Below are positions 1-64,000 of a DNA stretch of 64,000 nt, one piece after another (position 1 is the first letter of the stretch; each line of letters begins with the position of its first letter). This stretch comes from Streptococcus halotolerans (lineage in GTDB: Bacteria > Bacillota > Bacilli > Lactobacillales > Streptococcaceae). Location: assembly GCF_001598035.1 (NCBI RefSeq), contig NZ_CP014835.1:1773001-1837000 (forward strand), read 5' to 3'. The notes under the pieces were generated by a model, which saw only the letters and a program-made list of their open reading frames with translations, was not told where the DNA came from and searched no databases. The position numbers and the translations under genes were made by a program.

Positions 1-104
1 AAAGCAGATTAGGCGATGCCGACACAGATAAAACTGACGGTCATCAAATCCAGTCAATAAGGTCTGTTTTTGATTTTCGAAGCGTATGAAGCGTATTGAG
101 TATC
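1..104. repeat. RUP-like interspersed repeat, cut by window edge
   Basis: The stretch ends in TTTTTGATTTTCGAAGCGTA followed by a decayed GAGTAT end. It shares internal words (TAGGCGATGCCGA, GGTCATCAAATC) with copies near 18.2 kb and, in the opposite orientation, near 9.5 kb and 60.3 kb. It ends against the 3' end of the DUF975 gene. The resemblance to the IS630-derived RUP elements of pneumococcus is from memory. Confidence 0.6.
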
Positions 105-923
105 TTAGTGTACATCAAAGGGCGATCCTTGGGTAAGGATGGCTCCATCTTCCGTAGTTGCAGCATCCTTTTGTTCTAGTAGGTATTGGTAATACACTGA
201 CCGAGTCGTCGTGAAGTAAGGCAAGAGGTAGATTGAAATCAGACCAAAAGTGAGTATCCCAAGGAAAAACCAACCGATAAAACTCAAATAAAGTTTGAAT
301 AGTTCAAAAATATGACCTTTCATCAGTTGCTTGCTTTCTTTGATAGCTGCTAACGGTCCTTGGTAACGATTTTGAGCCACTTGGTCATAAATGATAAATT
401 CTGTTTGCGAGTATTGCATAGATTTCCAGATGCTGAGAACAGCACCTAAGAGGAACAAAATGAAGCCAACTAGGATGATGACCAGTTCTACGCCGCCCAT
501 GTTAGTACGGTTAGAAACTGCTGCAAGAGGAATACCTATCATTAGCCCTAAGCCTAATCCCAAAAGGATTGCCCATGGTAGTAGTAATAGGTTACGAACA
601 AGAAGTGTTATCAATAATTTAGGGAAACGACTGCCAGAAAAACTTTGCGTTAAATCCCCAAATTCAACAGATTTGCGTTGTTGACGAACCACTTCCAGCA
701 TCGTATAGAGAGCTGAGATGGTAAAGAAGGCCAATAAAAAAGTTACTAAAGTGGGAAACGTCACAGCAATACTCGATTCTGATCCGCTAGTGTCACTGAA
801 ACTTTCTCTAAAAGAAACACTAATGTTAACGATGGATAAAATAATCGGTAGTGTAAAGAGAGCGTACTTACCAGGCAGATTTTTCAAGAGTGCCTTAGCT
901 TGTTGTTTGATACTTGTTATCAT
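105..923 (-). CDS. DUF975 family multi-pass membrane protein
   Basis: A 272-residue integral membrane protein of the DUF975 family, whose function is not established. Hydrophobic segments lie near residues 20-35, 60-80, 105-135, 145-170 and 215-240, separated by short charged loops. The motif EFIIYDQ followed by AIKESKQLMKGH before the last membrane segment is typical of the family as I know it. I start it at the ATG at 923: a GGAG lies 7 nt upstream on the minus strand, whereas an in-frame TTG at 935 has no ribosome site. It runs divergently from tgt. A RUP-like repeat abuts its stop codon. Confidence 0.75.
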   Translation of the reverse strand: MITSIKQQAKALLKNLPGKYALFTLPIILSIVNISVSFRESFSDTSGSESSIAVTFPTLVTFLLAFFTISALYTMLEVVRQQRKSVEFGDLTQSFSGSRFPKLLITLLVRNLLLLPWAILLGLGLGLMIGIPLAAVSNRTNMGGVELVIILVGFILFLLGAVLSIWKSMQYSQTEFIIYDQVAQNRYQGPLAAIKESKQLMKGHIFELFKLYLSFIGWFFLGILTFGLISIYLLPYFTTTRSVYYQYLLEQKDAATTEDGAILTQGSPFDVH

Positions 924-1056
924 AAAAGACTCCAATCTAAAAGGGTGTTATGGAACTGTTGAGCACATTATAACATAAGATAAAATACGTGAAAAATGTT
1001 TTCATCAGAAAATCCCTGAGCATTAGATCAAAAAGCAGATTTTTTAGTAGAAGTAA

Positions 1057-1085
1057 CTGACACAAAACGCTTTATTTGGTAAAAT
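1057..1085 (+). promoter_or_regulatory. Promoter of tgt
   Basis: CTGACA (1057-1062) and TAAAAT (1080-1085) are separated by 17 bp, a good housekeeping promoter. It implies a leader of about 130 nt before tgt, in which I see no known riboswitch. Confidence 0.65.
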
Positions 1086-1211
1086 AGCATAGCTGACTTG
1101 TTATGGTGCAGGGTGAGAGGATTGCGATCGCCATTTTGGGCATTCTAAATCATAGCTCATCCCTAGGACTGTCTTTTCTAGTAAATTAATACTCAATGAG
1201 TAACACAATAA

Positions 1212-2363
<1,152 letters not shown>

Positions 2364-2392
2364 CAGTGGCAGCAAGCCCTGTAAAGGGGGCA

Positions 2393-2438
2393 GGTTGAAG
2401 AGGAAATCCTTTTAGGACGATCGTCTTCAGCCTTTTTT
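2393..2438 (+). terminator. Terminator of tgt
   Basis: GGTTGAAGA (2393-2401) pairs with TCTTCAGCC (2424-2432) with one wobble, followed by six T. Confidence 0.85.
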
Positions 2439-2454
2439 GGTGTTAAAAAATAAA

Positions 2455-2494
2455 AAGGCTCAGAAAGATTATGAAAACAACATTTCTAAGCCTT
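2455..2494 (-). terminator. Second hairpin, terminator-like on the minus strand
   Basis: AAGGCTCAGAAA (2455-2466) pairs with TTTCTAAGCCTT (2483-2494) with one mismatch. On the minus strand it is followed by a T-rich tract. No minus-strand gene now ends here, so it may be left from a lost gene or help insulate tgt from the CHY-bioY pair. Confidence 0.5.
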
Positions 2495-2630
2495 GCTTTC
2501 TTGGTAATTTAATGTAACAGTTTTCTTCTCTTTGTCCCTTAAAGGGCTTGGTCGATACTCTGGATTTTAGTAGCTGGTGTTTGGATTATCAAAAGAACAC
2601 AAAAAGTGTAAACTTGTTCATTGAAAACAG

Positions 2631-2659
2631 TTGACACAAATAAAAGACTGAGCTAAACT
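2631..2659 (+). promoter_or_regulatory. Promoter of the CHY zinc-finger / bioY pair
   Basis: A consensus TTGACA (2631-2636) and TAAACT (2654-2659) are 17 bp apart, about 30 bp before the first gene. Confidence 0.75.
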
Positions 2660-2688
2660 AGTCGGTAGAAGCCTAGGAAAGGGACACT

Positions 2689-3012
2689 ATGCTATTTAAG
2701 GGGATCAATCTAGATGAGAATAGCCGTTGCCAACACTATCACTCTGAACTAGATATTGTTGCTTTGAAGTGTGCGACTTGTCAGTCTTATTATGCTTGTT
2801 ATAAGTGCCATAATGCCATGGAAAGTCATCCCTTTGAAGCTACTTCAAGTGACGAAAGCTATCCTGTTATTTGTGGCGCTTGTCAAACTTATCTGCCCCT
2901 TATAGGCTACAAGTCTGGGTCTTGTCCACACTGTGGATCTGCTTTTAATCCTAACTGTCAGCTTCATGATCATCTCTATTTTACAAAGGAGTCTCACTAT
3001 GACGAGCACTAA
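2689..3012 (+). CDS. CHY-type zinc-finger protein
   Basis: A 107-residue soluble protein rich in Cys and His. CQHYHSE, CATCQSYYACYKCHNAMESH, CGACQTYL and CPHCGSAFNPNCQLHDHLYF give the regularly spaced C and H ligands of the CHY zinc-finger family. The molecular role of single-domain bacterial members is not known to me. Its 3' end overlaps the first 14 nt of bioY, whose ribosome site (AAGGAG) lies inside this gene, so the two are translationally coupled and share one promoter. That suggests a shared role or shared control, but the sequence does not say what. Confidence 0.85.
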   Translation: MLFKGINLDENSRCQHYHSELDIVALKCATCQSYYACYKCHNAMESHPFEATSSDESYPVICGACQTYLPLIGYKSGSCPHCGSAFNPNCQLHDHLYFTKESHYDEH

Positions 3013-3532
3013 ATCGCTTATTCAAATAGCCCTAATGGCAACCTTGATTGTTATTTTAGGACTAATGCCACCATTACCATTAGGATTTATCCCTGTTCCG
3101 ATTGTTCTTCAAAATATGGGAGTTATGTTAGCTGCTATTCTCTTAGGACCTAAAAAAGGAACCTTGTCCATTCTTGTTTTTTTCATTCTTGGTTTGTTCT
3201 TACCAGTATTTACAGGTGGTAACACGACTTTGGTTGTGTTTGCTGGTCCAACGGCAGGTTATGTGATGGGATGGTTAATTGTGCCTCTTGTGTTGGCTGG
3301 TCTACGTCGACTACTTCCTTTTGATCAACCGTTGGTTAGTTTTGCTCTTGTCTGGTTATCAGGTGTTTTGGTCGTGGATGTCATCGGTGCTATCTACTTA
3401 GCACACTATACTCATGCAGCGCTGCTTCCCTCACTTTTGTCAAACTTGGTTTTCATTCCAGGAGATACCATCAAAGCTGTTATAGCGACTATGATTGGAA
3501 TACGATATAGGAAACAGATCGGGTTAGATTAG
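2999..3532 (+). CDS. bioY: BioY biotin ECF transporter substrate-binding subunit
   Basis: The membrane S-component that captures biotin and works with the shared EcfA-EcfA'-EcfT energy-coupling module, which is not in this window. It has 177 residues and about six hydrophobic segments. Family landmarks are the early PVPIVLQNMGVMLAA segment, LLGPKKGTLSI and FAGPTAGYVMGW. The ATG at 2999 has AAGGAG 9 nt upstream and overlaps the preceding zinc-finger gene, so I reject the longer in-frame start at 2933. No biotin operator (BirA box) is evident. A terminator follows directly. Confidence 0.93.
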   Translation: MTSTKSLIQIALMATLIVILGLMPPLPLGFIPVPIVLQNMGVMLAAILLGPKKGTLSILVFFILGLFLPVFTGGNTTLVVFAGPTAGYVMGWLIVPLVLAGLRRLLPFDQPLVSFALVWLSGVLVVDVIGAIYLAHYTHAALLPSLLSNLVFIPGDTIKAVIATMIGIRYRKQIGLD

Positions 3533-3549
3533 GATAACGAACAATTTAG

Positions 3550-3571
3550 GCTGGTTCACCAGCTTTTTTTT
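3550..3571 (+). terminator. Terminator of bioY
   Basis: GCTGG, loop TTCA, CCAGC, then eight T. Confidence 0.85.
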
Positions 3572-3630
3572 AATGGTCGTCCTCCTCGATTTTGTGTTAA
3601 AATAGTAGCAGTTATTATCAAGGAGAAATC

Positions 3631-6600
3631 ATGTCAGACTTGTTTGAAAAACTCATGGAACAAATCGAAATGCCGCTTGAACATCGTCGTTCAAGGGCCT
3701 TTTCGTCTGCCGATATTATCGAGGTTAAGGTACATTCTCTCAGTCGTCGTTGGGAGTTTCATTTTTCATTTGAGCACATTCTTCCAATCGCGCTTTACCG
3801 TGAACTAGAGATGCGATTGGTGTCAACCTTTAAGAATGCTGACATCAAGGCTTCTTTTGATATTAAAGTACCCAATCCTGAATTTGATCGAGAGCTCTTG
3901 CAGGCTTATTATCAAGAAGCTTTTGAACATCCTCTTTGTGCCAGTGCCGGTTTTAAAGCTACCTTTTCAAAATTGCAAGTCGCCTACGATGGGCAAAAAG
4001 TTATCATTACAGGACCAGAATACGCTGACAAGGATCATTTTAAAAAGAATCATATCCCAAAACTAGCCCAACAATTTGCCTTGTTCGGCTTTGGTGATCT
4101 GACATTTGAAGTGGTGTCTGACCAAGCTATGACAGAGGAGTTGAAGTCCTCTTTTGAAAGTAATCGTGAGGCCCTCTTAGAGCAAGCTGCGCAGGAAAAT
4201 CTTGAGGCACAGAAGGCTTTAGAAGCTGCAGGTCCTCCACCAGAGGAACCAAAAGCCTCTCCAGCTTTTGACTACAAAGAAAGAGCAGCTAAACGCCAAG
4301 CTGGATTTGAAAAAGCTGTCATCACGCCAATGATTGATATTCAGACTGAAGAAAATCGTATTACCTTTGAGGGGATGGTTTTTGATGTTGAGAAGAAAAC
4401 GACACGCACTGGCCGTCATATCATCAATTTCAAAATGACAGACTATACGTCAAGTTTTGCTATGCAAAAATGGGCTAGAGATGACGATGAGCTCAAAAAA
4501 TACGACATGATTGCCAAGGGAGCCTGGCTCCGTGTCCAAGGAGATATCGAAAATAACCGCTTTACCAATAGTTTGACGATGACTGTTCAGCAGGTTAAGG
4601 AAATTGCTCATACACCACGCAAAGACTTAATGCCAGACGACCAAAAACGTGTGGAATTTCATGCTCACACCAATATGTCAACAATGGATGCTTTGCCAAC
4701 GGTGGAATCGCTTATTGATAAAGCAGCGGAGTGGGGCCATCCTGCCGTTGCTATCACTGATCATGCTAATGTACAGAGTTTCCCTCATGGCTATCATCGC
4801 GCTCGTAAGTTAGGCATTAAAGCCATCTTTGGGATGGAAGCTAATATCGTAGAAGATAGTGTGCCCATTACATATAATGAAGTCTCTATGCCGCTTAAAG
4901 AAGCTACTTATGTTGTTTTTGATGTGGAGACAACAGGATTGTCAGCGGTTAACAATGACTTAATTCAGATTGCAGCCTCAAAAATGCATAAGGGTAATAT
5001 CATCGAGCAGTTTGATGAATTTATCGATCCAGGTCATCCCCTCTCTGCCTTTACAACCGAATTAACAGGGATTACTGACCAGCATGTCCAAGGCTCTAAG
5101 CCATTAAAACAAGTTTTGGAAGAATTTCAAGCTTTCTGTCAGGATACCGTCTTGGTTGCCCACAATGCCACCTTCGACGTTGGCTTTATGAATGCCAATT
5201 ACGACCGTCATGATTTGCCATTGATTACGCAACCTGTCATTGATACCTTGGAATTTGCTCGTAATCTCTATCCAGAATACAAACGTCATGGTTTGGGCCC
5301 CTTAACCAAACGATTCCAAGTAGCCCTTGAACACCATCACATGGCCAATTATGATGCGGAAGCAACGGGTCGTTTACTCTTTATTTTTATCAATGATGTC
5401 TTGGACCGCCACGGCATCACCGATATGACTGATTTGAATACCAAATTGGTGGCAGAGGATTCTTATAAAAAGGCCAGGGTCAAACATGCGACTATATACG
5501 TGCAAAACCAAGTTGGCCTCAAAAATATCTTCAAATTGGTATCTCTATCTAATGTTAAGTATTTTGAGGGAGTGGCCCGCATCCCCAGAACAGTCTTAAA
5601 CGACCACCGAGAGGGCTTGTTGCTTGGCTCAGCTTGTTCGGAAGGTGAAGTTTTTGACGCTGTCTTGACCAAGGGGGTCGATGCGGCTGTTGAGGTTGCT
5701 AAATATTATGATTTTATTGAAATCATGCCGCCGGCTATCTACGCACCTCTCCTAGCGCAAGGAACCATCAAGGATGAGACAGGTATTCAAGAAGCCATTC
5801 AAAATCTCATCGAAGTTGGTAGGCGTCTAGACAAGCCAGTTCTCGCTACTGGAAATGTTCATTATATCGAGCCTGAAGAAGAGATTTACCGTGAAATTAT
5901 TGTTCGTAGCCTTGGTCAGGGGGCTATGATCAACCGTACCATCGGACGTGGTGAGGGCGCGATGCCAGCACCGCTCCCCAAGGCTCACTTCAGAACAACC
6001 AATGAGATGTTGGATGAGTTTGCCTTTTTAGGTAAAGAATTAGCTTACCAGGTGGTTGTCGCCAATACTCAAGCTTTTGCGGAGCGTTTTGAGGAGATTG
6101 AGGTCGTTAAAGGGGACCTCTACACTCCTTACCTTGATCGGGCTGAGGAGACGGTCGCTGAGTTGACTTATGAAAAAGCCTTTGAGGTTTATGGCAATCC
6201 TCTGCCTGATATTATCGATCTGCGCATTGAAAAAGAACTATCCTCTATTTTGGGGAATGGTTTCGCGGTGATTTATCTGGCCTCCCAGATGTTGGTTAAC
6301 CGTTCTAACGAACGGGGTTACCTTGTTGGTTCTAGGGGTTCTGTCGGTTCTTCCTTTGTTGCGACCATGATTGGGATTACCGAGGTTAACCCTATGCCGC
6401 CGCACTATGTCTGTCCTAACTGTCAACACAGTGAATTTATCACAGACGGTTCCTATGGTTCAGGTTATGACCTGCCCAATAAAGACTGTCCTGAATGTGG
6501 TACTTTGTATAAAAAAGACGGTCAGGATATCCCCTTTGAAACCTTTCTTGGCTTTGATGGGGACAAGGTTCCTGATATCGATCTCAACTTCTCAGGTGAT

Positions 6601-8031
6601 GACCAACCCTCTGCTCATTTGGATGTTCGTGATATTTTTGGAGAAGAGTATGCTTTTCGTGCCGGAACCGTTGGTACTGTAGCAGACAAGACGGCTTATG
6701 GATTTGTTAAGGGATACGAACGTGATTATGGAAAATTCTACCGAGATGCAGAAGTGGATCGGCTAGCCAAAGGGGCAGCTGGCGTTAAGCGAACCACTGG
6801 TCAGCACCCAGGAGGTATCGTTGTTATTCCTAATTATATGGATGTTTATGATTTTACTCCTGTTCAGTACCCTGCTGATGATACGTCAGCCGAATGGCAA
6901 ACCACCCACTTTAACTTCCATGATATTGATGAAAATATCTTGAAACTCGATATTCTCGGACACGATGATCCGACCATGATTCGAAAACTCCAAGATTTGT
7001 CTGGTATTGACCCGTCGGAAATCCTACCCGATGATCCTGGGGTAATGGCACTCTTTTCAGGGACCGAAATCCTTGGAGTGACTGAGGAGCAAATTGGTAC
7101 CCCTACTGGGATGCTTGGGATTCCAGAATTTGGAACGAACTTCGTTCGAGGCATGGTCAATGAAACACGCCCGACAACCTTTGCGGAATTGCTTCAGCTG
7201 TCAGGATTATCCCATGGAACAGACGTTTGGCTGGGAAATGCGCAAGACTTGATTAAACAAGGGATAGCTGACCTTTCGACTGTTATCGGGTGTCGAGATG
7301 ATATCATGGTTTATCTCATGCACCAAGGGCTCGAGCCTAAGATGGCCTTTACGATTATGGAGCGGGTGCGTAAGGGCTTGTGGCTGAAGATTCCTGAGGA
7401 AGAGCGCAATGGTTATATCCAGGCTATGCGCGATAATAATGTGCCAGATTGGTATATTGAATCTTGTGGAAAAATCAAGTACATGTTCCCTAAAGCCCAT
7501 GCGGCAGCCTACGTGCTGATGGCGCTTCGTGTGGCCTACTTCAAAGTTCATCATCCTCTTTATTATTACTGTGCTTATTTCTCTATTCGTGCCAAAGCTT
7601 TTGAACTCAAGACTATGAGCGGGGGATTGACAGCTGTTAAAGCTCGCATGAAGGATATTACTGAGAAGAAACAGCGTAATGAAGCAAGCAATGTCGAAAA
7701 TGACCTTTTCACAACGCTTGAATTGGTCAACGAGATGTTAGAACGCGGTTACCAGTTTGGTAAGTTAGACCTCTATCGCAGTGACGCTACTGAGTTCATC
7801 ATTGATGGAGACACTTTAATTCCGCCATTTGTAGCTCTTGAGGGTCTCGGCGAGAACGTTGCTAGACAAGTTGTACGTGCTCGTAAGGACGGGGAATTCC
7901 TTTCTAAAACCGAACTTCGCAAACGCGGTGGTCTATCATCTACTTTAGTAGAAAAAATGTCTGATATGGGCATTCTTGGTAATCTTCCAGAAGATAACCA
8001 GCTAAGTTTATTTGATGATTTCTTTGCTTAG
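3631..8031 (+). CDS. polC: DNA polymerase III alpha subunit, PolC type
   Basis: The replicative polymerase with built-in proofreading found in low-GC Gram-positives. Domains in order over 1466 residues: N-terminal domain and OB fold (about 1-335); PHP domain beginning [12 protein letters not shown] near 340 with AITDHAN; a DnaQ-like 3'-5' exonuclease inserted from about 425 ([25 protein letters not shown]); a zinc finger CPNC...CPECG near 927-955 characteristic of PolC; polymerase active site [13 protein letters not shown] near 977; a helix-hairpin-helix region ([12 protein letters not shown]); and a C-terminal clamp-binding motif QLSLF eight residues from the end. AAGGAG precedes the ATG. 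It appears to be transcribed alone and is followed by a terminator. Confidence 0.98.
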
Positions 8032-8071
8032 AATAATCAGATGATATCCAAAGATTAAAAAACGTTATCAG

Positions 8072-8106
8072 AACAGGGGTTTGAAGTCTTTCAACTCCTG
8101 TTTTTT
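8072..8106 (+). terminator. Terminator of polC
   Basis: AACAGGGGTTTGAA pairs with TTCAACTCCTGTT (one bulge, one wobble), then six T. Confidence 0.8.
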
Positions 8107-8107
8107 C

Positions 8108-8137
8108 TTGACCAAATAGGTCTTCTGATGATATGAT
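8108..8137 (+). promoter_or_regulatory. Promoter of the MarR-family gene
   Basis: TTGACC (8108-8113) and TATGAT (8132-8137) are 18 bp apart, directly after the polC terminator. Confidence 0.7.
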
Positions 8138-8174
8138 GGCACTAACTAGCCTAGGAAAAATATTAAAGGAGATT

Positions 8175-8606
8175 ATGATGAGTAGACTGGATAGTAATAC
8201 AGCCCTGAAGGCCATGGTCGTTTTCCGTAAGGCGGAGAGAACTCTAGATGCCTTTGGTTCAAGTGTTTTTAAGAAACACCAGATCACACCGACACAATTT
8301 AGCGTGCTAGATGTGCTTCACACTAAGGGGGAGATGAATATCAGCAAGTTGATTGACTCTATCCTTGCTACATCAGGAAATATGACCGTGGTGTTAAAAA
8401 ACATGGGCCGAAATGGCTGGATTTATCGTCGTCGAGATGATAATGACAAACGCGCCTATGTGATTGGTCTGACGGACGAGGGGCGCCAGTTGATTGAAAC
8501 GGTGTTACCCGAGCATATTGCGCGTGTGGAAGAGTCATTTTCAGTGTTAACAGAAAAAGAGCAGCTACAACTCATAGACCTTTTGAAGAAATTTAAAAAT
8601 TTGTAA
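8175..8606 (+). CDS. MarR-family transcriptional regulator
   Basis: A 143-residue winged-helix DNA-binding protein of the MarR family, probably a dimeric repressor. The core HTH is ITPTQFSVLDVLHTKGEMNISKLIDSILATSGNMTVVLKNM, here split only for description, followed by the wing RRRDDNDKRAYVIGLTDEGR typical of the family. The ATG at 8175 (or the adjacent ATG at 8178) has AAAGGAG upstream; the longer start at 8133 overlaps the promoter. The next gene is an NADPH-dependent FMN reductase, with inverted repeats in between. A redox- or quinone-sensing role over that reductase is inference. Confidence 0.85.
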   Translation: MMSRLDSNTALKAMVVFRKAERTLDAFGSSVFKKHQITPTQFSVLDVLHTKGEMNISKLIDSILATSGNMTVVLKNMGRNGWIYRRRDDNDKRAYVIGLTDEGRQLIETVLPEHIARVEESFSVLTEKEQLQLIDLLKKFKNL

Positions 8607-8623
8607 TAGATAGTACTTTTTTC

Positions 8624-8701
8624 TTTACATAGGAAAAATGGTCTGGTATTATAACGACATAGTAATATTTTGTTACTAACTAGAAGTAATCGTTGCGATT
8701 A
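8624..8701 (+). promoter_or_regulatory. Promoter and candidate MarR operators before the FMN reductase
   Basis: TTTACA (8624-8629) and TATTAT (8647-8652) are 17 bp apart. Just downstream are two inverted repeats: AGTAA-N7-TTACT (8661-8677) and a perfect TAATCG-TTG-CGATTA (8687-8701). They sit where a repressor would block transcription, and the adjacent MarR protein is the obvious candidate. Confidence 0.6.
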
Positions 8702-8744
8702 TCATGACTAATACTAAAAACATTTTTCAAAGGGGAAAAAAGAC

Positions 8745-9293
8745 ATGAAAAACATTTTATTTGTCGTTGGTTCACTACGTCAAGGATCATTTAACCACCA
8801 AATGGCTGAATTGGCTGAAAAAGCTCTTGAAGGTAAGGCAACTGTGACTTACCTTAACTACTCCGATGTTCCTGTTTTCTCACAAGATTTAGAAGCGGCA
8901 GTGCCAGCTGCAGTTGCTAAAGCACGTGAGGCTGTTCAAGATTCAGATGCTATCTGGTTCTTCTCACCTGTTTATAATTTTGCTATGCCAGGTACAGTGA
9001 AAAATCTTCTTGACTGGTTGTCACGTTCGTTAGATCCAGCAAATCCTGCTGCAGAATCTGTGCTTCACGATAAAGTAACAACTGTTTCATTGGTTGCTAA
9101 TGGTGGACATGAGCAAGCTGGTGACCAATACCGTTCCCTTCTTCCATTCATCCGTACGAACCTTGTGGATCACTTTACAACGGCAACCGTTAACGATTCA
9201 GCATGGGTGGACGGTAAATTCCTTGCAACAGAAGAAGTTTTAGCAGCATTGGACAAACAAATCGAAGCCCTTCTTGCTGCCATCAATTCATAA
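8745..9293 (+). CDS. NADPH-dependent FMN reductase / quinone reductase
   Basis: A 182-residue cytoplasmic flavodoxin-fold oxidoreductase. The N-terminal VGSLRQGSFNHQMA is the FMN phosphate loop, and SPVYNFAMPGTVKNLLDWLSR is the second FMN-contact motif of the NADPH-dependent FMN reductase family. It likely moves electrons from NAD(P)H to FMN, quinones or azo compounds. AAAGGGG precedes the ATG. It has its own promoter with candidate MarR operators and its own terminator, next to a MarR regulator. The substrate cannot be told from sequence. Confidence 0.9.
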   Translation: MKNILFVVGSLRQGSFNHQMAELAEKALEGKATVTYLNYSDVPVFSQDLEAAVPAAVAKAREAVQDSDAIWFFSPVYNFAMPGTVKNLLDWLSRSLDPANPAAESVLHDKVTTVSLVANGGHEQAGDQYRSLLPFIRTNLVDHFTTATVNDSAWVDGKFLATEEVLAALDKQIEALLAAINS

Positions 9294-9322
9294 TCTCTGG
9301 CAGTCTCATATAAAACGAAACC

Positions 9323-9370
9323 AAGGTTAAAGAAAATATCCATTTTGGGTGTTTTCTTTAACCTTTTTTA
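9323..9370 (+). terminator. Terminator of the FMN reductase gene
   Basis: AAGGTTAAAGAAAA (9323-9336) pairs perfectly with TTTTCTTTAACCTT (9352-9365), followed by T. Confidence 0.9.
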
Positions 9371-9464
9371 TTTGGGACATTAAAAGTCATCAAAAGATTA
9401 TTACGTTGATTGTTCAAGGGCTTCAGTGACCTTATCCAGTCTGATAGGATTTCTTTCAGATTAT

Positions 9465-9563
9465 TGGAAAATAAAAAGCAGACGTCCTTGACTTGATTTG
9501 GTGAACTTTAGGTCGATCTGCATCAGAGTCGCCTAGTCTGCTTTTGACTTTCATTAAATATCA
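9465..9563. repeat. RUP-like interspersed repeat
   Basis: Shares GTCCTTGACTTGATTTGGTG and GTCGCCTAGTCTGCTTTTGA with the full-length copy at 60289-60391. The outer ends are decayed (ATAAAAAGCAGAC at the left, GACTTTCATTAAATA at the right). It lies in the 490-bp gap before pdhA. The rest of that gap holds the promoter below and nothing else I recognise. Confidence 0.65.
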
Positions 9564-9721
9564 CTATCGTTTTGAAGCGTTCTCTGTCGTCTGAGTCTCA
9601 TGAAAACGAGGCTTTATTTGTCATTAATAGAGTATAGAATAGGAATAAAAAAGTTTGTGAAATCACTAACTTAAAATAAGTCAAAAGTGGACTGTTATAG
9701 GATAGAAAGCGGTTCATTTTC

Positions 9722-9750
9722 TTGCAAATTGTGAATAATTGCGTTAGTAT
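9722..9750 (+). promoter_or_regulatory. Promoter of the pyruvate dehydrogenase operon
   Basis: TTGCAA (9722-9727) and TAGTAT (9745-9750) are 17 bp apart, 33 bp before pdhA. A GAAAGCGGTT word at about 9705-9715 loosely resembles a CcpA cre site but fails the right half. Confidence 0.5.
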
Positions 9751-9782
9751 GAAGGATGATAAATATATTATTGGAGGACAGT

Positions 9783-10751
9783 ATGGTTACTTTGTCTAAA
9801 GAACAACATATGGATATGTTTTTGAAAATGGAACGTATTCGTGAATTTGATATGCGTATCAACAAACTCGTTCGTCGCGGTTTTGTTCAAGGGATGACTC
9901 ACTTTTCAGTTGGTGAAGAAGCAGCCAATGTTGGCGCTGTTGCCCACTTGAGTTACGACGATCTTATCTTCTCTAATCACCGTGGTCATGGTCAATCAAT
10001 TGCTAAAGATATGGACCTTAAAGGGATGATGGCTGAACTTGCTGGTAAAGCGACAGGTGTTTCAAAAGGTCGTGGTGGATCAATGCACTTGGCAGACTTT
10101 GAAAAAGGTAACTACGGAACCAATGGTATCGTTGGTGGTGGATTTGCTCTAGCTACTGGCGCAGCCCTTACACAACAATATAAAGAAACTGGCAACATTG
10201 CTGTTGCTTTCTCAGGGGATGGTGCTACTAACGAAGGTTCATTCCATGAGTCAGTTAACATGGCAGCGACATGGAAATTACCTGTTATCTTCTTTATCAT
10301 TAACAACCGTTATGGTATCTCTATGGATATCACTAAAGCAACCAACACGCCTCACCTCTATACTCGTGCCGAAGCCTATGGCATTCCAGGATTCTACTGT
10401 GAAGACGGTAACGATGTTTTAGCTGTCTACGAAACAATGGGCAAAGCCGTAGAACACGTACGTGGCGGCAATGGTCCTGCTATCGTTGAGGTTGAATCTT
10501 ACCGTTGGTTTGGTCACTCTACTTCTGATGCTGGTAAATACCGTTCTAAAGAAGAAGTTGCTGAGTGGAAAGAAAAAGACCCAATGCTTAAATACCGTGC
10601 TTATTTGACTGAAGAAGGTATTGCGACAGATGAAGAATTAGATGCTATCCAAGAGCAAGTTAAAGCAGAAGTTGATGAAGCTTACGAATTTGCTGAAAAC
10701 AGCCCATTCCCAGAGCTTTCGGTAGCCTTTGAAGATGTATGGGTAGACTAA
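9783..10751 (+). CDS. pdhA: Pyruvate (acetoin-type) dehydrogenase E1 alpha
   Basis: The thiamine-diphosphate-dependent alpha subunit of the E1 component that decarboxylates pyruvate and transfers the acyl group to lipoyl-E2. In streptococci it is often labelled acoA. The 322-residue protein shows GRGGSMHLAD, the ThDP motif beginning SGDGATNEGSFHE and ending FFIINN, and YRWFGHSTSD. The ATG at 9783 has TTGGAGGA upstream; an in-frame ATG at 9756 has none and leads into the ribosome site. It is first in a four-gene operon encoding E1 alpha, E1 beta, E2 and E3. The single complete complex argues for pyruvate as the substrate, but acetoin cannot be excluded from sequence. Confidence 0.93.
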   Translation: MVTLSKEQHMDMFLKMERIREFDMRINKLVRRGFVQGMTHFSVGEEAANVGAVAHLSYDDLIFSNHRGHGQSIAKDMDLKGMMAELAGKATGVSKGRGGSMHLADFEKGNYGTNGIVGGGFALATGAALTQQYKETGNIAVAFSGDGATNEGSFHESVNMAATWKLPVIFFIINNRYGISMDITKATNTPHLYTRAEAYGIPGFYCEDGNDVLAVYETMGKAVEHVRGGNGPAIVEVESYRWFGHSTSDAGKYRSKEEVAEWKEKDPMLKYRAYLTEEGIATDEELDAIQEQVKAEVDEAYEFAENSPFPELSVAFEDVWVD

Positions 10752-10777
10752 GGATAGAAAGGTAGAGGAAATAAATA

Positions 10778-11776
10778 ATGACTGAAACAAAATTAATGGC
10801 ATTACGTGAAGCCGTAAACCTTGCTATGTCTGAAGAAATGCGTAAAGACGACAACATCTTCCTTATTGGTGAAGACGTTGGTATTTATGGTGGTGACTTC
10901 GGGACTTCGGTTGGAATGCTTGAAGAATTCGGTGCGAAACGTGTTAAAGATACACCAATCTCAGAAGCTGCTATTTCAGGTGCGGCAATTGGAGCAGCCA
11001 TCACTGGTCTGCGCCCAATCGTTGACGTTACCTTCATGGACTTTATCACTATCATGATGGATGCTATCGTCAATAACGGTGCTAAAAACAATTACATGTT
11101 TGGTGGTGGACTTAAAACACCGGTGACTTTCCGTGTAGCATCAGGTTCAGGTATCGGCTCTGCAGCGCAACACTCACAATCACTAGAAGCTTGGTTGACT
11201 CACATCCCAGGGATTAAGGTTGTTGCTCCAGGAAATGCTAACGAAGCAAAAGGACTTTTGAAATCTTCTATTCAAGATAACAATATTGTTATCTTTATGG
11301 AGCCAAAAGCACTTTATGGTAAAAAAGAAGAAGTTAATCAAGATCCAGACTTTTATATTCCACTTGGAAAAGGTGACATCAAACGTGAAGGTAAAGACCT
11401 TACCATCGTTTCTTATGGACGTATGTTAGAACGCGTTCTCCAAGCAGCAGAGGAAGTTGCAGAAGAAGGTATTGATGTTGAAGTGGTTGACCCACGTACT
11501 TTGATTCCACTTGATTTGGATATGATTGTTGATTCTGTTAAGAAAACCGGCAAATTGATGCTTGTTAACGATGCTTATAAGACTGGTGGCTTCATTGGTG
11601 AAATCGCTACTAAAGTAACTGAAAGCGAAGCTTTTGATTACCTTGATCATCCAATCGTTCGTTTGGCTTCAGAAGATGTGCCTGTGCCTTATGCGCGTGT
11701 TCTTGAACAAGCAATCTTACCAGATGTCGAGAAAATCAAAGAAGCTATTCGCAAGATGGCTAACAACGGTAACTAA
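10778..11776 (+). CDS. pdhB: Pyruvate (acetoin-type) dehydrogenase E1 beta
   Basis: The beta subunit of E1, also called acoB; it pairs with PdhA to form the heterotetramer active site. The 332 residues show FLIGEDVGIYGGDFG, DTPISEAAISGAAIGAA (the conserved ThDP-contact region), FGGGLKTPVTFR and the C-terminal transketolase domain DPRTLIPLDLDMI with PVPYARVLEQAILPD. It starts 26 bp after pdhA with AGAGGAA as the ribosome site. A terminator-like hairpin follows it, before the E2 gene. Confidence 0.95.
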   Translation: MTETKLMALREAVNLAMSEEMRKDDNIFLIGEDVGIYGGDFGTSVGMLEEFGAKRVKDTPISEAAISGAAIGAAITGLRPIVDVTFMDFITIMMDAIVNNGAKNNYMFGGGLKTPVTFRVASGSGIGSAAQHSQSLEAWLTHIPGIKVVAPGNANEAKGLLKSSIQDNNIVIFMEPKALYGKKEEVNQDPDFYIPLGKGDIKREGKDLTIVSYGRMLERVLQAAEEVAEEGIDVEVVDPRTLIPLDLDMIVDSVKKTGKLMLVNDAYKTGGFIGEIATKVTESEAFDYLDHPIVRLASEDVPVPYARVLEQAILPDVEKIKEAIRKMANNGN

Positions 11777-11792
11777 TCACGATAATTTGTTA

Positions 11793-11842
11793 AGATAAGA
11801 AGGGAAATGAGGAATGATTCCCGGTCCCTCTTATCTATTTTT
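11793..11842 (+). terminator. Intra-operon terminator-like hairpin between E1 beta and E2
   Basis: AGATAAGA plus GGGA (11793-11804, one extra A) pairs with TCCCTCTTATCT (11825-11836), followed by ATTTTT. It probably lets only part of the transcription continue into E2 and E3, or protects the E1 mRNA 3' end. Confidence 0.6.
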
Positions 11843-11887
11843 ACGAAATAAGGGACTAATTCCCAAATATTCTAGGAAAGGAATACT

Positions 11888-13282
11888 ATGGCTGTCGAAA
11901 TTATTATGCCGAAACTCGGTGTTGACATGGCTGAAGGTGAAATCATCGAATGGAAAAAAGCCGAAGGTGATACGGTCGCCGAAGGTGATGTTCTCCTTGA
12001 GATTATGTCAGACAAGACGAACATGGAAATCGAAGCAGAAGATTCAGGTGTTCTCTTGAAAATTACTCGCCAAGCTGGTGAAACGGTACCTGTAACCGAA
12101 ACAATTGGTTATATTGGTGAAGCCGGTGAAGAAATTACAGAGGCTGCAGAAACAACTTCTGCACCCGCAGAGGAAGCAAGTTCAACAAAAGAAGCGCAAG
12201 CATCTGCTCCAGCAGCTAGTCCAACTCCAGCCCCTGTGGCTGCACCCCAAGGAAAAGGAGCTAAAGTTCGGGCAACACCTGCAGCTCGTAAAGCAGCTCG
12301 TGAACAAGGTGTTGACTTAGGACTTGTTCCTGGTTCTGGTCCTAAAGGACGTGTTCATGCCCAAGATGTTGAAAACTTCAAAGATGCCCAACCAAAAGCG
12401 ACACCACTGGCTCGCAAGATGGCTGAAGCAGAAGGACTTGATTTGGCTACTATCACAGGTTCTGGATTTGCCGGTAAGGTTAAGAAAGCAGACGTATTAG
12501 CGGCACTTGCTGCTGCTAAGCCAGCTAAAGCCGAGGAGTCAGCACCTGCTAAAGAAGAAAAAGTGGTTGAACTTCCTGAAGGTGTTGAACACAAACCAAT
12601 GTCAGCTATGCGTAAGGCAATCTCGAAAGGTATGACAAACTCTTACCTCACAGCGCCTACGTTTACGCTTAACTATGACATTGACATGACTGAAATGATG
12701 GCGCTTCGTAAGAAACTCATCGACCCAATCATGGCTAAGACAGGACTTAAAGTCAGCTTTACCGACTTGATTGGTATGGCAGTGGTTAAAACATTGATGA
12801 AACCTGAGCATGAATACTTGAATGCCTCTCTTATCAATGATGCTAACGATATTGAACTTCACCGTTTTGTTAACCTTGGTATTGCCGTAGGTCTTGACGA
12901 TGGTCTTATCGTCCCAGTTGTTCATGGTGCAGATAAGATGAGCTTGTCAGACTTTGTTCTTGCTTCAAAAGACGTTATCAAGAAAGCTCAAAGCGGTAAA
13001 TTAAAAGCGGCTGAAATGTCTGGCTCAACCTTCTCAATCACAAACTTGGGTATGTTTGGAACCAAGACTTTTAACCCAATCATTAACCAACCTAACTCAG
13101 CGATCCTTGGTGTCGGTGCTACCATCCCAACACCAACTGTTGTTGATGGGGAAATTGTTGCGCGCCCAATCATGGCAATGTGTTTGACAATTGACCACCG
13201 TTTGGTTGATGGTATGAATGGGGCTAAATTCATGGTTGACCTCAAGAACTTGATGGAAAATCCATTTGAATTGCTTATCTGA
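11888..13282 (+). CDS. pdhC: Dihydrolipoamide acetyltransferase E2 with two subunit-binding domains
   Basis: The E2 core (also acoC) accepts the acyl group on lipoyl-lysine and passes it to CoA. Over 464 residues: an N-terminal lipoyl domain (1-82) with the acceptor Lys43 in SDKTNME; an Ala/Pro/Glu linker; two consecutive peripheral-subunit-binding domains, about 126-163 (RATPAARKAAREQGVDL, GSGPKGRVHAQDV) and about 169-206 (ATPLARKMAEAEGLDL, GSGFAGKVKKADV); a second linker; then the catalytic acyltransferase domain with the active-site motif DHRLVDG near the C-terminus. Many E2 chains have only one such binding domain. The lipoyl domain is identical, residue for residue, to that of the E3 encoded next door. 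Confidence 0.96.
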   Translation: MAVEIIMPKLGVDMAEGEIIEWKKAEGDTVAEGDVLLEIMSDKTNMEIEAEDSGVLLKITRQAGETVPVTETIGYIGEAGEEITEAAETTSAPAEEASSTKEAQASAPAASPTPAPVAAPQGKGAKVRATPAARKAAREQGVDLGLVPGSGPKGRVHAQDVENFKDAQPKATPLARKMAEAEGLDLATITGSGFAGKVKKADVLAALAAAKPAKAEESAPAKEEKVVELPEGVEHKPMSAMRKAISKGMTNSYLTAPTFTLNYDIDMTEMMALRKKLIDPIMAKTGLKVSFTDLIGMAVVKTLMKPEHEYLNASLINDANDIELHRFVNLGIAVGLDDGLIVPVVHGADKMSLSDFVLASKDVIKKAQSGKLKAAEMSGSTFSITNLGMFGTKTFNPIINQPNSAILGVGATIPTPTVVDGEIVARPIMAMCLTIDHRLVDGMNGAKFMVDLKNLMENPFELLI

Positions 13283-13370
13283 TCAGGTCAATAGCGTTCA
13301 TTCATTTAATCTACTTTGAACTAAAACTAAAATGGGTTGAAAAGAGAGTCGGGCGTTCTAGCTTTGCAGA

Positions 13371-13397
13371 CTTATTGGTCTCAGTGAGACTAATAAG
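13371..13397 (+). other. Strong hairpin without T-tract between E2 and E3
   Basis: CTTATTGGTCTC, loop AGT, GAGACTAATAAG gives a 12-bp stem with one wobble, and flanking GAGAG...CTCTC can extend it. There is no T-run, so mRNA processing or stabilisation is likelier than termination. It lies in a 165-bp spacer. Confidence 0.6.
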
Positions 13398-13447
13398 CGA
13401 TCGCTTCTCTCACATACCCCAATGTATCTTACGAAAGGAAATCAATA

Positions 13448-15211
13448 ATGGCTGTTGAAATTATTATGCCAAAACTCGGTGTTGATATGGCCGAGGGTGA
13501 AATCATCGAGTGGAAAAAAGCTGAAGGTGACACTGTCGCTGAAGGTGATGTTCTTCTTGAAATCATGTCTGATAAAACAAACATGGAAATCGAAGCAGAA
13601 GACTCAGGTGTTCTCTTGAAAATCACTCGTCAAGCTGGCGAAACAGTACCTGTAACAGAAACAATCGGTTACATTGGTGAGGCTGGTGAGGAAGTTGAAG
13701 TAGCTTCATCAGCGGCATCGGATGTTGACGTTGCTCGTACTACTGAAGATCTTGAAGCTGCAGGTCTTGAAGTGCCAAAAGCACCAGCTCAAGAAGCTTC
13801 TCCAGCTGCTGAAAAAGCACCGCTCGCTGATAACGAATACGATATTATCGTTGTTGGTGGTGGCCCTGCAGGTTACTATGCGGCTATTCGAGGTGCTCAA
13901 CTTGGTGGCAAAATTGCCATCGTTGAAAAATCAGAATTTGGTGGAACTTGCTTGAATGTAGGATGTATCCCAACTAAGACTTACCTCAAAAATGCTGAAA
14001 TCCTTGATGGCATCAAACATGCAGCAGGTCGTGGTATTAACCTTGCTTCAACCAACTACACTATCGACATGGATAAAACTGTTGATTTCAAAAACTCTGT
14101 TGTTAAGAAATTAACAGGTGGTGTGGCAGGTCTTCTTAAGGCCAACAAAGTAACCATGTTCAACGGACTTGGACAAGTTAATCCTGATAAAACTGTTACT
14201 ATTGGTTCAGAAACAATCAAAGGACGTAACATTATCCTAGCAACAGGATCAAAAGTTTCACGTATCAATATTCCAGGAATTGATTCTAAACTTGTTTTAA
14301 CATCTGATGATATTCTTGATCTTCGTGAAATGCCAAAATCACTTGCTGTTATGGGTGGTGGTGTTGTTGGTATCGAACTTGGTCTTGTATGGGCTTCATA
14401 CGGTGTTGAAGTAACTGTTATTGAAATGGCTGACCGTATTATCCCTGCTATGGATAAAGAAGTTTCACTTGAACTTCAAAAAATCCTTACTAAGAAGGGC
14501 ATGAACATCAAGACATCTGTTGGTGTTGAAGAAATTGTTGAAGCTAACAACCAATTGACATTGAAACTTAATGATGGTTCAGAAGTTGTTGCTGAGAAAG
14601 CTCTTCTTTCAATTGGTCGCGTGCCACAAATGAATGGACTTGAAAACCTTAACCTTGAAATGGAACGCAACCGTATCAAAGTTGATGAGTATCAAGAAAC
14701 ATCCATTTCTGGTATCTATGCCCCAGGTGATATTAACGGAACTAAAATGCTTGCACACGCTGCCTATCGTATGGGTGAAGTTGCCGCTGAAAATGCCATC
14801 CATGGTAAAGTTCGTAAAGCAAACCTTGAGTTCACACCAGCTGCTGTTTACACCCATCCAGAAGTTGCCATGGTTGGTATAACTGAAGAAGATGCTCGTG
14901 CTAAATATGGTGACATTCTTATCGGTAAAAACAGCTTTACTGGTAACGGACGTGCTATTGCTTCTAACGAAGACCAAGGTTTTGTTAAAGTTATCGCAGA
15001 CGCTAAGTACCATGAAATTCTTGGTGTTCATATCATTGGTCCAGCAGCAGCTGAAATGATTAATGAAGCGGCTACTATCATGGAAAATGAATTGACAGTA
15101 GATGAACTTCTTCTTTCCATTCATGGACACCCAACCTTCTCAGAAGTGATGTACGAAGCCTTTGCTGACGTATTGGGCGAAGCTATTCATAACCCACCAA
15201 AACGTAAATAA
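13448..15211 (+). CDS. pdhD: Dihydrolipoamide dehydrogenase E3 with N-terminal lipoyl domain
   Basis: The FAD enzyme (lpdA, acoL) that reoxidises dihydrolipoyl-E2 with NAD+. It has 587 residues, about 115-120 more than a plain E3, because of an N-terminal lipoyl domain (1-82, Lys43) and a flexible linker. The E3 proper begins at YDIIVVGGGPAGYYAA (FAD binding), followed by the redox disulfide GGTCLNVGCIPTK, the NAD-binding GGGVVGIELG, FAD motif YAPGDINGTKMLAH, and the catalytic HGHPTFSEV near the C-terminus. AAAGGAA precedes the ATG. Last gene of the operon. Confidence 0.96.
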   Translation: MAVEIIMPKLGVDMAEGEIIEWKKAEGDTVAEGDVLLEIMSDKTNMEIEAEDSGVLLKITRQAGETVPVTETIGYIGEAGEEVEVASSAASDVDVARTTEDLEAAGLEVPKAPAQEASPAAEKAPLADNEYDIIVVGGGPAGYYAAIRGAQLGGKIAIVEKSEFGGTCLNVGCIPTKTYLKNAEILDGIKHAAGRGINLASTNYTIDMDKTVDFKNSVVKKLTGGVAGLLKANKVTMFNGLGQVNPDKTVTIGSETIKGRNIILATGSKVSRINIPGIDSKLVLTSDDILDLREMPKSLAVMGGGVVGIELGLVWASYGVEVTVIEMADRIIPAMDKEVSLELQKILTKKGMNIKTSVGVEEIVEANNQLTLKLNDGSEVVAEKALLSIGRVPQMNGLENLNLEMERNRIKVDEYQETSISGIYAPGDINGTKMLAHAAYRMGEVAAENAIHGKVRKANLEFTPAAVYTHPEVAMVGITEEDARAKYGDILIGKNSFTGNGRAIASNEDQGFVKVIADAKYHEILGVHIIGPAAAEMINEAATIMENELTVDELLLSIHGHPTFSEVMYEAFADVLGEAIHNPPKRK

Positions 15212-15327
15212 GCCTATTCTTATCTAATTACTGAAGTAATTGACAAAAAAGGCGACTACATAGTGTTTCGTCTAAATCATAAATGGCTCTTTATCAACTG
15301 GAGTGGCTAGATGAAAAGCTAATATAT

Positions 15328-15357
15328 AGAGAAGATCAGATTGATCTTCTCTTTTTT
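15328..15357 (+). terminator. Terminator of the pdh operon
   Basis: AGAGAAGATCA, loop GAT, TGATCTTCTCT, then six T. Confidence 0.93.
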
Positions 15358-15360
15358 CAT

Positions 15361-15680
15361 GCTGTCAAAGTTCTGAAAATCAAAAGCATTGCCCTTCATG
15401 AGTTTGATGAGGTTGTTGGTTGTCTCTAGTTTAGTGTTTGAGTAAGAAAGTTCAAGGATATTAAGGCTCTCTGTCAATTGCAGTGGGTTGACTTATAGCT
15501 AACAACGAGCGAGAATCGGCTTGGCTCTATCGTGTGTTTTCTTCAAAGCAAGATAAATCCATTTTTGAGGTTTTCATCTTCCTAAAGTCAAAAGCATTTC
15601 GCTTAATGACTTTAATAAGTTGTTAAGTCATTCATGTATGAGTTCGTTAGTTTCATAAGTCCATGATCAGTTAGTGTTTG
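15361..15680 (-). pseudogene. Two tandem decayed C-termini of ISL3-family transposases
   Basis: On the minus strand about 15357-15475 translates as SLNILELSYSNTKLETTNN then LIKLMKGNAFDFQNF, the end of an ISL3-type DDE transposase (YSN..E..NNLIK.IKR.A). About 15500-15640 gives a second, frame-broken copy: LIKVIKRNAFDF, then IYLALKKTHDRAKPILARC and a stop. These are fragments of two related but different copies. No terminal repeats or full transposase remain. The family name is from motif memory. Confidence 0.7.
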
Positions 15681-15782
15681 ATTTCTTTAGAGTATGAATG
15701 ACTCAAAAATCTTAGTAAGAAGAGGGATAACCCCAATCGAGGACAATCGTGATAAAATCGTTTGGTGTTAGAAGAACTATTT

Positions 15783-15897
15783 TTACTCACCTGGATTTTT
15801 TAAGAAAATATAGCGTGCATTGATCATTGTGGTAATCAGTAAGTAATATAGCCGAGGAATCGGTATTATAAAGAGCATCAAAAGGGTGAGAAAATAT
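15783..15897 (-). pseudogene. C-terminal remnant of a membrane protein gene
   Basis: On the minus strand this reads FLTLLMLFIIPIPRLYYLL followed by ITTMINARYIFLKNPGE and a stop: a hydrophobic segment and a basic tail with no start upstream. I do not recognise the parent gene. The surrounding 15.7-16.0 kb is otherwise non-coding debris. Confidence 0.4.
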
Positions 15898-16002
15898 CAA
15901 CTAAATCATGGTTGATTTGTCTAATGATTTTTTTAATAACCAGTGTTCTTGCTGACTAGCATCTGTTATTGTATAGTTTTCTGGCATAAGGAAATCAAAA
16001 TC

Positions 16003-16031
16003 TTGTTATTTGCTAGCGTTTGCATTATACT
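16003..16031 (+). promoter_or_regulatory. Promoter of lplA
   Basis: TTGTTA (16003-16008) and TATACT (16026-16031) are 17 bp apart, 52 bp before the gene. Confidence 0.65.
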
Positions 16032-16083
16032 AAAAAGGTATATTTTTGCACACGCAAATTAGCTAACATAAAGGAGTTTTTCG

Positions 16084-17073
16084 ATGAAATATATTGTCAA
16101 TACCAGTAACAACCCACATTACAATATTGCTCTTGAAGCTTATGCTTTTCGCGAATTAGTTGATGAGGATGAATTGTTCATTCTCTGGATCAATGAGCCA
16201 GCTATTATCATCGGTCGTCATCAAAATGCTATCGAAGAAATCAACAAAGAATACACTGATGCAAACGGTATTCATATTGCTCGCCGTTTGTCAGGTGGAG
16301 GTGCTGTTTACCACGACTTAAATAACCTTAACTACACTATTATTTCTAACAAAGTTGGGGAAGGCTCTTTTGATTTCGAGACATTTTCAAAACCAGTTAT
16401 TGATACCTTGGCAAAATTAGGGGTAAAAGCTGAATTTTCAGGTCGCAATGATCTTGAGATTGATGGTAAAAAAATCGCTGGAAATGCTCAAGCCTACCAC
16501 AAAGGTCGCATGATGCACCACGGTTGCCTTCTTTTTGATGTCGACATGACGGTCTTGGGAGATGCTCTAAAAGTAAGTAAGGATAAAATTGAGTCTAAAG
16601 GTGTTAAGTCAGTTCGTTCTCGTGTGACAAATATTAATAATGAATTGCCAGAAAAAATGACTATTTTGGAATTCCAAGAGGCTCTTTTGGATCAAATGAA
16701 AGAAGAATACCCTGACATGACAGAGTATGTCTTTTCAGATGAAGAATTGGCAGCTATCCAAAAATCGTATGAGGAGCAGTTCAATACATGGGAATGGATC
16801 TTTGGATCATCACCAGAATACACTGTTTCACGCGCTGTCCGTTATCCAGCTGGTAAAATCACAACTTATGCAAACGTTCAAAACTCAATCATTGAAGGGT
16901 TAACGATTTACGGAGATTTCTTTGGTGTTAAACCAGCTAAAGACATCGAAGAACTTCTAGTCGGCACTCGCTACGAGTACAAAGATATTCTAGCAAAATT
17001 GCAAACCATTGATACGACACAATACTTCTCACGCATGACAACTGAAGAAGTCGCTAAAGCGATTGTGGCTTAA
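16084..17073 (+). CDS. lplA: Lipoate-protein ligase A
   Basis: Activates free lipoate with ATP and attaches it to lipoyl-domain lysines, such as Lys43 of the E2 and E3 encoded just upstream. The 329-residue protein has the family motifs RRLSGGGAVYHDLNNLNYT (lipoyl-AMP binding), GRNDLEIDGKKIAGNAQAYH (catalytic Lys) and HHGCLLFDVDM, plus a C-terminal accessory domain. AAAGGAG lies 9 nt before the ATG. It has its own promoter and shares a bidirectional terminator with def. Its place after the pdh operon fits a streptococcus that scavenges lipoate; no lipA or lipB is seen here. Confidence 0.96.
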   Translation: MKYIVNTSNNPHYNIALEAYAFRELVDEDELFILWINEPAIIIGRHQNAIEEINKEYTDANGIHIARRLSGGGAVYHDLNNLNYTIISNKVGEGSFDFETFSKPVIDTLAKLGVKAEFSGRNDLEIDGKKIAGNAQAYHKGRMMHHGCLLFDVDMTVLGDALKVSKDKIESKGVKSVRSRVTNINNELPEKMTILEFQEALLDQMKEEYPDMTEYVFSDEELAAIQKSYEEQFNTWEWIFGSSPEYTVSRAVRYPAGKITTYANVQNSIIEGLTIYGDFFGVKPAKDIEELLVGTRYEYKDILAKLQTIDTTQYFSRMTTEEVAKAIVA

Positions 17074-17083
17074 TCATCAAAAA

Positions 17084-17116
17084 AATCATCTCCGAAAAAG
17101 GAGATGATTTTTTTTA
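17084..17116. terminator. Bidirectional terminator between lplA and def
   Basis: AATCATCTCC, loop GAAAAA, GGAGATGATT with T-runs on both sides. It overlaps the def stop codon on the minus strand. Confidence 0.9.
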
Positions 17117-17728
17117 TTCAAGAATCAACATATCGTCTTTGACAGCAAATGGATTATCTGGGTTGATACGATCGTAGAACATGATGCCGTTGATATGGTC
17201 TATTTCGTGTTGTACAACGATAGAATTGTAACCTCTGAGTTTGACTTTATGTTTTTGACCATCTTTATCAAAATATTCCACAGTGACACGGGAATGACGA
17301 ACGACATAACCTTCAACAGCTCGGTCAACAGATAGACAACCTTCACCATCCGCCAGCGCAGCGTCCTGAACAGAATGTGAGACAATTTTAGGATTGTACA
17401 TCACTTCTTGGAGACTGTAGGCTTCCTTAGGAGGATTGCCCTCTTCATCTTCTGGATTTGGTACTAAAACAGCGATGATACGTTTAGAAATGTCCAATTG
17501 TGGTGCGGCCAAACCAACACCAGCACGAAGTCCTAGTTTTTCAGCCATAACAGGATCTTGTGAGTGTTTCAAAAATTGCATCATCTTTTCACCAAGAATA
17601 ACCTCTTGGTCTGATAATGGAAACGTAACACTTTCGGCTTTTGCACGAAGCGTGGGGTTTCCTTCACGGATAATATCATTCATATCAATCAAATGAGGGG
17701 CTTTAGTTATTTTTTCAATAGGTGACAT
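17114..17728 (-). CDS. def: Peptide deformylase
   Basis: Removes the formyl group from the N-terminal methionine of new proteins. The 204-residue protein is of the longer Gram-positive (type 2) class. The three metal-site motifs are present: [14 protein letters not shown] and [12 protein letters not shown] (the Cys and both His bind the catalytic metal; Glu is the base). AAAGGAAA precedes the ATG. A minus-strand TATAGT box lies about 40 bp upstream. It is monocistronic and convergent with lplA. Confidence 0.97.
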
Positions 17729-17959
17729 AAGATTTCCTTTACTAGATTTATAGATAGATTTCGCACCTTTTACTATATCATAAAATGAAAGTCAATTAAA
17801 GTTTTGGTCACACGCAGAAAAAAAGCGGCTTTAGATAAAATGATTGGCCATTAAACTTAACAAGTCACGATGGCTTTATTAAAATGAGTTATTATTGTTA
17901 GGGAAACAGGATACTTATCTTTCCATAGTTATGGCTAGCTTGCTTTTACCATTCTGGGT

Positions 17960-18151
17960 ATTTTTGAAATAGTAGCATTACTTGCTATCATGCCACAGCC
18001 AGAGCTAAGTGATGCTAGGGATTTTGCTGGGATTAGCTGCCGCATCGAGAATGAAAACTCTTGTGACAGTCAAAAGTTGGGACCGAAAATGGTTGGTCAC
18101 ATCTCTTGCCCTCGTTTTAGGGATTGGGTTAGGGGCATTTCGAACCCATTT
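17960..18151 (+). pseudogene. Membrane protein gene fragment truncated by a RUP-like repeat
   Basis: About 18009-18150 encodes a hydrophobic stretch (LGILLGLAAASRM, WLVTSLALVLGIGLGAF) without a convincing ribosome site. An upstream +1-shifted segment reads ILGIFEIVALLAIMPQPE. The coding sense stops where the repeat at 18152 begins. This looks like a small multi-pass protein that was frameshifted and then cut by the repeat. The parent family is not recognised. The rest of 17729-18638 holds only this, the repeat and the permease leader. Confidence 0.45.
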
Positions 18152-18251
18152 AATACTCAATGACAATCAGACTAGGCGACGCCGATGCAGATAGAAGGGA
18201 AGGTCATCAAATCAAGTCAACCAATGTCTGCTTTTGAGTTTCGAAGAGTGT
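18152..18251. repeat. RUP-like interspersed repeat
   Basis: Left end TAATACTCAATGACAATCAG, right end GAGTTTCGAAGAGTGTA, with the same interior words as the copies at 1-104 and 60289-60391 but inverted relative to the latter. It replaces the 3' end of a membrane protein gene. Confidence 0.75.
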
Positions 18252-18448
18252 AAGTTTGCTAACGGCAATCTCAATGCTCCTTTCATCAGGAATCTCAATC
18301 AAAAAACCTTAGCAGCTTTGACCTGAAACATTACCTGATAAGAGACCTTCCAACTGCGCACTCGTTCAGTTTAATGAGTTTATTTTAGAAAAAATGGTAG
18401 CTTTTTAAATGAGCTTATGCTAAAATACTTAAAGCGTAGGTTTTTAAA

Positions 18449-18587
18449 TTCATCCCGTGAGGTGAAAAAGACATCAAAGAAAACTCGAAAATCATTCAAC
18501 TACCATGACGGATGTGTTTTTAGAGTATAATATTTGAGGGCCTATGACTATATTAGATAGCTGGGTCCTTTTGTGTAGGCAAAAGGA
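18449..18587 (+). promoter_or_regulatory. Candidate PyrR-responsive leader of the uracil permease gene
   Basis: TTCA, loop TCCCGTGAGG, TGAA (18449-18466) resembles the PyrR-binding loop (UCC.G.GAGG) of pyr operon attenuators. A second hairpin TCCTTTTG...CAAAAGGA (18566-18587) follows. An extended -10 (TGCTAAAAT) lies just before the loop, and a separate TATAAT at 18526-18531 could start a transcript that lacks it. I do not see a classic T-tract terminator, so the mechanism is uncertain. Confidence 0.45.
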
Positions 18588-18638
18588 GTTGTATTCGTCA
18601 AGGATATGACTTTTTGTATACCCAGAGAAAGAGGAAAT

Positions 18639-19964
18639 ATGTCACACAATCATTCCGTCGCTGACGATCATTCCGTCATCGATGTAGACCTTCATAAAGT
18701 TGATTTACTGTTAGATGTTAATGAGAGTCCAGCCTTTGGAAAAGGGCTTCTTCTCAGTTTCCAGCACGTTTTTGCGATGTTTGGCGCCACGATATTGGTT
18801 CCCCTAATCTTAGGTATGCCAGTCTCTGTAGCTCTTTTTGCATCAGGGGTTGGGACCTTGATTTACCAAGTGGCTACCCAATTTAAGGTACCAGTTTATT
18901 TGGGGTCGTCATTTGCCTACATCACCGCAATGGCCACAGCCATGAAGGCTATGGGAGGCGATATTTCCGCAGCACAAACAGGTGTCTTCTTTGTTGGTCT
19001 CATTTACGTGCTTATAGCAGGTTTGGTTCGACTCGTTGGAACCTCTTGGATTGACAAGCTCTTGCCACCTATTGTTATTGGTCCGATGATTATTGTTATC
19101 GGTCTTGGCTTGGCGAGTTCGGCAGTTACTAATGCCGGTTTTGTTGATGACGCAGATTGGCGCCATATCTTGGTTGCATTTGTCACTTTCTTGATTGCAG
19201 CGTTCATCAATACCAGCGGTAGAGGTTTTATCAAAATCATTCCCTTTCTCTTCGCGATTATCGGCGGTTACATTTTAGCAGCGCTACTTGGTCTGGTTGA
19301 CTTTAAGCCAGTGACAGATGCGGCTTGGTTTGAAGTGCCACAATTCTACCTCCCTTTTAAAACAGGTGTCTTCAAATCTTATGAGATGTACTTTGGTCCT
19401 GAAATGTTAGCTATTCTTCCGATTGCAGTTGTAACTATTGCGGAGCATATTGGAGACCATACCGTGCTTGGTCAAATTACGGGTCGTCAATACCTTAAAG
19501 AGCCAGGCCTCAAACGGACCTTGGTTGGTGATGGTGTAGCGACAGCAGTATCTGCCTTTATCGGTGGACCAGCCAATACGACTTACGGTGAGAATACTGG
19601 CGTTATCGGGATGACTCGGATTGCTTCAGTGTCTGTTATTCGAAATGCAGCCCTTATCGCTATCGCCTTTTCATTCTTTGGGAAATTCACAGCCTTGATC
19701 TCAACAATTCCCAATGCAGTTCTTGGTGGGATGTCAATCCTTCTCTATGGCGTTATTGCTAGCAACGGATTGAAAGTTCTAATCGAGCGTCGCGTGGATT
19801 TTGGCCAAGTACGTAACCTTATCATTGCGAGTGCCATGCTTGTTCTTGGACTTGGTGGTGCGGTGCTTGATTTAGGCTCTTTAACCTTATCAGGAACAGC
19901 TCTCAGTGCTATTGTTGGTGTTGTGCTCAATTTAGTCTTACCAGCAGCGTCTAAAGAAAACTAA
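18639..19964 (+). CDS. pyrP: Uracil permease (NCS2 family)
   Basis: A proton-coupled uracil importer of the UraA/PyrP branch of the nucleobase-ascorbate (NCS2) family. The 441-residue protein has about 12-14 hydrophobic segments. Signature motifs are FQHVFAMFGATILVPLI, VYLGSSFAYI, the substrate-site VTIAEHIGDH and GGPANTTYGENTGVIGMTR. I start it at the ATG at 18639 with GAGAAAGAGG upstream; an in-frame ATG at 18606 has no ribosome site. A PyrR-like loop in the leader supports a pyrimidine substrate over xanthine. Terminator follows. Confidence 0.92.
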   Translation: MSHNHSVADDHSVIDVDLHKVDLLLDVNESPAFGKGLLLSFQHVFAMFGATILVPLILGMPVSVALFASGVGTLIYQVATQFKVPVYLGSSFAYITAMATAMKAMGGDISAAQTGVFFVGLIYVLIAGLVRLVGTSWIDKLLPPIVIGPMIIVIGLGLASSAVTNAGFVDDADWRHILVAFVTFLIAAFINTSGRGFIKIIPFLFAIIGGYILAALLGLVDFKPVTDAAWFEVPQFYLPFKTGVFKSYEMYFGPEMLAILPIAVVTIAEHIGDHTVLGQITGRQYLKEPGLKRTLVGDGVATAVSAFIGGPANTTYGENTGVIGMTRIASVSVIRNAALIAIAFSFFGKFTALISTIPNAVLGGMSILLYGVIASNGLKVLIERRVDFGQVRNLIIASAMLVLGLGGAVLDLGSLTLSGTALSAIVGVVLNLVLPAASKEN

Positions 19965-19975
19965 GCTTTATATCA

Positions 19976-20013
19976 AAAATCCTCAGCTAGTCATCATTCT
20001 AACTGAGGATTTT
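19976..20013. terminator. Bidirectional terminator after pyrP
   Basis: AAAATCCTCAGCTAG pairs with CTAACTGAGGATTTT (one wobble). It serves pyrP and the convergent Crp/Fnr gene. Confidence 0.85.
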
Positions 20014-20040
20014 GCTGTATTAGGGTAAGGTTGTTGATAG

Positions 20041-20700
20041 TTATTCTTGAATGGCTAACTGTTCAAGTTCTTTTCTATTGATTATTTCATAATGTTTGAA
20101 AGTTGTTTTAGAAATGAGTTCATCTGTAATCAGTTGCTTAACCACTCGCCCCAAATGTCTGTATGAAGTTCCAAAGGAATCAGCCAGAAGTGTTAATTCC
20201 AAGTTAAATTCTCCCTCATTTTCCATGCTAAGGATATGACTGGCCAAGAGCTCTTTGACGGAATAGGTGATATTGGCAGACGAACTGATACTTTGCTGGT
20301 AACATTTTTGAGCGATTTCACGACCTACTTGATAGAGAAACAGTGGGTCTGAGAGCAGCTCTGTTTTGTCAAAGAGTGGCAGTTGTATCAAAGTGCATTC
20401 TTCCAGAGCAATAACAGAAGAAACTGCTGGTCTTTTCGTCATCAACTCGATATCACCGATAATGGTGGCTTTCTCTACTGTTTCTAGCAAATGGTCTTTG
20501 CCATTGGCAGATTGACGGATAACCTTAGCTTTTCCAGCAAAGAAATAAGCGATGTAATCCAAATTGTCACCTTGAGAGCAAATGGCTTGTCCCTTGTCAT
20601 AGGTGACTACCTGGAGTTGTTTGTGATAATTTTTGGGAAAGAAGTGAGCTAAAGTGGAATCTTTCAAGTAGTGGTCTAGTGGCTTTGCCTTTGAAATCAT
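20041..20700 (-). CDS. Crp/Fnr-family transcriptional regulator
   Basis: A 219-residue protein with an N-terminal cyclic-nucleotide-binding beta barrel (about 10-115; SQGDNLDYIAYFFAGKAKV) and a C-terminal helix-turn-helix (LTLLADSFGTSYRHLGRVVK). No N-terminal Cys cluster for an FeS centre is visible, so the ligand is unknown; the layout resembles YeiL-type regulators. The ATG at 20700 has AAAGG 9 nt upstream, whereas the ATG at 20709 would touch the ribosome site. It is divergent from an MFS transporter with an inverted repeat between them, so control of that transporter is likely. Confidence 0.85.
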   Translation of the reverse strand: MISKAKPLDHYLKDSTLAHFFPKNYHKQLQVVTYDKGQAICSQGDNLDYIAYFFAGKAKVIRQSANGKDHLLETVEKATIIGDIELMTKRPAVSSVIALEECTLIQLPLFDKTELLSDPLFLYQVGREIAQKCYQQSISSSANITYSVKELLASHILSMENEGEFNLELTLLADSFGTSYRHLGRVVKQLITDELISKTTFKHYEIINRKELEQLAIQE

Positions 20701-20715
20701 TTTCAACATCCTTTT

Positions 20716-20731
20716 TAGGACATAGGTCCTA
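20716..20731. promoter_or_regulatory. Candidate Crp/Fnr operator
   Basis: A perfect inverted repeat TAGGAC-ATAG-GTCCTA lies between the divergent regulator and MFS genes. The 6-4-6 spacing is like CRP/FNR-type sites, though the half-site differs from either consensus. Confidence 0.5.
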
Positions 20732-20791
20732 TTGATATGAGTCTAGTTTCATTATACTGAGCATAGTTTAATTGTGCAAGAAAGGTTCCCT

Positions 20792-21979
20792 ATGAAATCA
20801 ATCCTTGAAAGAGCTAGTTTGCTCTCCTTATCCTTAATGATGGTCTCAACTTTTGCAGTTTCGCCGGCTCTCCCTCAAATGATCAGTCATTTTGAGAAAG
20901 ATGGTTTTACCGCCTCACAAGTCGAGCAGCTAATCCCCTTGTCGTCTTTTGCTATTATCGCCATCCTTCTATTAACACCTGTTATTAACCGTTTTTTGAA
21001 AGAGAGAGCGGTGATTATCATTGGGCTCTTGTTGCTGTCTATTGGTGGCAGTTTGCCAGTCTGTTTTCAGGCCTATCCTCTTATTTTCCTGTCAAGAATC
21101 CTTTTAGGAGCTGGGATTGGTATGCTCAATGCGCGTGCTATTAATATTATCAGTGAGCGTTTCACAGGTAATGAGCGAACCCGTATGCTGGGTCTCAGAG
21201 GGTCTATGGAAGTGCTAGGGTCGGCTTTGTTGACCTTCTTGGCTGGGCAACTCTTAAGCATTTCCTGGTCAGCGTCTTTCGCCATTTATGGATTGGGGCT
21301 GCTTATCTTGCTTCTTTATCTAGCTTTTGTTCCTGATATGCCTCATCAGAAAGAATTGGCTGAGGATCATGAAAATCCTGCTAGACTCTCTAGTCGGCAG
21401 CTGCTGTATAGTCTTGGCACCGCCTTTTATGCGGGCTTTATTATCTTGGTTAACTCCTCTGTTACTATCCGGATTCCTCAGGTCGTTGAGCAGCTAGGTC
21501 TTGGCACGGCCTCTCAGTCTAGCATTCTTCTAAGCGCCATGATGATTATGGGGATTTTAGCTGGGATGTTTTATTCATCTTTGCTGAGTTTTTTTGGAAA
21601 ATATTTTCAAGTTGGTGTTAGTCTGATTTTTGGTTTAGCTTGTTTAATGCTTTGGCAGGCTGATAGTTGGTTTCTTCTAGCTATTGGTGCTCTAACGTCA
21701 GGATTCTTCTACTCCTTAGCGGTCACCTATGCCTTTCACACCATCGCAGAAAAAATACCAGCTCATTTGCTTGCTACGGCAACTATACTGGTTCTCTTAG
21801 GGTGTAATTTAGGAGGTGGTTCGACAGCTTTAGCTCTACAATTATTAACCAGCTTAGCACCAGCACCGACAGCAGTCTTTGGTTTATATAGCCTCCTTAT
21901 CCTAAGTATGACGGCTATCTTGGTAGTTGCTCTGCTATTTTCCAAAAAGAAAAAAATTGACGGCAAGTCAGGAATTTGA
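20792..21979 (+). CDS. MFS transporter
   Basis: A 395-residue major facilitator protein with 12 predicted membrane segments. Visible landmarks are SPALPQMISHF after the first helix, FLSRILLGAGIGMLNARAINIIS (helix 4), and the loop GNERTRMLGLRGSMEVLGSA, resembling sugar- or drug-efflux subfamilies. The ATG at 20792 has AGAAAGG upstream; an upstream in-frame GTG at 20774 has none. The substrate is unknown. It is divergent from a Crp/Fnr regulator. Its 3' end contains the -35 box of the rpsO promoter. Confidence 0.85.
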   Translation: MKSILERASLLSLSLMMVSTFAVSPALPQMISHFEKDGFTASQVEQLIPLSSFAIIAILLLTPVINRFLKERAVIIIGLLLLSIGGSLPVCFQAYPLIFLSRILLGAGIGMLNARAINIISERFTGNERTRMLGLRGSMEVLGSALLTFLAGQLLSISWSASFAIYGLGLLILLLYLAFVPDMPHQKELAEDHENPARLSSRQLLYSLGTAFYAGFIILVNSSVTIRIPQVVEQLGLGTASQSSILLSAMMIMGILAGMFYSSLLSFFGKYFQVGVSLIFGLACLMLWQADSWFLLAIGALTSGFFYSLAVTYAFHTIAEKIPAHLLATATILVLLGCNLGGGSTALALQLLTSLAPAPTAVFGLYSLLILSMTAILVVALLFSKKKKIDGKSGI

Positions 21980-21985
21980 TAGAAT
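21957..21985 (+). promoter_or_regulatory. Promoter of rpsO
   Basis: TTGACG (21957-21962) and TAGAAT (21980-21985) are 17 bp apart. The -35 box lies inside the last codons of the MFS gene. Confidence 0.75.
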
Positions 21986-22005
21986 GGATAAAGCTGGGAA
22001 CAGCT

Positions 22006-22044
22006 AAACCAACTTTTTCTTGGTTTTAGGAGTGCCAATCCTAA
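22006..22044 (+). promoter_or_regulatory. Structured rpsO leader (candidate S15 autoregulation element)
   Basis: Two adjacent hairpins share their boundary: AAACCAA/TTGGTTT (22006-22026) and TTAGGA/TCCTAA (22026-22044). S15 autoregulates its own mRNA in several bacteria through leader structures. That this leader binds S15 is inference. Confidence 0.5.
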
Positions 22045-22077
22045 GACTCGGATAAAGCAAAAAAAGGAGAACATATT

Positions 22078-22347
22078 ATGGCAATCTCAAAAGAGAAAAA
22101 AAATGAAATCATTTCACAATACGCTCGTCACGAAGGCGATACAGGTTCTGTTGAAGTTCAAGTAGCTGTGCTTACTTGGGAAATCAACCACCTTAACTCA
22201 CACATCAAAGAACACAAAAAAGACCACGCTACTTACCGTGGTTTGATGAAAAAAATCGGTCACCGTCGTAACTTGTTGGCATACCTACGCCGCACAGACG
22301 TAAACCGTTACCGTGAGCTTATCCAATCTCTTGGTCTTCGCCGTTAA
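22078..22347 (+). CDS. rpsO: 30S ribosomal protein S15
   Basis: A primary 16S rRNA-binding protein of the small subunit platform, 89 residues as usual. Recognised by [37 protein letters not shown] and [22 protein letters not shown] precedes the ATG. In many firmicutes rpsO is next to pnp; here pnp is 9 kb downstream. It has its own promoter, structured leader and terminator. Confidence 0.99.
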
Positions 22348-22444
22348 GACAAAAGGTCTAAGACTGATGAGAAGACAAGCGCTTTAAATCATCGCTTTAG
22401 AAGCTGACTTAATGACGCTATTTGTCTTTAATCGAGATGATCGA

Positions 22445-22475
22445 AAAACTCCCCTATTTTCAGGGGAGTTTTTTT
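22445..22475 (+). terminator. Terminator of rpsO
   Basis: AAAACTCCCCT, loop ATTTTC, AGGGGAGTTTT, T-run. Confidence 0.93.
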
Positions 22476-22489
22476 GCTGATAAGAAGAA

Positions 22490-23332
22490 TTACTTTTTTT
22501 CCTGAACCGCAACCTGCATTTTAATGAACATGTCTCTTTGTTGTTCGAGCAGGTTTGGTTGCTCGTGGATGACCTCGCAGATGTAAGGACCAGTTGGTTC
22601 TAACCCTTTAGCCTCTAGTGCTTGGAAAAAAAGAGGCAGCCGTGAAATCTCTTCCTCAAAGGAATGACAGTAGCTGATGGCATATTGTCCGGCAGCGAGG
22701 GTGACCTTTTGGATGTGAGGTGATTGGAAGTAAGGATTGTGAAAGAGAACAAATTGTGTTGATAGCCAATGTTGTTGTCTAAACTGCTTGTTTTGCATGA
22801 GGGATCCGATTTTACCAAAGTGTTCATAAAAGGGATTATGCGAAAAAATCTCTTGCTTTAAATAGCGCAAATAAATCTCATACTCTTCACTAGTCATTTG
22901 ATAGATGTTCTGTGATAGCTCAAAGGTCCAAATAAGGCGCTCAGGCATTGTCACAATAGCGAGTTCTTGGTTGGATTGATGCTCAGTATAAAGCAGAGCC
23001 CCTCTACGAAAGGCATCAATCTCTGCGATGCGATGTTCCAAGGCTTCTTTTTCTTGAAGCAACTCCCGATAGCGGTTTTCGATTAATTGATGAAGATGCG
23101 GATCTCTTTTATCTGACAAGATTTTTTTAATGTCTTCTAAGGAGAAGTCAAGTTGTCTTAGATATTGAATAGCATCCACAATAGAAGATTGCTTGAGATG
23201 ATAGTAGCGATAATTGGTTTCCTCATCAATCTGGTAGGGACGAAGCAATCCAATCTTATCGTAAAAGCGTAAGGTACGAATAGAAATATTGTTTAATTTG
23301 GAGAACTCTCCGATGCGTAAAATAGTTTTCAT
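22490..23332 (-). CDS. MerR-family regulator with effector-binding C-terminal domain
   Basis: A 280-residue activator of the MerR family. Winged-helix DNA-binding domain at 1-75 (RIGEFSKLNNISIRTLRFYD, ETNYRYYHLKQ), a dimerising coiled coil about 80-115, then a GyrI-like effector domain as in BmrR/BltR multidrug regulators (LAAGQYAISYCHSFEEEI, GPYICEVIHEQ). No metal-binding Cys pattern is present, so a small organic ligand is likelier. It is divergent from an oxidoreductase gene whose promoter has the 19-bp spacer and dyad that MerR proteins act on. Confidence 0.88.
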   Translation of the reverse strand: MKTILRIGEFSKLNNISIRTLRFYDKIGLLRPYQIDEETNYRYYHLKQSSIVDAIQYLRQLDFSLEDIKKILSDKRDPHLHQLIENRYRELLQEKEALEHRIAEIDAFRRGALLYTEHQSNQELAIVTMPERLIWTFELSQNIYQMTSEEYEIYLRYLKQEIFSHNPFYEHFGKIGSLMQNKQFRQQHWLSTQFVLFHNPYFQSPHIQKVTLAAGQYAISYCHSFEEEISRLPLFFQALEAKGLEPTGPYICEVIHEQPNLLEQQRDMFIKMQVAVQEKK

Positions 23333-23350
23333 GTTTTTTTAGACTCTCTA

Positions 23351-23381
23351 TTGACTCTCTAGTTACTAGAGACATTATACT
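23351..23381 (+). promoter_or_regulatory. MerR-type promoter with 19-bp spacer and dyad
   Basis: TTGACT (23351-23356) and TATACT (23376-23381) are 19 bp apart. A perfect dyad CTCTAG-TTA-CTAGAG fills 23357-23371. This is the classic architecture that MerR-family activators twist into an active form. The half-site TTGACTCTCTA is partly repeated just upstream (AGACTCTCTA). Confidence 0.85.
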
Positions 23382-23422
23382 ATAATTGTGAAAACAATAA
23401 CAAATAAAAAGGAGGGTTTACA

Positions 23423-24454
23423 ATGAAAAACTCTAAAGTACGTGTCGTTCAATATGGTTGTGGAAAAATGTCGAAAGTATTGCTTCGCTACTTGTTGGAT
23501 CATGGAGCTGAGATTGTCGGTGCTATTGATAATAATCCAGCAGTTGTCGGACAAGACATTGGTGATTTTGCAGATTTAGGTTACAAAACAGGCGTTACCA
23601 TCTCAAGTGACGCTGAAGCAGTCTTTTCAAGCTGTGATGCTGATATCGCCATTGTTACTATTTTCTCCTATATGCCGGAAATGTACGAGTTTTACGAAAC
23701 AGCCATCAAACATGGCGTTAACGTCATTTCAACCTGTGAAGAGGCGATTTACCCTTGGACAACTTCCCCATCAGAAACCAACCGTTTGGATAAATTGGCT
23801 AAACAACATGGTGTAACGATTATGGGATCTGGTATGCAAGATATTTACTGGATTAATATGCCATGTCTAATGATGGCAGGAGTCAACAAAATTACTAAGA
23901 TCAAAGGGGCAGTCAGCTACAATGTTGAAGATTACGGCCTTGCACTGGCAGAAGCGCATGGTGCAGGATATGATGTGGAGCGTTTTGACAAAGAAATCGC
24001 CGCTGCTGAAAGCTTGCCATCTTACATGTGGAATGCTGCTGAGGGAATTTGTTCGAAAATGAACTGGACTATCAAAGATATTTCTCAAAAGAGTGTTCCT
24101 TATATTTTAGATGAAGCTATTTATTCTGAGACGCTTGGTCGCTCTATCCCAGCAGGCGATGTAACCGGGATGTCAGCAGTAACAACCATTCACACGCATC
24201 AAGGAATTACCTTAGAAGTTGAATGTATTGGAAAAGTCTATCGTGAAGACGATGGAGACATGTGTGATTGGGAAATCATTGGAGAACCAGATTTGGTCTT
24301 TTCTGTCAGCAAGCCTGATACAGTCGCACATACCTGCGCAACTATCGTCAATCGTATCCCGACTGTGATTGATGCTCCAGCAGGATTCGTAACCTGTGAA
24401 AAAGCGCGTGATGTAGAATACTTAACCTATCCTATGCACACTTATCTTGATTAG
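23423..24454 (+). CDS. NAD(P)-dependent amine dehydrogenase-like protein (2,4-diaminopentanoate dehydrogenase family)
   Basis: A 343-residue protein with an N-terminal Rossmann domain ([20 protein letters not shown], then [12 protein letters not shown]) like dihydrodipicolinate reductase. The central and C-terminal part resembles 2,4-diaminopentanoate dehydrogenase of ornithine-fermenting clostridia ([53 protein letters not shown]). No other ornithine-fermentation genes are nearby, so the substrate is unknown. AAGGAGGG precedes the ATG. Transcribed alone from a MerR-type promoter and closed by a terminator, which suggests it handles the compound sensed by the divergent MerR protein. Confidence 0.7.
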
Positions 24455-24494
24455 AAATGTCATAATGAAGACATAATCATTAAAAAATAATAAT

Positions 24495-24554
24495 AAAACC
24501 ACAGCAAAATCATTTGTTAGCTACAAGTGTTAAACAATGAGAGTTGTGGTTTTT
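24495..24554 (+). terminator. Terminator of the dehydrogenase gene
   Basis: AAAACCACA pairs with TGTGGTTTT around an inner TCATTTGTT/AACAATGA pairing, then T. Confidence 0.65.
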
Positions 24555-24710
24555 AGTATGTCCTGAACTGGTGACAAGACGACCAGCACCTGAAAAAGAG
24601 TTTCTTATAAGGCGTTTAATAATATCACTAACTTAGTAATAACAGAAGCAAGGACGTCTTTCTCAACATTATGGGATTTTGAAGAAGAGTGATGAGATAA
24701 GATGATAATT

Positions 24711-24831
24711 ATCTGACAATATTGTTTGACTTGTCAGATTGATCTTTATAGGCATTAAAGAAGTGAATTCTAAACAATAAACAAGTTATTTTTTAAGAAT
24801 GTTTTAAGCATTAAGCACTATTCTTAAAAAA
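24711..24831. promoter_or_regulatory. Two long inverted repeats upstream of the surface protein gene
   Basis: ATCTGACAA (24711-24719) with TTGTCAGAT (24731-24739), and TTTTTTAAGAAT (24789-24800) with ATTCTTAAAAAA (24820-24831). Both are perfect. They lie 110-230 bp before the promoter, in an AT-rich 540-bp gap. The second looks like a terminator on either strand; the first could be an operator. Confidence 0.5.
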
Positions 24832-24940
24832 GAATCCGATTTAGTTGTCGGTTTTCCCATTTAGATCACCAAAGAAAGTCATCTAAGAGGTGTAGTTACT
24901 AGTTATGCTAAAAAAAGAACACAAAAATAACATTTAAATA

Positions 24941-24969
24941 TTGTTTTTATAATGTAAATATTATATTAT
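24941..24969 (+). promoter_or_regulatory. Promoter of the LPXTG protein gene
   Basis: TTGTTT (24941-24946) and TATTAT (24964-24969) are 17 bp apart in a very AT-rich tract. Confidence 0.55.
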
Positions 24970-25033
24970 AAAAATGCCGTTTAAAGTTTATTAAAGGATG
25001 GCTAATTTTTTTCAAGGAAATCAGGAGGTAACG

Positions 25034-28000
25034 ATGTTTTTAAATCAAAAACAACGCTTTTCTATTCGTAAATATTCATTTGGAGCAGCATCTGTTCTTT
25101 TAGGGACTGTTCTTTTAGGTCTAGCTGGCCCTGAGGTGTCAGCTGATAATGTACAGCAGGAGACTGTTGAACAATTCTCTAGCGCGGATAATGTAGCTCA
25201 ATCAAAATCAGGAAGCTCTGCGATGGAAGCGGTTGCCAAAGAACCGGTTTCCGAAACAGCCCCAGAAACTACTACCCCAGTTGATACAGTAGCAGAAACT
25301 ACTGAGATGTCAGAAATTCAAAACCAAGAAATGGCGAGGGCTGCACTAGCTGACGAAGAAATGGCTAACTCTTTTTCTAGCCCAAATGCTTTGCAAGGTG
25401 AGAGAGCGGCTTTAGAAGAAGAACAACAAGCACTTACAGCTGCAATAGAAGCTGTTGAGGCTGCAGAAGGTGCATTAGAAAACCTTAAACATAGGTTAGT
25501 TGAACTTAAAAGAGATGGTGTAATTAATCCAACAGAGAAAAGTGAAGTAGACCGCATGAATGAAGAGGTAAAATCTTTAAAACAAGGGGCTCTTCCATTG
25601 GTTGAAAAATTGCCACAAGACGAACGTAGAAATGGACTGCAAATGCGTCTGGATAATATAATTCCAATTGAAGTGGAAGTCAATGATAAAAATTACAATT
25701 ATCGTCCGGATGATATAGAGGCTGCGCTTGACGAGGCTGAAAATGCAATAGTTTCTGCAGAAACAGCGGAGAAAACGGGTGATGCCGAGCAAATAAAAGA
25801 AAAAAAAGACTTAGCCACTTCGTTGGTAAAAAAAGTAGAAGCATCGGTTAACAATGATATAGAAAACTATCCCGAAATAAAGAACTTTAATGAACGTTTG
25901 AATGTTATCAAAACACCTGAAGTAAGCGACGCTGACAAAGAAATGAGCGACGAACCCGAACTTTCGGATGAATCTAAGACGGATAAGGAAGAAATAGATT
26001 GGGAGGCCGAAAATAATGCGTTTCAGGCAGCAAAGGACGCTATCAGAGATGCCGAAGCAGCATTGAAAGCTGTTGAAACTAAAATAGCTGAATTAAAAGC
26101 TGCTGATGGTCCTATTAGTCCTGCTGATAAAAAAGAAGTAGAACGATTAAATAATGAACTTACGAAGACGAAAAAAGCTGCTTGGGATTTGGTTCAAGAG
26201 TTGAAAAATGATTCGTTTAAAAATTCGCTCATGGAAGCACTTAACGGAATTAATCTGACTGAAAGGCCTGAAATGGGCGATGCTAAAAAAGAACAAAACG
26301 ACCAACCAATTGATGACGATTCAGTCGCAAAGGTTGTCCCTGAGACAGATAAAGAAGATGCTAACAAAGTTGCTGAAGCAGAAAAAGCAGTTCAAGCAGC
26401 AGAAGCTGCGGCTAAAGCGGCAGAAGCTAAGAAAGCAAGATTATCTGAAGGAAAAATTATCAAAGAATCAGACAAAAGGGAGGTTGACAGATTAAATACT
26501 GAAACAACAACTAAGAAAACACTAGCTAAGCTAAAAATCGATGATGTAAAAGATCCTGATAAAAAGAAACCATTAGAAGATCGACTCAATCAAATCCAAA
26601 TTACATCTGTAGATGTTAATGATGAAAATGACAACGGTATTCTTGATAGTGTAGAAAAAGCTAAGGAAGAGGCTACAGCTAAAGCAGCTGTTTCGGCAGC
26701 AGAAGAAGCAATTCAAAAATTAAAGGCTAAATTGCAAGAAGATAAGGCAATTAGCAAAGCAGATAAAAAAGAATTTGAAGCACTAAATGAAGAAATAACA
26801 ACTAAGAAAAAAATTGCAGAACCATTGGTAGAAAAATTATCAGAAGGAACGATAAAAGAAGATTTGAAAGAGCGTCTTCAAAAAGTTCAACCGATTGATA
26901 TAACCGTTAATGATGCTGATAATAACGGTGTACCTGATTTACAAGATCAACAAGTAACGGCTGCTAAAGAGGTTGTTAAATCTGTTGAAAAACTTGGTAA
27001 GGATGCTGAAACTAAGAAGAACGACATTGCATCAGATAAAATCGTCACTCAAGCTGAAAAGGATCAATTAGACAAGTTAAATGCACTTATTACTGAACAA
27101 AAGAGAGTGGTGTCATCATTCATTGACAAATTACCACATGAAAAAACCAGAGCTGAACTTCAAAAACGTCTTGATGCAGTGACAACACAAATAGTGCAAG
27201 TTACTGATAAAAAAGATGCCGCAGAGATCGAAAAAGGCACTGATGAAGACATCAAACAAGATGATAACAAAGATAATGGAAAAGGTGCAGAACCAGGAAC
27301 TAGAAAAGATTCCGAATCAAATACCGGCAATAACGATGACGAAGGTATCAGTTCAAATACCGAACAAGATATTAAAAAAGATGTAGCTCCAGACGTTACC
27401 CCCGATACTGGAAAAGTCCCTCAAATAGATTCTAAAGAAGGCAGTGAAGTAGCCCCAGAACAAGGTTCTGAAGATAGTACATCAAAAGACACCGAAAAAG
27501 ATGTCGCCCCAGAAATCAAACAAGATTCCGAATCAGAATCTGGCAATACCAGTGAAGAAGGTACTGAGTCAAATGTTGAAAAAGATTCTAAGAAAGATGT
27601 AGTTCCAGACACTAAACCTGAAGTTGGTAAAGACATTCAGAAAGATTCCGAAGAAGCAAATACCAAACCAGATGGTGAAGATGCGTCTAAGCAAGCAGAC
27701 CTTGCTGCAGCTGAAGCAGCTGTTAAAGCTGCGGAAGAAGCAGCGCAAGTAGGTCTAGCCAAGAAAGCAACCGTAGAAGCTGATAAAGCAGTTTCTCAAG
27801 TAGAAAAAGATGCTCTTGATAAGTTAAATTCCGATACCAAAGGTAAGAAAGATAAAGCTACTCTAATGGTTGAAGATTTGCCTACAAGTCCAAAGAAAAC
27901 AGAACTTGAAAAACGTCTCGCTGCAGTGCAAGAATCTAAAGTTGAAGTTAATGACCGCAATAATAATGGCAAACCAGACGACGAAGACAAGGCTGCTGAA

Positions 28001-29545
28001 GAAGCTGCTGCAGAAAAAGCTGTTCAAGTGGCCGAAGGCGCTGCAAGATTAGCTGAAGCTAAGAAAATTGAAGCATTAACAGACAAAAAAGTCACTCAAC
28101 AAGAGAAAGATGAGGTTGATCAATTAAGTGCTGACGCAATGGCTAAAAAAGAAGCTGCAACTCCATTGGTAGAAACATTATCTGAAGGCGATAAAAAGGC
28201 AGAATTGGTAAAACGTCTGGCTGCAGTAAAACCCGTCACTGTTGAAGCCACTAAAGAAGATGATGACGCTAATCAGGAAAAACCACAACAACCAGAAGTA
28301 CCGCAAGTCCCAGACATGCCAAATGTTCCAGGGGCACCAAATGTTCCGGAAGCACCACAAAAACCAGAAATGCCAGAGCAACAGCCAGAACAACCGCAAG
28401 TCCCAGAAACACCGAAGGCACCAGAAGCACCAAAAGTGCCAGAAACACCGAAAGCGCCCGAAGCACCGAAGGCACCAGAAGCACCAGAAGCACCGGAGCA
28501 ACCGCAAGTGCCAGAACAACAGCCAGAAGCGCCGGAAAAACCTGAGATGCCAGAAACACCGAAAGCGCCCGAAGCACCGAAGGCACCAGAAGCACCGGAG
28601 CAACCGCAAGTGCCAGAACAACAGCCAGAAGCGCCGGAAAAACCTGAGATGCCAGAAACACCGAAAGCGCCCGAAGCACCGAAGGCACCGGAAGTACCAG
28701 AAGTACCAGAGACACCGGAAGCACCGAAGGTCCCAGACATGCCAAATGTTCCGGAAGTACCACAAAAGCCTGAAATGCCAGAGCAACAACCGGAGCAACC
28801 GCAAGTGCCAGAACAACAACCAGAAGTGCCCGAAGCACCGAAGGCACCGGAAGTACCAGAAGTACCAGAGACACCGGAAGCACCGAAGGTCCCAGACATG
28901 CCAAAAGTTCCGGAAGTACCACAAAAGCCTGAAAAGCCAGAGCAACAACCGGAGCAACCGCAAGTGCCAGAACAACAACCAGAAGTGCCCGAAGCACCGA
29001 AGGCGCCGCAGCAACCAGAAGCACCAAAAGTGCCGGAGCAACCGGAAACACCAGACGCACCGCAAGTCCCAGAAACACCGGAGGCACCGGAGCAACCGCA
29101 ACAACCAGAAGTACCGGAAATACCGAAGGCACCGGAAGCACCGAAGGTCCCAGACATGCCAAAAGTTCCGGAAGTACCACAAAAGCCTGAAATGCCAGAG
29201 CAACAACCGGAGCAACCGGAAACTGATAAGTCTCAAGCGGAACCAAAAGTTGCCGGAAGACCTGATGTCAAGAAGCCTGAAATGAATCCAAAAGTTGATG
29301 ATTCAGAAAAAGTCCGTTCAGCTAAGAGAGGTCAAACAGTCCTCCCAACAGGAACGAAATCTCCTGAACGAGTGACGTCACCACAATTAGTTAAGAAATC
29401 AATACCATCTCAAACAAGGAGTGAAGAGAGCCTACCAAGGACAGGTGAGAGAGGTAATCAATTAGCAGCCGTTTATGGTGGTACAGCCATTGCCTTAGCT
29501 GCCTTGTTTAGTTCTAGAAAACGTAAAAGAGATCGTGAAGAATGA
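25034..29545 (+). CDS. YSIRK-signal, LPXTG cell-wall-anchored helical repeat protein
   Basis: A 1503-residue surface protein. Residues 1-40 form a YSIRK-type signal peptide (FSIRKYSFGAASVLLG), usual for septal export in streptococci. Residues about 120-735 and 885-1080 hold about eight alpha-helical modules of roughly 90 residues (AAE.A...L, then DK..VD.LN...T.KK, then LVE.L...KRL..V). Four modules end in an acidic VND.N.NG.PD loop. An acidic Ser/Asp/Glu linker separates modules six and seven. A Pro/Glu stalk built of PEAP, PEVP and PEQQP units runs about 1085-1395. The sorting signal is LPRTG at 1467-1471, a hydrophobic segment and RKRKRDREE. The ATG at 25034 has GGAGGT. An adhesin or host-protein binder is likely; the ligand is unknown. 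Confidence 0.85.
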   Translation: MFLNQKQRFSIRKYSFGAASVLLGTVLLGLAGPEVSADNVQQETVEQFSSADNVAQSKSGSSAMEAVAKEPVSETAPETTTPVDTVAETTEMSEIQNQEMARAALADEEMANSFSSPNALQGERAALEEEQQALTAAIEAVEAAEGALENLKHRLVELKRDGVINPTEKSEVDRMNEEVKSLKQGALPLVEKLPQDERRNGLQMRLDNIIPIEVEVNDKNYNYRPDDIEAALDEAENAIVSAETAEKTGDAEQIKEKKDLATSLVKKVEASVNNDIENYPEIKNFNERLNVIKTPEVSDADKEMSDEPELSDESKTDKEEIDWEAENNAFQAAKDAIRDAEAALKAVETKIAELKAADGPISPADKKEVERLNNELTKTKKAAWDLVQELKNDSFKNSLMEALNGINLTERPEMGDAKKEQNDQPIDDDSVAKVVPETDKEDANKVAEAEKAVQAAEAAAKAAEAKKARLSEGKIIKESDKREVDRLNTETTTKKTLAKLKIDDVKDPDKKKPLEDRLNQIQITSVDVNDENDNGILDSVEKAKEEATAKAAVSAAEEAIQKLKAKLQEDKAISKADKKEFEALNEEITTKKKIAEPLVEKLSEGTIKEDLKERLQKVQPIDITVNDADNNGVPDLQDQQVTAAKEVVKSVEKLGKDAETKKNDIASDKIVTQAEKDQLDKLNALITEQKRVVSSFIDKLPHEKTRAELQKRLDAVTTQIVQVTDKKDAAEIEKGTDEDIKQDDNKDNGKGAEPGTRKDSESNTGNNDDEGISSNTEQDIKKDVAPDVTPDTGKVPQIDSKEGSEVAPEQGSEDSTSKDTEKDVAPEIKQDSESESGNTSEEGTESNVEKDSKKDVVPDTKPEVGKDIQKDSEEANTKPDGEDASKQADLAAAEAAVKAAEEAAQVGLAKKATVEADKAVSQVEKDALDKLNSDTKGKKDKATLMVEDLPTSPKKTELEKRLAAVQESKVEVNDRNNNGKPDDEDKAAEEAAAEKAVQVAEGAARLAEAKKIEALTDKKVTQQEKDEVDQLSADAMAKKEAATPLVETLSEGDKKAELVKRLAAVKPVTVEATKEDDDANQEKPQQPEVPQVPDMPNVPGAPNVPEAPQKPEMPEQQPEQPQVPETPKAPEAPKVPETPKAPEAPKAPEAPEAPEQPQVPEQQPEAPEKPEMPETPKAPEAPKAPEAPEQPQVPEQQPEAPEKPEMPETPKAPEAPKAPEVPEVPETPEAPKVPDMPNVPEVPQKPEMPEQQPEQPQVPEQQPEVPEAPKAPEVPEVPETPEAPKVPDMPKVPEVPQKPEKPEQQPEQPQVPEQQPEVPEAPKAPQQPEAPKVPEQPETPDAPQVPETPEAPEQPQQPEVPEIPKAPEAPKVPDMPKVPEVPQKPEMPEQQPEQPETDKSQAEPKVAGRPDVKKPEMNPKVDDSEKVRSAKRGQTVLPTGTKSPERVTSPQLVKKSIPSQTRSEESLPRTGERGNQLAAVYGGTAIALAALFSSRKRKRDREE
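28442..28998 (+). repeat. In-frame tandem repeats in the proline-rich stalk
   Basis: A unit of about 100-110 bp occurs at about 28442-28552 and 28553-28654, with a partial third start. A 159-bp unit at 28681-28839 is repeated at 28840-28998 with only two differences by eye. All are multiples of three, so the stalk can lengthen or shorten without frameshift. Confidence 0.85.
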
Positions 29546-29627
29546 TGACTGACTATTTTACAAGCTAGATTTTGAAGAATTGACATAATCAAAATGAAAC
29601 AGGTCAAGAAGTCTGGTTAAAGCTGCA

Positions 29628-29672
29628 AAAGCACCTCAACGTTAGGTATTCCTAGCTATTGAGGTGTTTTTC
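29628..29672 (+). terminator. Terminator of the LPXTG protein gene
   Basis: CACCTCAA (29632-29639) pairs with TTGAGGTG (29659-29666), followed by TTTTTC. Confidence 0.75.
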
Positions 29673-29985
29673 ATTATACTGGCCTTTTGACAACTTCGTC
29701 GGGTGATTTATAACGTAAGTGCCTAGCAACAGGCTTCGTTTGTCCTCTCTCTACCAATATACTGTTAGTGGATCATGGCTTTGGTGGGTACTATCCTGTC
29801 ACAATCGCTTGTTCCTTTGGAAGTTTCGTAGTCTCATCACTTTAAGAAGAAGGAAAATAGGGACCATTTTATCTACATCGATGTTGCCTTATCTGATTTT
29901 GGTTTCAATGAGTATCTCACATTGAATATTTTAAGTTACCCATTCTTTGATTGCTCTCTGTTATTGGCAATTTGAGCCGATTGCT
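29673..29985. other. Non-coding gap with possible gene debris
   Basis: No credible gene. The minus strand near 29690-29745 reads KPVARHLRYKSPDEVVKRP, which looks like the tail of some transposase, but without supporting sequence. A plus-strand frame of 68 codons lacks a ribosome site. Confidence 0.3.
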
Positions 29986-30022
29986 TTGACGAGTGAAACA
30001 TGTCTTATGCTATAATTAATTT
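29986..30022 (+). promoter_or_regulatory. Extended -10 promoter giving a leaderless fetA mRNA
   Basis: TGC followed by TATAAT (30011-30016), with TTGACG at 29986-29991 (19-bp spacer). Only six bases separate the -10 box from the ATG at 30023, so the A of ATG is the expected +1. There is no Shine-Dalgarno. Confidence 0.7.
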
Positions 30023-30679
30023 ATGTGTATTTTTAATGCTAATCAGTTAGCTTATCAAGTCGGTGATAAGTTAATTCTGAAAGATATTTCGTTCTCCGTT
30101 CAAGAGGGTGAGCGGGTAACGTTAGTGGGTCCTTCTGGGAGCGGTAAGAGCAGTCTATTGAAACTCTTATCAACGTTGGTGACGCCATCTTCTGGTGATA
30201 TTAGTTTTGAAGGTCGCTCGGTGATGACATTGAATCCTGTGGAGTATCGTCGTCAGGTTTCCTATTGCTTTCAGCAGCCTACCTTGTTTGGCAATACTGT
30301 TCGGGATAATATGGCCTTTCCTTTTGAGATTCGCCAGCTTCCATTTGATGAAAAGAAGGTCTTGAGTCAGCTTCCTCGAGTCAATTTAACGCCTAATCAT
30401 CTAGAACAAGACATCAAGGACTTGTCAGGTGGTGAAAAACAGCGTATTGCTCTATTGCGCAACCTACTTTTTGAACCAAAGGTCCTGTTACTTGATGAGG
30501 TGACTGCTGGTTTAGACAGTGCTACCAAGCGTCTAGTTAACAAGGTGATTGCCGATTATCACGCCAAGGGTCATACGATCATCGAAGTTACTCATGATGA
30601 GGAGGCAATTCAATCAGCTAGTCGTATCATTACCATCGAGAAAGGGGGATTAGTTGATGACAAGCGTATCCGTCAGTAA
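30023..30679 (+). CDS. fetA: ABC transporter ATP-binding protein, FetA/YbbL-like
   Basis: The 218-residue ATPase of a two-gene exporter. Walker A is GPSGSGKSS, the Q-loop is CFQQP, the signature LSGGEKQRIALLRNLL, and Walker B VLLLDEVTAGLD, followed by the switch His in EVTHDEEA. The partner gene overlaps by 23 nt and belongs to the UPF0014/FetB family. In E. coli, FetAB (YbbLM) exports iron and protects against oxidative stress; that role here is inferred. The gene appears leaderless, its ATG lying six bases after the -10 box. Confidence 0.85.
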   Translation: MCIFNANQLAYQVGDKLILKDISFSVQEGERVTLVGPSGSGKSSLLKLLSTLVTPSSGDISFEGRSVMTLNPVEYRRQVSYCFQQPTLFGNTVRDNMAFPFEIRQLPFDEKKVLSQLPRVNLTPNHLEQDIKDLSGGEKQRIALLRNLLFEPKVLLLDEVTAGLDSATKRLVNKVIADYHAKGHTIIEVTHDEEAIQSASRIITIEKGGLVDDKRIRQ

Positions 30680-31418
30680 TCTATCACTCGTTCTAGCCTT
30701 TGGCTTAGTGCTTTTAGCGGTTGGGCTCAGCGCTAAAGAAAAATTGGGTTTGGGTAAAGAGATTGCTATCGCTGTTGTGCGCACCGTTATCCAACTGGTC
30801 GTGGTTGGCTTTGTCTTGCAATACATTTTCCGAGTTAACAATATCTTGTTAACTGTTGCCATGGTCATGGTCATTATTTTTAATGCCAGTCGTCAAGCAC
30901 ACTCACGCAATCCTAATAGCAATAAACACTTATGGCAATCTTGGCTGGCGATTTTACTATCGACTACTATAACTTTAGGAATTCTGATAGCTTCAGGTGC
31001 CATCAAGGTTATACCCTCCCAGATCATCCCTATTTCGGGGATGATTGCCAGCAACTCCATGGTTGCCATCGGTCTAAGCTATCGAGCCGTGTACAGTCTG
31101 TTTACCGACCAACGTCAACAAGTTTTGGAAAAATTGGCTCTTGGTGCACCTGTCAAAATGGCTTCACTCTCTATTTTGCGACAAGCTATCAAAACAGGAG
31201 TACAGCCGACCGTCGACTCTGCTAAAACGGTTGGCCTAGTTAGCTTGCCAGGGATGATGTCAGGTTTGATGTTCGCAGGAGTAGACCCAGTCTATGCCAT
31301 CAAATACCAAATCATGGTTATGTTTATGCTGCTATCAGCCACGAGTTTGGGTTCTGTGATTGCCTCGTATTTTGCTTACAAAACTTATTTTAATGAACGT
31401 ATGCAGCTTGAATTTTAA
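30657..31418 (+). CDS. fetB: ABC exporter permease, FetB/UPF0014 family
   Basis: A 253-residue membrane permease with about seven hydrophobic segments. Family landmarks are RTVIQLVVVGFVLQYIF, VIPISGMIASNSMVAIGLSY, LALGAPVKMASLSILRQAIK and LVSLPGMMSGLMFAGVDP. It overlaps fetA; the ATG at 30657 follows AAAGGGGG, and an in-frame TTG sits one codon before it. With FetA it would form an iron (or other metal) efflux pump. Terminator follows. Confidence 0.87.
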   Translation: MTSVSVSNLSLVLAFGLVLLAVGLSAKEKLGLGKEIAIAVVRTVIQLVVVGFVLQYIFRVNNILLTVAMVMVIIFNASRQAHSRNPNSNKHLWQSWLAILLSTTITLGILIASGAIKVIPSQIIPISGMIASNSMVAIGLSYRAVYSLFTDQRQQVLEKLALGAPVKMASLSILRQAIKTGVQPTVDSAKTVGLVSLPGMMSGLMFAGVDPVYAIKYQIMVMFMLLSATSLGSVIASYFAYKTYFNERMQLEF

Positions 31419-31451
31419 TTTATCATGTCGCACCAAAAATACTAACGGAAG

Positions 31452-31475
31452 ACACGGCGATGGCCGTGTTTTTTT
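31452..31475 (+). terminator. Terminator of fetAB
   Basis: ACACGGC, short loop, GCCGTGT and a run of seven T. Confidence 0.9.
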
Positions 31476-31601
31476 GTTTGATTTATGATAAAATGATACG
31501 GATACTACAGTTTTGTACAAAATTGAGTTTGGTTCTTTGATAATCAGATTGAGTTTTGTAAAAAACAAGGTATCTAAAGATTCATGAGATGAGGTAAACA
31601 A

Positions 31602-33749
31602 ATGAGTAAACACGTTTTTGAAACGACTTTTGCTGGCAAACCTTTAGTGGTCGAAGTTGGCCAAGTGGCTAAGCAAGCTAATGGGGCTACAGTTGTTCGT
31701 TATGGTGAGTCAACAGTGCTAACAGCAGCTGTTATGTCTAAAAAAATGGCAACAGGTGATTTCTTCCCCCTTCAAGTCAACTACGAGGAAAAGATGTATG
31801 CTGCTGGGAAATTCCCGGGTGGTTTCAATAAGCGTGAGGGACGTCCATCAACAGATGCAACCCTAACGGCGCGTCTCATTGACCGTCCTATCCGTCCCAT
31901 GTTTGCAGAAGGGTTCCGTAACGAAGTTCAAGTGATCAACACGGTCCTTTCTTATGATGAGAATGCTAGCGCGCCGATGGCTGCGATGTTTGGGTCTTCA
32001 TTGGCACTTGCTATTTCAGATATTCCTTTCAAACGTCCCATCGCAGGTGTGCAAGTGGCTTATATTGATGGAGAATTTATCATCAATCCCGATAAGGCTC
32101 AAAAAGAAGCTTCTGCTCTTGAGTTGACGGTGGCTGGTACTAAAGAAGCCATCAATATGGTAGAGTCTGGTGCCAAAGAATTATCAGAAGACATCATGCT
32201 TGAGGCTCTTTTGAAAGGTCACCAAGCGATTCAAGAGTTAATCGCCTTCCAAGAAGAAATTGTCGCCGCAATCGGTAAAGAAAAAGCAGATGTGGAATTG
32301 CTTCAAGTTGACCCCGAAATCTTCAAGGAAATTAACGAGAAGTACTATGATGACTTGGCGCGTGCCGTCCAAGTGGAAGAAAAATTAGCGCGTCAAGAGG
32401 CAACTCATGAGGTCAAAGAGCAAGTTTTTGGAGAGTACACTACTCGTTACGCTGAAGATCCAGAATTTGAACGCATTTATCGTGATGTGGCTGAAACTTT
32501 GGAGCAAATGGAGCATGCGGAAGTTCGTCGTTTGATTACTGAAGACAAGATTCGTCCGGATGGTCGTCGCGTTGATGAAATCCGTCCATTGGAAGCGGAA
32601 ATTGACTTCTTGCCAAAAGTTCATGGCTCAGGTCTCTTTACACGTGGACAAACCCAAGCACTGTCAGTTTTGACGCTTGCACCGATGGGAGAAACACAGA
32701 TTGTTGATGGTTTAGATCCTGAGTACAAAAAACGCTTCTTACACCACTATAATTTCCCTCAATATTCTGTTGGAGAAACGGGCCGTTATGGAGCCGCAGG
32801 ACGTCGCGAGATTGGCCATGGTGCCCTTGGCGAGCGTGCGCTGGAGCAGGTCTTGCCAAGTTTGGAGGACTTTCCATACGCGATTCGCTTGGTAGCAGAA
32901 GTCTTGGAGTCAAATGGTTCATCATCGCAAGCTTCCATTACAGCTGGTACCTTAGCCCTCATGGCCGGTGGTGTTCCCATTAAAGCTCCGGTTGCGGGGA
33001 TTGCCATGGGTCTCATCTCAGATGGTACTAACTATACAGTCCTAACCGATATTCAAGGTTTGGAAGACCATTTTGGTGACATGGACTTTAAAGTGGCTGG
33101 AACTCGTGACGGTATTACAGCTCTTCAAATGGATATTAAAATCGAAGGTATTACGCCGCAAATCCTTGAAGAAGCTTTGGCGCAAGCCAAAAAAGCGCGC
33201 TTTGAAATCCTTGACGTTATCGAAGGAGCTATTGCTGCACCACGTCCACATTTGGCACCGACAGCACCCAAGATTGATACCATCAAGATTGATGTGGATA
33301 AAATCAAGGTTGTTATCGGTAAAGGTGGCGAAACGATTGATAAAATCATCGCTGAAACAGGTGTTAAGATTGATATCGACGAAGAAGGAAATGTTTCCAT
33401 CTACTCTTCAGACCAAGATGCTATTGATAAAGCCAAAGAAATCATCGCTGGTTTAGTTCGTGAAGCTAAAGTTGGCGAACTCTATCATGCCAAAGTGGTT
33501 CGTATTGAAAAATTTGGTGCTTTTGTTAACCTTTTTGACAAGACAGATGCTCTTGTTCACATTTCAGAGATTGCTTGGACACGTACCAATCGTGTAGAAG
33601 ACGTGCTTGAAGTTGGTGAAGAAGTGGATGTCAAGATCATTAAAGTTGACGAAAAAGGTCGCATTGATGCCTCTATGAAGGCTTTGGTGCCACGTCCGAA
33701 ACCAGTCAAAAAACCTGAAGAAAAGTCTTCAGATAAAAAGGAAAGCTAA
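31602..33749 (+). CDS. pnp: Polynucleotide phosphorylase
   Basis: A 3'-5' phosphorolytic exoribonuclease of the RNA degradation machinery, 715 residues. Two RNase PH domains ([29 protein letters not shown] is the first phosphate/RNA site region, quoted in part; second core with GLFTRGQTQ, then [20 protein letters not shown]), a KH domain near 555-615 ([18 protein letters not shown]) and a C-terminal S1 domain ([16 protein letters not shown]). AUG preceded by GAGGT. It heads a run of close genes: SseB-like, cysE, small membrane protein, cysS and mrnC. No strong promoter could be assigned in the 125-bp leader. Confidence 0.98.
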
Positions 33750-33751
33750 TC

Positions 33752-34498
33752 ATGGAAAGATTTAACATTGAGTTGGGCTTGGCCCTTCGTCAATTCATTG
33801 ACGAACCAGATAATTTTCTGCGTAGCATTGCCCTAGTCAATAGTATGCATCTGTATCCTGTTCTGGCTAGTTCAGAACCCTATGCCATTGCTATCGATGG
33901 GCAAAAGTTGACCCCTGTATTTACGAGTAAAGAGGACCTCGAGACATTTTGCCATGAACATCCGTCAGCTTCAAAACAGGCTTGGATTGAACGTTCAGCC
34001 TTAGATATTCTTGAAGAAGTGATTTTACATCAGTTGACAGGTTTGATTTTCAATGTTAAGAAAACAGGCGATTTTAGTAACTCAACGATTTTCCAATCGA
34101 GTGAGATGATTCAGTTTGTCAATACTTTTACAGAATTGATTAATGACATCATGAGTGATGACAATCAAGCTGCTGACTTGTTAGAAAAAGTCTATTTGGT
34201 ACCAGTCTTTATTTATCCCAAAGCGGATGGGACACATGAGCGACGTTTTCCGACGATGGCAAATGAACTGGACCAAAGTTTTGTGCCCGTCTTTTCAAGC
34301 CTGCCTCATTTTGCGGACTGGTATAACAATGAAGAATTCGGCTTGCCATTTAGAGAAATGGGTGGTTCAGTCTTTGTTTGGAAATTAGAAGAGATTCTTC
34401 AAAAAGATCGTCAAGAAGCTGGTGACACTTTAGGTGTTGTGGTTAATCCTTTAGCAGAACAGCAAGCGATTGTTGAGTGGGCAGGTATCACTCAATAA
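33752..34498 (+). CDS. SseB-family protein
   Basis: A 248-residue soluble protein with two copies of the SseB-like fold signature: YPVLASSEPYAIAIDGQ with LTPVFTSKEDLETF in the N-terminal half, and VYLVPVFIY with FVPVFSSLPHFADWY in the C-terminal half. The biochemical role of the family is unclear. It begins 2 bp after the pnp stop codon, with AAGGAAAG inside the pnp end as ribosome site, so it is co-translated with pnp. cysE follows after 68 bp. Confidence 0.75.
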   Translation: MERFNIELGLALRQFIDEPDNFLRSIALVNSMHLYPVLASSEPYAIAIDGQKLTPVFTSKEDLETFCHEHPSASKQAWIERSALDILEEVILHQLTGLIFNVKKTGDFSNSTIFQSSEMIQFVNTFTELINDIMSDDNQAADLLEKVYLVPVFIYPKADGTHERRFPTMANELDQSFVPVFSSLPHFADWYNNEEFGLPFREMGGSVFVWKLEEILQKDRQEAGDTLGVVVNPLAEQQAIVEWAGITQ

Positions 34499-34566
34499 GA
34501 AGGATATAAAAACGGCTAGGCTAATAAGGGTTTAGGATGAGATAAAAAAGGAAAAGGAGGACTGCT

Positions 34567-35190
34567 ATGGGCTGGTGGCGAAAATCAATCGATATTGTTA
34601 AAGAGTTAGACCCAGCGGCTCGTACGTCTTTAGAAGTGGTTCTTACTTATCCTGGTATCAAGGCTCTTGCAGCACATCGCCTTTCCCATTATTTATGGCG
34701 ACACGGGTTTAAATTGATTGCGCGGATGCACAGCCAATTTTGGCGATTTTGGACCAATATTGAAATCCATCCAGGGGCTGAGATCGCTCCTGGGGTTTTC
34801 ATTGATCACGGAGCTGGCTTGGTGATTGGTGAAACGGCACTGGTAGAGGAAGGTGTTATGCTCTATCATGGGGTGACGCTTGGCGGGACTGGAAAAGATA
34901 CTGGTAAAAGGCATCCAACCGTCCGCCGTGGTGCGCTGGTCTCTGCCCACTCTCAGGTTATTGGACCAGTTGAGATTGGCGAAAATGCTAAGGTCGGGGC
35001 TGGTGCCGTTGTGGTATCAGATGTCCCTGCAGATGTGACGGTGGTAGGTGTTCCTGCTAAGGTGGTTCGTGTGCACGGGAAAAAAGATGAATTAGTCAAC
35101 CATGCAGTTGAAGAGGACCGCAAGAGTCATTACTATGCTTCCAAAATGGAAGAAGCGGCGGATAAGAGTCATCAGTCATCCCACCTTTAA
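34567..35190 (+). CDS. cysE: Serine O-acetyltransferase
   Basis: Makes O-acetylserine from serine and acetyl-CoA, the first step of cysteine synthesis. The 207-residue protein has an N-terminal helical region (KELDPAARTSLEVVLTYPG, HRLSHYLW) and a left-handed beta helix with hexapeptide repeats (IHPGAEIAPGVFIDHGAGLV, quoted in part; GVTLGGTGKDTGKRHPTV; AKVGAGAVV; GVPAKVVR). AAAAGGAGG precedes the ATG. It sits two genes before cysS, linking cysteine synthesis and charging. No CysK gene is in this window. Confidence 0.97.
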   Translation: MGWWRKSIDIVKELDPAARTSLEVVLTYPGIKALAAHRLSHYLWRHGFKLIARMHSQFWRFWTNIEIHPGAEIAPGVFIDHGAGLVIGETALVEEGVMLYHGVTLGGTGKDTGKRHPTVRRGALVSAHSQVIGPVEIGENAKVGAGAVVVSDVPADVTVVGVPAKVVRVHGKKDELVNHAVEEDRKSHYYASKMEEAADKSHQSSHL

Positions 35191-35247
35191 GTCGCCTAAT
35201 CCACCGTAGCTAGTACATAGAAGGTGATTAAAAAAGGAGTATTAAAG

Positions 35248-35448
35248 ATGAAACGTTTTTTGAAGCTCAATGGTTTGTTTTTGCTTGCTTGTAGTTATCT
35301 TACCATCTTACTGTTACGCTTATTAACGAAACCATCAGTTGAAAAGGGCGATTTGTTTTTAACTGTTGTCTGTTTACTAGGGCTTGTATCAGGTGTTTGG
35401 ACCATGTACCGTAGAACCGCTATGCGAAAAAATAACAAGGAGAACTAA
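35248..35448 (+). CDS. Small two-helix membrane protein of unknown function
   Basis: A 66-residue protein with two hydrophobic segments (about 8-25 and 34-50) and a basic tail (YRRTAMRKNNKEN). AAGGAG lies 9 nt before the ATG at 35248; a longer in-frame start at 35224 has no ribosome site. Its stop codon directly abuts the GTG of cysS, and AAGGAG for cysS lies within its last codons, so translation is coupled. No family recognised. Confidence 0.7.
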   Translation: MKRFLKLNGLFLLACSYLTILLLRLLTKPSVEKGDLFLTVVCLLGLVSGVWTMYRRTAMRKNNKEN

Positions 35449-36801
35449 GTGATTAAAATTTACGATACCATGACGCGCAGTCTCCGTGACTTCGTGCCTT
35501 TAGAAGAAGGTAGAGTCAAGATGTATGTCTGCGGGCCAACGGTGTATAACTATATCCACATTGGAAATGCTCGCTCAACGGTGGCCTTTGATACGATTCG
35601 TCGTTATTTTGAATACCGTGGCTATCATGTTGATTACATTTCTAATTTCACTGATGTGGATGACAAAATCATCAAAGCGGCTAAGGAAGCGGGGATTTCT
35701 ACCAAAGAGCTGTCTGATAAGTTCATTGCGGCTTTTATGGAAGATACCGCTAAGCTAGGTGTTAAACCGGCTACCAAAAATCCTCGCGTTATCAACTACA
35801 TGGAGCAGATTATCGCCTTTGTGGAAACTCTTGTGGAAAAAGGCTTTGCTTACGAGTCACAGGGTGATGTGTATTTCCGTGTGGAAAAGTCGGAGAATTA
35901 TGCTAAATTAGCGAATAAAACGTTAGCTGATTTGGAAATCGGTGCTTCAGGTCGTACTGATGAGGAGACAGCCCGTAAGGAAAATCCAGTTGATTTTGCC
36001 CTTTGGAAATCTGCTAAAGATGGCGAAGTTTCTTGGGAAAGTCCTTGGGGAGCGGGTCGTCCAGGTTGGCATATCGAGTGTTCGGTGATGGCAACAGAGA
36101 TCTTAGGTGATACGATCGACATTCATGGTGGTGGGGCTGATTTGGAGTTTCCACACCATACTAATGAAATTGCCCAGTCTGAAGCTAAAACTGGTCATAC
36201 CTTTGCAAACTACTGGATGCACAATGGCTTTGTCAATGTGGATAACGAAAAAATGTCCAAGTCACTAGGCAACTTTGTGACAGTTCACGACATGTTGAAA
36301 ACAGTGGATGGTCAGGTGCTTCGTTTCTTCTTAGCGACGCAGCAGTACCGCAAGCCGGTTAACTTCACTGAAAAAGCCATCCATGATGCAGAAGTTAATC
36401 TTAAATATTTGAAGAATGCTTATCAACAGCCTATCCAAGAATCTGTGGATAAGAATGATTTTGAAACCTTCAAATCACAGTTTGTAGCAGCTATGGATGA
36501 TGATTTCAACAGTGCCAATGGCATTACGGTACTCTTTGATTTAGCCAAGTGGATTAATTCTGGTCATTACACTGTGACGATTAAAGAAGAATTTGCAGCT
36601 ATGCTGGCCGTTTTTGGCATTGTTTTCCGAGAAGAGGAAGACGAGGTTCTGGATGCTGATATCGAAGCTTTGATTGCAGAGCGGCAAGAAGCACGTGCCC
36701 ATAAAAATTTTGCGCGTGCAGATGCGATTCGTGATCAGTTGGCTGAGCAAGGGATAAAACTGTTAGATACTAAGGATGGTGTGAGGTGGACGCGTGACTA
36801 A
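35449..36801 (+). CDS. cysS: Cysteinyl-tRNA synthetase
   Basis: A class I aminoacyl-tRNA synthetase, 450 residues. Motifs: YVCGPTVYNYIHIGNARS (first zinc Cys and the HIGH-like HIGN), WHIECSVMA and FPHHTNEIAQSE (remaining zinc ligands), and EKMSKSLGNF (KMSKS loop). It starts with GTG at 35449, preceded by AAGGAG, right after the stop of the small membrane gene. Its 3' end overlaps mrnC by 8 nt, an arrangement also known in other firmicutes. Confidence 0.98.
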   Translation: MIKIYDTMTRSLRDFVPLEEGRVKMYVCGPTVYNYIHIGNARSTVAFDTIRRYFEYRGYHVDYISNFTDVDDKIIKAAKEAGISTKELSDKFIAAFMEDTAKLGVKPATKNPRVINYMEQIIAFVETLVEKGFAYESQGDVYFRVEKSENYAKLANKTLADLEIGASGRTDEETARKENPVDFALWKSAKDGEVSWESPWGAGRPGWHIECSVMATEILGDTIDIHGGGADLEFPHHTNEIAQSEAKTGHTFANYWMHNGFVNVDNEKMSKSLGNFVTVHDMLKTVDGQVLRFFLATQQYRKPVNFTEKAIHDAEVNLKYLKNAYQQPIQESVDKNDFETFKSQFVAAMDDDFNSANGITVLFDLAKWINSGHYTVTIKEEFAAMLAVFGIVFREEEDEVLDADIEALIAERQEARAHKNFARADAIRDQLAEQGIKLLDTKDGVRWTRD

Positions 36802-37201
36802 AGCCAGCCAAGTGGATGTCCATTTGATTAATGGGATTGCCCTTGCTTTTGAAGGAGATGCCGTTTATTCTTACTATATTCGTCGTCACCTGATTTTTAC
36901 AGGACAGACCAAGCCTAACCAACTTCACCGTTTGGCAACGCGCTATGTATCAGCCAAGGCACAAGCCAGCCTTATCACGGCGATGTTAGAAGTGCAGCTT
37001 TTGACCGAAAAAGAAGAAGATATCTACCGTCGTGGGCGCAATACTAATAGTCACACCAAAGCTAAGAATGCGGATGTCGTGACTTACCGAATGTCGACGG
37101 GTTTTGAAGCTGTGATGGGGTATTTGGATATGACTGATCAAACTGAGCGTTTGGAAGAATTGATTGCTTGGTGTATTGATTGGGTCGATCAGCAAGTTTA
37201 A
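36794..37201 (+). CDS. mrnC: Mini-ribonuclease III
   Basis: A dimeric RNase III-like enzyme without a dsRNA-binding domain that matures 23S rRNA ends. The 135 residues include NGIALAFEGDAVYSYYIRRHL (catalytic acidic residues, quoted in part), KAQASLITAML and RRGRNTNSHTKAKNADVVTY. The start is GTG at 36794, overlapping the cysS stop, with GAGGTGG upstream. Last gene of the pnp-cysE-cysS run. Confidence 0.93.
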   Translation: MTKASQVDVHLINGIALAFEGDAVYSYYIRRHLIFTGQTKPNQLHRLATRYVSAKAQASLITAMLEVQLLTEKEEDIYRRGRNTNSHTKAKNADVVTYRMSTGFEAVMGYLDMTDQTERLEELIAWCIDWVDQQV

Positions 37202-37243
37202 AAAGAAGGAAGTTGGGATACAAGTACCCAGCTTCCTTCTTTG
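37202..37243 (+). terminator. Terminator of the pnp-cysS-mrnC cluster
   Basis: AAGAAGGAAG plus TTGGG pairs with CCCAG plus CTTCCTTCTT, directly after the mrnC stop. Confidence 0.85.
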
Positions 37244-37637
37244 TTATGGTAGTTGTTGACGGCATTGTGACCATGGTTGGCTCGGCTTTGGTTTTTGAGC
37301 TCAATGTGTAGCGTTTAAGCGGCAATAGTAACTGTTTGCCTGTTCTCCTTTACAGTTGTTGATGCTCTTCATTATTGTTGTCATGGAGGATGGCTCATTG
37401 GCTAATGAAGGTTATTTTGATGGAAACCAAGATGCCTTCAGAACTATAACCTAGCCATAAAAAAAGCTGGAGTACTCATTAAGAAAATCCTCCAGTTTTT
37501 ATGTATCGTTAGGACGCAAATGCCTTAATTTTAAGAACAGCATTGCAATTAGGAAGTGCCTTTCTAAACTGTTTTACGACAATCGAGTGAGTATGTCATG
37601 TCAATTTTATATTATAGTGGCGCTGGTTTGTTTCATG
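37244..37637. other. Gap with a bidirectional terminator and gene debris
   Basis: AAAAAGCTGGAG (37461-37472) pairs with CTCCAGTTTTT (to 37500), with A- and T-runs suiting both strands. Upstream, 37245-37320 reads VVVDGIVTMVGSALVFELNV in one frame and then breaks, a probable decayed gene that I cannot name. Confidence 0.55.
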
Positions 37638-38981
37638 TCACGGTATCCATAAGGCATAAAGGTAGGAAAGGCAGCTGAAACTAAAAATAAGGTAAAACAG
37701 ACCGATACGAATACTCTGGAATGGTTTATGAAGTCGAATTAGTGTCAATAACGTCCAAACGATTAGGACTGTGACGAACCAGCCGGAGATGAGACGTCGT
37801 GGCGTCAATCCAAAAAGGTAGATGTAAATACCAAAGAGTTTCCAAGCAGCAAGAAGGGCAAAGATAAAAGAGAAGGTGAAAAAGATAGTTAGAAGGAATC
37901 TACCCACCTTTTGATCCCAGATGGGAGAAGATACTAAAAAGTAGCTTGCAGCAAGTGTCGTAAAATTCAAGAGGGCTACGCGGACCAATTGCCAAAAACC
38001 AGAGACAGCAGTTTCAGAAGCTGCTTGTGGGCTAATCGTTTGCGCTTGAAACAGTGTTTGTAGATCAGCAAAAGCAAGTATTAGAAAAAGAGCATAAATA
38101 AGGCACAAGCTACCAATGATAATATAGCTGCTGAAGGTGGGAAGAATCCTGCTGCTATCAAGTTTTTCTTGGAGAACTTGGTAGTTTTCATCAGTTTGTG
38201 ATCCTTTGATGAGTGGAGCAAAAAGCAGTCCATAGAGGTAGGCTCCTATCGGTAGAGATAAAATGCCGTAGCGAAGAAAGTCGATGACATAATCGTACCA
38301 GCTGAACTGGAAGAAGGTAGCATTCAACTGAGTAAACCAGTGATCAGTGACTAGTTTAAAATGCTGAGAGACGGCTTGAAGCTGGCTGATTGCAAAGGCA
38401 ACTAGTAAAACTGCGACACCAATCGAGCCTAAGAGTGTCAAGGTAAATTGGGGATTTAGTTTGGACTTGTTAGACTGTTGAAGACGAGGGTGACTAAGTA
38501 TTTGAGAGCGAAGGCGAATGCTTTTGATAGGGATAGTCCAAAAGCCTCGCCAGGCATCTCTCAAAAAGAAAACACCAAATCGCCCTTGAATAAATTGCTT
38601 GTTGCGAGCTAGGACATAGTAGACGAAGGTTAGATGGAGTCCAAATAGTCGAAAGAAATCAAATTGGGCTTGAATCCCCCAAATGGCAAATCCCAGTAAT
38701 TGGAGAAAGAGAGAGCCGAGCAGCAACCTATCTTCTGGTGATTTTTGTTTGACGCTATCCAGATACACTTGGTTTGGCTGGTTCCACTCGGTGATGATAA
38801 TCGTCAAAAGCGCCGCTAAAATTAGGTAACTAGGATTGTGATTAAAGAGATTGACAATGTAAAAATAGGCTGGAAGATAGGTGAGTTGTGCTCCGATTTT
38901 ATAATGATTAAATTCTGAATCAGAGAGTTTTTTAAGGTAGAGAGGGATAAGAGGTTTCTTGAAAGAGGAAGATTTTGTCAC
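37638..38981 (-). CDS. DUF4173-family multi-pass membrane protein
   Basis: A 447-residue membrane protein with about 11 hydrophobic segments, resembling the DUF4173 (earlier DUF4153) family; the WQLVRVALLNFTTLAASYF and LTPRRLISGWFVTVLIVWTL segments are typical, quoted separately. Function unknown. It starts 7 bp after the small XRE regulator on the minus strand, which is itself 19 bp after a DUF2975 gene, so the three are an operon controlled together. A role in envelope stress or peptide response is only a guess. Confidence 0.75.
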   Translation of the reverse strand: MTKSSSFKKPLIPLYLKKLSDSEFNHYKIGAQLTYLPAYFYIVNLFNHNPSYLILAALLTIIITEWNQPNQVYLDSVKQKSPEDRLLLGSLFLQLLGFAIWGIQAQFDFFRLFGLHLTFVYYVLARNKQFIQGRFGVFFLRDAWRGFWTIPIKSIRLRSQILSHPRLQQSNKSKLNPQFTLTLLGSIGVAVLLVAFAISQLQAVSQHFKLVTDHWFTQLNATFFQFSWYDYVIDFLRYGILSLPIGAYLYGLLFAPLIKGSQTDENYQVLQEKLDSSRILPTFSSYIIIGSLCLIYALFLILAFADLQTLFQAQTISPQAASETAVSGFWQLVRVALLNFTTLAASYFLVSSPIWDQKVGRFLLTIFFTFSFIFALLAAWKLFGIYIYLFGLTPRRLISGWFVTVLIVWTLLTLIRLHKPFQSIRIGLFYLIFSFSCLSYLYALWIP

Positions 38982-38988
38982 GTTTTGG

Positions 38989-39204
38989 TTACTCGCTTTC
39001 TGTATCAGGAATATACTCTATGATGTCACCTGGTTGACAGCCCAATTCGCGACAAAGAGCATTCAAGGTTGAAAAGCGAATCGCTTTGGCCTTGTTATTT
39101 TTTAAAATCGATAGATTGGCTGGGGTTAGGTCAATTAGTTCAGCTAAGCGCCCTGAACTGATGTGTTTTTGTGCCATGACTAGGTCTAAGTTGATACGAA
39201 TCAT
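38989..39204 (-). CDS. Small XRE-family (YozG/YobE-type) regulator
   Basis: A 71-residue helix-turn-helix protein: MIRINLDLVMAQKHISSGRL, then AELIDLTPANLSILKNNKAK and LNALCRELGCQPGDIIEY. It is the short DNA-binding type usually found beside a DUF2975 membrane protein. The ATG at 39204 has AAAGGGGAAAAGG upstream. The partner gene ends 19 bp before it. Probably autoregulates its operon, with the membrane partner modulating it (inference from family pairing). Confidence 0.87.
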   Translation of the reverse strand: MIRINLDLVMAQKHISSGRLAELIDLTPANLSILKNNKAKAIRFSTLNALCRELGCQPGDIIEYIPDTESE

Positions 39205-39223
39205 AAATGCCTTTTCCCCTTTC

Positions 39224-39691
39224 TTATATGGTGTAATCAACATCATTTTGTAATTCAACAGCTTTGCCAAAGGCATTTCGGATAACCCGGATAACCAAAG
39301 TCAGCGCGATGCCAGCTGCCGTAATTAAGAGCATGGGAATGTAGCAAGTTACGCCCATCAGAAAAGAAATGGCAGTGATGGCGGCAGCCTCCCATCCTAA
39401 GATTTGAAGACTGCGAACATTTAGCTCAATAAAAATAAGGTCTTTTCCAATTCTGTTGATCAATTGAAATAAATGGTATAAGAAAATTAAGGAAAGAAAG
39501 CCAATGCTATACCCTAAACATAGCATGGTCAGGTAGCGCTGCGTGCCTTCCAGAAGCGGTGAGGGATAAATAATTGCTAAATCAACGACCCAAGTTCCCG
39601 TTGAAAGGAGAATAATAGCTCCTATAAAAAGAACAATTAAGCAAATTTTGGTTAAAACAATACTGAAATCTTCATAACTGTTATGATTCAT
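39224..39691 (-). CDS. DUF2975 membrane protein
   Basis: A 155-residue protein with four hydrophobic segments (about 12-35, 55-75, 95-115, 120-140) and the family motif FQLINRIGKDLIFIELNVRSL between helices two and three, quoted in part. It pairs with the XRE regulator downstream. AGGAGATG precedes the ATG at 39691. First gene of the minus-strand operon. Confidence 0.82.
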   Translation of the reverse strand: MNHNSYEDFSIVLTKICLIVLFIGAIILLSTGTWVVDLAIIYPSPLLEGTQRYLTMLCLGYSIGFLSLIFLYHLFQLINRIGKDLIFIELNVRSLQILGWEAAAITAISFLMGVTCYIPMLLITAAGIALTLVIRVIRNAFGKAVELQNDVDYTI

Positions 39692-39720
39692 GATGACATC
39701 TCCTGATTAATGTTGACATT

Positions 39721-39792
39721 AGTATACCATAATTTTATCGAATATCAATAAAAAAATATCGTTTTTTAATAATTAATAATTGAATAACGATA
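39721..39792 (-). promoter_or_regulatory. Promoter and repeated TATCG sites of the DUF2975-XRE-DUF4173 operon
   Basis: On the minus strand TTGATA (plus 39743-39748) and TATACT (plus 39721-39726) are 16 bp apart. Three TATCG/CGATA half-sites occur at 39736-39740, 39757-39761 and 39788-39792, the last two forming a TATCGTT...AACGATA inverted repeat. They are candidate XRE operators. Confidence 0.6.
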
Positions 39793-39820
39793 AAAAGATA
39801 ACCGATTACCCTTACGTTCA

Positions 39821-39881
39821 GATAAGCTGTCAAGAGATCAGCTTATCAAGACGCTGTTGCAGGAGTTATTGTAGGCGTCTT
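39821..39881 (+). other. Two consecutive hairpins before the AIM24 gene
   Basis: GATAAGCTG (39821-39829) pairs perfectly with CAGCTTATC (39839-39847). AAGACGC (39848-39854) pairs with GCGTCTT (39875-39881). The second is followed only by TTGATT. No gene ends here on the plus strand. Confidence 0.5.
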
Positions 39882-39953
39882 TGATTATCATTCTTAGGGC
39901 TGATGTCATCACTTTTGTTATCTGTCATAATAAGTTGAATGGAGGATGTAATT

Positions 39954-40706
39954 ATGGCAGATCAACGAATGGCTTATCATATAGATAGTAATATGCAATT
40001 TCCTTTAGTGGAGATTGATTTGGAAGCAGGAGAATCCGTGTATTTGCAAAAGGGTAGTATGGTTTATCATACCCCGGGTGTTCAGCTAAATACTCGACTA
40101 AATGGACGCGGAGAAGGCCTAGGAAAAATGTTGGGTGCTCTTGGACGGTCTGTGACGTCGGGAGAATCTATCTTTATTACCCAGGCTATTTCGACAGAAG
40201 ACCATGGACGATTGGCTCTAGCGCCTTCTATGCCAGGCCAAGTCATAGCGCTTGAATTAGGCGAAAAGCAATACCGTCTCAATGATGGTGCTTTCTTGGC
40301 TTTAGATGGATCGGCCCAGTATCGAATGGAAAGACAAGCAGTCGGTAAAGCTTTCTTTGGAGGTCAAGGTGGTCTCTTTGTCATGACGACTGAAGGACAA
40401 GGAACCCTTTTAGCAAATACTTTTGGTTCGGTTAAAAAATTGGAACTCCATGGAGAGAGTATGACGATTGATAATGCCCATGTTGTGGCATGGAGTGATT
40501 CGCTAGACTATGATATCCACTTAGAAAATGGTTTTTTACAATCTATTGGTACTGGCGAAGGTATTGTCAATTGTTTTAGAGGCTATGGTGAGATTTATGT
40601 GCAGAGTCTTAACATTGAAACCTTCTCTAAAGTAGTAGGAGGACACTTTGCTACTACTGGCAACTCTAATAGAGGTAAGGTAGACAGTTTTTTGGATTTG
40701 TTTTAA
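39954..40706 (+). CDS. AIM24 / TIGR00266 family protein
   Basis: A 250-residue protein of the AIM24 family, a double-stranded beta-helix fold of unknown function in bacteria. Glycine-rich motifs GKMLGALGRSVTSGESIFIT and FFGGQGGLFVMTTEGQGTL match it. The ATG at 39954 has GGAGGATG upstream; the ATG at 39939 lies inside the ribosome-site region. It is monocistronic, divergent from the DUF2975 operon. Confidence 0.82.
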   Translation: MADQRMAYHIDSNMQFPLVEIDLEAGESVYLQKGSMVYHTPGVQLNTRLNGRGEGLGKMLGALGRSVTSGESIFITQAISTEDHGRLALAPSMPGQVIALELGEKQYRLNDGAFLALDGSAQYRMERQAVGKAFFGGQGGLFVMTTEGQGTLLANTFGSVKKLELHGESMTIDNAHVVAWSDSLDYDIHLENGFLQSIGTGEGIVNCFRGYGEIYVQSLNIETFSKVVGGHFATTGNSNRGKVDSFLDLF

Positions 40707-40760
40707 GGCTATCTGATGAGTCGAGTCAATGACTAGGCTCTTTTTGTAATTAATTAGCTA

Positions 40761-40852
40761 ATAAAAATCAAAAGTAGACCAAGCACTGAGGATGCAGGTA
40801 GAGTGGAAATGCGTCAGACCAAGTCGACATTGATTTTCATTGAGTATAAAGC
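40761..40852. repeat. RUP-like interspersed repeat
   Basis: Begins AAAAATCAAAAGTAGACC and ends TTGATTTTCATTGAGTATAA, matching the right end of the full copy at 60289-60391. The interior is diverged. Lies between the AIM24 gene and gltX. Confidence 0.75.
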
Positions 40853-40948
40853 TCATCTGGAATGTCAATCGCTTGGACAGAGATCAATTAAAGTGAGAAT
40901 TTTTATCAGAAATCTTCTGTCATTTCTTTAGCTGACCAAGCTGACTTA

Positions 40949-40957
40949 TGCTATAAT
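40949..40957 (+). promoter_or_regulatory. Extended -10 promoter of gltX
   Basis: TGCTATAAT (TGn plus TATAAT at 40952-40957), 75 bp before gltX. No good -35 is seen. Confidence 0.6.
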
Positions 40958-41032
40958 AGTATGGATTGGCAAGGACAAAAGAATGTGTATTTGCCCAAAG
41001 CTATTGATAAAAAAATATTATAGGAGACAGAC

Positions 41033-42487
41033 ATGTCAAACGATATTCGTGTGCGCTATGCACCAAGCCCAACGGGTCTTTTACATATCGGTAACGCCCG
41101 TACAGCACTATTCAACTACCTCTATGCACGTCATCATGATGGTCAATTTATTATCCGTATTGAAGATACAGATCGTAAACGTCACGTTGAAGATGGTGAA
41201 CGCAGTCAGCTTGAAAACCTTCGTTGGTTGGGGATGGATTGGGATGAAAGCCCTGAAACACATGAAAACTATCGTCAGTCTGAACGTCTAGAGCTTTACC
41301 AAAAGTACATCCAACAATTATTAAATGAAGGGAAAGCTTATAAATCATACGTTACAGAAGAGGAATTAAAGGCCGAACGCGAACGCCAAGAAAAGGCAGG
41401 AGAAACGCCACGTTATATCAACGAATTCCTTGGTATGTCTGAAGACGAAAAGGCAGCCTACATCACAGAACGTGAAGCGGCAGGCATTATTCCAACGGTA
41501 CGTTTGGCGGTTAATGAGACAGCTATCTACAAATGGACGGATATGGTGAAAGGCGATATCGAGTTTGAAGGTGGCAACATCGGTGGTGACTGGGTTATTC
41601 AGAAAAAGGATGGCTTTCCAACCTACAACTTTGCCGTTGTTGTGGATGACCATGATATGAAAATCTCTCACGTTATCCGTGGAGATGACCATATTGCCAA
41701 TACACCAAAGCAACTCATGGTCTATGAAGCTCTTGGTTGGACGGCACCTGAATTTGGTCACATGACCCTGATCATCAATTCCGAAACAGGTAAAAAACTC
41801 TCAAAACGCGATACGAATACCTTGCAGTTTATTGAGGATTACCGTCGCAAAGGGTACTTACCAGAAGCGGTCTTTAACTTTATCGCTCTTCTTGGCTGGA
41901 ATCCTGGTGGTGAAGATGAAATCTTCTCTCGTGAAGAATTAATTAATCTCTTTGATGAGCATCGTCTCAGCAAGTCTCCAGCTGCTTTTGATCAAAAGAA
42001 ATTGGACTGGATGAGTAATGACTACATCAAGAATGCAGACTTTGACAAGGTATTTGCACTTTGCCAACCTTTCCTTGAAGAAGCTGGTCGTCTTACAGAT
42101 AAAGCTGCAAAGCTGGTGGAACTCTATAAGCCTCAGCTAACAGCAGCGGATGAGATTGTCCCATTGACAGACCTTTTCTTCTCTGACTTCCCTGCTTTGA
42201 CTGATGCGGAAAAAGAAGTGATGGCAGGTGAGACTGTTCCAACAGTGCTCGAAGCCTTTAAAGCTAAGTTGGAAGCTATGTCAGATGAAGACTTCCAGCC
42301 AGACAATATCTTCCCACAAATCAAAGCTGTTCAAAAAGAAACAGGAATCAAAGGGAAAAACCTCTTTATGCCAATTCGTATTGCTGTTTCAGGTGAAATG
42401 CATGGTCCAGAATTGCCAAACACTATCTATCTGTTGGGTCGCGATAAATCTATTGAACACATTGACAACATGTTGCAAAGTCTTTAA
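41033..42487 (+). CDS. gltX: Glutamyl-tRNA synthetase
   Basis: A class I synthetase, probably non-discriminating as in other streptococci (charging tRNA-Gln for later amidation); that point is family knowledge. It has 484 residues, with the HIGH motif in [28 protein letters not shown], and the KMSKS loop [18 protein letters not shown] precedes the ATG. The fas locus follows after a terminator. Confidence 0.98.
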
Positions 42488-42493
42488 TAGCAG

Positions 42494-42525
42494 AAGAAGA
42501 GCGGGACTTACCTGACTCTTCTTTT
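42494..42525 (+). terminator. Terminator of gltX
   Basis: AAGAAGAG (42494-42501) pairs with CTCTTCTT (42516-42523), then TTC. Confidence 0.7.
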
Positions 42526-42590
42526 CTAATCTTATCGATATAAAGAAAGACTATCAGATACTTATCAAATTATCCAGAAGGGAGGGATAG

Positions 42591-43907
42591 ATGGAATTTT
42601 TTGGAATGGAACAGTACCTACTAGAATTCACAGCAATTTGGTTTATTTACCAAGATTTGAGGCAGAGAAAACTAAACAAATATCACTTCCCTTTTTATTT
42701 ACTATTATCAATAGTCTTGGCAATTATCATCCGAGTAAATGCCTTCTTACCTCTATGGCTTACTTTTTTACTGCTGTCTCTATTAGAAAAAGAGAAAAGA
42801 ACCCTTTGTAGGCATTTATTCTATACTGGCCTGTCAGTAGTACTTGTAGACTTACTTTTAAGGTATTTTTATATCTTTGTTTCTCCAACCTTATTAAGGG
42901 GAATACATTATCCATCCTATTTAACCCCTTGGGTGACAATCGTCATTTTCCTGTTTTTAATACCAACAACTAGGGCCTTGCGGCGTCTCTTTCGTTTGGA
43001 TTACCCAACCATTCTGAACATTCCAGATAAACAGGTTCAACGTTATATTTATGGCATGAATGGTCTCTTTTTACTTTATTATATTGTTCATTATCTAGTT
43101 CTCTTTAACCATTCATCAGTAATGGCTGATTATGACCGTGTAGCACTTTTTGCCTCTGTCATGGTTCTGGTTTATATGTTAACGCTTTTAAATCGAAAAG
43201 CTAGGGAACGTCATATATCCGATGTTGAAAGAGAAGAGCAGCAATACTTGGCTAATTTGGAACAATACAGCCAACATTTGGAAGGTATTTATCAGAATAT
43301 CCGGTCTTTTAAGCATGACTATGACAATATCTTGATTAGCCTTAATGATAGTATTTATTATGGAGATATTGATGAGATTAGGCTCTCATTTGAAGAAGTG
43401 TTAAAAAAATCCCAGGATAGAATGAAAGATGAAGATTATTTATTCTATCAGTTGATTCCGATCGCCAATAATCATATTAAAATGGCTGTGACCAAGGATT
43501 TGTTGGAAGCCAAACAGTTAGGCATTCAGGTCTCCGTACTACTTCCGGATTCAGAAGACATCCCTATGCTAACTCAAAAGGATGCTGTTACCTTGCTTCA
43601 TCATATGCTTCAACTGGGTATCCATCATGCTAAACTCAGTAAAAAGCCAAGTTTAAGGCTAGTGATTAAAACAATTAAGAATGGCTGTGAGATCAGTGTC
43701 TCTTATAGCACGTTTGTAAAATCATTAGTCTCCGGTTGTTTACCACTTGACAGGCAAACCCCTTCCTTAGACAATAAGGGCACAAGGACACATCTTGTCC
43801 AAAAGATTTTTCAAGATAATCCTAACCTTTCGGTGGTTTTTACAAGTGGTTCTTACATGGCTAAGGATACCTTGATTATCTATTCAAATGAACAGGAGGA
43901 AGCATGA
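42591..43907 (+). CDS. fasB: Sensor histidine kinase FasB with intact His but degenerate ATPase
   Basis: First sensor of the Fas system, of the HPK10 (AgrC/ComD) type. The 438 residues start with about six membrane segments (1-200), then a helical region with the phospho-acceptor motif SFKHDYDN (His242). The C-terminal catalytic domain is unusual: where HPK10 kinases have LLDNAIEAA this has MLQLGIHHA, and the G box is replaced by KGTRTHLVQKI. So ATP binding looks lost. GGGAGGGA precedes the ATG. It overlaps fasC by 4 nt (ATGA). The assignment rests on the fasB-fasC-fasA-fasX order. Confidence 0.9.
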   Translation: MEFFGMEQYLLEFTAIWFIYQDLRQRKLNKYHFPFYLLLSIVLAIIIRVNAFLPLWLTFLLLSLLEKEKRTLCRHLFYTGLSVVLVDLLLRYFYIFVSPTLLRGIHYPSYLTPWVTIVIFLFLIPTTRALRRLFRLDYPTILNIPDKQVQRYIYGMNGLFLLYYIVHYLVLFNHSSVMADYDRVALFASVMVLVYMLTLLNRKARERHISDVEREEQQYLANLEQYSQHLEGIYQNIRSFKHDYDNILISLNDSIYYGDIDEIRLSFEEVLKKSQDRMKDEDYLFYQLIPIANNHIKMAVTKDLLEAKQLGIQVSVLLPDSEDIPMLTQKDAVTLLHHMLQLGIHHAKLSKKPSLRLVIKTIKNGCEISVSYSTFVKSLVSGCLPLDRQTPSLDNKGTRTHLVQKIFQDNPNLSVVFTSGSYMAKDTLIIYSNEQEEA

Positions 43908-45232
43908 GCTTAGAGTTGATTAAGGACTTTTTAGCCTTTGTGATCATGTGGATGATGTACTGGCTGATATTTCTCCACATCAGTGATATCACTATCAAAA
44001 AACGGTATTTATTCCCACTTGCCTTTTCGCTTATTATTGTTAACTACTGTTTTCAATTAGAGACCTCTCCTTTTATTTTTGGTGTGTTTTTAGCCATTTA
44101 TTACTATCGAAATCCAAAGGAAAGTTTTTACAAGTATATCTTTTATGCTTTATTTCCTGTTGTGACGGTGGATATTTTTGCTAGGTCAATGGCTCTATAC
44201 CTACTGTCACCGCTCTTAGACATCAGCCCTGAAGTGCTTAGTAAAGAATACGCTCTGTTATACCTTAGTTACGGTAGTGTTTTTCCTATCTATTACTTTT
44301 TTAATAAAACCCTAAACCTTAATTTTAAATATATTCAAAAAGGGTCAACGGCTAAAAAGAACTTTTTATCGAATATGTTTAGTGGCCTTTTACTGAGTTA
44401 TTATGGTATTTTTACTTATAGTGTTTTAGCAAGGCGCTTATTTCCAGGCTCATTTAATTTTTGGGATTATCGTCAGCAAATCATGCTTATTTACATGTTC
44501 CTATATTTCTGGTTATTGTCCGAAATTAATCATGAAGCAAAGCTAGAAATGGATCGCAAACTGGCAGCAGCCAAGGCTGAAAAAATCAAAGCGCTAGAAG
44601 ATTATAATCAGCATATTGAAAAGTTACATGGTGATATGCAAAGTTTTAAGGAATATTATGAGCAATCTTTTAACACGTTGCGTACCTTCATTAATGCAGG
44701 ACATTTGGAAGCCATTCAAAAAGCTTACGGAGAATTGATTGAGGGACGGAAAATGAAAGTTGACCGTTCGCAATATGAATTAGGACGTTTAGCTAATCTA
44801 AAAGTTTCTCCGATTAAAAGTATTTTATCGACCAAGATGATTGAAGCCCAAAGCCAAAACGTTGAAGCCTTTTTAGAGATTCCAGATAGGATAGATGGAA
44901 TTTATCTAGATGTTTTGGATATGGTCATTGTCTTGTCTGTCTTTTTAGACAATGCCATTGAAGCTGCCAAAGAATCACCTAGACCACACATCAGTGTTGC
45001 TTTTTTTAAGAGGGAAGACAGCCAACTACTCGTTGTTGAAAACAGCATAAGTAAGGATAGCGTTGATATCGTTAAAATATTCCAAAAAGGGTACTCGACC
45101 AAAGGACCAAATAGGGGGATAGGTTTAGCCAATGTTCGACAGATTTTAGAAAATTATCCGGAAACCGTTCTATCTACCAAGATGGGACATCATAGCTTCA
45201 CCCAAATTCTAGAAATGAGACCAGAGCCATGA
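43904..45232 (+). CDS. fasC: Sensor kinase FasC with intact ATPase but no phospho-acceptor His
   Basis: Second sensor of the Fas system, 442 residues, again with six or so membrane segments (1-210) and a cytoplasmic HPK10-like part. The H-box position reads SFKEYYEQS: Glu250 replaces His and Tyr replaces the following Asp. In contrast the N box FLDNAIEAAKES (Asn350) and G box RGIGLANVRQIL (Gly405, Gly407) are textbook. This is the mirror image of FasB, so FasC may phosphorylate FasB in a heterodimer. ATGA overlaps at both ends couple fasB, fasC and fasA. Confidence 0.9.
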   Translation: MSLELIKDFLAFVIMWMMYWLIFLHISDITIKKRYLFPLAFSLIIVNYCFQLETSPFIFGVFLAIYYYRNPKESFYKYIFYALFPVVTVDIFARSMALYLLSPLLDISPEVLSKEYALLYLSYGSVFPIYYFFNKTLNLNFKYIQKGSTAKKNFLSNMFSGLLLSYYGIFTYSVLARRLFPGSFNFWDYRQQIMLIYMFLYFWLLSEINHEAKLEMDRKLAAAKAEKIKALEDYNQHIEKLHGDMQSFKEYYEQSFNTLRTFINAGHLEAIQKAYGELIEGRKMKVDRSQYELGRLANLKVSPIKSILSTKMIEAQSQNVEAFLEIPDRIDGIYLDVLDMVIVLSVFLDNAIEAAKESPRPHISVAFFKREDSQLLVVENSISKDSVDIVKIFQKGYSTKGPNRGIGLANVRQILENYPETVLSTKMGHHSFTQILEMRPEP

Positions 45233-45993
45233 ATATTTTTATCTTAGAAGACAACGTCTGTCAACAAGAACGATTATTGGGAACGATTAAAGAGATTTTA
45301 AAAGAAGAAAACTTATCCACACGTCATTTAGCAGCTTATAGCAAAGCCTCTAATTTACTCGATAATGTTAAAGAAAGAGGAAGCCATCAGCTCTTTTTCT
45401 TTGATATTGAAATCAAAGATGAGGCTCGTAAAGGCTTGGAAGTTGCCTCAGAGTTACGCCAGATGGACCCCAATGCGGTGATTGTTTTTGTAACAACCCA
45501 TTCAGAATTCGCACCAATTAGCTTTAAATATAAGGTTGCTGCTTATGATTTTATTGATAAGATGCTGGATCCGGATGATTTCAAAGATCAGGTTCGCGAC
45601 AGTATTTTATACACTGCCAGTCTATCCAAAGGGGTACAGACGGAAATAGAGTATTTTGATTATAAATCTGCTAAAGCACAAGTTAAAGTACCACTTCATG
45701 ACATCTTGTATTTTGAAACCTCTCAAACGGCACATAAATTAATTTTAAGGACAAAAACAGAACGCCTAGAATTTTATGCTAGACTTTCCGATATTGAAAA
45801 AATGAGTGATAAATTCTACCAAAGTCATCGATCGTTTTTAGTCAATTTAGACAATGTGAGTGGTGTTGATAAGACCGAACAATTGGTTTATTTTGAAAAT
45901 GGGGAGTCCTGCCTAGTCTCACGTTTGAAAGTCAAAACCTTAATCGCGAAATGGGAAAATAACATTTCAGGACGAAAAAATGACATTTCATGA
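45229..45993 (+). CDS. fasA: Response regulator FasA (LytTR type)
   Basis: A 254-residue regulator of the AgrA/ComE class. The receiver domain has the acidic pocket LEDN, the phospho-acceptor Asp59 in LFFFDIEI, and the switch Lys in FIDK. The LytTR DNA-binding domain follows (about 140-250; DILYFETSQTAHKLIL, FYQSHRSFLVNLDNV). In S. pyogenes FasA drives transcription of the small RNA fasX. Here fasX follows at once, and the last 11 codons of fasA contain the direct repeat proposed as its own binding site. Confidence 0.93.
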   Translation: MNIFILEDNVCQQERLLGTIKEILKEENLSTRHLAAYSKASNLLDNVKERGSHQLFFFDIEIKDEARKGLEVASELRQMDPNAVIVFVTTHSEFAPISFKYKVAAYDFIDKMLDPDDFKDQVRDSILYTASLSKGVQTEIEYFDYKSAKAQVKVPLHDILYFETSQTAHKLILRTKTERLEFYARLSDIEKMSDKFYQSHRSFLVNLDNVSGVDKTEQLVYFENGESCLVSRLKVKTLIAKWENNISGRKNDIS

Positions 45994-46029
45994 TTTTTGA
46001 CTGGTTAAATTTAGGTGATGTGATAAACT
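45962..46029 (+). promoter_or_regulatory. fasX promoter with tandem FasA-type direct repeats
   Basis: ACATTTCA occurs at 45962-45969 and 45983-45990, exactly 21 bp (two helical turns) apart, as in AgrA and ComE sites. TTGACT follows at 45997-46002. The -10 is imperfect: TGTGAT (46019-46024, 16-bp spacer) or TAAACT (46024-46029, 21 bp). A non-ideal core promoter fits dependence on an activator. Confidence 0.65.
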
Positions 46030-46032
46030 AAT

Positions 46033-46186
46033 ACGTGTAGAGGCGAGGAACTCTCTCTCTTAAAAATTGACTGTTCGATACATTTCAATAATCTCCAACC
46101 TCGCTTCCTAATTTAATCTCCTTTCTAGTTTTAATCTCCTAATTTAACTAGAAGTTAAAAAACCTGTCATTCGTGGCAGGTTTTTT
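46033..46186 (+). ncRNA. fasX: fasX small regulatory RNA
   Basis: Lies directly downstream of fasA, where S. pyogenes encodes FasX, a small RNA that base-pairs with mRNAs of virulence factors such as streptokinase and pilus genes. It has no coding frame. Structure: a 5' region with GAGGCGAGG that can pair with CCTCGC, a hairpin TTCTAGTT...AACTAGAA, and a 3' terminator AAAAAACCTG...CAGGTTTTTT (46157-46186). Three AATCTCC words (46090, 46115, 46133) could pair with Shine-Dalgarno sequences. The 5' end is inferred from the promoter; length is roughly 150-160 nt, shorter than the about 205 nt I recall for S. pyogenes. Confidence 0.82.
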
Positions 46187-46240
46187 GACGTTGTCAATAA
46201 GCCAGTGTCCAAATATTTTTGGTATAGTCGAATGAATTAA

Positions 46241-46720
46241 TACTCATCGAAAATCAAAATCTGAAATCCATCCATTTTCTATGAACAATCGATTTCAAAT
46301 CAGACCAATAGAAGTGTTGAATCACTTCTTGCGGCTTGTTCATCACGTCATCAAGTGTTTTAAATATTTTATTCTTAAAGCCTCTCTTACGAATCTCAGC
46401 CTAGACTTGCTCAATAGGATTCATCTCTGGTGTAGAAGGAGGAATGAACTCAAAGCCAATGTTGGCAGGTTTCTCTAACGTCCTTGATTTATGCCACACA
46501 GCCTATCCATGATGAGTAAAATATAATCACGAAGATAAGTTAAGCTGCCGATTTGAGTTCTGTCGTTTAGTCTTGTGTAAAGTTCATATCGTTATTATAA
46601 TTCAGATTTTTTCAGTGAGTATAACTTTGAGACAAAGAACTGAGATGCGGGCAGCACTTGAGTAGGGCAAGATGAAAGTGACGATGTCTCAATCTTAATT
46701 CAAAAGACTATACCAATAAA
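46241..46720 (-). mobile_element. Internally deleted IS630-type element with transposase C-terminus
   Basis: The left end TACTCATCGAAAATCAAAAT matches the RUP-like terminal repeat. On the minus strand 46530-46250 reads frame-broken transposase: DYILLIMD, then WHKSRTLEKPANIGFEFIPP, then STPEMNPIEQV, a stop, AEIRKRGFKNKIFKTLDDVM and IVHRKW, the typical C-terminus of an IS630 DDE transposase (PPYSPEMNPIEQ.W..IR). About 46612-46720 resembles the other end (GAGTATAACTTT, then CTTGAGTAGGGCAAG). The N-terminal part is missing. It is a plausible relative of the parent of the RUP-like repeats here. Confidence 0.75.
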
Positions 46721-46725
46721 AACGC

Positions 46726-46753
46726 TTGCCTTTTTTGTCAATAGTTTTATAAT
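46726..46753 (+). promoter_or_regulatory. Promoter of the acetoin reductase gene
   Basis: TTGCCT (46726-46731) and TATAAT (46748-46753), 16-bp spacer, just inside the edge of the IS630-type relic. Confidence 0.65.
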
Positions 46754-46788
46754 GGGTGTCATAGCACATAAGAAAAGAGGTAATAACG

Positions 46789-47553
46789 ATGAATAAAGTT
46801 GCTATTGTTACTGGTGCTGGGCAAGGCATTGGCTTTGCTATTGCGAAACGTCTCCATGCAGATGGGTTCAAAGTAGGAATTTTGGACTATAATGAGGAAA
46901 CAGCCAACAAGGCTGTTGAGGCGCTATCTTCCAAGGATGCTTTGGCAGTCGTAGCAGATGTTTCCAATCGTGATGAAGTATTTGCAGCCTTTGATAAAGT
47001 GGTTGAATACTTCGGAGACTTAACGGTTGTGGTTAATAATGCCGGAATCGCACCGACAACACCTCTTGATACCATTACCCCTGAGCAGTTTGAACGCACG
47101 TTTGCGATTAATGTTGGTGGAACTATTTGGGGTGGTCAAGCAGCACTCAAGCACTTTAGAGCGCTAGGGCACGGTGGAAAGATTATTAATGCCACTTCTC
47201 AGGCTGGCTGTGAAGGGAATCCTAACTTGACAGTCTACGGTGGTTCTAAATTTGCGGTTCGTGGTATCACTCAAACCTGGGCTAAAGATTTGGCAGCAGA
47301 AGGCATTACTGTAAATGCTTATGCACCAGGTATTGTCAAAACGCCTATGATGTATGATATTGCGCATCAGGTTGGTAAAAATGCTGGAAAAGATGATGAA
47401 TGGGGCATGAACACTTTTGCCAAAGACATTACCTTGGGACGTTTATCAGAACCTGAGGATGTTGCCAATGCTGTTGGTTTCCTTGCGGGAGAAGATTCTA
47501 ACTATATCACAGGTCAAACGATTGTTGTTGATGGTGGTATGGTCTTCCACTAA
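46789..47553 (+). CDS. budC: Diacetyl/acetoin reductase (2,3-butanediol dehydrogenase), SDR family
   Basis: An NADH-dependent short-chain dehydrogenase reducing diacetyl to acetoin or acetoin to 2,3-butanediol, a sink for reducing power in overflow metabolism. It has 254 residues with [17 protein letters not shown] (cofactor loop), VVNNAGIAP, the catalytic [10 protein letters not shown] (Tyr and Lys), [13 protein letters not shown] and the C-terminal [16 protein letters not shown], all close to acetoin reductases. AAAGAGG precedes the ATG. It sits between an IS630-type relic and debris, suggesting an insertion beside the fas locus. Confidence 0.9.
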
Positions 47554-47647
47554 GAAAACCTTTTGCTGAAAAAGCCGTTTAAAATGGATTGTCACTGTAA
47601 GCTTACTGATCCGATCAGTCAAGGTATCATTTAAATAAGGAGCTAAG

Positions 47648-47672
47648 AACCTGTCACTTATGGCAGGTTTTT
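47648..47672 (+). terminator. Terminator after budC, near-copy of the fasX terminator
   Basis: AACCTGTCACTTATGGCAGGTTTTT differs at only three positions from the fasX terminator core (AACCTGTCATTCGTGGCAGG then T-run). See findings. Confidence 0.75.
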
Positions 47673-47940
47673 CTGGTGAGCCAAAAGTTTAAAGAAGCTG
47701 CCAAACGCCTGAAGAAAATGTTAGTTTTGGAAAAACAGTTTTTAGATCAAGGTGCTATTTTTAGATGAAAAATGCCTGATCATTTCTCTTAAAATGAGGA
47801 AATACTCACCTTGTTGGAAAAATGTCATAGCAGTAGTTTGAAAAAATACGTGTCTCTAGAAAATAGTTTCCTGCATTTTCTTGATACCTACGGCATTCCT
47901 AAGGAAGTAGCTGTCTATCGCATTGTTACTATCTTATGGT
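47673..47940. other. Gap with decayed coding sequence
   Basis: One frame reads KFKEAAKRLKKMLVLEKQFL, stops near 47767, and another resumes with LENSFLHFLDTYGIPKEVA. It is helical debris with stops and no ribosome site. The parent is not recognised. An extended -10 (TGGTATAAT at 47938-47946) at its end probably serves the next gene. Confidence 0.4.
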
Positions 47941-47967
47941 ATAATGTAGGGAAGAATGGAGGTTAGC

Positions 47968-48669
47968 ATGACAGAAACGAAATTGTATATTGCAAGACAT
48001 GGAAAGACGATGTTTAATACGATTGGTCGCGCACAAGGTTGGTCTGATACTCCCCTGACTGCCTTTGGTGAAGAGGGTATCCGAGAACTTGGTGTTGGTT
48101 TGAAAGCATCTGCTATTCCTTTCAAAGCGGCATTTTCAAGTGATTCTGGGCGTACCATGCAGACCATGGAGATTATCCTTCGTGAAACAGAAAATGAAAG
48201 CCTTCCTTATAAACGCGATAAACGCATTCGTGAATGGTGTTTTGGTAGTCTAGATGGCGGTTATGATGGTGACCTTTTCCAAGGTGTTCTTCCAAGAACG
48301 GTTGCCTTTGCAGATGGCCGCTCACTAGATGAAATGCCTTACCCTGATATTGCTCAAAGTATCGTGGAAGTCGATACAGCCAACTGGGCGGAGCCGTGGG
48401 ATGTTTTAAGCAAACGTATCTATGACGGTTTCGAAGCCATGGCTAAAGAAATCGAAAGCCAGGGTGGCGGCAATGCTATTGTGGTCAGTCATGGTATGAC
48501 TATCGGTACGTTTATATGGTTGATTGCTAATAATCAAGAAAAACAACGTATTGATAATGGAAGTATCTCAGTTGTGACTTATAAAGATGGTCAATTTAGC
48601 ATTGAAACTGTAGCAGACTTATCCTACCGTGAAAAAGGAAGAGAGATTATCGACGCGAATGAGAAGTAA
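47968..48669 (+). CDS. Histidine phosphatase (phosphoglycerate mutase-like) family protein
   Basis: A 233-residue cytoplasmic phosphatase with the catalytic motif YIARHGKTMFNTIGRAQGWS (phospho-His), the proton-donor region REWCFGSLDGG, and the second catalytic His in AIVVSHGMTIGTF. The family removes phosphate from sugars, cofactors or proteins; the substrate is unknown. The ATG at 47968 has GGAGG upstream. It overlaps the next gene by 11 nt, forming a cell-wall-flavoured operon with a VanY-type carboxypeptidase and a glucosaminidase-fold protein. Confidence 0.87.
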   Translation: MTETKLYIARHGKTMFNTIGRAQGWSDTPLTAFGEEGIRELGVGLKASAIPFKAAFSSDSGRTMQTMEIILRETENESLPYKRDKRIREWCFGSLDGGYDGDLFQGVLPRTVAFADGRSLDEMPYPDIAQSIVEVDTANWAEPWDVLSKRIYDGFEAMAKEIESQGGGNAIVVSHGMTIGTFIWLIANNQEKQRIDNGSISVVTYKDGQFSIETVADLSYREKGREIIDANEK

Positions 48670-49423
48670 GTTAGGGAAATCGTCTCTAGTCATTTTGGGA
48701 CTCGCTTTTTTAGTCTTAGTCGGAGGGCTATTCTGGTTCAGGAGTCAAGGGGACTCCCAAGGGTCAACTGGCAGTAAGGGGATCGAGCCAGCTGAGCAAG
48801 TTTCTGGAAAGAAAACAGCATCAAAGAAAACATCGCAAGATTCAGGCCTACCCAACGTCTCGCCTTCTGATTGGGAGCTAGTTTTGGTGAACCGTGATCA
48901 CATCACACCAGAGCTAAATCCTGATTTGGAGACGGTTGAGAACATCACTGTGGATAAGCGAATTGCTGAAAATGTTAGAGCCTTTCTAAAAGCAGCCCAA
49001 GAAGTAGATCCTGCTTTTCATTTGATTTCTGGTTACCGCAGTGTCGCCTATCAAAAGGAATTGTTTCAATCATATATAGATCAGGAAAAAGCTAATGATC
49101 CTAACTTGAATGATCAAGAAGCAGAACGATTGGTCAAAACCTATTCCCAACCAGGGGGAGCGAGTGAACACCAAACTGGTCTCGCCATTGATTTGAGTAC
49201 TGTGGATGCTTTGAATCAAGCAGATAAGTCTAGCATGGAAAAAATTCATAAACTGGCTCCTGACTATGGGTTCGTCCTTCGTTTTCTTGAAGGGAAGACA
49301 GCCTCTACGGGTGTTGGCTATGAAGATTGGCATTTTCGATTTGTGGGTAAAGATTCTGCGCGCTATATGACGGAGCACGGTTTGACTTTGGAAGAATATA
49401 TTAAGCAATTGGAGGAGAAGTAG
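48659..49423 (+). CDS. VanY/LdcB-type peptidoglycan carboxypeptidase
   Basis: A 254-residue membrane-anchored zinc peptidase trimming stem peptides of peptidoglycan on the outer face. An N-terminal membrane segment (SSLVILGLAFLVLVGGLFWF) is followed by a Ser/Lys linker and the VanY domain: SGYRSVAYQKELF, the zinc motif GGASEHQTGLAIDLS (His, Asp) and YEDWHFRFVG (catalytic Glu/Asp and zinc His). D,D- versus L,D-specificity cannot be read off; the pneumococcal relative DacB/LdcB is an L,D-carboxypeptidase. The ATG at 48659 overlaps the phosphatase gene; a GTG at 48629 would be an alternative start. Confidence 0.88.
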   Translation: MRSKLGKSSLVILGLAFLVLVGGLFWFRSQGDSQGSTGSKGIEPAEQVSGKKTASKKTSQDSGLPNVSPSDWELVLVNRDHITPELNPDLETVENITVDKRIAENVRAFLKAAQEVDPAFHLISGYRSVAYQKELFQSYIDQEKANDPNLNDQEAERLVKTYSQPGGASEHQTGLAIDLSTVDALNQADKSSMEKIHKLAPDYGFVLRFLEGKTASTGVGYEDWHFRFVGKDSARYMTEHGLTLEEYIKQLEEK

Positions 49424-49424
49424 A

Positions 49425-50021
49425 GTGAGACGACGTTTTAAATTTTCATTTTTTATTAGTCTTACCATTGCTTTTGTATTGATTGGTATCTTGCCACTTG
49501 TTTTGAATTACCGAAGTTTATCGGCAGAGAAAAAAGTGGCAACTGGCTTGGATAATGAACGATTTATTGAAAAAATTGCTCCTGAAGTTCAAGAGTTGTC
49601 AACCTATTATGGGATTAGACCATCTGTCCTAATTGCTCAGGCAGCCTATGATTCCAATTTTGGTCAAAATTTATTAGCGGCTAAGTATCATAATTTATTT
49701 GCGATTCCTGCCCAACCCGGTGATGATAGCATCCGTCTGAAAAATATGGAACGCAACGAAGGTAATGTTAGTGAAGTTGAAAGAGATTACGCTATCTACC
49801 CATCGTGGAATCATGCTTTGGAAATTTATTTAGCAGGGCTCAAGGATGGTAGTCTAGCCAATAAAAATTTATATAAAATCTTAGCAACTGCTTCGAGTAT
49901 CAGCGTAGCTACTCAAGCTTTTTACCGCTATGATTTCACTCACGATGATGATTATGCTAATCAATTAGAACAGATCATTAAAGAATATAATCTTGAAAAA
50001 TACGATAAACAGATGAATTAG
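49425..50021 (+). CDS. Membrane-anchored glucosaminidase-fold (LYZ2) protein
   Basis: A 198-residue protein with an N-terminal membrane anchor (FFISLTIAFVLIGILPLVL) and a domain of the mannosyl-glycoprotein endo-beta-N-acetylglucosaminidase type: YYGIRPSVLIAQAAYDSNFG, AAKYHNLFAI, YPSWNHALEIY and the C-terminal DDDYANQLEQIIKEY. In active homologues the AQA-LES-GWG segment carries the catalytic Glu; here Asp76 stands at that place. Start GTG at 49425, 1 bp after the preceding stop, with GGAGGAGA upstream. Its TAG stop lies inside the first CIRCE element. Confidence 0.82.
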   Translation: MRRRFKFSFFISLTIAFVLIGILPLVLNYRSLSAEKKVATGLDNERFIEKIAPEVQELSTYYGIRPSVLIAQAAYDSNFGQNLLAAKYHNLFAIPAQPGDDSIRLKNMERNEGNVSEVERDYAIYPSWNHALEIYLAGLKDGSLANKNLYKILATASSISVATQAFYRYDFTHDDDYANQLEQIIKEYNLEKYDKQMN

Positions 50022-50044
50022 CACTCTATGAAAAAGAGTGCTAA
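50018..50044. promoter_or_regulatory. CIRCE element 1 (HrcA operator), with T-tract
   Basis: TTAGCACTC-N9-GAGTGCTAA is a perfect CIRCE. It overlaps the stop codon of the upstream gene and is followed by TTTTTT, so the same palindrome can act as that gene's terminator. Confidence 0.95.
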
Positions 50045-50061
50045 TTTTTTGTGTTTTTCTC

Positions 50062-50089
50062 TTGACTTCCTCAACTAGAGGTGTATAAT
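50062..50089 (+). promoter_or_regulatory. Promoter of the hrcA operon
   Basis: TTGACT (50062-50067), 16 bp, then TGTATAAT with TATAAT at 50084-50089. It lies between two CIRCE elements. Confidence 0.88.
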
Positions 50090-50101
50090 TAGAATTATAA
50101 A

Positions 50102-50128
50102 TTAGCACTCTACAAAAAGGAGTGCTAA
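50102..50128. promoter_or_regulatory. CIRCE element 2 (HrcA operator)
   Basis: TTAGCACTC-N9-GAGTGCTAA, a second perfect copy, starting about 5 bases after the expected +1. It would block transcription when HrcA is active. Confidence 0.96.
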
Positions 50129-50146
50129 AGCGTGAAGGGAGGTTCC

Positions 50147-51181
50147 ATGATTACACCAAGACAAAATGATATTTTGAATTTAATCATCGAAATGTTCACC
50201 CAAACGCATGAACCAGTCGGTTCAAAAGCTTTACAAGGTTCGATTGATTCCAGTTCAGCAACTATTCGTAATGACATGGCTAAGCTAGAAAAACTTGGTT
50301 TTCTGGAGAAAGCTCATACGTCTAGTGGTCGTTTGCCAAGTCGAGCTGGTTTTCAATATTTTGTTCAAAACTCACTGAGATTGGAAAGTATTGAGGAGCA
50401 GGATGTCTATCAGGTGATTAAAGCTTTTGATTATGAAGCTTTTCGTCTCGAAGATATTTTTGCTACAGCTGGCCATCTCCTGGCTGATCTGACAGGTTAT
50501 ACTTCTGTGATTTTAGATGTGGAACCTAAACATCAGCGGTTGACAAACTTTGAAGTCGTGCAATTGTCCAATCATGATGCACTAGCAGTGATGATGTTGG
50601 ATGACTCCAAACCAGTGACCGTTCAATTTGCTATTCCTAAGAATTTCTTGACCAAAGATTTGGAAACCTTGAATGCTTTGGTTAATGAACGTTTTCTTGG
50701 TAAAGCTGTTCTTGACATTCACTACAAACTGTTGACAGAAGTGCCGCAAGTTATCCATAAGTATTTTAGCACTACGGATAACATCCTGGACTTGTTTGAT
50801 TACATTTTCCAAGGACTTTTTCGTGAGACGATTTTGATCTCTGGTAAGGTTAATGCTTTAAGTTATGCGGATTTATCAACTTACCAGTTCTTGGACAATG
50901 AGTCTAAGGTGGCTATTGAAATGCGCAGTAATTTGTCTGAGGAAGAACCGACCACTATTCAGGTGGCAGATAGTAGTGAACCCGCCCTTGCTAATCTAAC
51001 CGTCATTCGACATCAGTTCTTAATACCGTATCGAGGTTTTGCTCTCTTGAGTTTGATCGGACCGGTCGAAATGGACTATCGACGGGCGATTAGCCTGATT
51101 AATGTGATTAGTCGAGTCCTAGCATTGAAGTTGGCTGATTATTATCGCTATTTAAGCGGCAATCATTACGAAGTTAATTAA
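50147..51181 (+). CDS. hrcA: Heat-inducible transcription repressor HrcA
   Basis: Repressor of class I heat-shock genes; binds CIRCE with help from GroEL and is released on heat stress. It has 344 residues with an N-terminal winged helix ([59 protein letters not shown]) and the HrcA effector domain ending [15 protein letters not shown]. The ATG at 50147 follows GGGAGG; the GTG at 50132 is less likely. First gene of hrcA-grpE-dnaK-dnaJ. Confidence 0.97.
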
Positions 51182-51207
51182 GATATAGAATAAAAAGAGG
51201 TGACGCT

Positions 51208-51753
51208 GTGTCAGAAGATATTAAAAATGAAGAAATCGTTGATGAAACGATTGACAATGAAACCGACACTGAGGAGATTGTTGATGAGACTGTCGAGTCA
51301 GAAGAAGCTAGTGAAAAGTCAGAATTAGAATTGGCCAATGAACGTGCCGATGAATTCGAAAACAAGTATCTGCGTGCCCATGCGGAAATGCAAAATATTC
51401 AACGACGCGCTAGTGAGGAGCGTCAAAGTTTACAACGCTACCGCTCACAAGATTTAGCTAAAAAAATCTTGCCAAGCTTGGATAACTTGGAACGTGCCTT
51501 AGCTGTTGAAGGATTGACAGAAGATGTCAAGAAAGGCCTTGAAATGACACGTGAGAGCCTTCTGCAAGCATTTAAAGAAGAAGGTATCGAAGAAGTTCCA
51601 ATGGATGTATTTGACGCCAATTTTCATATGGCTGTCCAAACCCTACCAGCGGATGACGGACACCCGGCGGAAACTATCGCAGAGGTCTTTCAAAAAGGCT
51701 ATCAACTCCATGACCGCTTGTTAAGACCGGCTATGGTAGTGGTTTACAACTAG
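51208..51753 (+). CDS. grpE: Nucleotide exchange factor GrpE
   Basis: Releases ADP from DnaK. It has 181 residues: a very acidic, Glu/Asp/Thr/Val-rich N-terminus (about 1-45), a long helix ([20 protein letters not shown]), the core ([31 protein letters not shown]) and the C-terminal signature [24 protein letters not shown] segment [20 protein letters not shown]. Start is GTG at 51208 with AGAGGTG upstream, 26 bp after hrcA. Confidence 0.97.
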
Positions 51754-53904
<2,151 letters not shown>

Positions 53905-54395
53905 GGTGTGAGAGCGTTAAAAGAATGACAGAAAAATAGGAACTTGACGCTGAATGCTTGTATTCAAGGAAAGTTATCTTTTTTCCGAAGTTCTTAGCCC
54001 GAACTCAATTTGGCTAAATGACATAGTGTCGCTTTACACCATGTATAGTAACTATAAATCCAATCACAGAGGTTGCAACCCAGCCTCTGTTTTTGGGTAA
54101 AAAACGATAGCAAGGTGGTCGAAGACCGCCAGAGATGGACAACTCCGTTGTAACGAGAGGTGGCAAGACCTAAGCTTACCAAAAAGGAAGGGAATGCCTT
54201 TGGCGATAGCTTTCGCCCCACATTATCGAAGGAACTTGTCCAAAAACAATACCTTTATAGAAAGGAATACAAGTTCGATTATTCGAACACAGGCTAAAAA
54301 CCTAGTGAAAAAGATAAACTTCCTAGTGTGTTTCACACACTGTATCAGTTTCCTATTTTCATACGGTTTTCTTAACGCCTTTTGTATCATAAATT
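53905..54395 (+). other. Structured 491-nt dnaK-dnaJ spacer, candidate regulatory RNA
   Basis: Dense consecutive pairings: TTAGCC/GGCTAA (about 53994-54017); TATAGT-A-ACTATA (54044-54056); a terminator ACAGAGG/CCTCTGT plus TTTTT (54066-54095) with a competing ACCCA/TGGGT; GGTGGTC-GAA-GACCGCC (54114-54130); ACAAC-TCC-GTTGT (54139-54151); CCAAA..GG/CCTTTGG; GGCGA/TCGCC (54202-54217); GAACTTGT/ACAAGTTC enclosing CCTTT/AAAGG (54232-54275); and overlapping GTTCGA/TCGAAC. No coding frame with a ribosome site. It may be a small RNA made by read-through past the terminator, or a dnaJ leader. Confidence 0.6.
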
Positions 54396-55535
54396 ATGAA
54401 CAATACTGAATTTTATGAACGTCTGGGGGTTTCTAAGGATGCTTCGCAAGACGAAATTAAAAAAGCTTATCGTAAGATGTCTAAAAAATACCATCCAGAC
54501 ATCAATAAGGAAGCTGGCGCTGAACAAAAGTACAAAGATGTTCAGGAGGCTTATGAAACCCTAAGTGATAGTCAAAAACGTGCTGCCTATGATCAATATG
54601 GTGCAGCAGGTGCTAGTGGCTTTGGTGGTGGAGCTGGAGGCTTTGGCGGTTTTGAGGGAGCTGGTGGTTTTAGTAGCTTTGAAGACATCTTCTCAAGTTT
54701 CTTTGGAGGAGGTGGTGCTAGCCGAAATCCAAATGCTCCTCGCCAAGGTGACGACTTGCAATACCGTGTCAACCTCAAGTTTGAAGAAGCTATTTTTGGG
54801 GCAGAAAAAGAGGTTACTTATAGCCGTGAAGCCACTTGTCACACTTGTGGAGGAAATGGAGCTAAACCAGGCAGTCACCCTGTCACTTGTGGTCGCTGTC
54901 ATGGGCAAGGTTTTATTAATATAGACAGACAAACCCCACTTGGAATGATGCGTCATCAAGCCACTTGTGATGTCTGTCATGGAACAGGTCAAGAGATTAA
55001 AGATCCATGTACAACTTGCCACGGAACAGGTCATGAAAAAGAAAATCACAAAGTTGATGTCAAAATCCCCGCGGGTGTTGAAACTGGTCAGCAAATCCGT
55101 CTTCAAGGTCAAGGGGAAGCCGGTCATAATGGTGGCCCTTACGGAGATCTTTTCGTTGTTATCAATGTTATGAAGAGTGATAAATTCGAACGCGAAGGGG
55201 CAACCATCTACTACAACATGAATGTCAGCTTTGTCCAAGCGGCACTCGGTGATGTGGTTGATATTCCAACCGTTCATGGTGACGTTGAATTGACCATCCC
55301 AGCTGGTACGCAAACAGGTAAAACATTCCGTCTCAAAGGTAAAGGTGCGCCACGTCTTCGTGGTAATGGTCAAGGTGATCAACACGTGACTATCAATATC
55401 GTAACGCCAACTAAGTTGAACGATGCACAAAAAGAAGCACTGCAAGCTTTTGCTGAAGCTGGTGGTGAGAAAGTTCATCCTCAAAAGAAAAAAGGTTTCT
55501 TTGATAAGGTCAAAGATGCTATTGATGATTTATAA
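54396..55535 (+). CDS. dnaJ: Chaperone protein DnaJ (Hsp40)
   Basis: J-domain co-chaperone stimulating the DnaK ATPase. It has 379 residues: J domain with [11 protein letters not shown] (HPD), a long Gly/Phe-rich segment (about 75-110), four CxxCxGxG zinc repeats ([32 protein letters not shown]) and the C-terminal substrate-binding domain. There is no Shine-Dalgarno before the ATG; a TATCAT box ends 5 nt upstream, so it could be translated from a leaderless mRNA. It follows dnaK after a long structured spacer. Confidence 0.97.
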
Positions 55536-55541
55536 AAAAAG

Positions 55542-55568
55542 AATCCCTAATCGCTTGATTGGGGATTT
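55542..55568 (+). terminator. Terminator of dnaJ
   Basis: AATCCCTAATC, loop GCTT, GATTGGGGATT, then TCTTGATTTT. The T-tract is interrupted. Confidence 0.7.
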
Positions 55569-55569
55569 C

Positions 55570-55598
55570 TTGATTTTAGATGGAAAGGATGTTAAACT
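55570..55598 (+). promoter_or_regulatory. Promoter of the nucleoside phosphorylase gene
   Basis: TTGATT (55570-55575) and TAAACT (55593-55598), 17-bp spacer, immediately after the dnaJ terminator. Confidence 0.6.
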
Positions 55599-55627
55599 AT
55601 CTTAAACTTTCCCAAGGAGATCTGCCT

Positions 55628-56398
55628 ATGTTACTTGAAGAATTCGACACCAACAAAGAAGCTATTATTAATCCAGATATGATTAATGAGCCTATCGAAG
55701 GATTTCCTGAAACAGTAGTGACTTGCTTTGCACGCGGGACTTTCGAGAGGATATTAAACGAGTTACCACATCGGCTTATCGTGTCAACTAGTGTGGCTAA
55801 TCTAGATATTCCTATTTATGAAGTTGAATTTAATGGTCGAAAGTTTGGTTTTTTTAACGCCTACGTTGGCGGTGCAGCCTGCGTAGCGATTCTTGAGGAC
55901 TTAATTGTTATGGGTATGAAAAATCTAGTGGTATTTGGTACTTGTGGGGTTCTCGATAGCACCATTCAGGAAACTTCCATCATTATCCCGACAGCAGCGC
56001 TTCGTGATGAGGGCACTAGTTTTCATTACGCGTCGCCTAGCGATGAGATAGCCGTTAATCAGGATTTTCACGAGGATTTTAAAACCTTCTTAGATGCTCA
56101 AAAGGTTTCCTACACAGAAGGCAAGGTTTGGACGACAGATGGTATTTATCGGGAAACGCCTGACAAGATGGCTAGGCGAAAATCCCAAGGAGCGGTGTGT
56201 GTTGACATGGAATGCTCTGCTATTGCGGCTTTAGCCGACTTCCGAAACATCAATCACTTCCAGTTTTTCTACTCAGCTGACAATCTAGATGCTGAAGTTT
56301 GGGATGCGAGAACACTTGATAATGACGCTGATCTTGAGACGAAGGACCGCATTGCTTATATCGCTTTGGCATTTGCTAAAGAGCGATTTACAGTGTGA
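55628..56398 (+). CDS. Nucleoside phosphorylase (uridine phosphorylase-like)
   Basis: A 256-residue protein of the PNP/UDP phosphorylase superfamily, cleaving nucleosides with phosphate in salvage. Motifs: AYVGGAACVAILEDLIVMG, VFGTCGVLDSTIQETSIIIP (phosphate-site loop) and VDMECSAIAALADFR (ribose-binding Glu). The substrate is not certain; uridine-type enzymes are closest by eye. The ATG at 55628 has AAGGAG; a longer start at 55580 lies before the promoter's end. Monocistronic. Confidence 0.85.
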   Translation: MLLEEFDTNKEAIINPDMINEPIEGFPETVVTCFARGTFERILNELPHRLIVSTSVANLDIPIYEVEFNGRKFGFFNAYVGGAACVAILEDLIVMGMKNLVVFGTCGVLDSTIQETSIIIPTAALRDEGTSFHYASPSDEIAVNQDFHEDFKTFLDAQKVSYTEGKVWTTDGIYRETPDKMARRKSQGAVCVDMECSAIAALADFRNINHFQFFYSADNLDAEVWDARTLDNDADLETKDRIAYIALAFAKERFTV

Positions 56399-56452
56399 GA
56401 TTATAATATTATAAGAGCGATGACAAAAGACACCGGAAAGACGACTAGGTTT

Positions 56453-56905
56453 TTAGAAATGGGTAGCGACATAAATGGATATCGCAATAAGGACAAGGAG
56501 AGCTGGTAGGTAGATGATAGAAAAGGTGATTTTATCAAGCCTACTAGTGATTTTATGACGATTGAGATAAGCGAGAAGGGCAATCAGGAGAAAAACAATC
56601 CAAAGAACCATGACGACATAAAGTGATGTTGGACTAATGTCCCAGCCAACTTTGAAGGCCTCTAGCAGGTAGCCAGCTGCCATAGCAATAGGAAAGGAAA
56701 AGAAGTAGATGATTAAGCCAAACATCGATAGCCACCGTTTGTACCAAATAGCTGGTATCAACCCGATCAAAGAAAGAATCGGATTGATGACGAGTGTGAC
56801 AATAGTGGCCCAATGATTTGGAAATAAAAAATCAAAATCCAGAACAAAGCTACTGTAAAATAATAAACTTTCGATAATTAAGATAATATTAACAGACTTT
56901 TTCAT
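56453..56905 (-). CDS. Small four-helix membrane protein of unknown function
   Basis: A 150-residue protein with four or five hydrophobic segments (about 5-22, 32-52, 58-80, 92-113, 125-147) and no recognised motif. AGGAGGG lies 9 nt before the ATG at 56905 on the minus strand, so it is probably expressed. It is isolated, convergent with the phosphorylase gene and divergent from truA. Confidence 0.65.
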   Translation of the reverse strand: MKKSVNIILIIESLLFYSSFVLDFDFLFPNHWATIVTLVINPILSLIGLIPAIWYKRWLSMFGLIIYFFSFPIAMAAGYLLEAFKVGWDISPTSLYVVMVLWIVFLLIALLAYLNRHKITSRLDKITFSIIYLPALLVLIAISIYVATHF

Positions 56906-56997
56906 GACGTAAACCCTCCTGTAACCGCTTTCTTACTATGATAACACATTTGTGCTTCAAACCTTACTGTCTTAATGTTTGACTTGCTTCACTGATT

Positions 56998-57032
56998 TTG
57001 AAAAATGGTCAAAGTTTGCTATAATCAAGGTT
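56998..57032 (+). promoter_or_regulatory. Extended -10 promoter giving a (near-)leaderless truA mRNA
   Basis: TTGAAA (56998-57003), 16 bp, then TGC-TATAAT with TATAAT at 57020-57025. The truA ATG is 7 bases after the -10, at or 1 nt after the expected +1. Confidence 0.7.
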
Positions 57033-57806
57033 ATGACACGATATAAAGCGATTATTGCTTATGACGGGACCTTGTTTTCAGGCTTTCAGAGACAGCCTGG
57101 CGCGAGAACCGTTCAGGAAGAAATTGAAAAGACTCTTTCTCGATTAAACAGTGGCAAAGCTGTTACCATTCATGGGGCCGGACGAACGGACGCTGGTGTC
57201 CATGCCTATGGGCAGGTCATCCACTTTGATTTGCCCCAGGCGCGTGATGTGGAGAAATTGCGTTTTGGTTTAGACACGCAATGTCCTGATGACATTGATG
57301 TTGTTGATGTCAGCATTGTTTCAGATGATTTTCACGCTCGCTATTGTAAGCATAGCAAAACGTATGAATTTCTCGTTGATACGGGACGTCCTAAGAATCC
57401 CATGATGCGAAACTATGCGACAGCCTATCCTTACCCTTTAGACCTAGCCTCTATGCAGGAAGCCATCAAGGATTTGGTGGGAACTCATGATTTTACAGGA
57501 TTTACAGCCTCAGGTACAGCGGTAGAAAATAAGGTCAGAACCATTTTCAAGGCAAGCTTGGAAGTCGATGCTAAAACAGGCTTTCTGGTCTTCACCTTTT
57601 CGGGCAATGGGTTCTTGTATAAACAGGTTCGTAATATGGTTGGAACCTTGCTTAAAATTGGCAACGGACGTCTACCAGTCAGCCAGATAAAGAACGTTTT
57701 AGAGTCTAAAAATCGTGACCTAGCCGGACCAACAGCAGCAGGTAATGGCCTCTACCTCAAGGAGATTAGATATGAAGACACCTTACATTCTCACCATAGC
57801 GGGTAA
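57033..57806 (+). CDS. truA: tRNA pseudouridine38-40 synthase
   Basis: Makes pseudouridine at positions 38-40 of the tRNA anticodon stem. It has 257 residues: [23 protein letters not shown], quoted here only for its family start, the catalytic Asp53 in [25 protein letters not shown] and [18 protein letters not shown] start at the ATG at 57033, where homologues begin; an in-frame ATG at 56979 lies upstream of the promoter. It overlaps the downstream kinase gene by 35 nt. Confidence 0.96.
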
Positions 57807-58539
57807 TGATATTCTGAGTGGTGGTGGTTTTCAAGCAGATTTGGCAACTTTTTCAGTCCATAAACTCTATGGCTTTTTAGCTCAGACTTGCATGACAGCA
57901 GTGACCAAGGAGGGCTTTGAAATCATCCCAACAGCTGATGAACTCTTTCAAAAACAGCTGGATAGCTTAAAGGATATTCCTTTTGCAGCTATTAAAATCG
58001 GTCTCCTACCGACACCGCAGATCGCAAGAGCTGTGCAAGACTTTGTCAAAGACATGCCTCAAGTCCCTCTTGTCTTAGACCCTGTTCTCGTTTTTAAAGA
58101 AAACGCTGACCAAGAAGTTGCCCAAATGCGCCAAGAATTGCAAAAACTCTTTTCTTGTGCAACCCTTATGACACCCAATCTCAAAGAAGCTGAACTCCTT
58201 TCTGGACAGAGTATCTCTAACTTAGAAGAGATGGCAAAAGCTGCTCGCATCTTGCAACAAATGGGAGCTAAGTCGGTAGTTATTAAAGGCGGAGCACGAC
58301 TGGACAAAAACCAAGCCTATGATCTCTTATTAGAAGAAGATGGACAAGAAGTTTTCTTACATTCGCCTCTTCTTAGTCGCAATAATCAGGGAGCCGGCTG
58401 CACCTTTGCCTCAGCAATAGCCAGTGGTCTAGCTAAAAACCAGACTGTTCCACAGGCAGTTCATAAAGCCAAAAAGTTTGTTTATCAAGCTATTGCTCAC
58501 TCTAACGATTATGGAGTTACACAGTATGAAACACACTAA
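57772..58539 (+). CDS. Vitamin kinase: PdxK/ThiD-type (pyridoxal or hydroxymethylpyrimidine kinase)
   Basis: A 255-residue ribokinase-fold enzyme. [20 protein letters not shown] is the ThiD/PdxK N-terminus; [39 protein letters not shown] and the anion-hole motif [18 protein letters not shown] are present. It phosphorylates either pyridoxal (vitamin B6) or hydroxymethylpyrimidine (thiamin). AAGGAG precedes the ATG. Overlaps truA and the ECF transporter gene, forming a tight operon; a vitamin taken up by that transporter is the likely substrate. Confidence 0.85.
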
Positions 58540-58990
58540 CGTTCGTCAGTTAAGTCTTTGGGCGATCCTAACCGCTCTTAGCGTTGTCCTAGCCTACATT
58601 CATATCCCTTCCCCAACGGGATTTCTGACTTTACTGGATGCTGGCATATACTTTACGGCCTTTTATTTAGGATCAAAGGCTGGTGCTGTTGTCGGAGGTT
58701 TATCAGGGTTCTTGATTGACATGCTGTTAGGTTATCCCCAGTATATGCTTCACAGCCTAATCGCCCATGGGACACAAGGTTTCTTTGGGGGTTGGAGAGG
58801 TAAAAAGCGCATTTTTGGCTTGATTTTCGCTAGTCTTTTTATGGTTGGTTGGTACTTTTTAGCCGCTATTTTACTAGGTTATGGCATCGGCACCGCTTGG
58901 GCTGGTATTTTTGGGAACATCCTTCAAAACCTATTTGGTATGGGTTTGGGTTATCTTCTTTATAAAGCCATTGTCAAGCTAAACCTTTGA
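58526..58990 (+). CDS. ECF transporter S component (vitamin uptake)
   Basis: A 154-residue membrane substrate-binding subunit of an energy-coupling-factor transporter with about five or six hydrophobic segments. LSLWAILTALSVVLAYIHIP and GSKAGAVVGGLSGFLIDMLL with YPQYMLHSLIAHGTQGFFGG are typical of the branch that takes up pyridoxine or thiamin precursors. The ATG at 58526 overlaps the kinase gene by 14 nt, with GGAG upstream. It needs the shared EcfAA'T module encoded elsewhere. Confidence 0.85.
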   Translation: MKHTNVRQLSLWAILTALSVVLAYIHIPSPTGFLTLLDAGIYFTAFYLGSKAGAVVGGLSGFLIDMLLGYPQYMLHSLIAHGTQGFFGGWRGKKRIFGLIFASLFMVGWYFLAAILLGYGIGTAWAGIFGNILQNLFGMGLGYLLYKAIVKLNL

Positions 58991-59040
58991 GATAGGCTAA
59001 ACGGCTACTCGTTAGGATAAAGATATAGAGAGGTAAAGCT

Positions 59041-59604
59041 ATGGATATCAAACATCTAGTAGAGGATGTGCAAAAAATAGTGGCTGATATTATTGATCGT
59101 TCAGCTATTCACAAAGGGCAATTATTCGTCCTCGGCTTATCATCAAGTGAAGTTTTGGGTGGTGTGATTGGCCAAAACTCCAGTCAAGAAATCGGTGAGG
59201 TGATTGTAAAAACAGTTCTTGATGAACTAGGGAAGTCAGAGATCGAGCTAGCCGTTCAAGGTTGCGAACATCTCAATCGTGCTTTGGTTGTGGAGCGCGA
59301 ATACGCTCTAAAAAAAGACTTAGAAATTGTTAACGTCCTACCATCTCTTCATGCTGGGGGTAGTGGACAGTTAGCTGCTTTCAAGTTTATGAAGGATCCT
59401 GTCGAAGTGGAAGAGGTAGTTGCTCATGCGGGTATTGACATCGGAGACACCTCAATTGGCATGCATGTTAAGCGAGTTCAAGTTCCTCTCAGGCCAATCC
59501 AAAGAGAGCTTGGTGGCGCTCATGTGACAGCACTGGCAAGTAGGCCAAAACTCATCGGTGGTGCCCGAGGTCAGTATTTAGAAGATCCAATTCGAAAATA
59601 CTAA
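59041..59604 (+). CDS. TIGR01440/DUF436 family protein
   Basis: A 187-residue soluble protein of the DUF436 family. Recognised by [68 protein letters not shown] and [13 protein letters not shown]. Function unknown. It is commonly next to truA, thiD/pdxK-like and ECF genes in streptococci, as here, 50 bp after the transporter with GAGAGG as ribosome site. That supports a link to vitamin metabolism without proving it. Confidence 0.85.
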
Positions 59605-59699
59605 CTGAAGTATATAATGATATGAAACAAAACCAAGGTAATCATCATATAATATTGGTATGGATTAGCCACTCACTAGATTTTCGCAAAACAGATCAA

Positions 59700-59728
59700 A
59701 AAAGTATTGTCTAACGGCAATGCTTTTC
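59700..59728. terminator. Terminator after the DUF436 gene
   Basis: AAAAGTATTG pairs with CAATGCTTTT (one wobble), A-run before and T-run after. Confidence 0.75.
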
Positions 59729-59767
59729 TTGATATATCTTTGCCCCTATCTTGTTTCAGTTGATTTG

Positions 59768-59804
59768 AAAAGCTAACTGGTGGTTTTTCTCAAGTTAGCT
59801 TTTT
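59768..59804. terminator. Second terminator in the gap
   Basis: AAAAGCTAACT pairs perfectly with AGTTAGCTTTT. Confidence 0.8.
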
Positions 59805-60228
59805 ACGGACTTTTTTATGATAGGTTTCTGAAAGAGTTAATAGTAAATGTCCAAGCTTATTTCTTGAGGATCTGGATTAACAAGGTCGCGGATAGATTTG
59901 GACAAGGTGGATATGACAAGAAGGTAAGCAAACGAATCATAGAGGACTATCGTTAAATCTTGAACGGTGAAAGAGCCTGCTGGTATTGTTAGAGTAGTAC
60001 TCATTCTCGTAGAGATTAACTAAGCTGATTTATCTCACAAGATTAGTTTCTTCTACTGACTTACTATGGCGAAACTCCAAATTGATCCTATTAAGCTAGA
60101 CGAACAGGGTCATCTATGTGAGGTTTAGATAACTACCACAGAAAACGAGGGTAAGTGAGTGATGTCCTTCTTATTATAAAGAAGCTTATTCTTGTTATGA
60201 CAGCGTTTGCTATTAAAAAGCAGCTAAT
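59805..60228. other. Gene-free debris
   Basis: Several short broken frames, none with a ribosome site or recognisable motif. I see nothing definite here. Confidence 0.5.
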
Positions 60229-60391
60229 ACTCATCCAAAATCAAAAACTAACTTTCTGTAACCATTGTCTGTTGACGGTGGTTTTTAATACTCTTCGAAA
60301 TCAAAGGCAGACCTTCTTGACATGATTTGATGAACTTTAGTTCTATCTGTATCGGCGTTGCCTAGTTTGTTTTTGATTTTCATTGAGTATA
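60229..60391. repeat. Two RUP-like repeats in tandem, one full length
   Basis: A partial copy (60229-60287) starts TAATACTCATCCAAAATCAA. It abuts a full copy (60289-60391, about 103 bp) with ends TACTCTTCGAAATCAAAGGC and TTTGATTTTCATTGAGTA, flanked by TA. The full copy is the reference for the other repeats in this window. Confidence 0.82.
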
Positions 60392-60522
60392 AATAATGAA
60401 TGGCTCTCTGGAGCAGCCTAAAAAGAGGACTTATCATTTCTTGACAATCAGACTAAAAATAGTGCTAAAAAAGCCTTCCCTTGAGAAGACTTGCTAAATT
60501 GTTAGCTTCAAAATCGGCATAC

Positions 60523-61359
60523 TTATTGATGCCCAATAGGTGTTACCGTTGGTAATTGGATCCCCTCTTTTAACAAGGCCTCTTGATAAAACCTAAAGAA
60601 TTTTGGACCGATGGTATATTGTTGTCCATTTTGAACGAAAATATTGACCCGAAAAACCAACTGATTATTAGTATTAGTAATAGCACCAATAATATCTGGA
60701 TTGGTAACAATTTCAGGGTATTCAAGCACTCTGGTATCGTTGACTGCTTTAACAACGTCAATGACTTTATCAAGTTCAGTATGGGCATAGATGGGCAGGT
60801 CCACTTGCGCACGCATGTTACCACGGGATTGATTACTTACCGTGCTGATGTTTCGATTTGGCACAAAATGCAAGGTGCCATCAAACCCAATAATCTGTGT
60901 TGTTCGAATGCCGACACTAGCGACTGTTCCTGCAACCTCTCCGACTTCGACAACTTCATCAACTTCTAATTGGTTTTCAAAAAGAATAAAGAAGCCATTA
61001 ACCATATCGGATAGAAAACCTTGAGCTCCTAGACCAACTGCAACCCCTGCAATCCCAGCACCAGCTAGTAGGCTAGAAACAGGAATGCCTAGAATACTCA
61101 AAATCCAGTAAAACAGCAAGAAATACAGCGCGTAATTCATGACATTATGAAGGAGTTTTGTCATGGTACGCTGTCTCATGGGACTCTGCTTAGTAAAGGA
61201 GATGGAGCGTTCGATAGTCTTCGTAAAAAGAACGTCAAAAACTTTTTTTGCTAGAAAAAAAAGCGTTAGTAATAGCACTAAAGAGACAGTCTTAGAAATA
61301 ATGTTTTCTGCAATCGCTTCAACATGAAGTTTGTTCCAATAATTTTCAATGTATGTCAT
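60523..61359 (-). CDS. mscS: Small-conductance mechanosensitive channel MscS family
   Basis: A pressure-release channel that opens under hypo-osmotic shock. It has 278 residues: two or three membrane helices (about 22-42, 70-95, 100-130), the pore helix LLAGAGIAGVAVGLGAQGFL (Gly/Ala packing) continuing into MVNGFFILFENQLEVDEVVE, and the cytoplasmic beta domain with VPNRNISTVSNQSRG. There is no Shine-Dalgarno; a TGG-TAAACT box lies six bases before the ATG, so the mRNA may be leaderless. Divergent from tig. Confidence 0.92.
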   Translation of the reverse strand: MTYIENYWNKLHVEAIAENIISKTVSLVLLLTLFFLAKKVFDVLFTKTIERSISFTKQSPMRQRTMTKLLHNVMNYALYFLLFYWILSILGIPVSSLLAGAGIAGVAVGLGAQGFLSDMVNGFFILFENQLEVDEVVEVGEVAGTVASVGIRTTQIIGFDGTLHFVPNRNISTVSNQSRGNMRAQVDLPIYAHTELDKVIDVVKAVNDTRVLEYPEIVTNPDIIGAITNTNNQLVFRVNIFVQNGQQYTIGPKFFRFYQEALLKEGIQLPTVTPIGHQ

Positions 61360-61374
61360 AAAAGTAGTTTACCA
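61360..61374 (-). promoter_or_regulatory. Extended -10 adjoining the mscS ATG
   Basis: On the minus strand TGG-TAAACT (plus 61366-61374 region) then six bases and ATG. Predicts a leaderless mscS mRNA. Confidence 0.5.
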
Positions 61375-61487
61375 AAAAAAGCGTTAAAAATCATTCTAGG
61401 TCGATCAAAATATCTGACGATCAATTCTTCTAATCCCTTGATTTTCAAGAGAAAATTGACAAAAAACTTTTAAAAATAATGTAAATA

Positions 61488-61496
61488 TGATAAACT
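61488..61496 (+). promoter_or_regulatory. Probable -10 of tig
   Basis: TGA-TAAACT forms an extended -10 (TAAACT at 61491-61496), 38 bp before the ATG. A consensus TTGACA at 61456 is too far upstream for normal spacing. Confidence 0.4.
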
Positions 61497-61533
61497 AAGC
61501 TGTATTATAAATTTTTTAAGGAGAAACGACTTA

Positions 61534-62817
61534 ATGTCTACATCATTTGAAAACAAATCAACTAACCGTGGTGTTGTAACATTCACAATCGGTCAAGATA
61601 AAATTAAACCAGCCCTTGATCAAGCTTTCAACAAAGTCAAAAAAGATTTGAATGCTCCAGGATTCCGTAAAGGACACATGCCTCGCGCTATTTTCAACCA
61701 ACGTTTTGGCGAAGAAGCCCTTTACGAAGATGCTTTAAATGCCATCTTGCCAGAAGCATACGAAGCAGCTATTGCTGAACTTGGACTTGAAGTTGTGGCT
61801 CAACCAAAAGTTGATGTGAAGTCAATGGAAAAAGGTCAAGATTGGGAAATCGTTGCTGAAGTTGTTACAAAACCAGAGGTTAAACTTGGTGATTACAAAG
61901 ATTTAGAAGTATCAGTTGACGCTTCTAAAGAAGTTTCAGAAGACGAAGTTACTGAAAAACTTGAACGCGAACGTAAAAATCTTGCTGAACTCGTTATCAA
62001 GGAAGAAGCTGCTGAAAATGGCGACACTGTTGTGATCGACTTTGTTGGTTCTGTCGACGGTGTTGAATTTGACGGTGGTAAAGGCGATAACTTCTCACTT
62101 GAACTTGGTTCAGGTCAATTCATCCCAGGCTTCGAAGATCAATTAGTTGGTTCAAAAGCTGGTGATGACGTTGAAGTGAAAGTTACTTTCCCAGAAGACT
62201 ATCAAGAAGAAACGCTTGCTGGTAAGGATGCGGTCTTTGCAACAACTGTACATGAAGTTAAAGCAAAAGAAGTTCCAGAACTTGACGATGAACTTGCCAA
62301 AGACATCGATGAAGACGTTGAAACACTTGATGAGTTGAAAGCTAAATACCGTAAAGAACTTGAAGCAGCTAAAGAAATCGCTTATGATGATGCTGTTGAA
62401 GGTGCTGCGATTGAACTTGCTGTTGAAAACGCAGAAATCGTTGAATTGCCAGAAGAAATGGTACATGACGAAGTTCATCGTGCTATGAATGAATTCATGG
62501 GCAACATGCAACGTCAAGGTATCTCACCTGATATGTACTTCCAATTGACAGGTACAACTCAAGACGACCTTCACAAACAATACGAAGCTGACGCTGACAA
62601 ACGTGTTAAAACTAACCTTGTTATTGAAGCTATCGCTAAAGCAGAAGGTTTTGAAGCTTCAGAAGAAGAAGTCGAAAAAGAAATTACGGATCTTGCCGCT
62701 GAGTACAATATGGATGCAGACCAAGTACGTTCGCTTCTTTCTCCGGAAATGCTACAACATGACATTGCCATGAAGAAAGCCATCGAAGTCATCACAAGCT
62801 CAGCTAAAGTAAAATAA
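61534..62817 (+). CDS. tig: Trigger factor
   Basis: Ribosome-bound chaperone and peptidyl-prolyl isomerase at the nascent-chain exit. It has 427 residues: the ribosome-binding domain with signature [12 protein letters not shown] near residue 45, the FKBP-type PPIase domain (about 155-245; [36 protein letters not shown]) and the long helical C-terminal domain ([20 protein letters not shown]). AAGGAGA precedes the ATG. Monocistronic. Confidence 0.98.
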
Positions 62818-62963
62818 TCCTAGACTCTAGTTTAACCAAATTATTGACAAGCTTTAAGAGCTCTGAAGATCTATATGATTTTAGAACTTTGAGATGAGTG
62901 TATTTATGACCTATTTATCGTTTAATTGATAGGCTCATTGTTACCGAAAAGGAGGACAAGTAT

Positions 62964-63038
62964 ATGGGTATCTTTGCTTTTATATTGTTTTGTGGACTCT
63001 TTGCTTATGCAATCATTAGTCGTTTTAGAAACAAGTAG
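62964..63038 (+). CDS. 24-residue membrane microprotein
   Basis: A short frame MGIFAFILFCGLFAYAII followed by SRFRNK and a stop: one membrane segment and a basic C-terminus. An excellent AAAGGAGG lies 9 nt before the ATG, far better than most ribosome sites in non-coding DNA here. No family recognised. It lies between tig and rnpA and is followed by a terminator at 63271. Confidence 0.55.
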   Translation: MGIFAFILFCGLFAYAIISRFRNK

Positions 63039-63270
63039 TGCAGGCAGTTGTGCCGAGAAACGTCGTTGAAGTTAAAAAGCACTCTTTAACTAAACCTGCA
63101 GATTACTGTCGACCTAGCCTAAGTTATTAAGTCAGTCGACCATTCGACAAGTTTTAGGATTGCTAGAGCTTCTGAGATTAAACGTTGATAAAACAATTGG
63201 GATAAAGTAGGTTGTGTCATTGACACAGATGCTATCTCGACATGTTAGCCAATAAGGTCATAAACAGACT

Positions 63271-63321
63271 AAAAAGAGTAGTAAGGAAATCTCCGATGGG
63301 AGAGAGTACTTACTACTTTTT
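63271..63321 (+). terminator. Terminator downstream of the microprotein
   Basis: AGTAGTAAG (63277-63285) pairs perfectly with CTTACTACT (63309-63317), A-run before and T-run after, suitable for both strands. Confidence 0.8.
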
Positions 63322-63665
63322 CATTGTGGTAAAGTAGAGATGTTTTGTTAAGTTATGTGTTTTTTAGGCACTCGATACCCTATCATAAAACGACAAAGCC
63401 TCTGTGAGTTTTACGCCATTGTTGAGCGTATGGTCCTAGAATGCCTCCCCAAAAGAGAGTGGTAGGCAAGATATTTCTCCGGAAGATTACAAAGGCTAGT
63501 CAGAATGGTTTGAAGCAGATGGTTATGAGGTTTTTGGGAGTCGTAAGGTGGTTACCAAGTGCTAAACCCTTGGAGGGATAGGATTTGGCCAAGTTCTATG
63601 GCAGGTGGAGACAACAAAATCAGATTTTTTGTTATTATAGCCATAAAGTCAATAGTCGCAAGGCT
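63322..63665. other. Gene-free gap before rnpA
   Basis: Broken frames such as KRQSLCEFYAIVERMVLE and SEWFEADGYEVFGSRKVV suggest a decayed gene, but I do not recognise it. Confidence 0.4.
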
Positions 63666-63666
63666 T

Positions 63667-63696
63667 TTGGCTTTTTTTATGATTTTTTGATATAAT
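63667..63696 (+). promoter_or_regulatory. Promoter of rnpA
   Basis: TTGGCT (63667-63672) and TATAAT (63691-63696), 18-bp spacer. Confidence 0.65.
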
Positions 63697-63725
63697 AGGG
63701 CAAATACAGATGTTTGGAGATTACC

Positions 63726-64000
63726 TTGAAAAAATCATATCGTGTTAAAAGTGAGAAGGATTTTCAAGCCATCTTTAACAAGGGGAAAAGTTGTGCCAAT
63801 CGGAAGTTTGTTATCTACCGTTTGGAAAAACAGCAGCCACATTATCGCCTTGGATTATCGGTGAGCAAAAAGCTTGGTAACGCTGTAACACGTAACCTTA
63901 TCAAAAGACGGCTGAGACATATTGTGATGGAATTAGATTCAGGATTGCGTCATCATGATTTTGTTATCATTGCTCGTAAGGGTGTGGAAGAGCTGACTTA
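63726..64000 (+). CDS. rnpA: Ribonuclease P protein component (3' end beyond window)
   Basis: The protein cofactor of RNase P, which trims tRNA 5' leaders. The first 91 codons are present. [40 protein letters not shown] (RNR-like motif region) and [14 protein letters not shown] match RnpA. The start is TTG at 63726 with TTGGAGA upstream. In S. pyogenes, as I recall, rnpA lies close to fasX; here about 17 kb separates them. The gene is cut only by the end of the window. Confidence 0.95.

Follow-up and report, generated by a model that had tools for sequence, protein, structure and literature searches.

The fas locus of the window

The window analysed here is a stretch of 64,000 nucleotides from Streptococcus halotolerans, and all the features described lie on its + strand. 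The gltX gene (41033..42487), the upstream neighbour of fas loci, is followed by fasB (42591..43907, 438 aa), fasC (43904..45232, 442 aa, its start overlapping the fasB stop) and fasA (45229..45993, 254 aa), which is the gltX-kinases-FasA layout of the streptococcal Fas system, FasA orthologue included. gltX is also kept beside related loci, and in G078 it sits on a second contig. Both fasB and fasC encode membrane kinase homologues, described below as a putative phospho-acceptor His half and a putative ATP-binding half. The fasA product is an AgrA/ComE-type response regulator with receiver and LytTR domains (Asp59 codon 45403-45405) and 52% identity to S. pyogenes-type FasA (E 1.1e-79).

FasB carries a canonical acceptor, His242 (codon 43314..43316), in the HDxxN motif HDYDN within SFKHDYDN. 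The alignment places its N-box position at MLQLGIHHA (residues 339-347, 43605..43631), with Leu342 in the column where the Asn is expected, and its G-box position at KGTRTHLVQKI (residues 396-406, 43776..43808), both degenerate. No Pfam family, ATPase domains included, was listed for FasB at E ≤ 1. The NCBIfam AgrC model matched residues 43-321 at 5.9e-8, below its cut-off, and the FasB profile aligned with solved AgrC over 204-369 only (E 8e-13), ending short of the G box. The predicted model of FasB is of low confidence (mean pLDDT 65, and below 50 for residues 232-248 around His242), with several HATPase-like elements retained in the CA domain.

In FasC, the acceptor position is occupied by Glu250 (codon 44651..44653, in SFKEYYEQ), which aligns with FasB His242, while the N box FLDNAIEAAKES (Asn350, 44942..44977) and the G box RGIGLANVRQIL (Gly405 and Gly407, 45113..45148) are aligned and intact. 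Pfam HATPase_c_5 was found at 9e-17, and the NCBIfam AgrC model covered residues 17-434 at 1.7e-38, below the model's cut-off. The FasC profile spanned DHp and CA of solved AgrC (6e52, E 1.5e-54), and the modelled FasC CA domain matched AgrC 4bxi with an rmsd of 2.2 and a TM of 0.86 by target. Coordinates and residues agree with the preliminary description of the locus, which gave FasB a normal H box with degenerate N and G boxes, and FasC perfect N and G boxes with Glu250 replacing the His. The pair thus has the residue pattern of a split histidine kinase, one partner being without the acceptor His and the other without ATP-binding boxes, and neither FasB nor FasC combines the H, N and G boxes of a complete AgrC/ComD (HPK10) kinase in one protein.

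A ComE/FasA-type direct repeat, ACATTTCAG-N12-ACATTTCAT (45962..45991), lies over the fasA 3' end; the repeat of the S. pyogenes-type locus L065 reads ACATTTTAG-N12-ACATTTCAG. One mismatch was counted in the window and in S. thoraltensis (G270), three in G155 and five in G060, the last barely above background. A candidate FasX-like small RNA was placed at 46035..46186 from a conserved region, with putative ends and with a hairpin and T run at 46157-46186, and the aligned region folds with a terminator-like hairpin. No similarity was detected between the S. pyogenes-type fasX region and the window (best BLAST E 0.18). Rfam gave two matches over 42400-46900, both far under gathering scores. Within 42400-46800, the terminator scan returned no site and the promoter scan returned 17 hits against a shuffle mean of 15.4, that is, no excess.

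Reciprocal constraint and survey of fas kinases

Relative to S. thoraltensis, dN/dS was 0.06 for the DHp and 0.29 for the CA domain of FasB, and 0.15 and 0.08 for those of FasC. Mean pairwise identity across four species follows the same order: 68% (DHp) and 37% (CA) in FasB, 51% and 80% in FasC. The identical split was found in G270, G155 and G060, the three closest of the relatives that were retrieved, and since it recurs there together with reciprocal constraint, it is not a product of chance. The acceptor residue is His in 4/4 window-type FasB proteins, which retain neither the N-box Asn (0/4) nor GxG (0/4), and E, E, E and D in the four FasC proteins. On these sequences, FasB and FasC are very probably complementary halves of one AgrC/ComD-type (HPK10) kinase that would work as an obligate heterodimer, with trans-phosphorylation of FasB followed by transfer to FasA Asp59. 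The FasB CA domain may retain some role, as suggested by its purifying selection and partial HATPase-like fold.

It could be argued that FasC is the sole working sensor and FasB a decaying relic, FasA being phosphorylated by another intact kinase, for instance a ComD-type one elsewhere in the genome, or by a small phosphodonor. The genome does contain an intact kinase that has a regulator of its own (L032, with SFRHDYANIL, CDNAIDA and RGIGL), and the CA domain of FasB is faster-evolving. However, the FasB DHp is the most constrained domain measured against S. thoraltensis, the His is kept and the frame open in all four species (the S. thoraltensis copy is truncated close to the C terminus), and in S. 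pyogenes mutations in either fasB or fasC lower FasX, as reported in the available text of PMC12675982. We therefore regard a relic FasB as very unlikely and retain the complementary halves.

The pattern was followed across the genus. Fas loci were chosen by FasA similarity at E ≤ 1.1e-79 with gltX adjoining; G275, with a broken FasA (9.0e-69), was added, and G170 (9.9e-80) was excluded, since there the regulator lies ahead of a whole kinase. There are at least 31 fas loci, and further ones with broken FasA are possible. Nine fragments shorter than 290 aa (two from G038, three each from G061 and G152, one from G275) and two longer broken G152 rows were removed, and a 365-aa piece of G275 and a 384-aa piece of G078 were kept, for a total of 79 kinase rows from 28 streptococcal loci. 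As controls, 14 kinases were taken from 11 ComD-type loci picked by hand, where the regulator gene lies ahead of the kinase(s); a twelfth locus, c040, whose five rows include one with masked bases, was not used.

The box alignment across fas loci, put forward in the preliminary description, gave 34 His-only, 39 ATP-only, 2 complete and 4 empty rows. One-sided kinases thus account for 73/79 rows, and all three boxes are present in 14/14 controls. The 79 rows are not 79 events, since the states fall in few clades, corresponding to one independent pair on supported branches and three on all branches; relatedness is not taken into account in the Fisher p of 1.5e-15. Clades found without the acceptor columns are uniform, with His in 18/18 and 15/15 members and no His in 18/18, 8/8 and 4/4. 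FasC relatives that keep the His, which had been named as evidence against the split, were not found: it is absent from 4/4 window-type FasC, 8/8 related ATP donors from multi-kinase loci and 18/18 S. pyogenes-type FasB, the latter with 10 different residues at the position. In addition to window-type FasB, His occupies the acceptor column in 9/9 related His donors and 17/17 S. pyogenes-type FasC, and HDxxN is found in 36/36 His-bearing rows.

Two observations count against a clean split: the N-box Asn is retained in 10/34 His-only rows, and S. pyogenes-type FasC lies above the Pfam GHKL cut-off through the first half of the domain (4.6e-7). The G-box columns are empty in 9/9 related His donors of multi-pair loci. 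In G175, G181 and G182, a natural His donor of 296 aa ends ahead of the CA domain (Pfam scan on the G175 copy). These data bear on the idea that FasB is a full kinase through cryptic nucleotide binding in its degenerate CA domain, with FasC as an accessory or inhibitor. Although part of the fold is kept in the low-confidence model and the domain is under some selection, FasB itself has no N or G box, its relatives dispense with the G box or with the whole domain, and no domain of the pair is better conserved than the FasC CA, so this option is even less credible than a relic FasB, and the split between a His half and an ATP half is preferred.

The split is not universal, since G078 and G183 retain a whole kinase alongside His-less partners. 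By the criteria used, one gene each in G175, G181 and G182, plus a second in G182, is neither half. Other loci have two to four complementary pairs ahead of one regulator, with eight kinases in G010. L113, from a different genus of the family, has one whole kinase before a FasA-like regulator. G320 is a second genus with a FasA-like match (9.5e-67). The profile scan of genome contigs with the FasC alignment returned two loci only, those of S. thoraltensis and S. hyovaginalis, and of the 7995 candidates scored in the FasB protein search, 8 proteins reached E ≤ 1e-5.

Comparison with S. pyogenes and other split kinases

The preliminary description knew of no account of the split. Heterodimerisation of FasB with FasC and a division of labour between them were, however, reported for S. 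pyogenes in October 2025 (Baral et al. 2025, PMC12675982), and the class of split kinases was known before that. According to the available text of that paper, two-hybrid assays show FasB/FasC contact with no self-contact. FasC H246A is inactive, His246 being required, while FasC1-286 is active in single copy, the kinase domain being dispensable; FasB1-423 is inactive and FasB H241A is active from a plasmid. The terms H, N and G box are absent from the same text. In G174, which has the matching locus, FasB has Ser254 at the acceptor column with intact N and G boxes, and FasC has His246 at that column and no G box. Since His246 of FasC is at the acceptor column and FasB has Ser254 there, the mutant results fit the split model and receive a residue-level explanation.

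The roles are therefore reversed by name: FasB supplies the ATP half and FasC the His half in S. pyogenes, the opposite of the window. If the names are taken as orthology, the published results seem contradictory, a conflict resolved by the box positions in G174. The suggestion that S. pyogenes FasC His246 corresponds to His242 of window FasC, which lies eight residues ahead of Glu250, was ruled out, as His246 itself stands at the acceptor column and the window His242 is Tyr in the three orthologues. Occurrence of His in 5/18 relatives argues against S. pyogenes FasB His284 as a general phosphosite. Loss of fasX in a FasC N-box mutant, predicted earlier, is not expected in S. pyogenes, where FasC can lose its entire kinase domain according to the available text of PMC12675982. 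Common to both systems are the order gltX-two kinases-FasA-candidate small RNA, one His half with one ATP half, the FasA aspartate and a ComE-type repeat ahead of the (candidate) RNA gene.

Two trees were compared, a quick one and a careful one built on 53 rows out of 93, with G293 added; G175, G181 and G182 (twelve kinases in all) and the His-less kinases from G078 and G183 lie outside the careful tree. Window FasB clusters with His donors of multi-kinase loci (97/96 careful, 89 quick), apart from S. pyogenes-type FasB. Orthology by position with S. pyogenes FasB/FasC was not rejected, with AU p values of 0.158 and 0.31 in the careful tree, and 0.572 in the quick tree, where the constrained tree scored higher than the free one. 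A single origin gave p 0.138 for His donors and 0.327 for ATP donors in the careful tree, and 0.53 and 0.538 in the quick tree, with constrained trees slightly above the free search. By the grouping in the careful tree, the window proteins probably belong to a pair paralogous to S. pyogenes FasB/FasC. That the S. pyogenes direction holds here by name, the FasB CA phosphorylating FasC, is the least probable reading of all, despite the S. pyogenes genetics (PMC12675982, available text), the shared gene positions and the AU values, since window FasC has no acceptor His, window FasB has no N or G box and FasB groups elsewhere. Phosphorylation of FasB by FasC is kept as the probable direction in the window.

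AgrC/ComD (HPK10) kinases are homodimers. They resemble the Fas kinases in their TM sensor, DHp and GHKL CA, but hold the whole kinase within one protein. In Rhodobacter sphaeroides CheA3/CheA4 (PMC3591291, available text), neither protein autophosphorylates alone, one supplying ATP binding and the other the His, and the His partner doubles as a phosphatase. Those are chemotaxis kinases split by domain loss and in transient contact, whereas the Fas proteins are membrane sensors, both with TM, DHp and mostly CA, split by residue loss. Synechocystis Hik36/Hik43, termed a split histidine kinase, shows two-hybrid contact and a single response regulator; it differs from Fas in being of Pil/Tax chemotaxis type, its HPt and CA being encoded by separate genes that are not linked (PMC7656254, available text). 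GacS and RetS, as described in the available text of PMC12675982, are sensor kinases in contact that can each also homodimerise, and RetS inhibits GacS rather than completing it, unlike the Fas partners. Our literature searches found no account of the sequence basis of the Fas split, of the reversed gene order of the halves seen in the window, of loci in which two to four complementary pairs precede a single regulator or of natural His donors of 296 residues that lack an ATP domain.

Proposed phosphotransfer and kinase arrays

The split is directly supported by residue losses that complement each other, by reciprocal constraint and by the genus-wide pattern. The published S. pyogenes work appears to follow the same logic, with a heterodimer, one required His and the partner's CA required. 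For the window species, we infer a route as follows. FasB and FasC would join through their DHp helices as an obligate heterodimer; the intact CA domain of FasC would bind ATP and phosphorylate FasB His242 in trans, and FasB~P would pass the phosphate to FasA Asp59. This is the path already advanced in the preliminary description, predicted by sequence and comparative data, with which the S. pyogenes results are consistent. FasA~P would then bind the direct repeat at 45962-45991 and switch on the FasX-like small RNA. Since the HDxxN phosphatase motif is kept, unpartnered FasB may dephosphorylate FasA instead.

With some reserve, we favour a view of streptococcal fas loci as arrays that can expand, built from half-kinases that would work as obligate heterodimers. 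There would be two pair types of opposite gene order (His-ATP and ATP-His), with up to four pairs, or eight kinase genes, on one FasA, probably placing one small RNA under several sensors, independent or mixed. The His donors would be reducible to TM and DHp, the window having kept one pair type and S. pyogenes the other. The loci offer a natural series from homodimeric enzyme to obligate heterodimer: one whole kinase by itself (L113), a complete kinase accompanied by His-less partners (G078 and G183), the residue-level split of most loci and a His half without ATP domain (G175, G181 and G182). In the arrays of two to four pairs on one regulator, signal integration and partner choice are open to direct test.

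Complementary boxes in FasB and FasC

The fasB (42591-43907) and fasC (43904-45232) coordinates and the motifs quoted in the preliminary description were correct on re-reading the sequence, and its observation that the two proteins look like halves of one histidine kinase is right. HPK10, DHp and CA are names in use, and the H, N and G boxes follow their usual definitions; the protein with the acceptor His is called the His donor and the one with N and G boxes the ATP donor. In a MAFFT alignment of kinases from 44 stretches including the window, 41 of which contain kinases, FasB His242 and FasC Glu250 share one column, and FasC Asn350 and Gly405/Gly407 align to Leu342 and no GxG in FasB. Pfam found a GHKL ATPase in FasC (9e-17) and no family in FasB. 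Searched against solved structures, the FasC profile matched AgrC (6e52) across DHp and CA (1.5e-54), and the FasB match (8e-13) was confined to DHp and the beginning of CA. The predicted FasC model has a mean pLDDT of 80, and its CA domain superposes on AgrC 4bxi with an rmsd of 2.2. For FasB the model is poor, with a mean pLDDT of 65 and values below 50 at 378-399, the presumed lid region, and at 232-248, around His242.

Constraint on the two proteins is reciprocal. Across the four species of the window's subclade, FasB averages 68% identity in DHp and 37% in CA, and FasC 51% and 80%, respectively. The dN/dS values against G270 (S. thoraltensis) were 0.06 (DHp) and 0.29 (CA) for FasB, a few codons of which are affected by a G270 FasB tail that differs and is shorter than in the named S. 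thoraltensis protein, and 0.15 (DHp) and 0.08 (CA) for FasC; against more distant relatives, dN/dS is partly saturated. D-x-x-N directly follows the acceptor His in all 36 His-bearing rows and corresponds to HE/DxxN/T, which the available part of PMC3591291 gives as the phosphatase motif. In ATP donors, the residue at the acceptor position varies.

The proposed phosphotransfer model, in which FasC binds ATP and phosphorylates His242 of its FasB partner, is very likely correct for the window pair. The preliminary description knew of no earlier account of it. A FasBC heterodimer is already published for S. pyogenes (PMC12675982, as far as its available text goes), so that the core of the model is in print with the names swapped, and the new part is the comparative picture. 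Split histidine kinases were also known from CheA3/CheA4 (PMC3591291) and Hik36/Hik43 (PMC7656254).

fas loci across Streptococcus

A FasA-type regulator adjoining gltX was found in at least 31 of the 284 Streptococcus genomes searched. Three of these loci (G035, G199 and G266; L096, L097 and L098) have no recognised kinase beside FasA; unrelated genes occupy the gap in L096 and L097. Among the remaining 28, a single pair with open frames is present in 14, and G034, G151, G074 and G274 have four kinases each, as does G275, where one is frameshifted and fasA is also broken (L075). G010 carries eight open-frame kinase genes between gltX and one FasA (L078 4646-15549), ordered as three His-ATP pairs and then one ATP-His pair, and in G152 a single ATP-His pair is accompanied by remnants of more pairs. 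Three kinases each are found in G078 (spread over two contigs) and G183, and one broken member each in G038 and G061. Four genes are present in each of G175, G181 and G182, including a 296-aa His donor without ATP domain that ends after DHp (SFKHDYEN; L099 7758-8645, also L100 and L101) and adjoins a His-less full-length partner. The broken kinase genes in G038, G152, G061 and G275 (L093, L094, L112 and L075) amount to repeated natural inactivation; the G061 locus also contains transposase-like frames.

The H, N and G box alignment proposed as a check covered 79 kinase rows, all 290 aa or longer, and bore out the split, 73 being His-only or ATP-only. The His is present without the full N and G set in 34 rows (10 retaining the N-box Asn), N and G without His in 39, all boxes in two and neither full set in four. 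Control kinases hand-picked from ComD-type loci have all three boxes (14/14). By hand count, a gene with the His and a gene with the N and G boxes are both present in 28/28 loci when broken frames are included, and in 26/28 with open frames alone. Pfam on ten proteins agrees with the split; in G010, six of the eight kinases were scanned, and these alternate between none and HATPase. The window's genome also encodes an intact conventional ComD-type kinase with its own regulator (G000:C1:2157900-2159048, L032), a possible cross-talk partner.

Opposite halves in S. pyogenes and possible history of the pairs

By gene name alone, the roles published for S. pyogenes are the reverse of those predicted for the window. 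According to the available text of Baral et al. 2025 (PMC12675982), two-hybrid assays gave FasB-FasC contact and self-contact for neither; FasC H246A was inactive, FasC 1-286, without the kinase domain, was functional in single copy, FasB 1-423 was non-functional, and FasB 216-448 and FasB H241A were functional from plasmid. The authors proposed that His246 of FasC, termed a pseudokinase, is phosphorylated by the FasB kinase domain, leaving the role of FasB His284 undecided; H-box, N-box and G-box do not appear as terms in the available main text.

Since its protein sizes (FasB 448 aa, FasC 427 aa, FasA 246 aa) and residues (FasB His at 241 and 284, FasC DHp His246, FasA Asp60) match the published ones, genome G174 (L065) is taken as S. 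pyogenes or nearly identical. Its FasB reads AFQSDYL, with Ser254 in the acceptor column and CDNAIEAA and RGIGL intact; its FasC reads TVKHDSEN, with His246 in that column, DNAIE retained and the G box absent, Pfam still matching the first half of the GHKL domain (4.6e-7). With these box states, the published results are in keeping with a split kinase whose ATP half is FasB and whose His half is FasC. Judged by its boxes, the window has the two halves on the opposite genes to S. pyogenes. FasB His241 and His284 both lie outside the acceptor site and are kept in 14/18 and 5/18 relatives; His294 of G174 FasB is invariant in 18/18 S. pyogenes-type FasB proteins, though also outside it.

In other species, the available text of PMC12675982 lists fas genes for S. 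zooepidemicus, S. equi, S. equisimilis and S. uberis. The S. dysgalactiae locus is described as a two-component system that is atypical in having two kinases, with fasB or fasC mutations tied to lower fasX (PMC12345147, available part), which agrees with a need for both halves. No description of the box-level split, the inverted pair, multi-pair fas loci or natural CA-less His donors was found among the open-licence papers searched.

A tree was built from TM and DHp columns, excluding the acceptor columns. S. pyogenes-type FasB, S. pyogenes-type FasC, window-type FasB and window-type FasC each form a single clade (100/100), and in loci with four or eight kinases the corresponding His donors and ATP donors do so too (100/99 each). 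The branch uniting window FasB with these His donors and the whole kinases of G078 and G183 has support of 97/96. Since the five four-kinase species have His-ATP and then ATP-His before FasA, the simplest history is that the window retained the first of these pairs and S. pyogenes the second one. Deep branching is weak: orthology by position was not rejected (p 0.158 for FasB, 0.31 for FasC), nor was a single origin of His donors (p 0.138) or ATP donors (p 0.327). The alternative history would be an exchange of roles within one pair.

G293, from another genus of the family, has a whole kinase (SFRHDYTN, LDNAVEA, NRGIGL) directly before a FasA-like regulator (54%; L113 4020-6082), possibly the ancestral state; G320 represents a further genus outside Streptococcus with a FasA-like match. 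Together with the whole kinases of G078 and G183, the G293 arrangement suggests that the kinase gene was duplicated, that one copy lost its acceptor His and that the ATP domain of the second copy then decayed. The genomes with 296-aa His donors would be the extreme of this series, and these natural proteins resemble the engineered FasC 1-286 that is functional in S. pyogenes.

Repeat and candidate RNA after fasA

A FasA-type direct repeat, ACATTTCAG-N12-ACATTTCAT, lies at 45962-45991 on the + strand and overlaps the fasA 3' end; at the corresponding site, the S. pyogenes-type locus carries ACATTTTAG-N12-ACATTTCAG. On the + strand, the whole window contains a single further site at 3 mismatches or fewer. 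Among the nearest relatives, G270 has an equally good repeat, G155 a weaker one with 3 mismatches, and G060 a poor one with 5. About 160-210 nt beyond the repeat are conserved in all three (82-88%) and hold a FasX-like RNA candidate; repeat and candidate together span 45962-46186. Compared with the fasX region of S. pyogenes, the candidate shows no significant similarity, and an Rfam scan gave nothing above the gathering score. The conserved region folds with a terminator-like hairpin; two-sided changes occur in 4 of 39 predicted pairs, and the covariation term is unfavourable overall (+0.31; four sequences, one shortened). The candidate contains three AATCTCC motifs, as in G270 and G155, with two plus one variant in G060, and these could pair with ribosome-binding sites.
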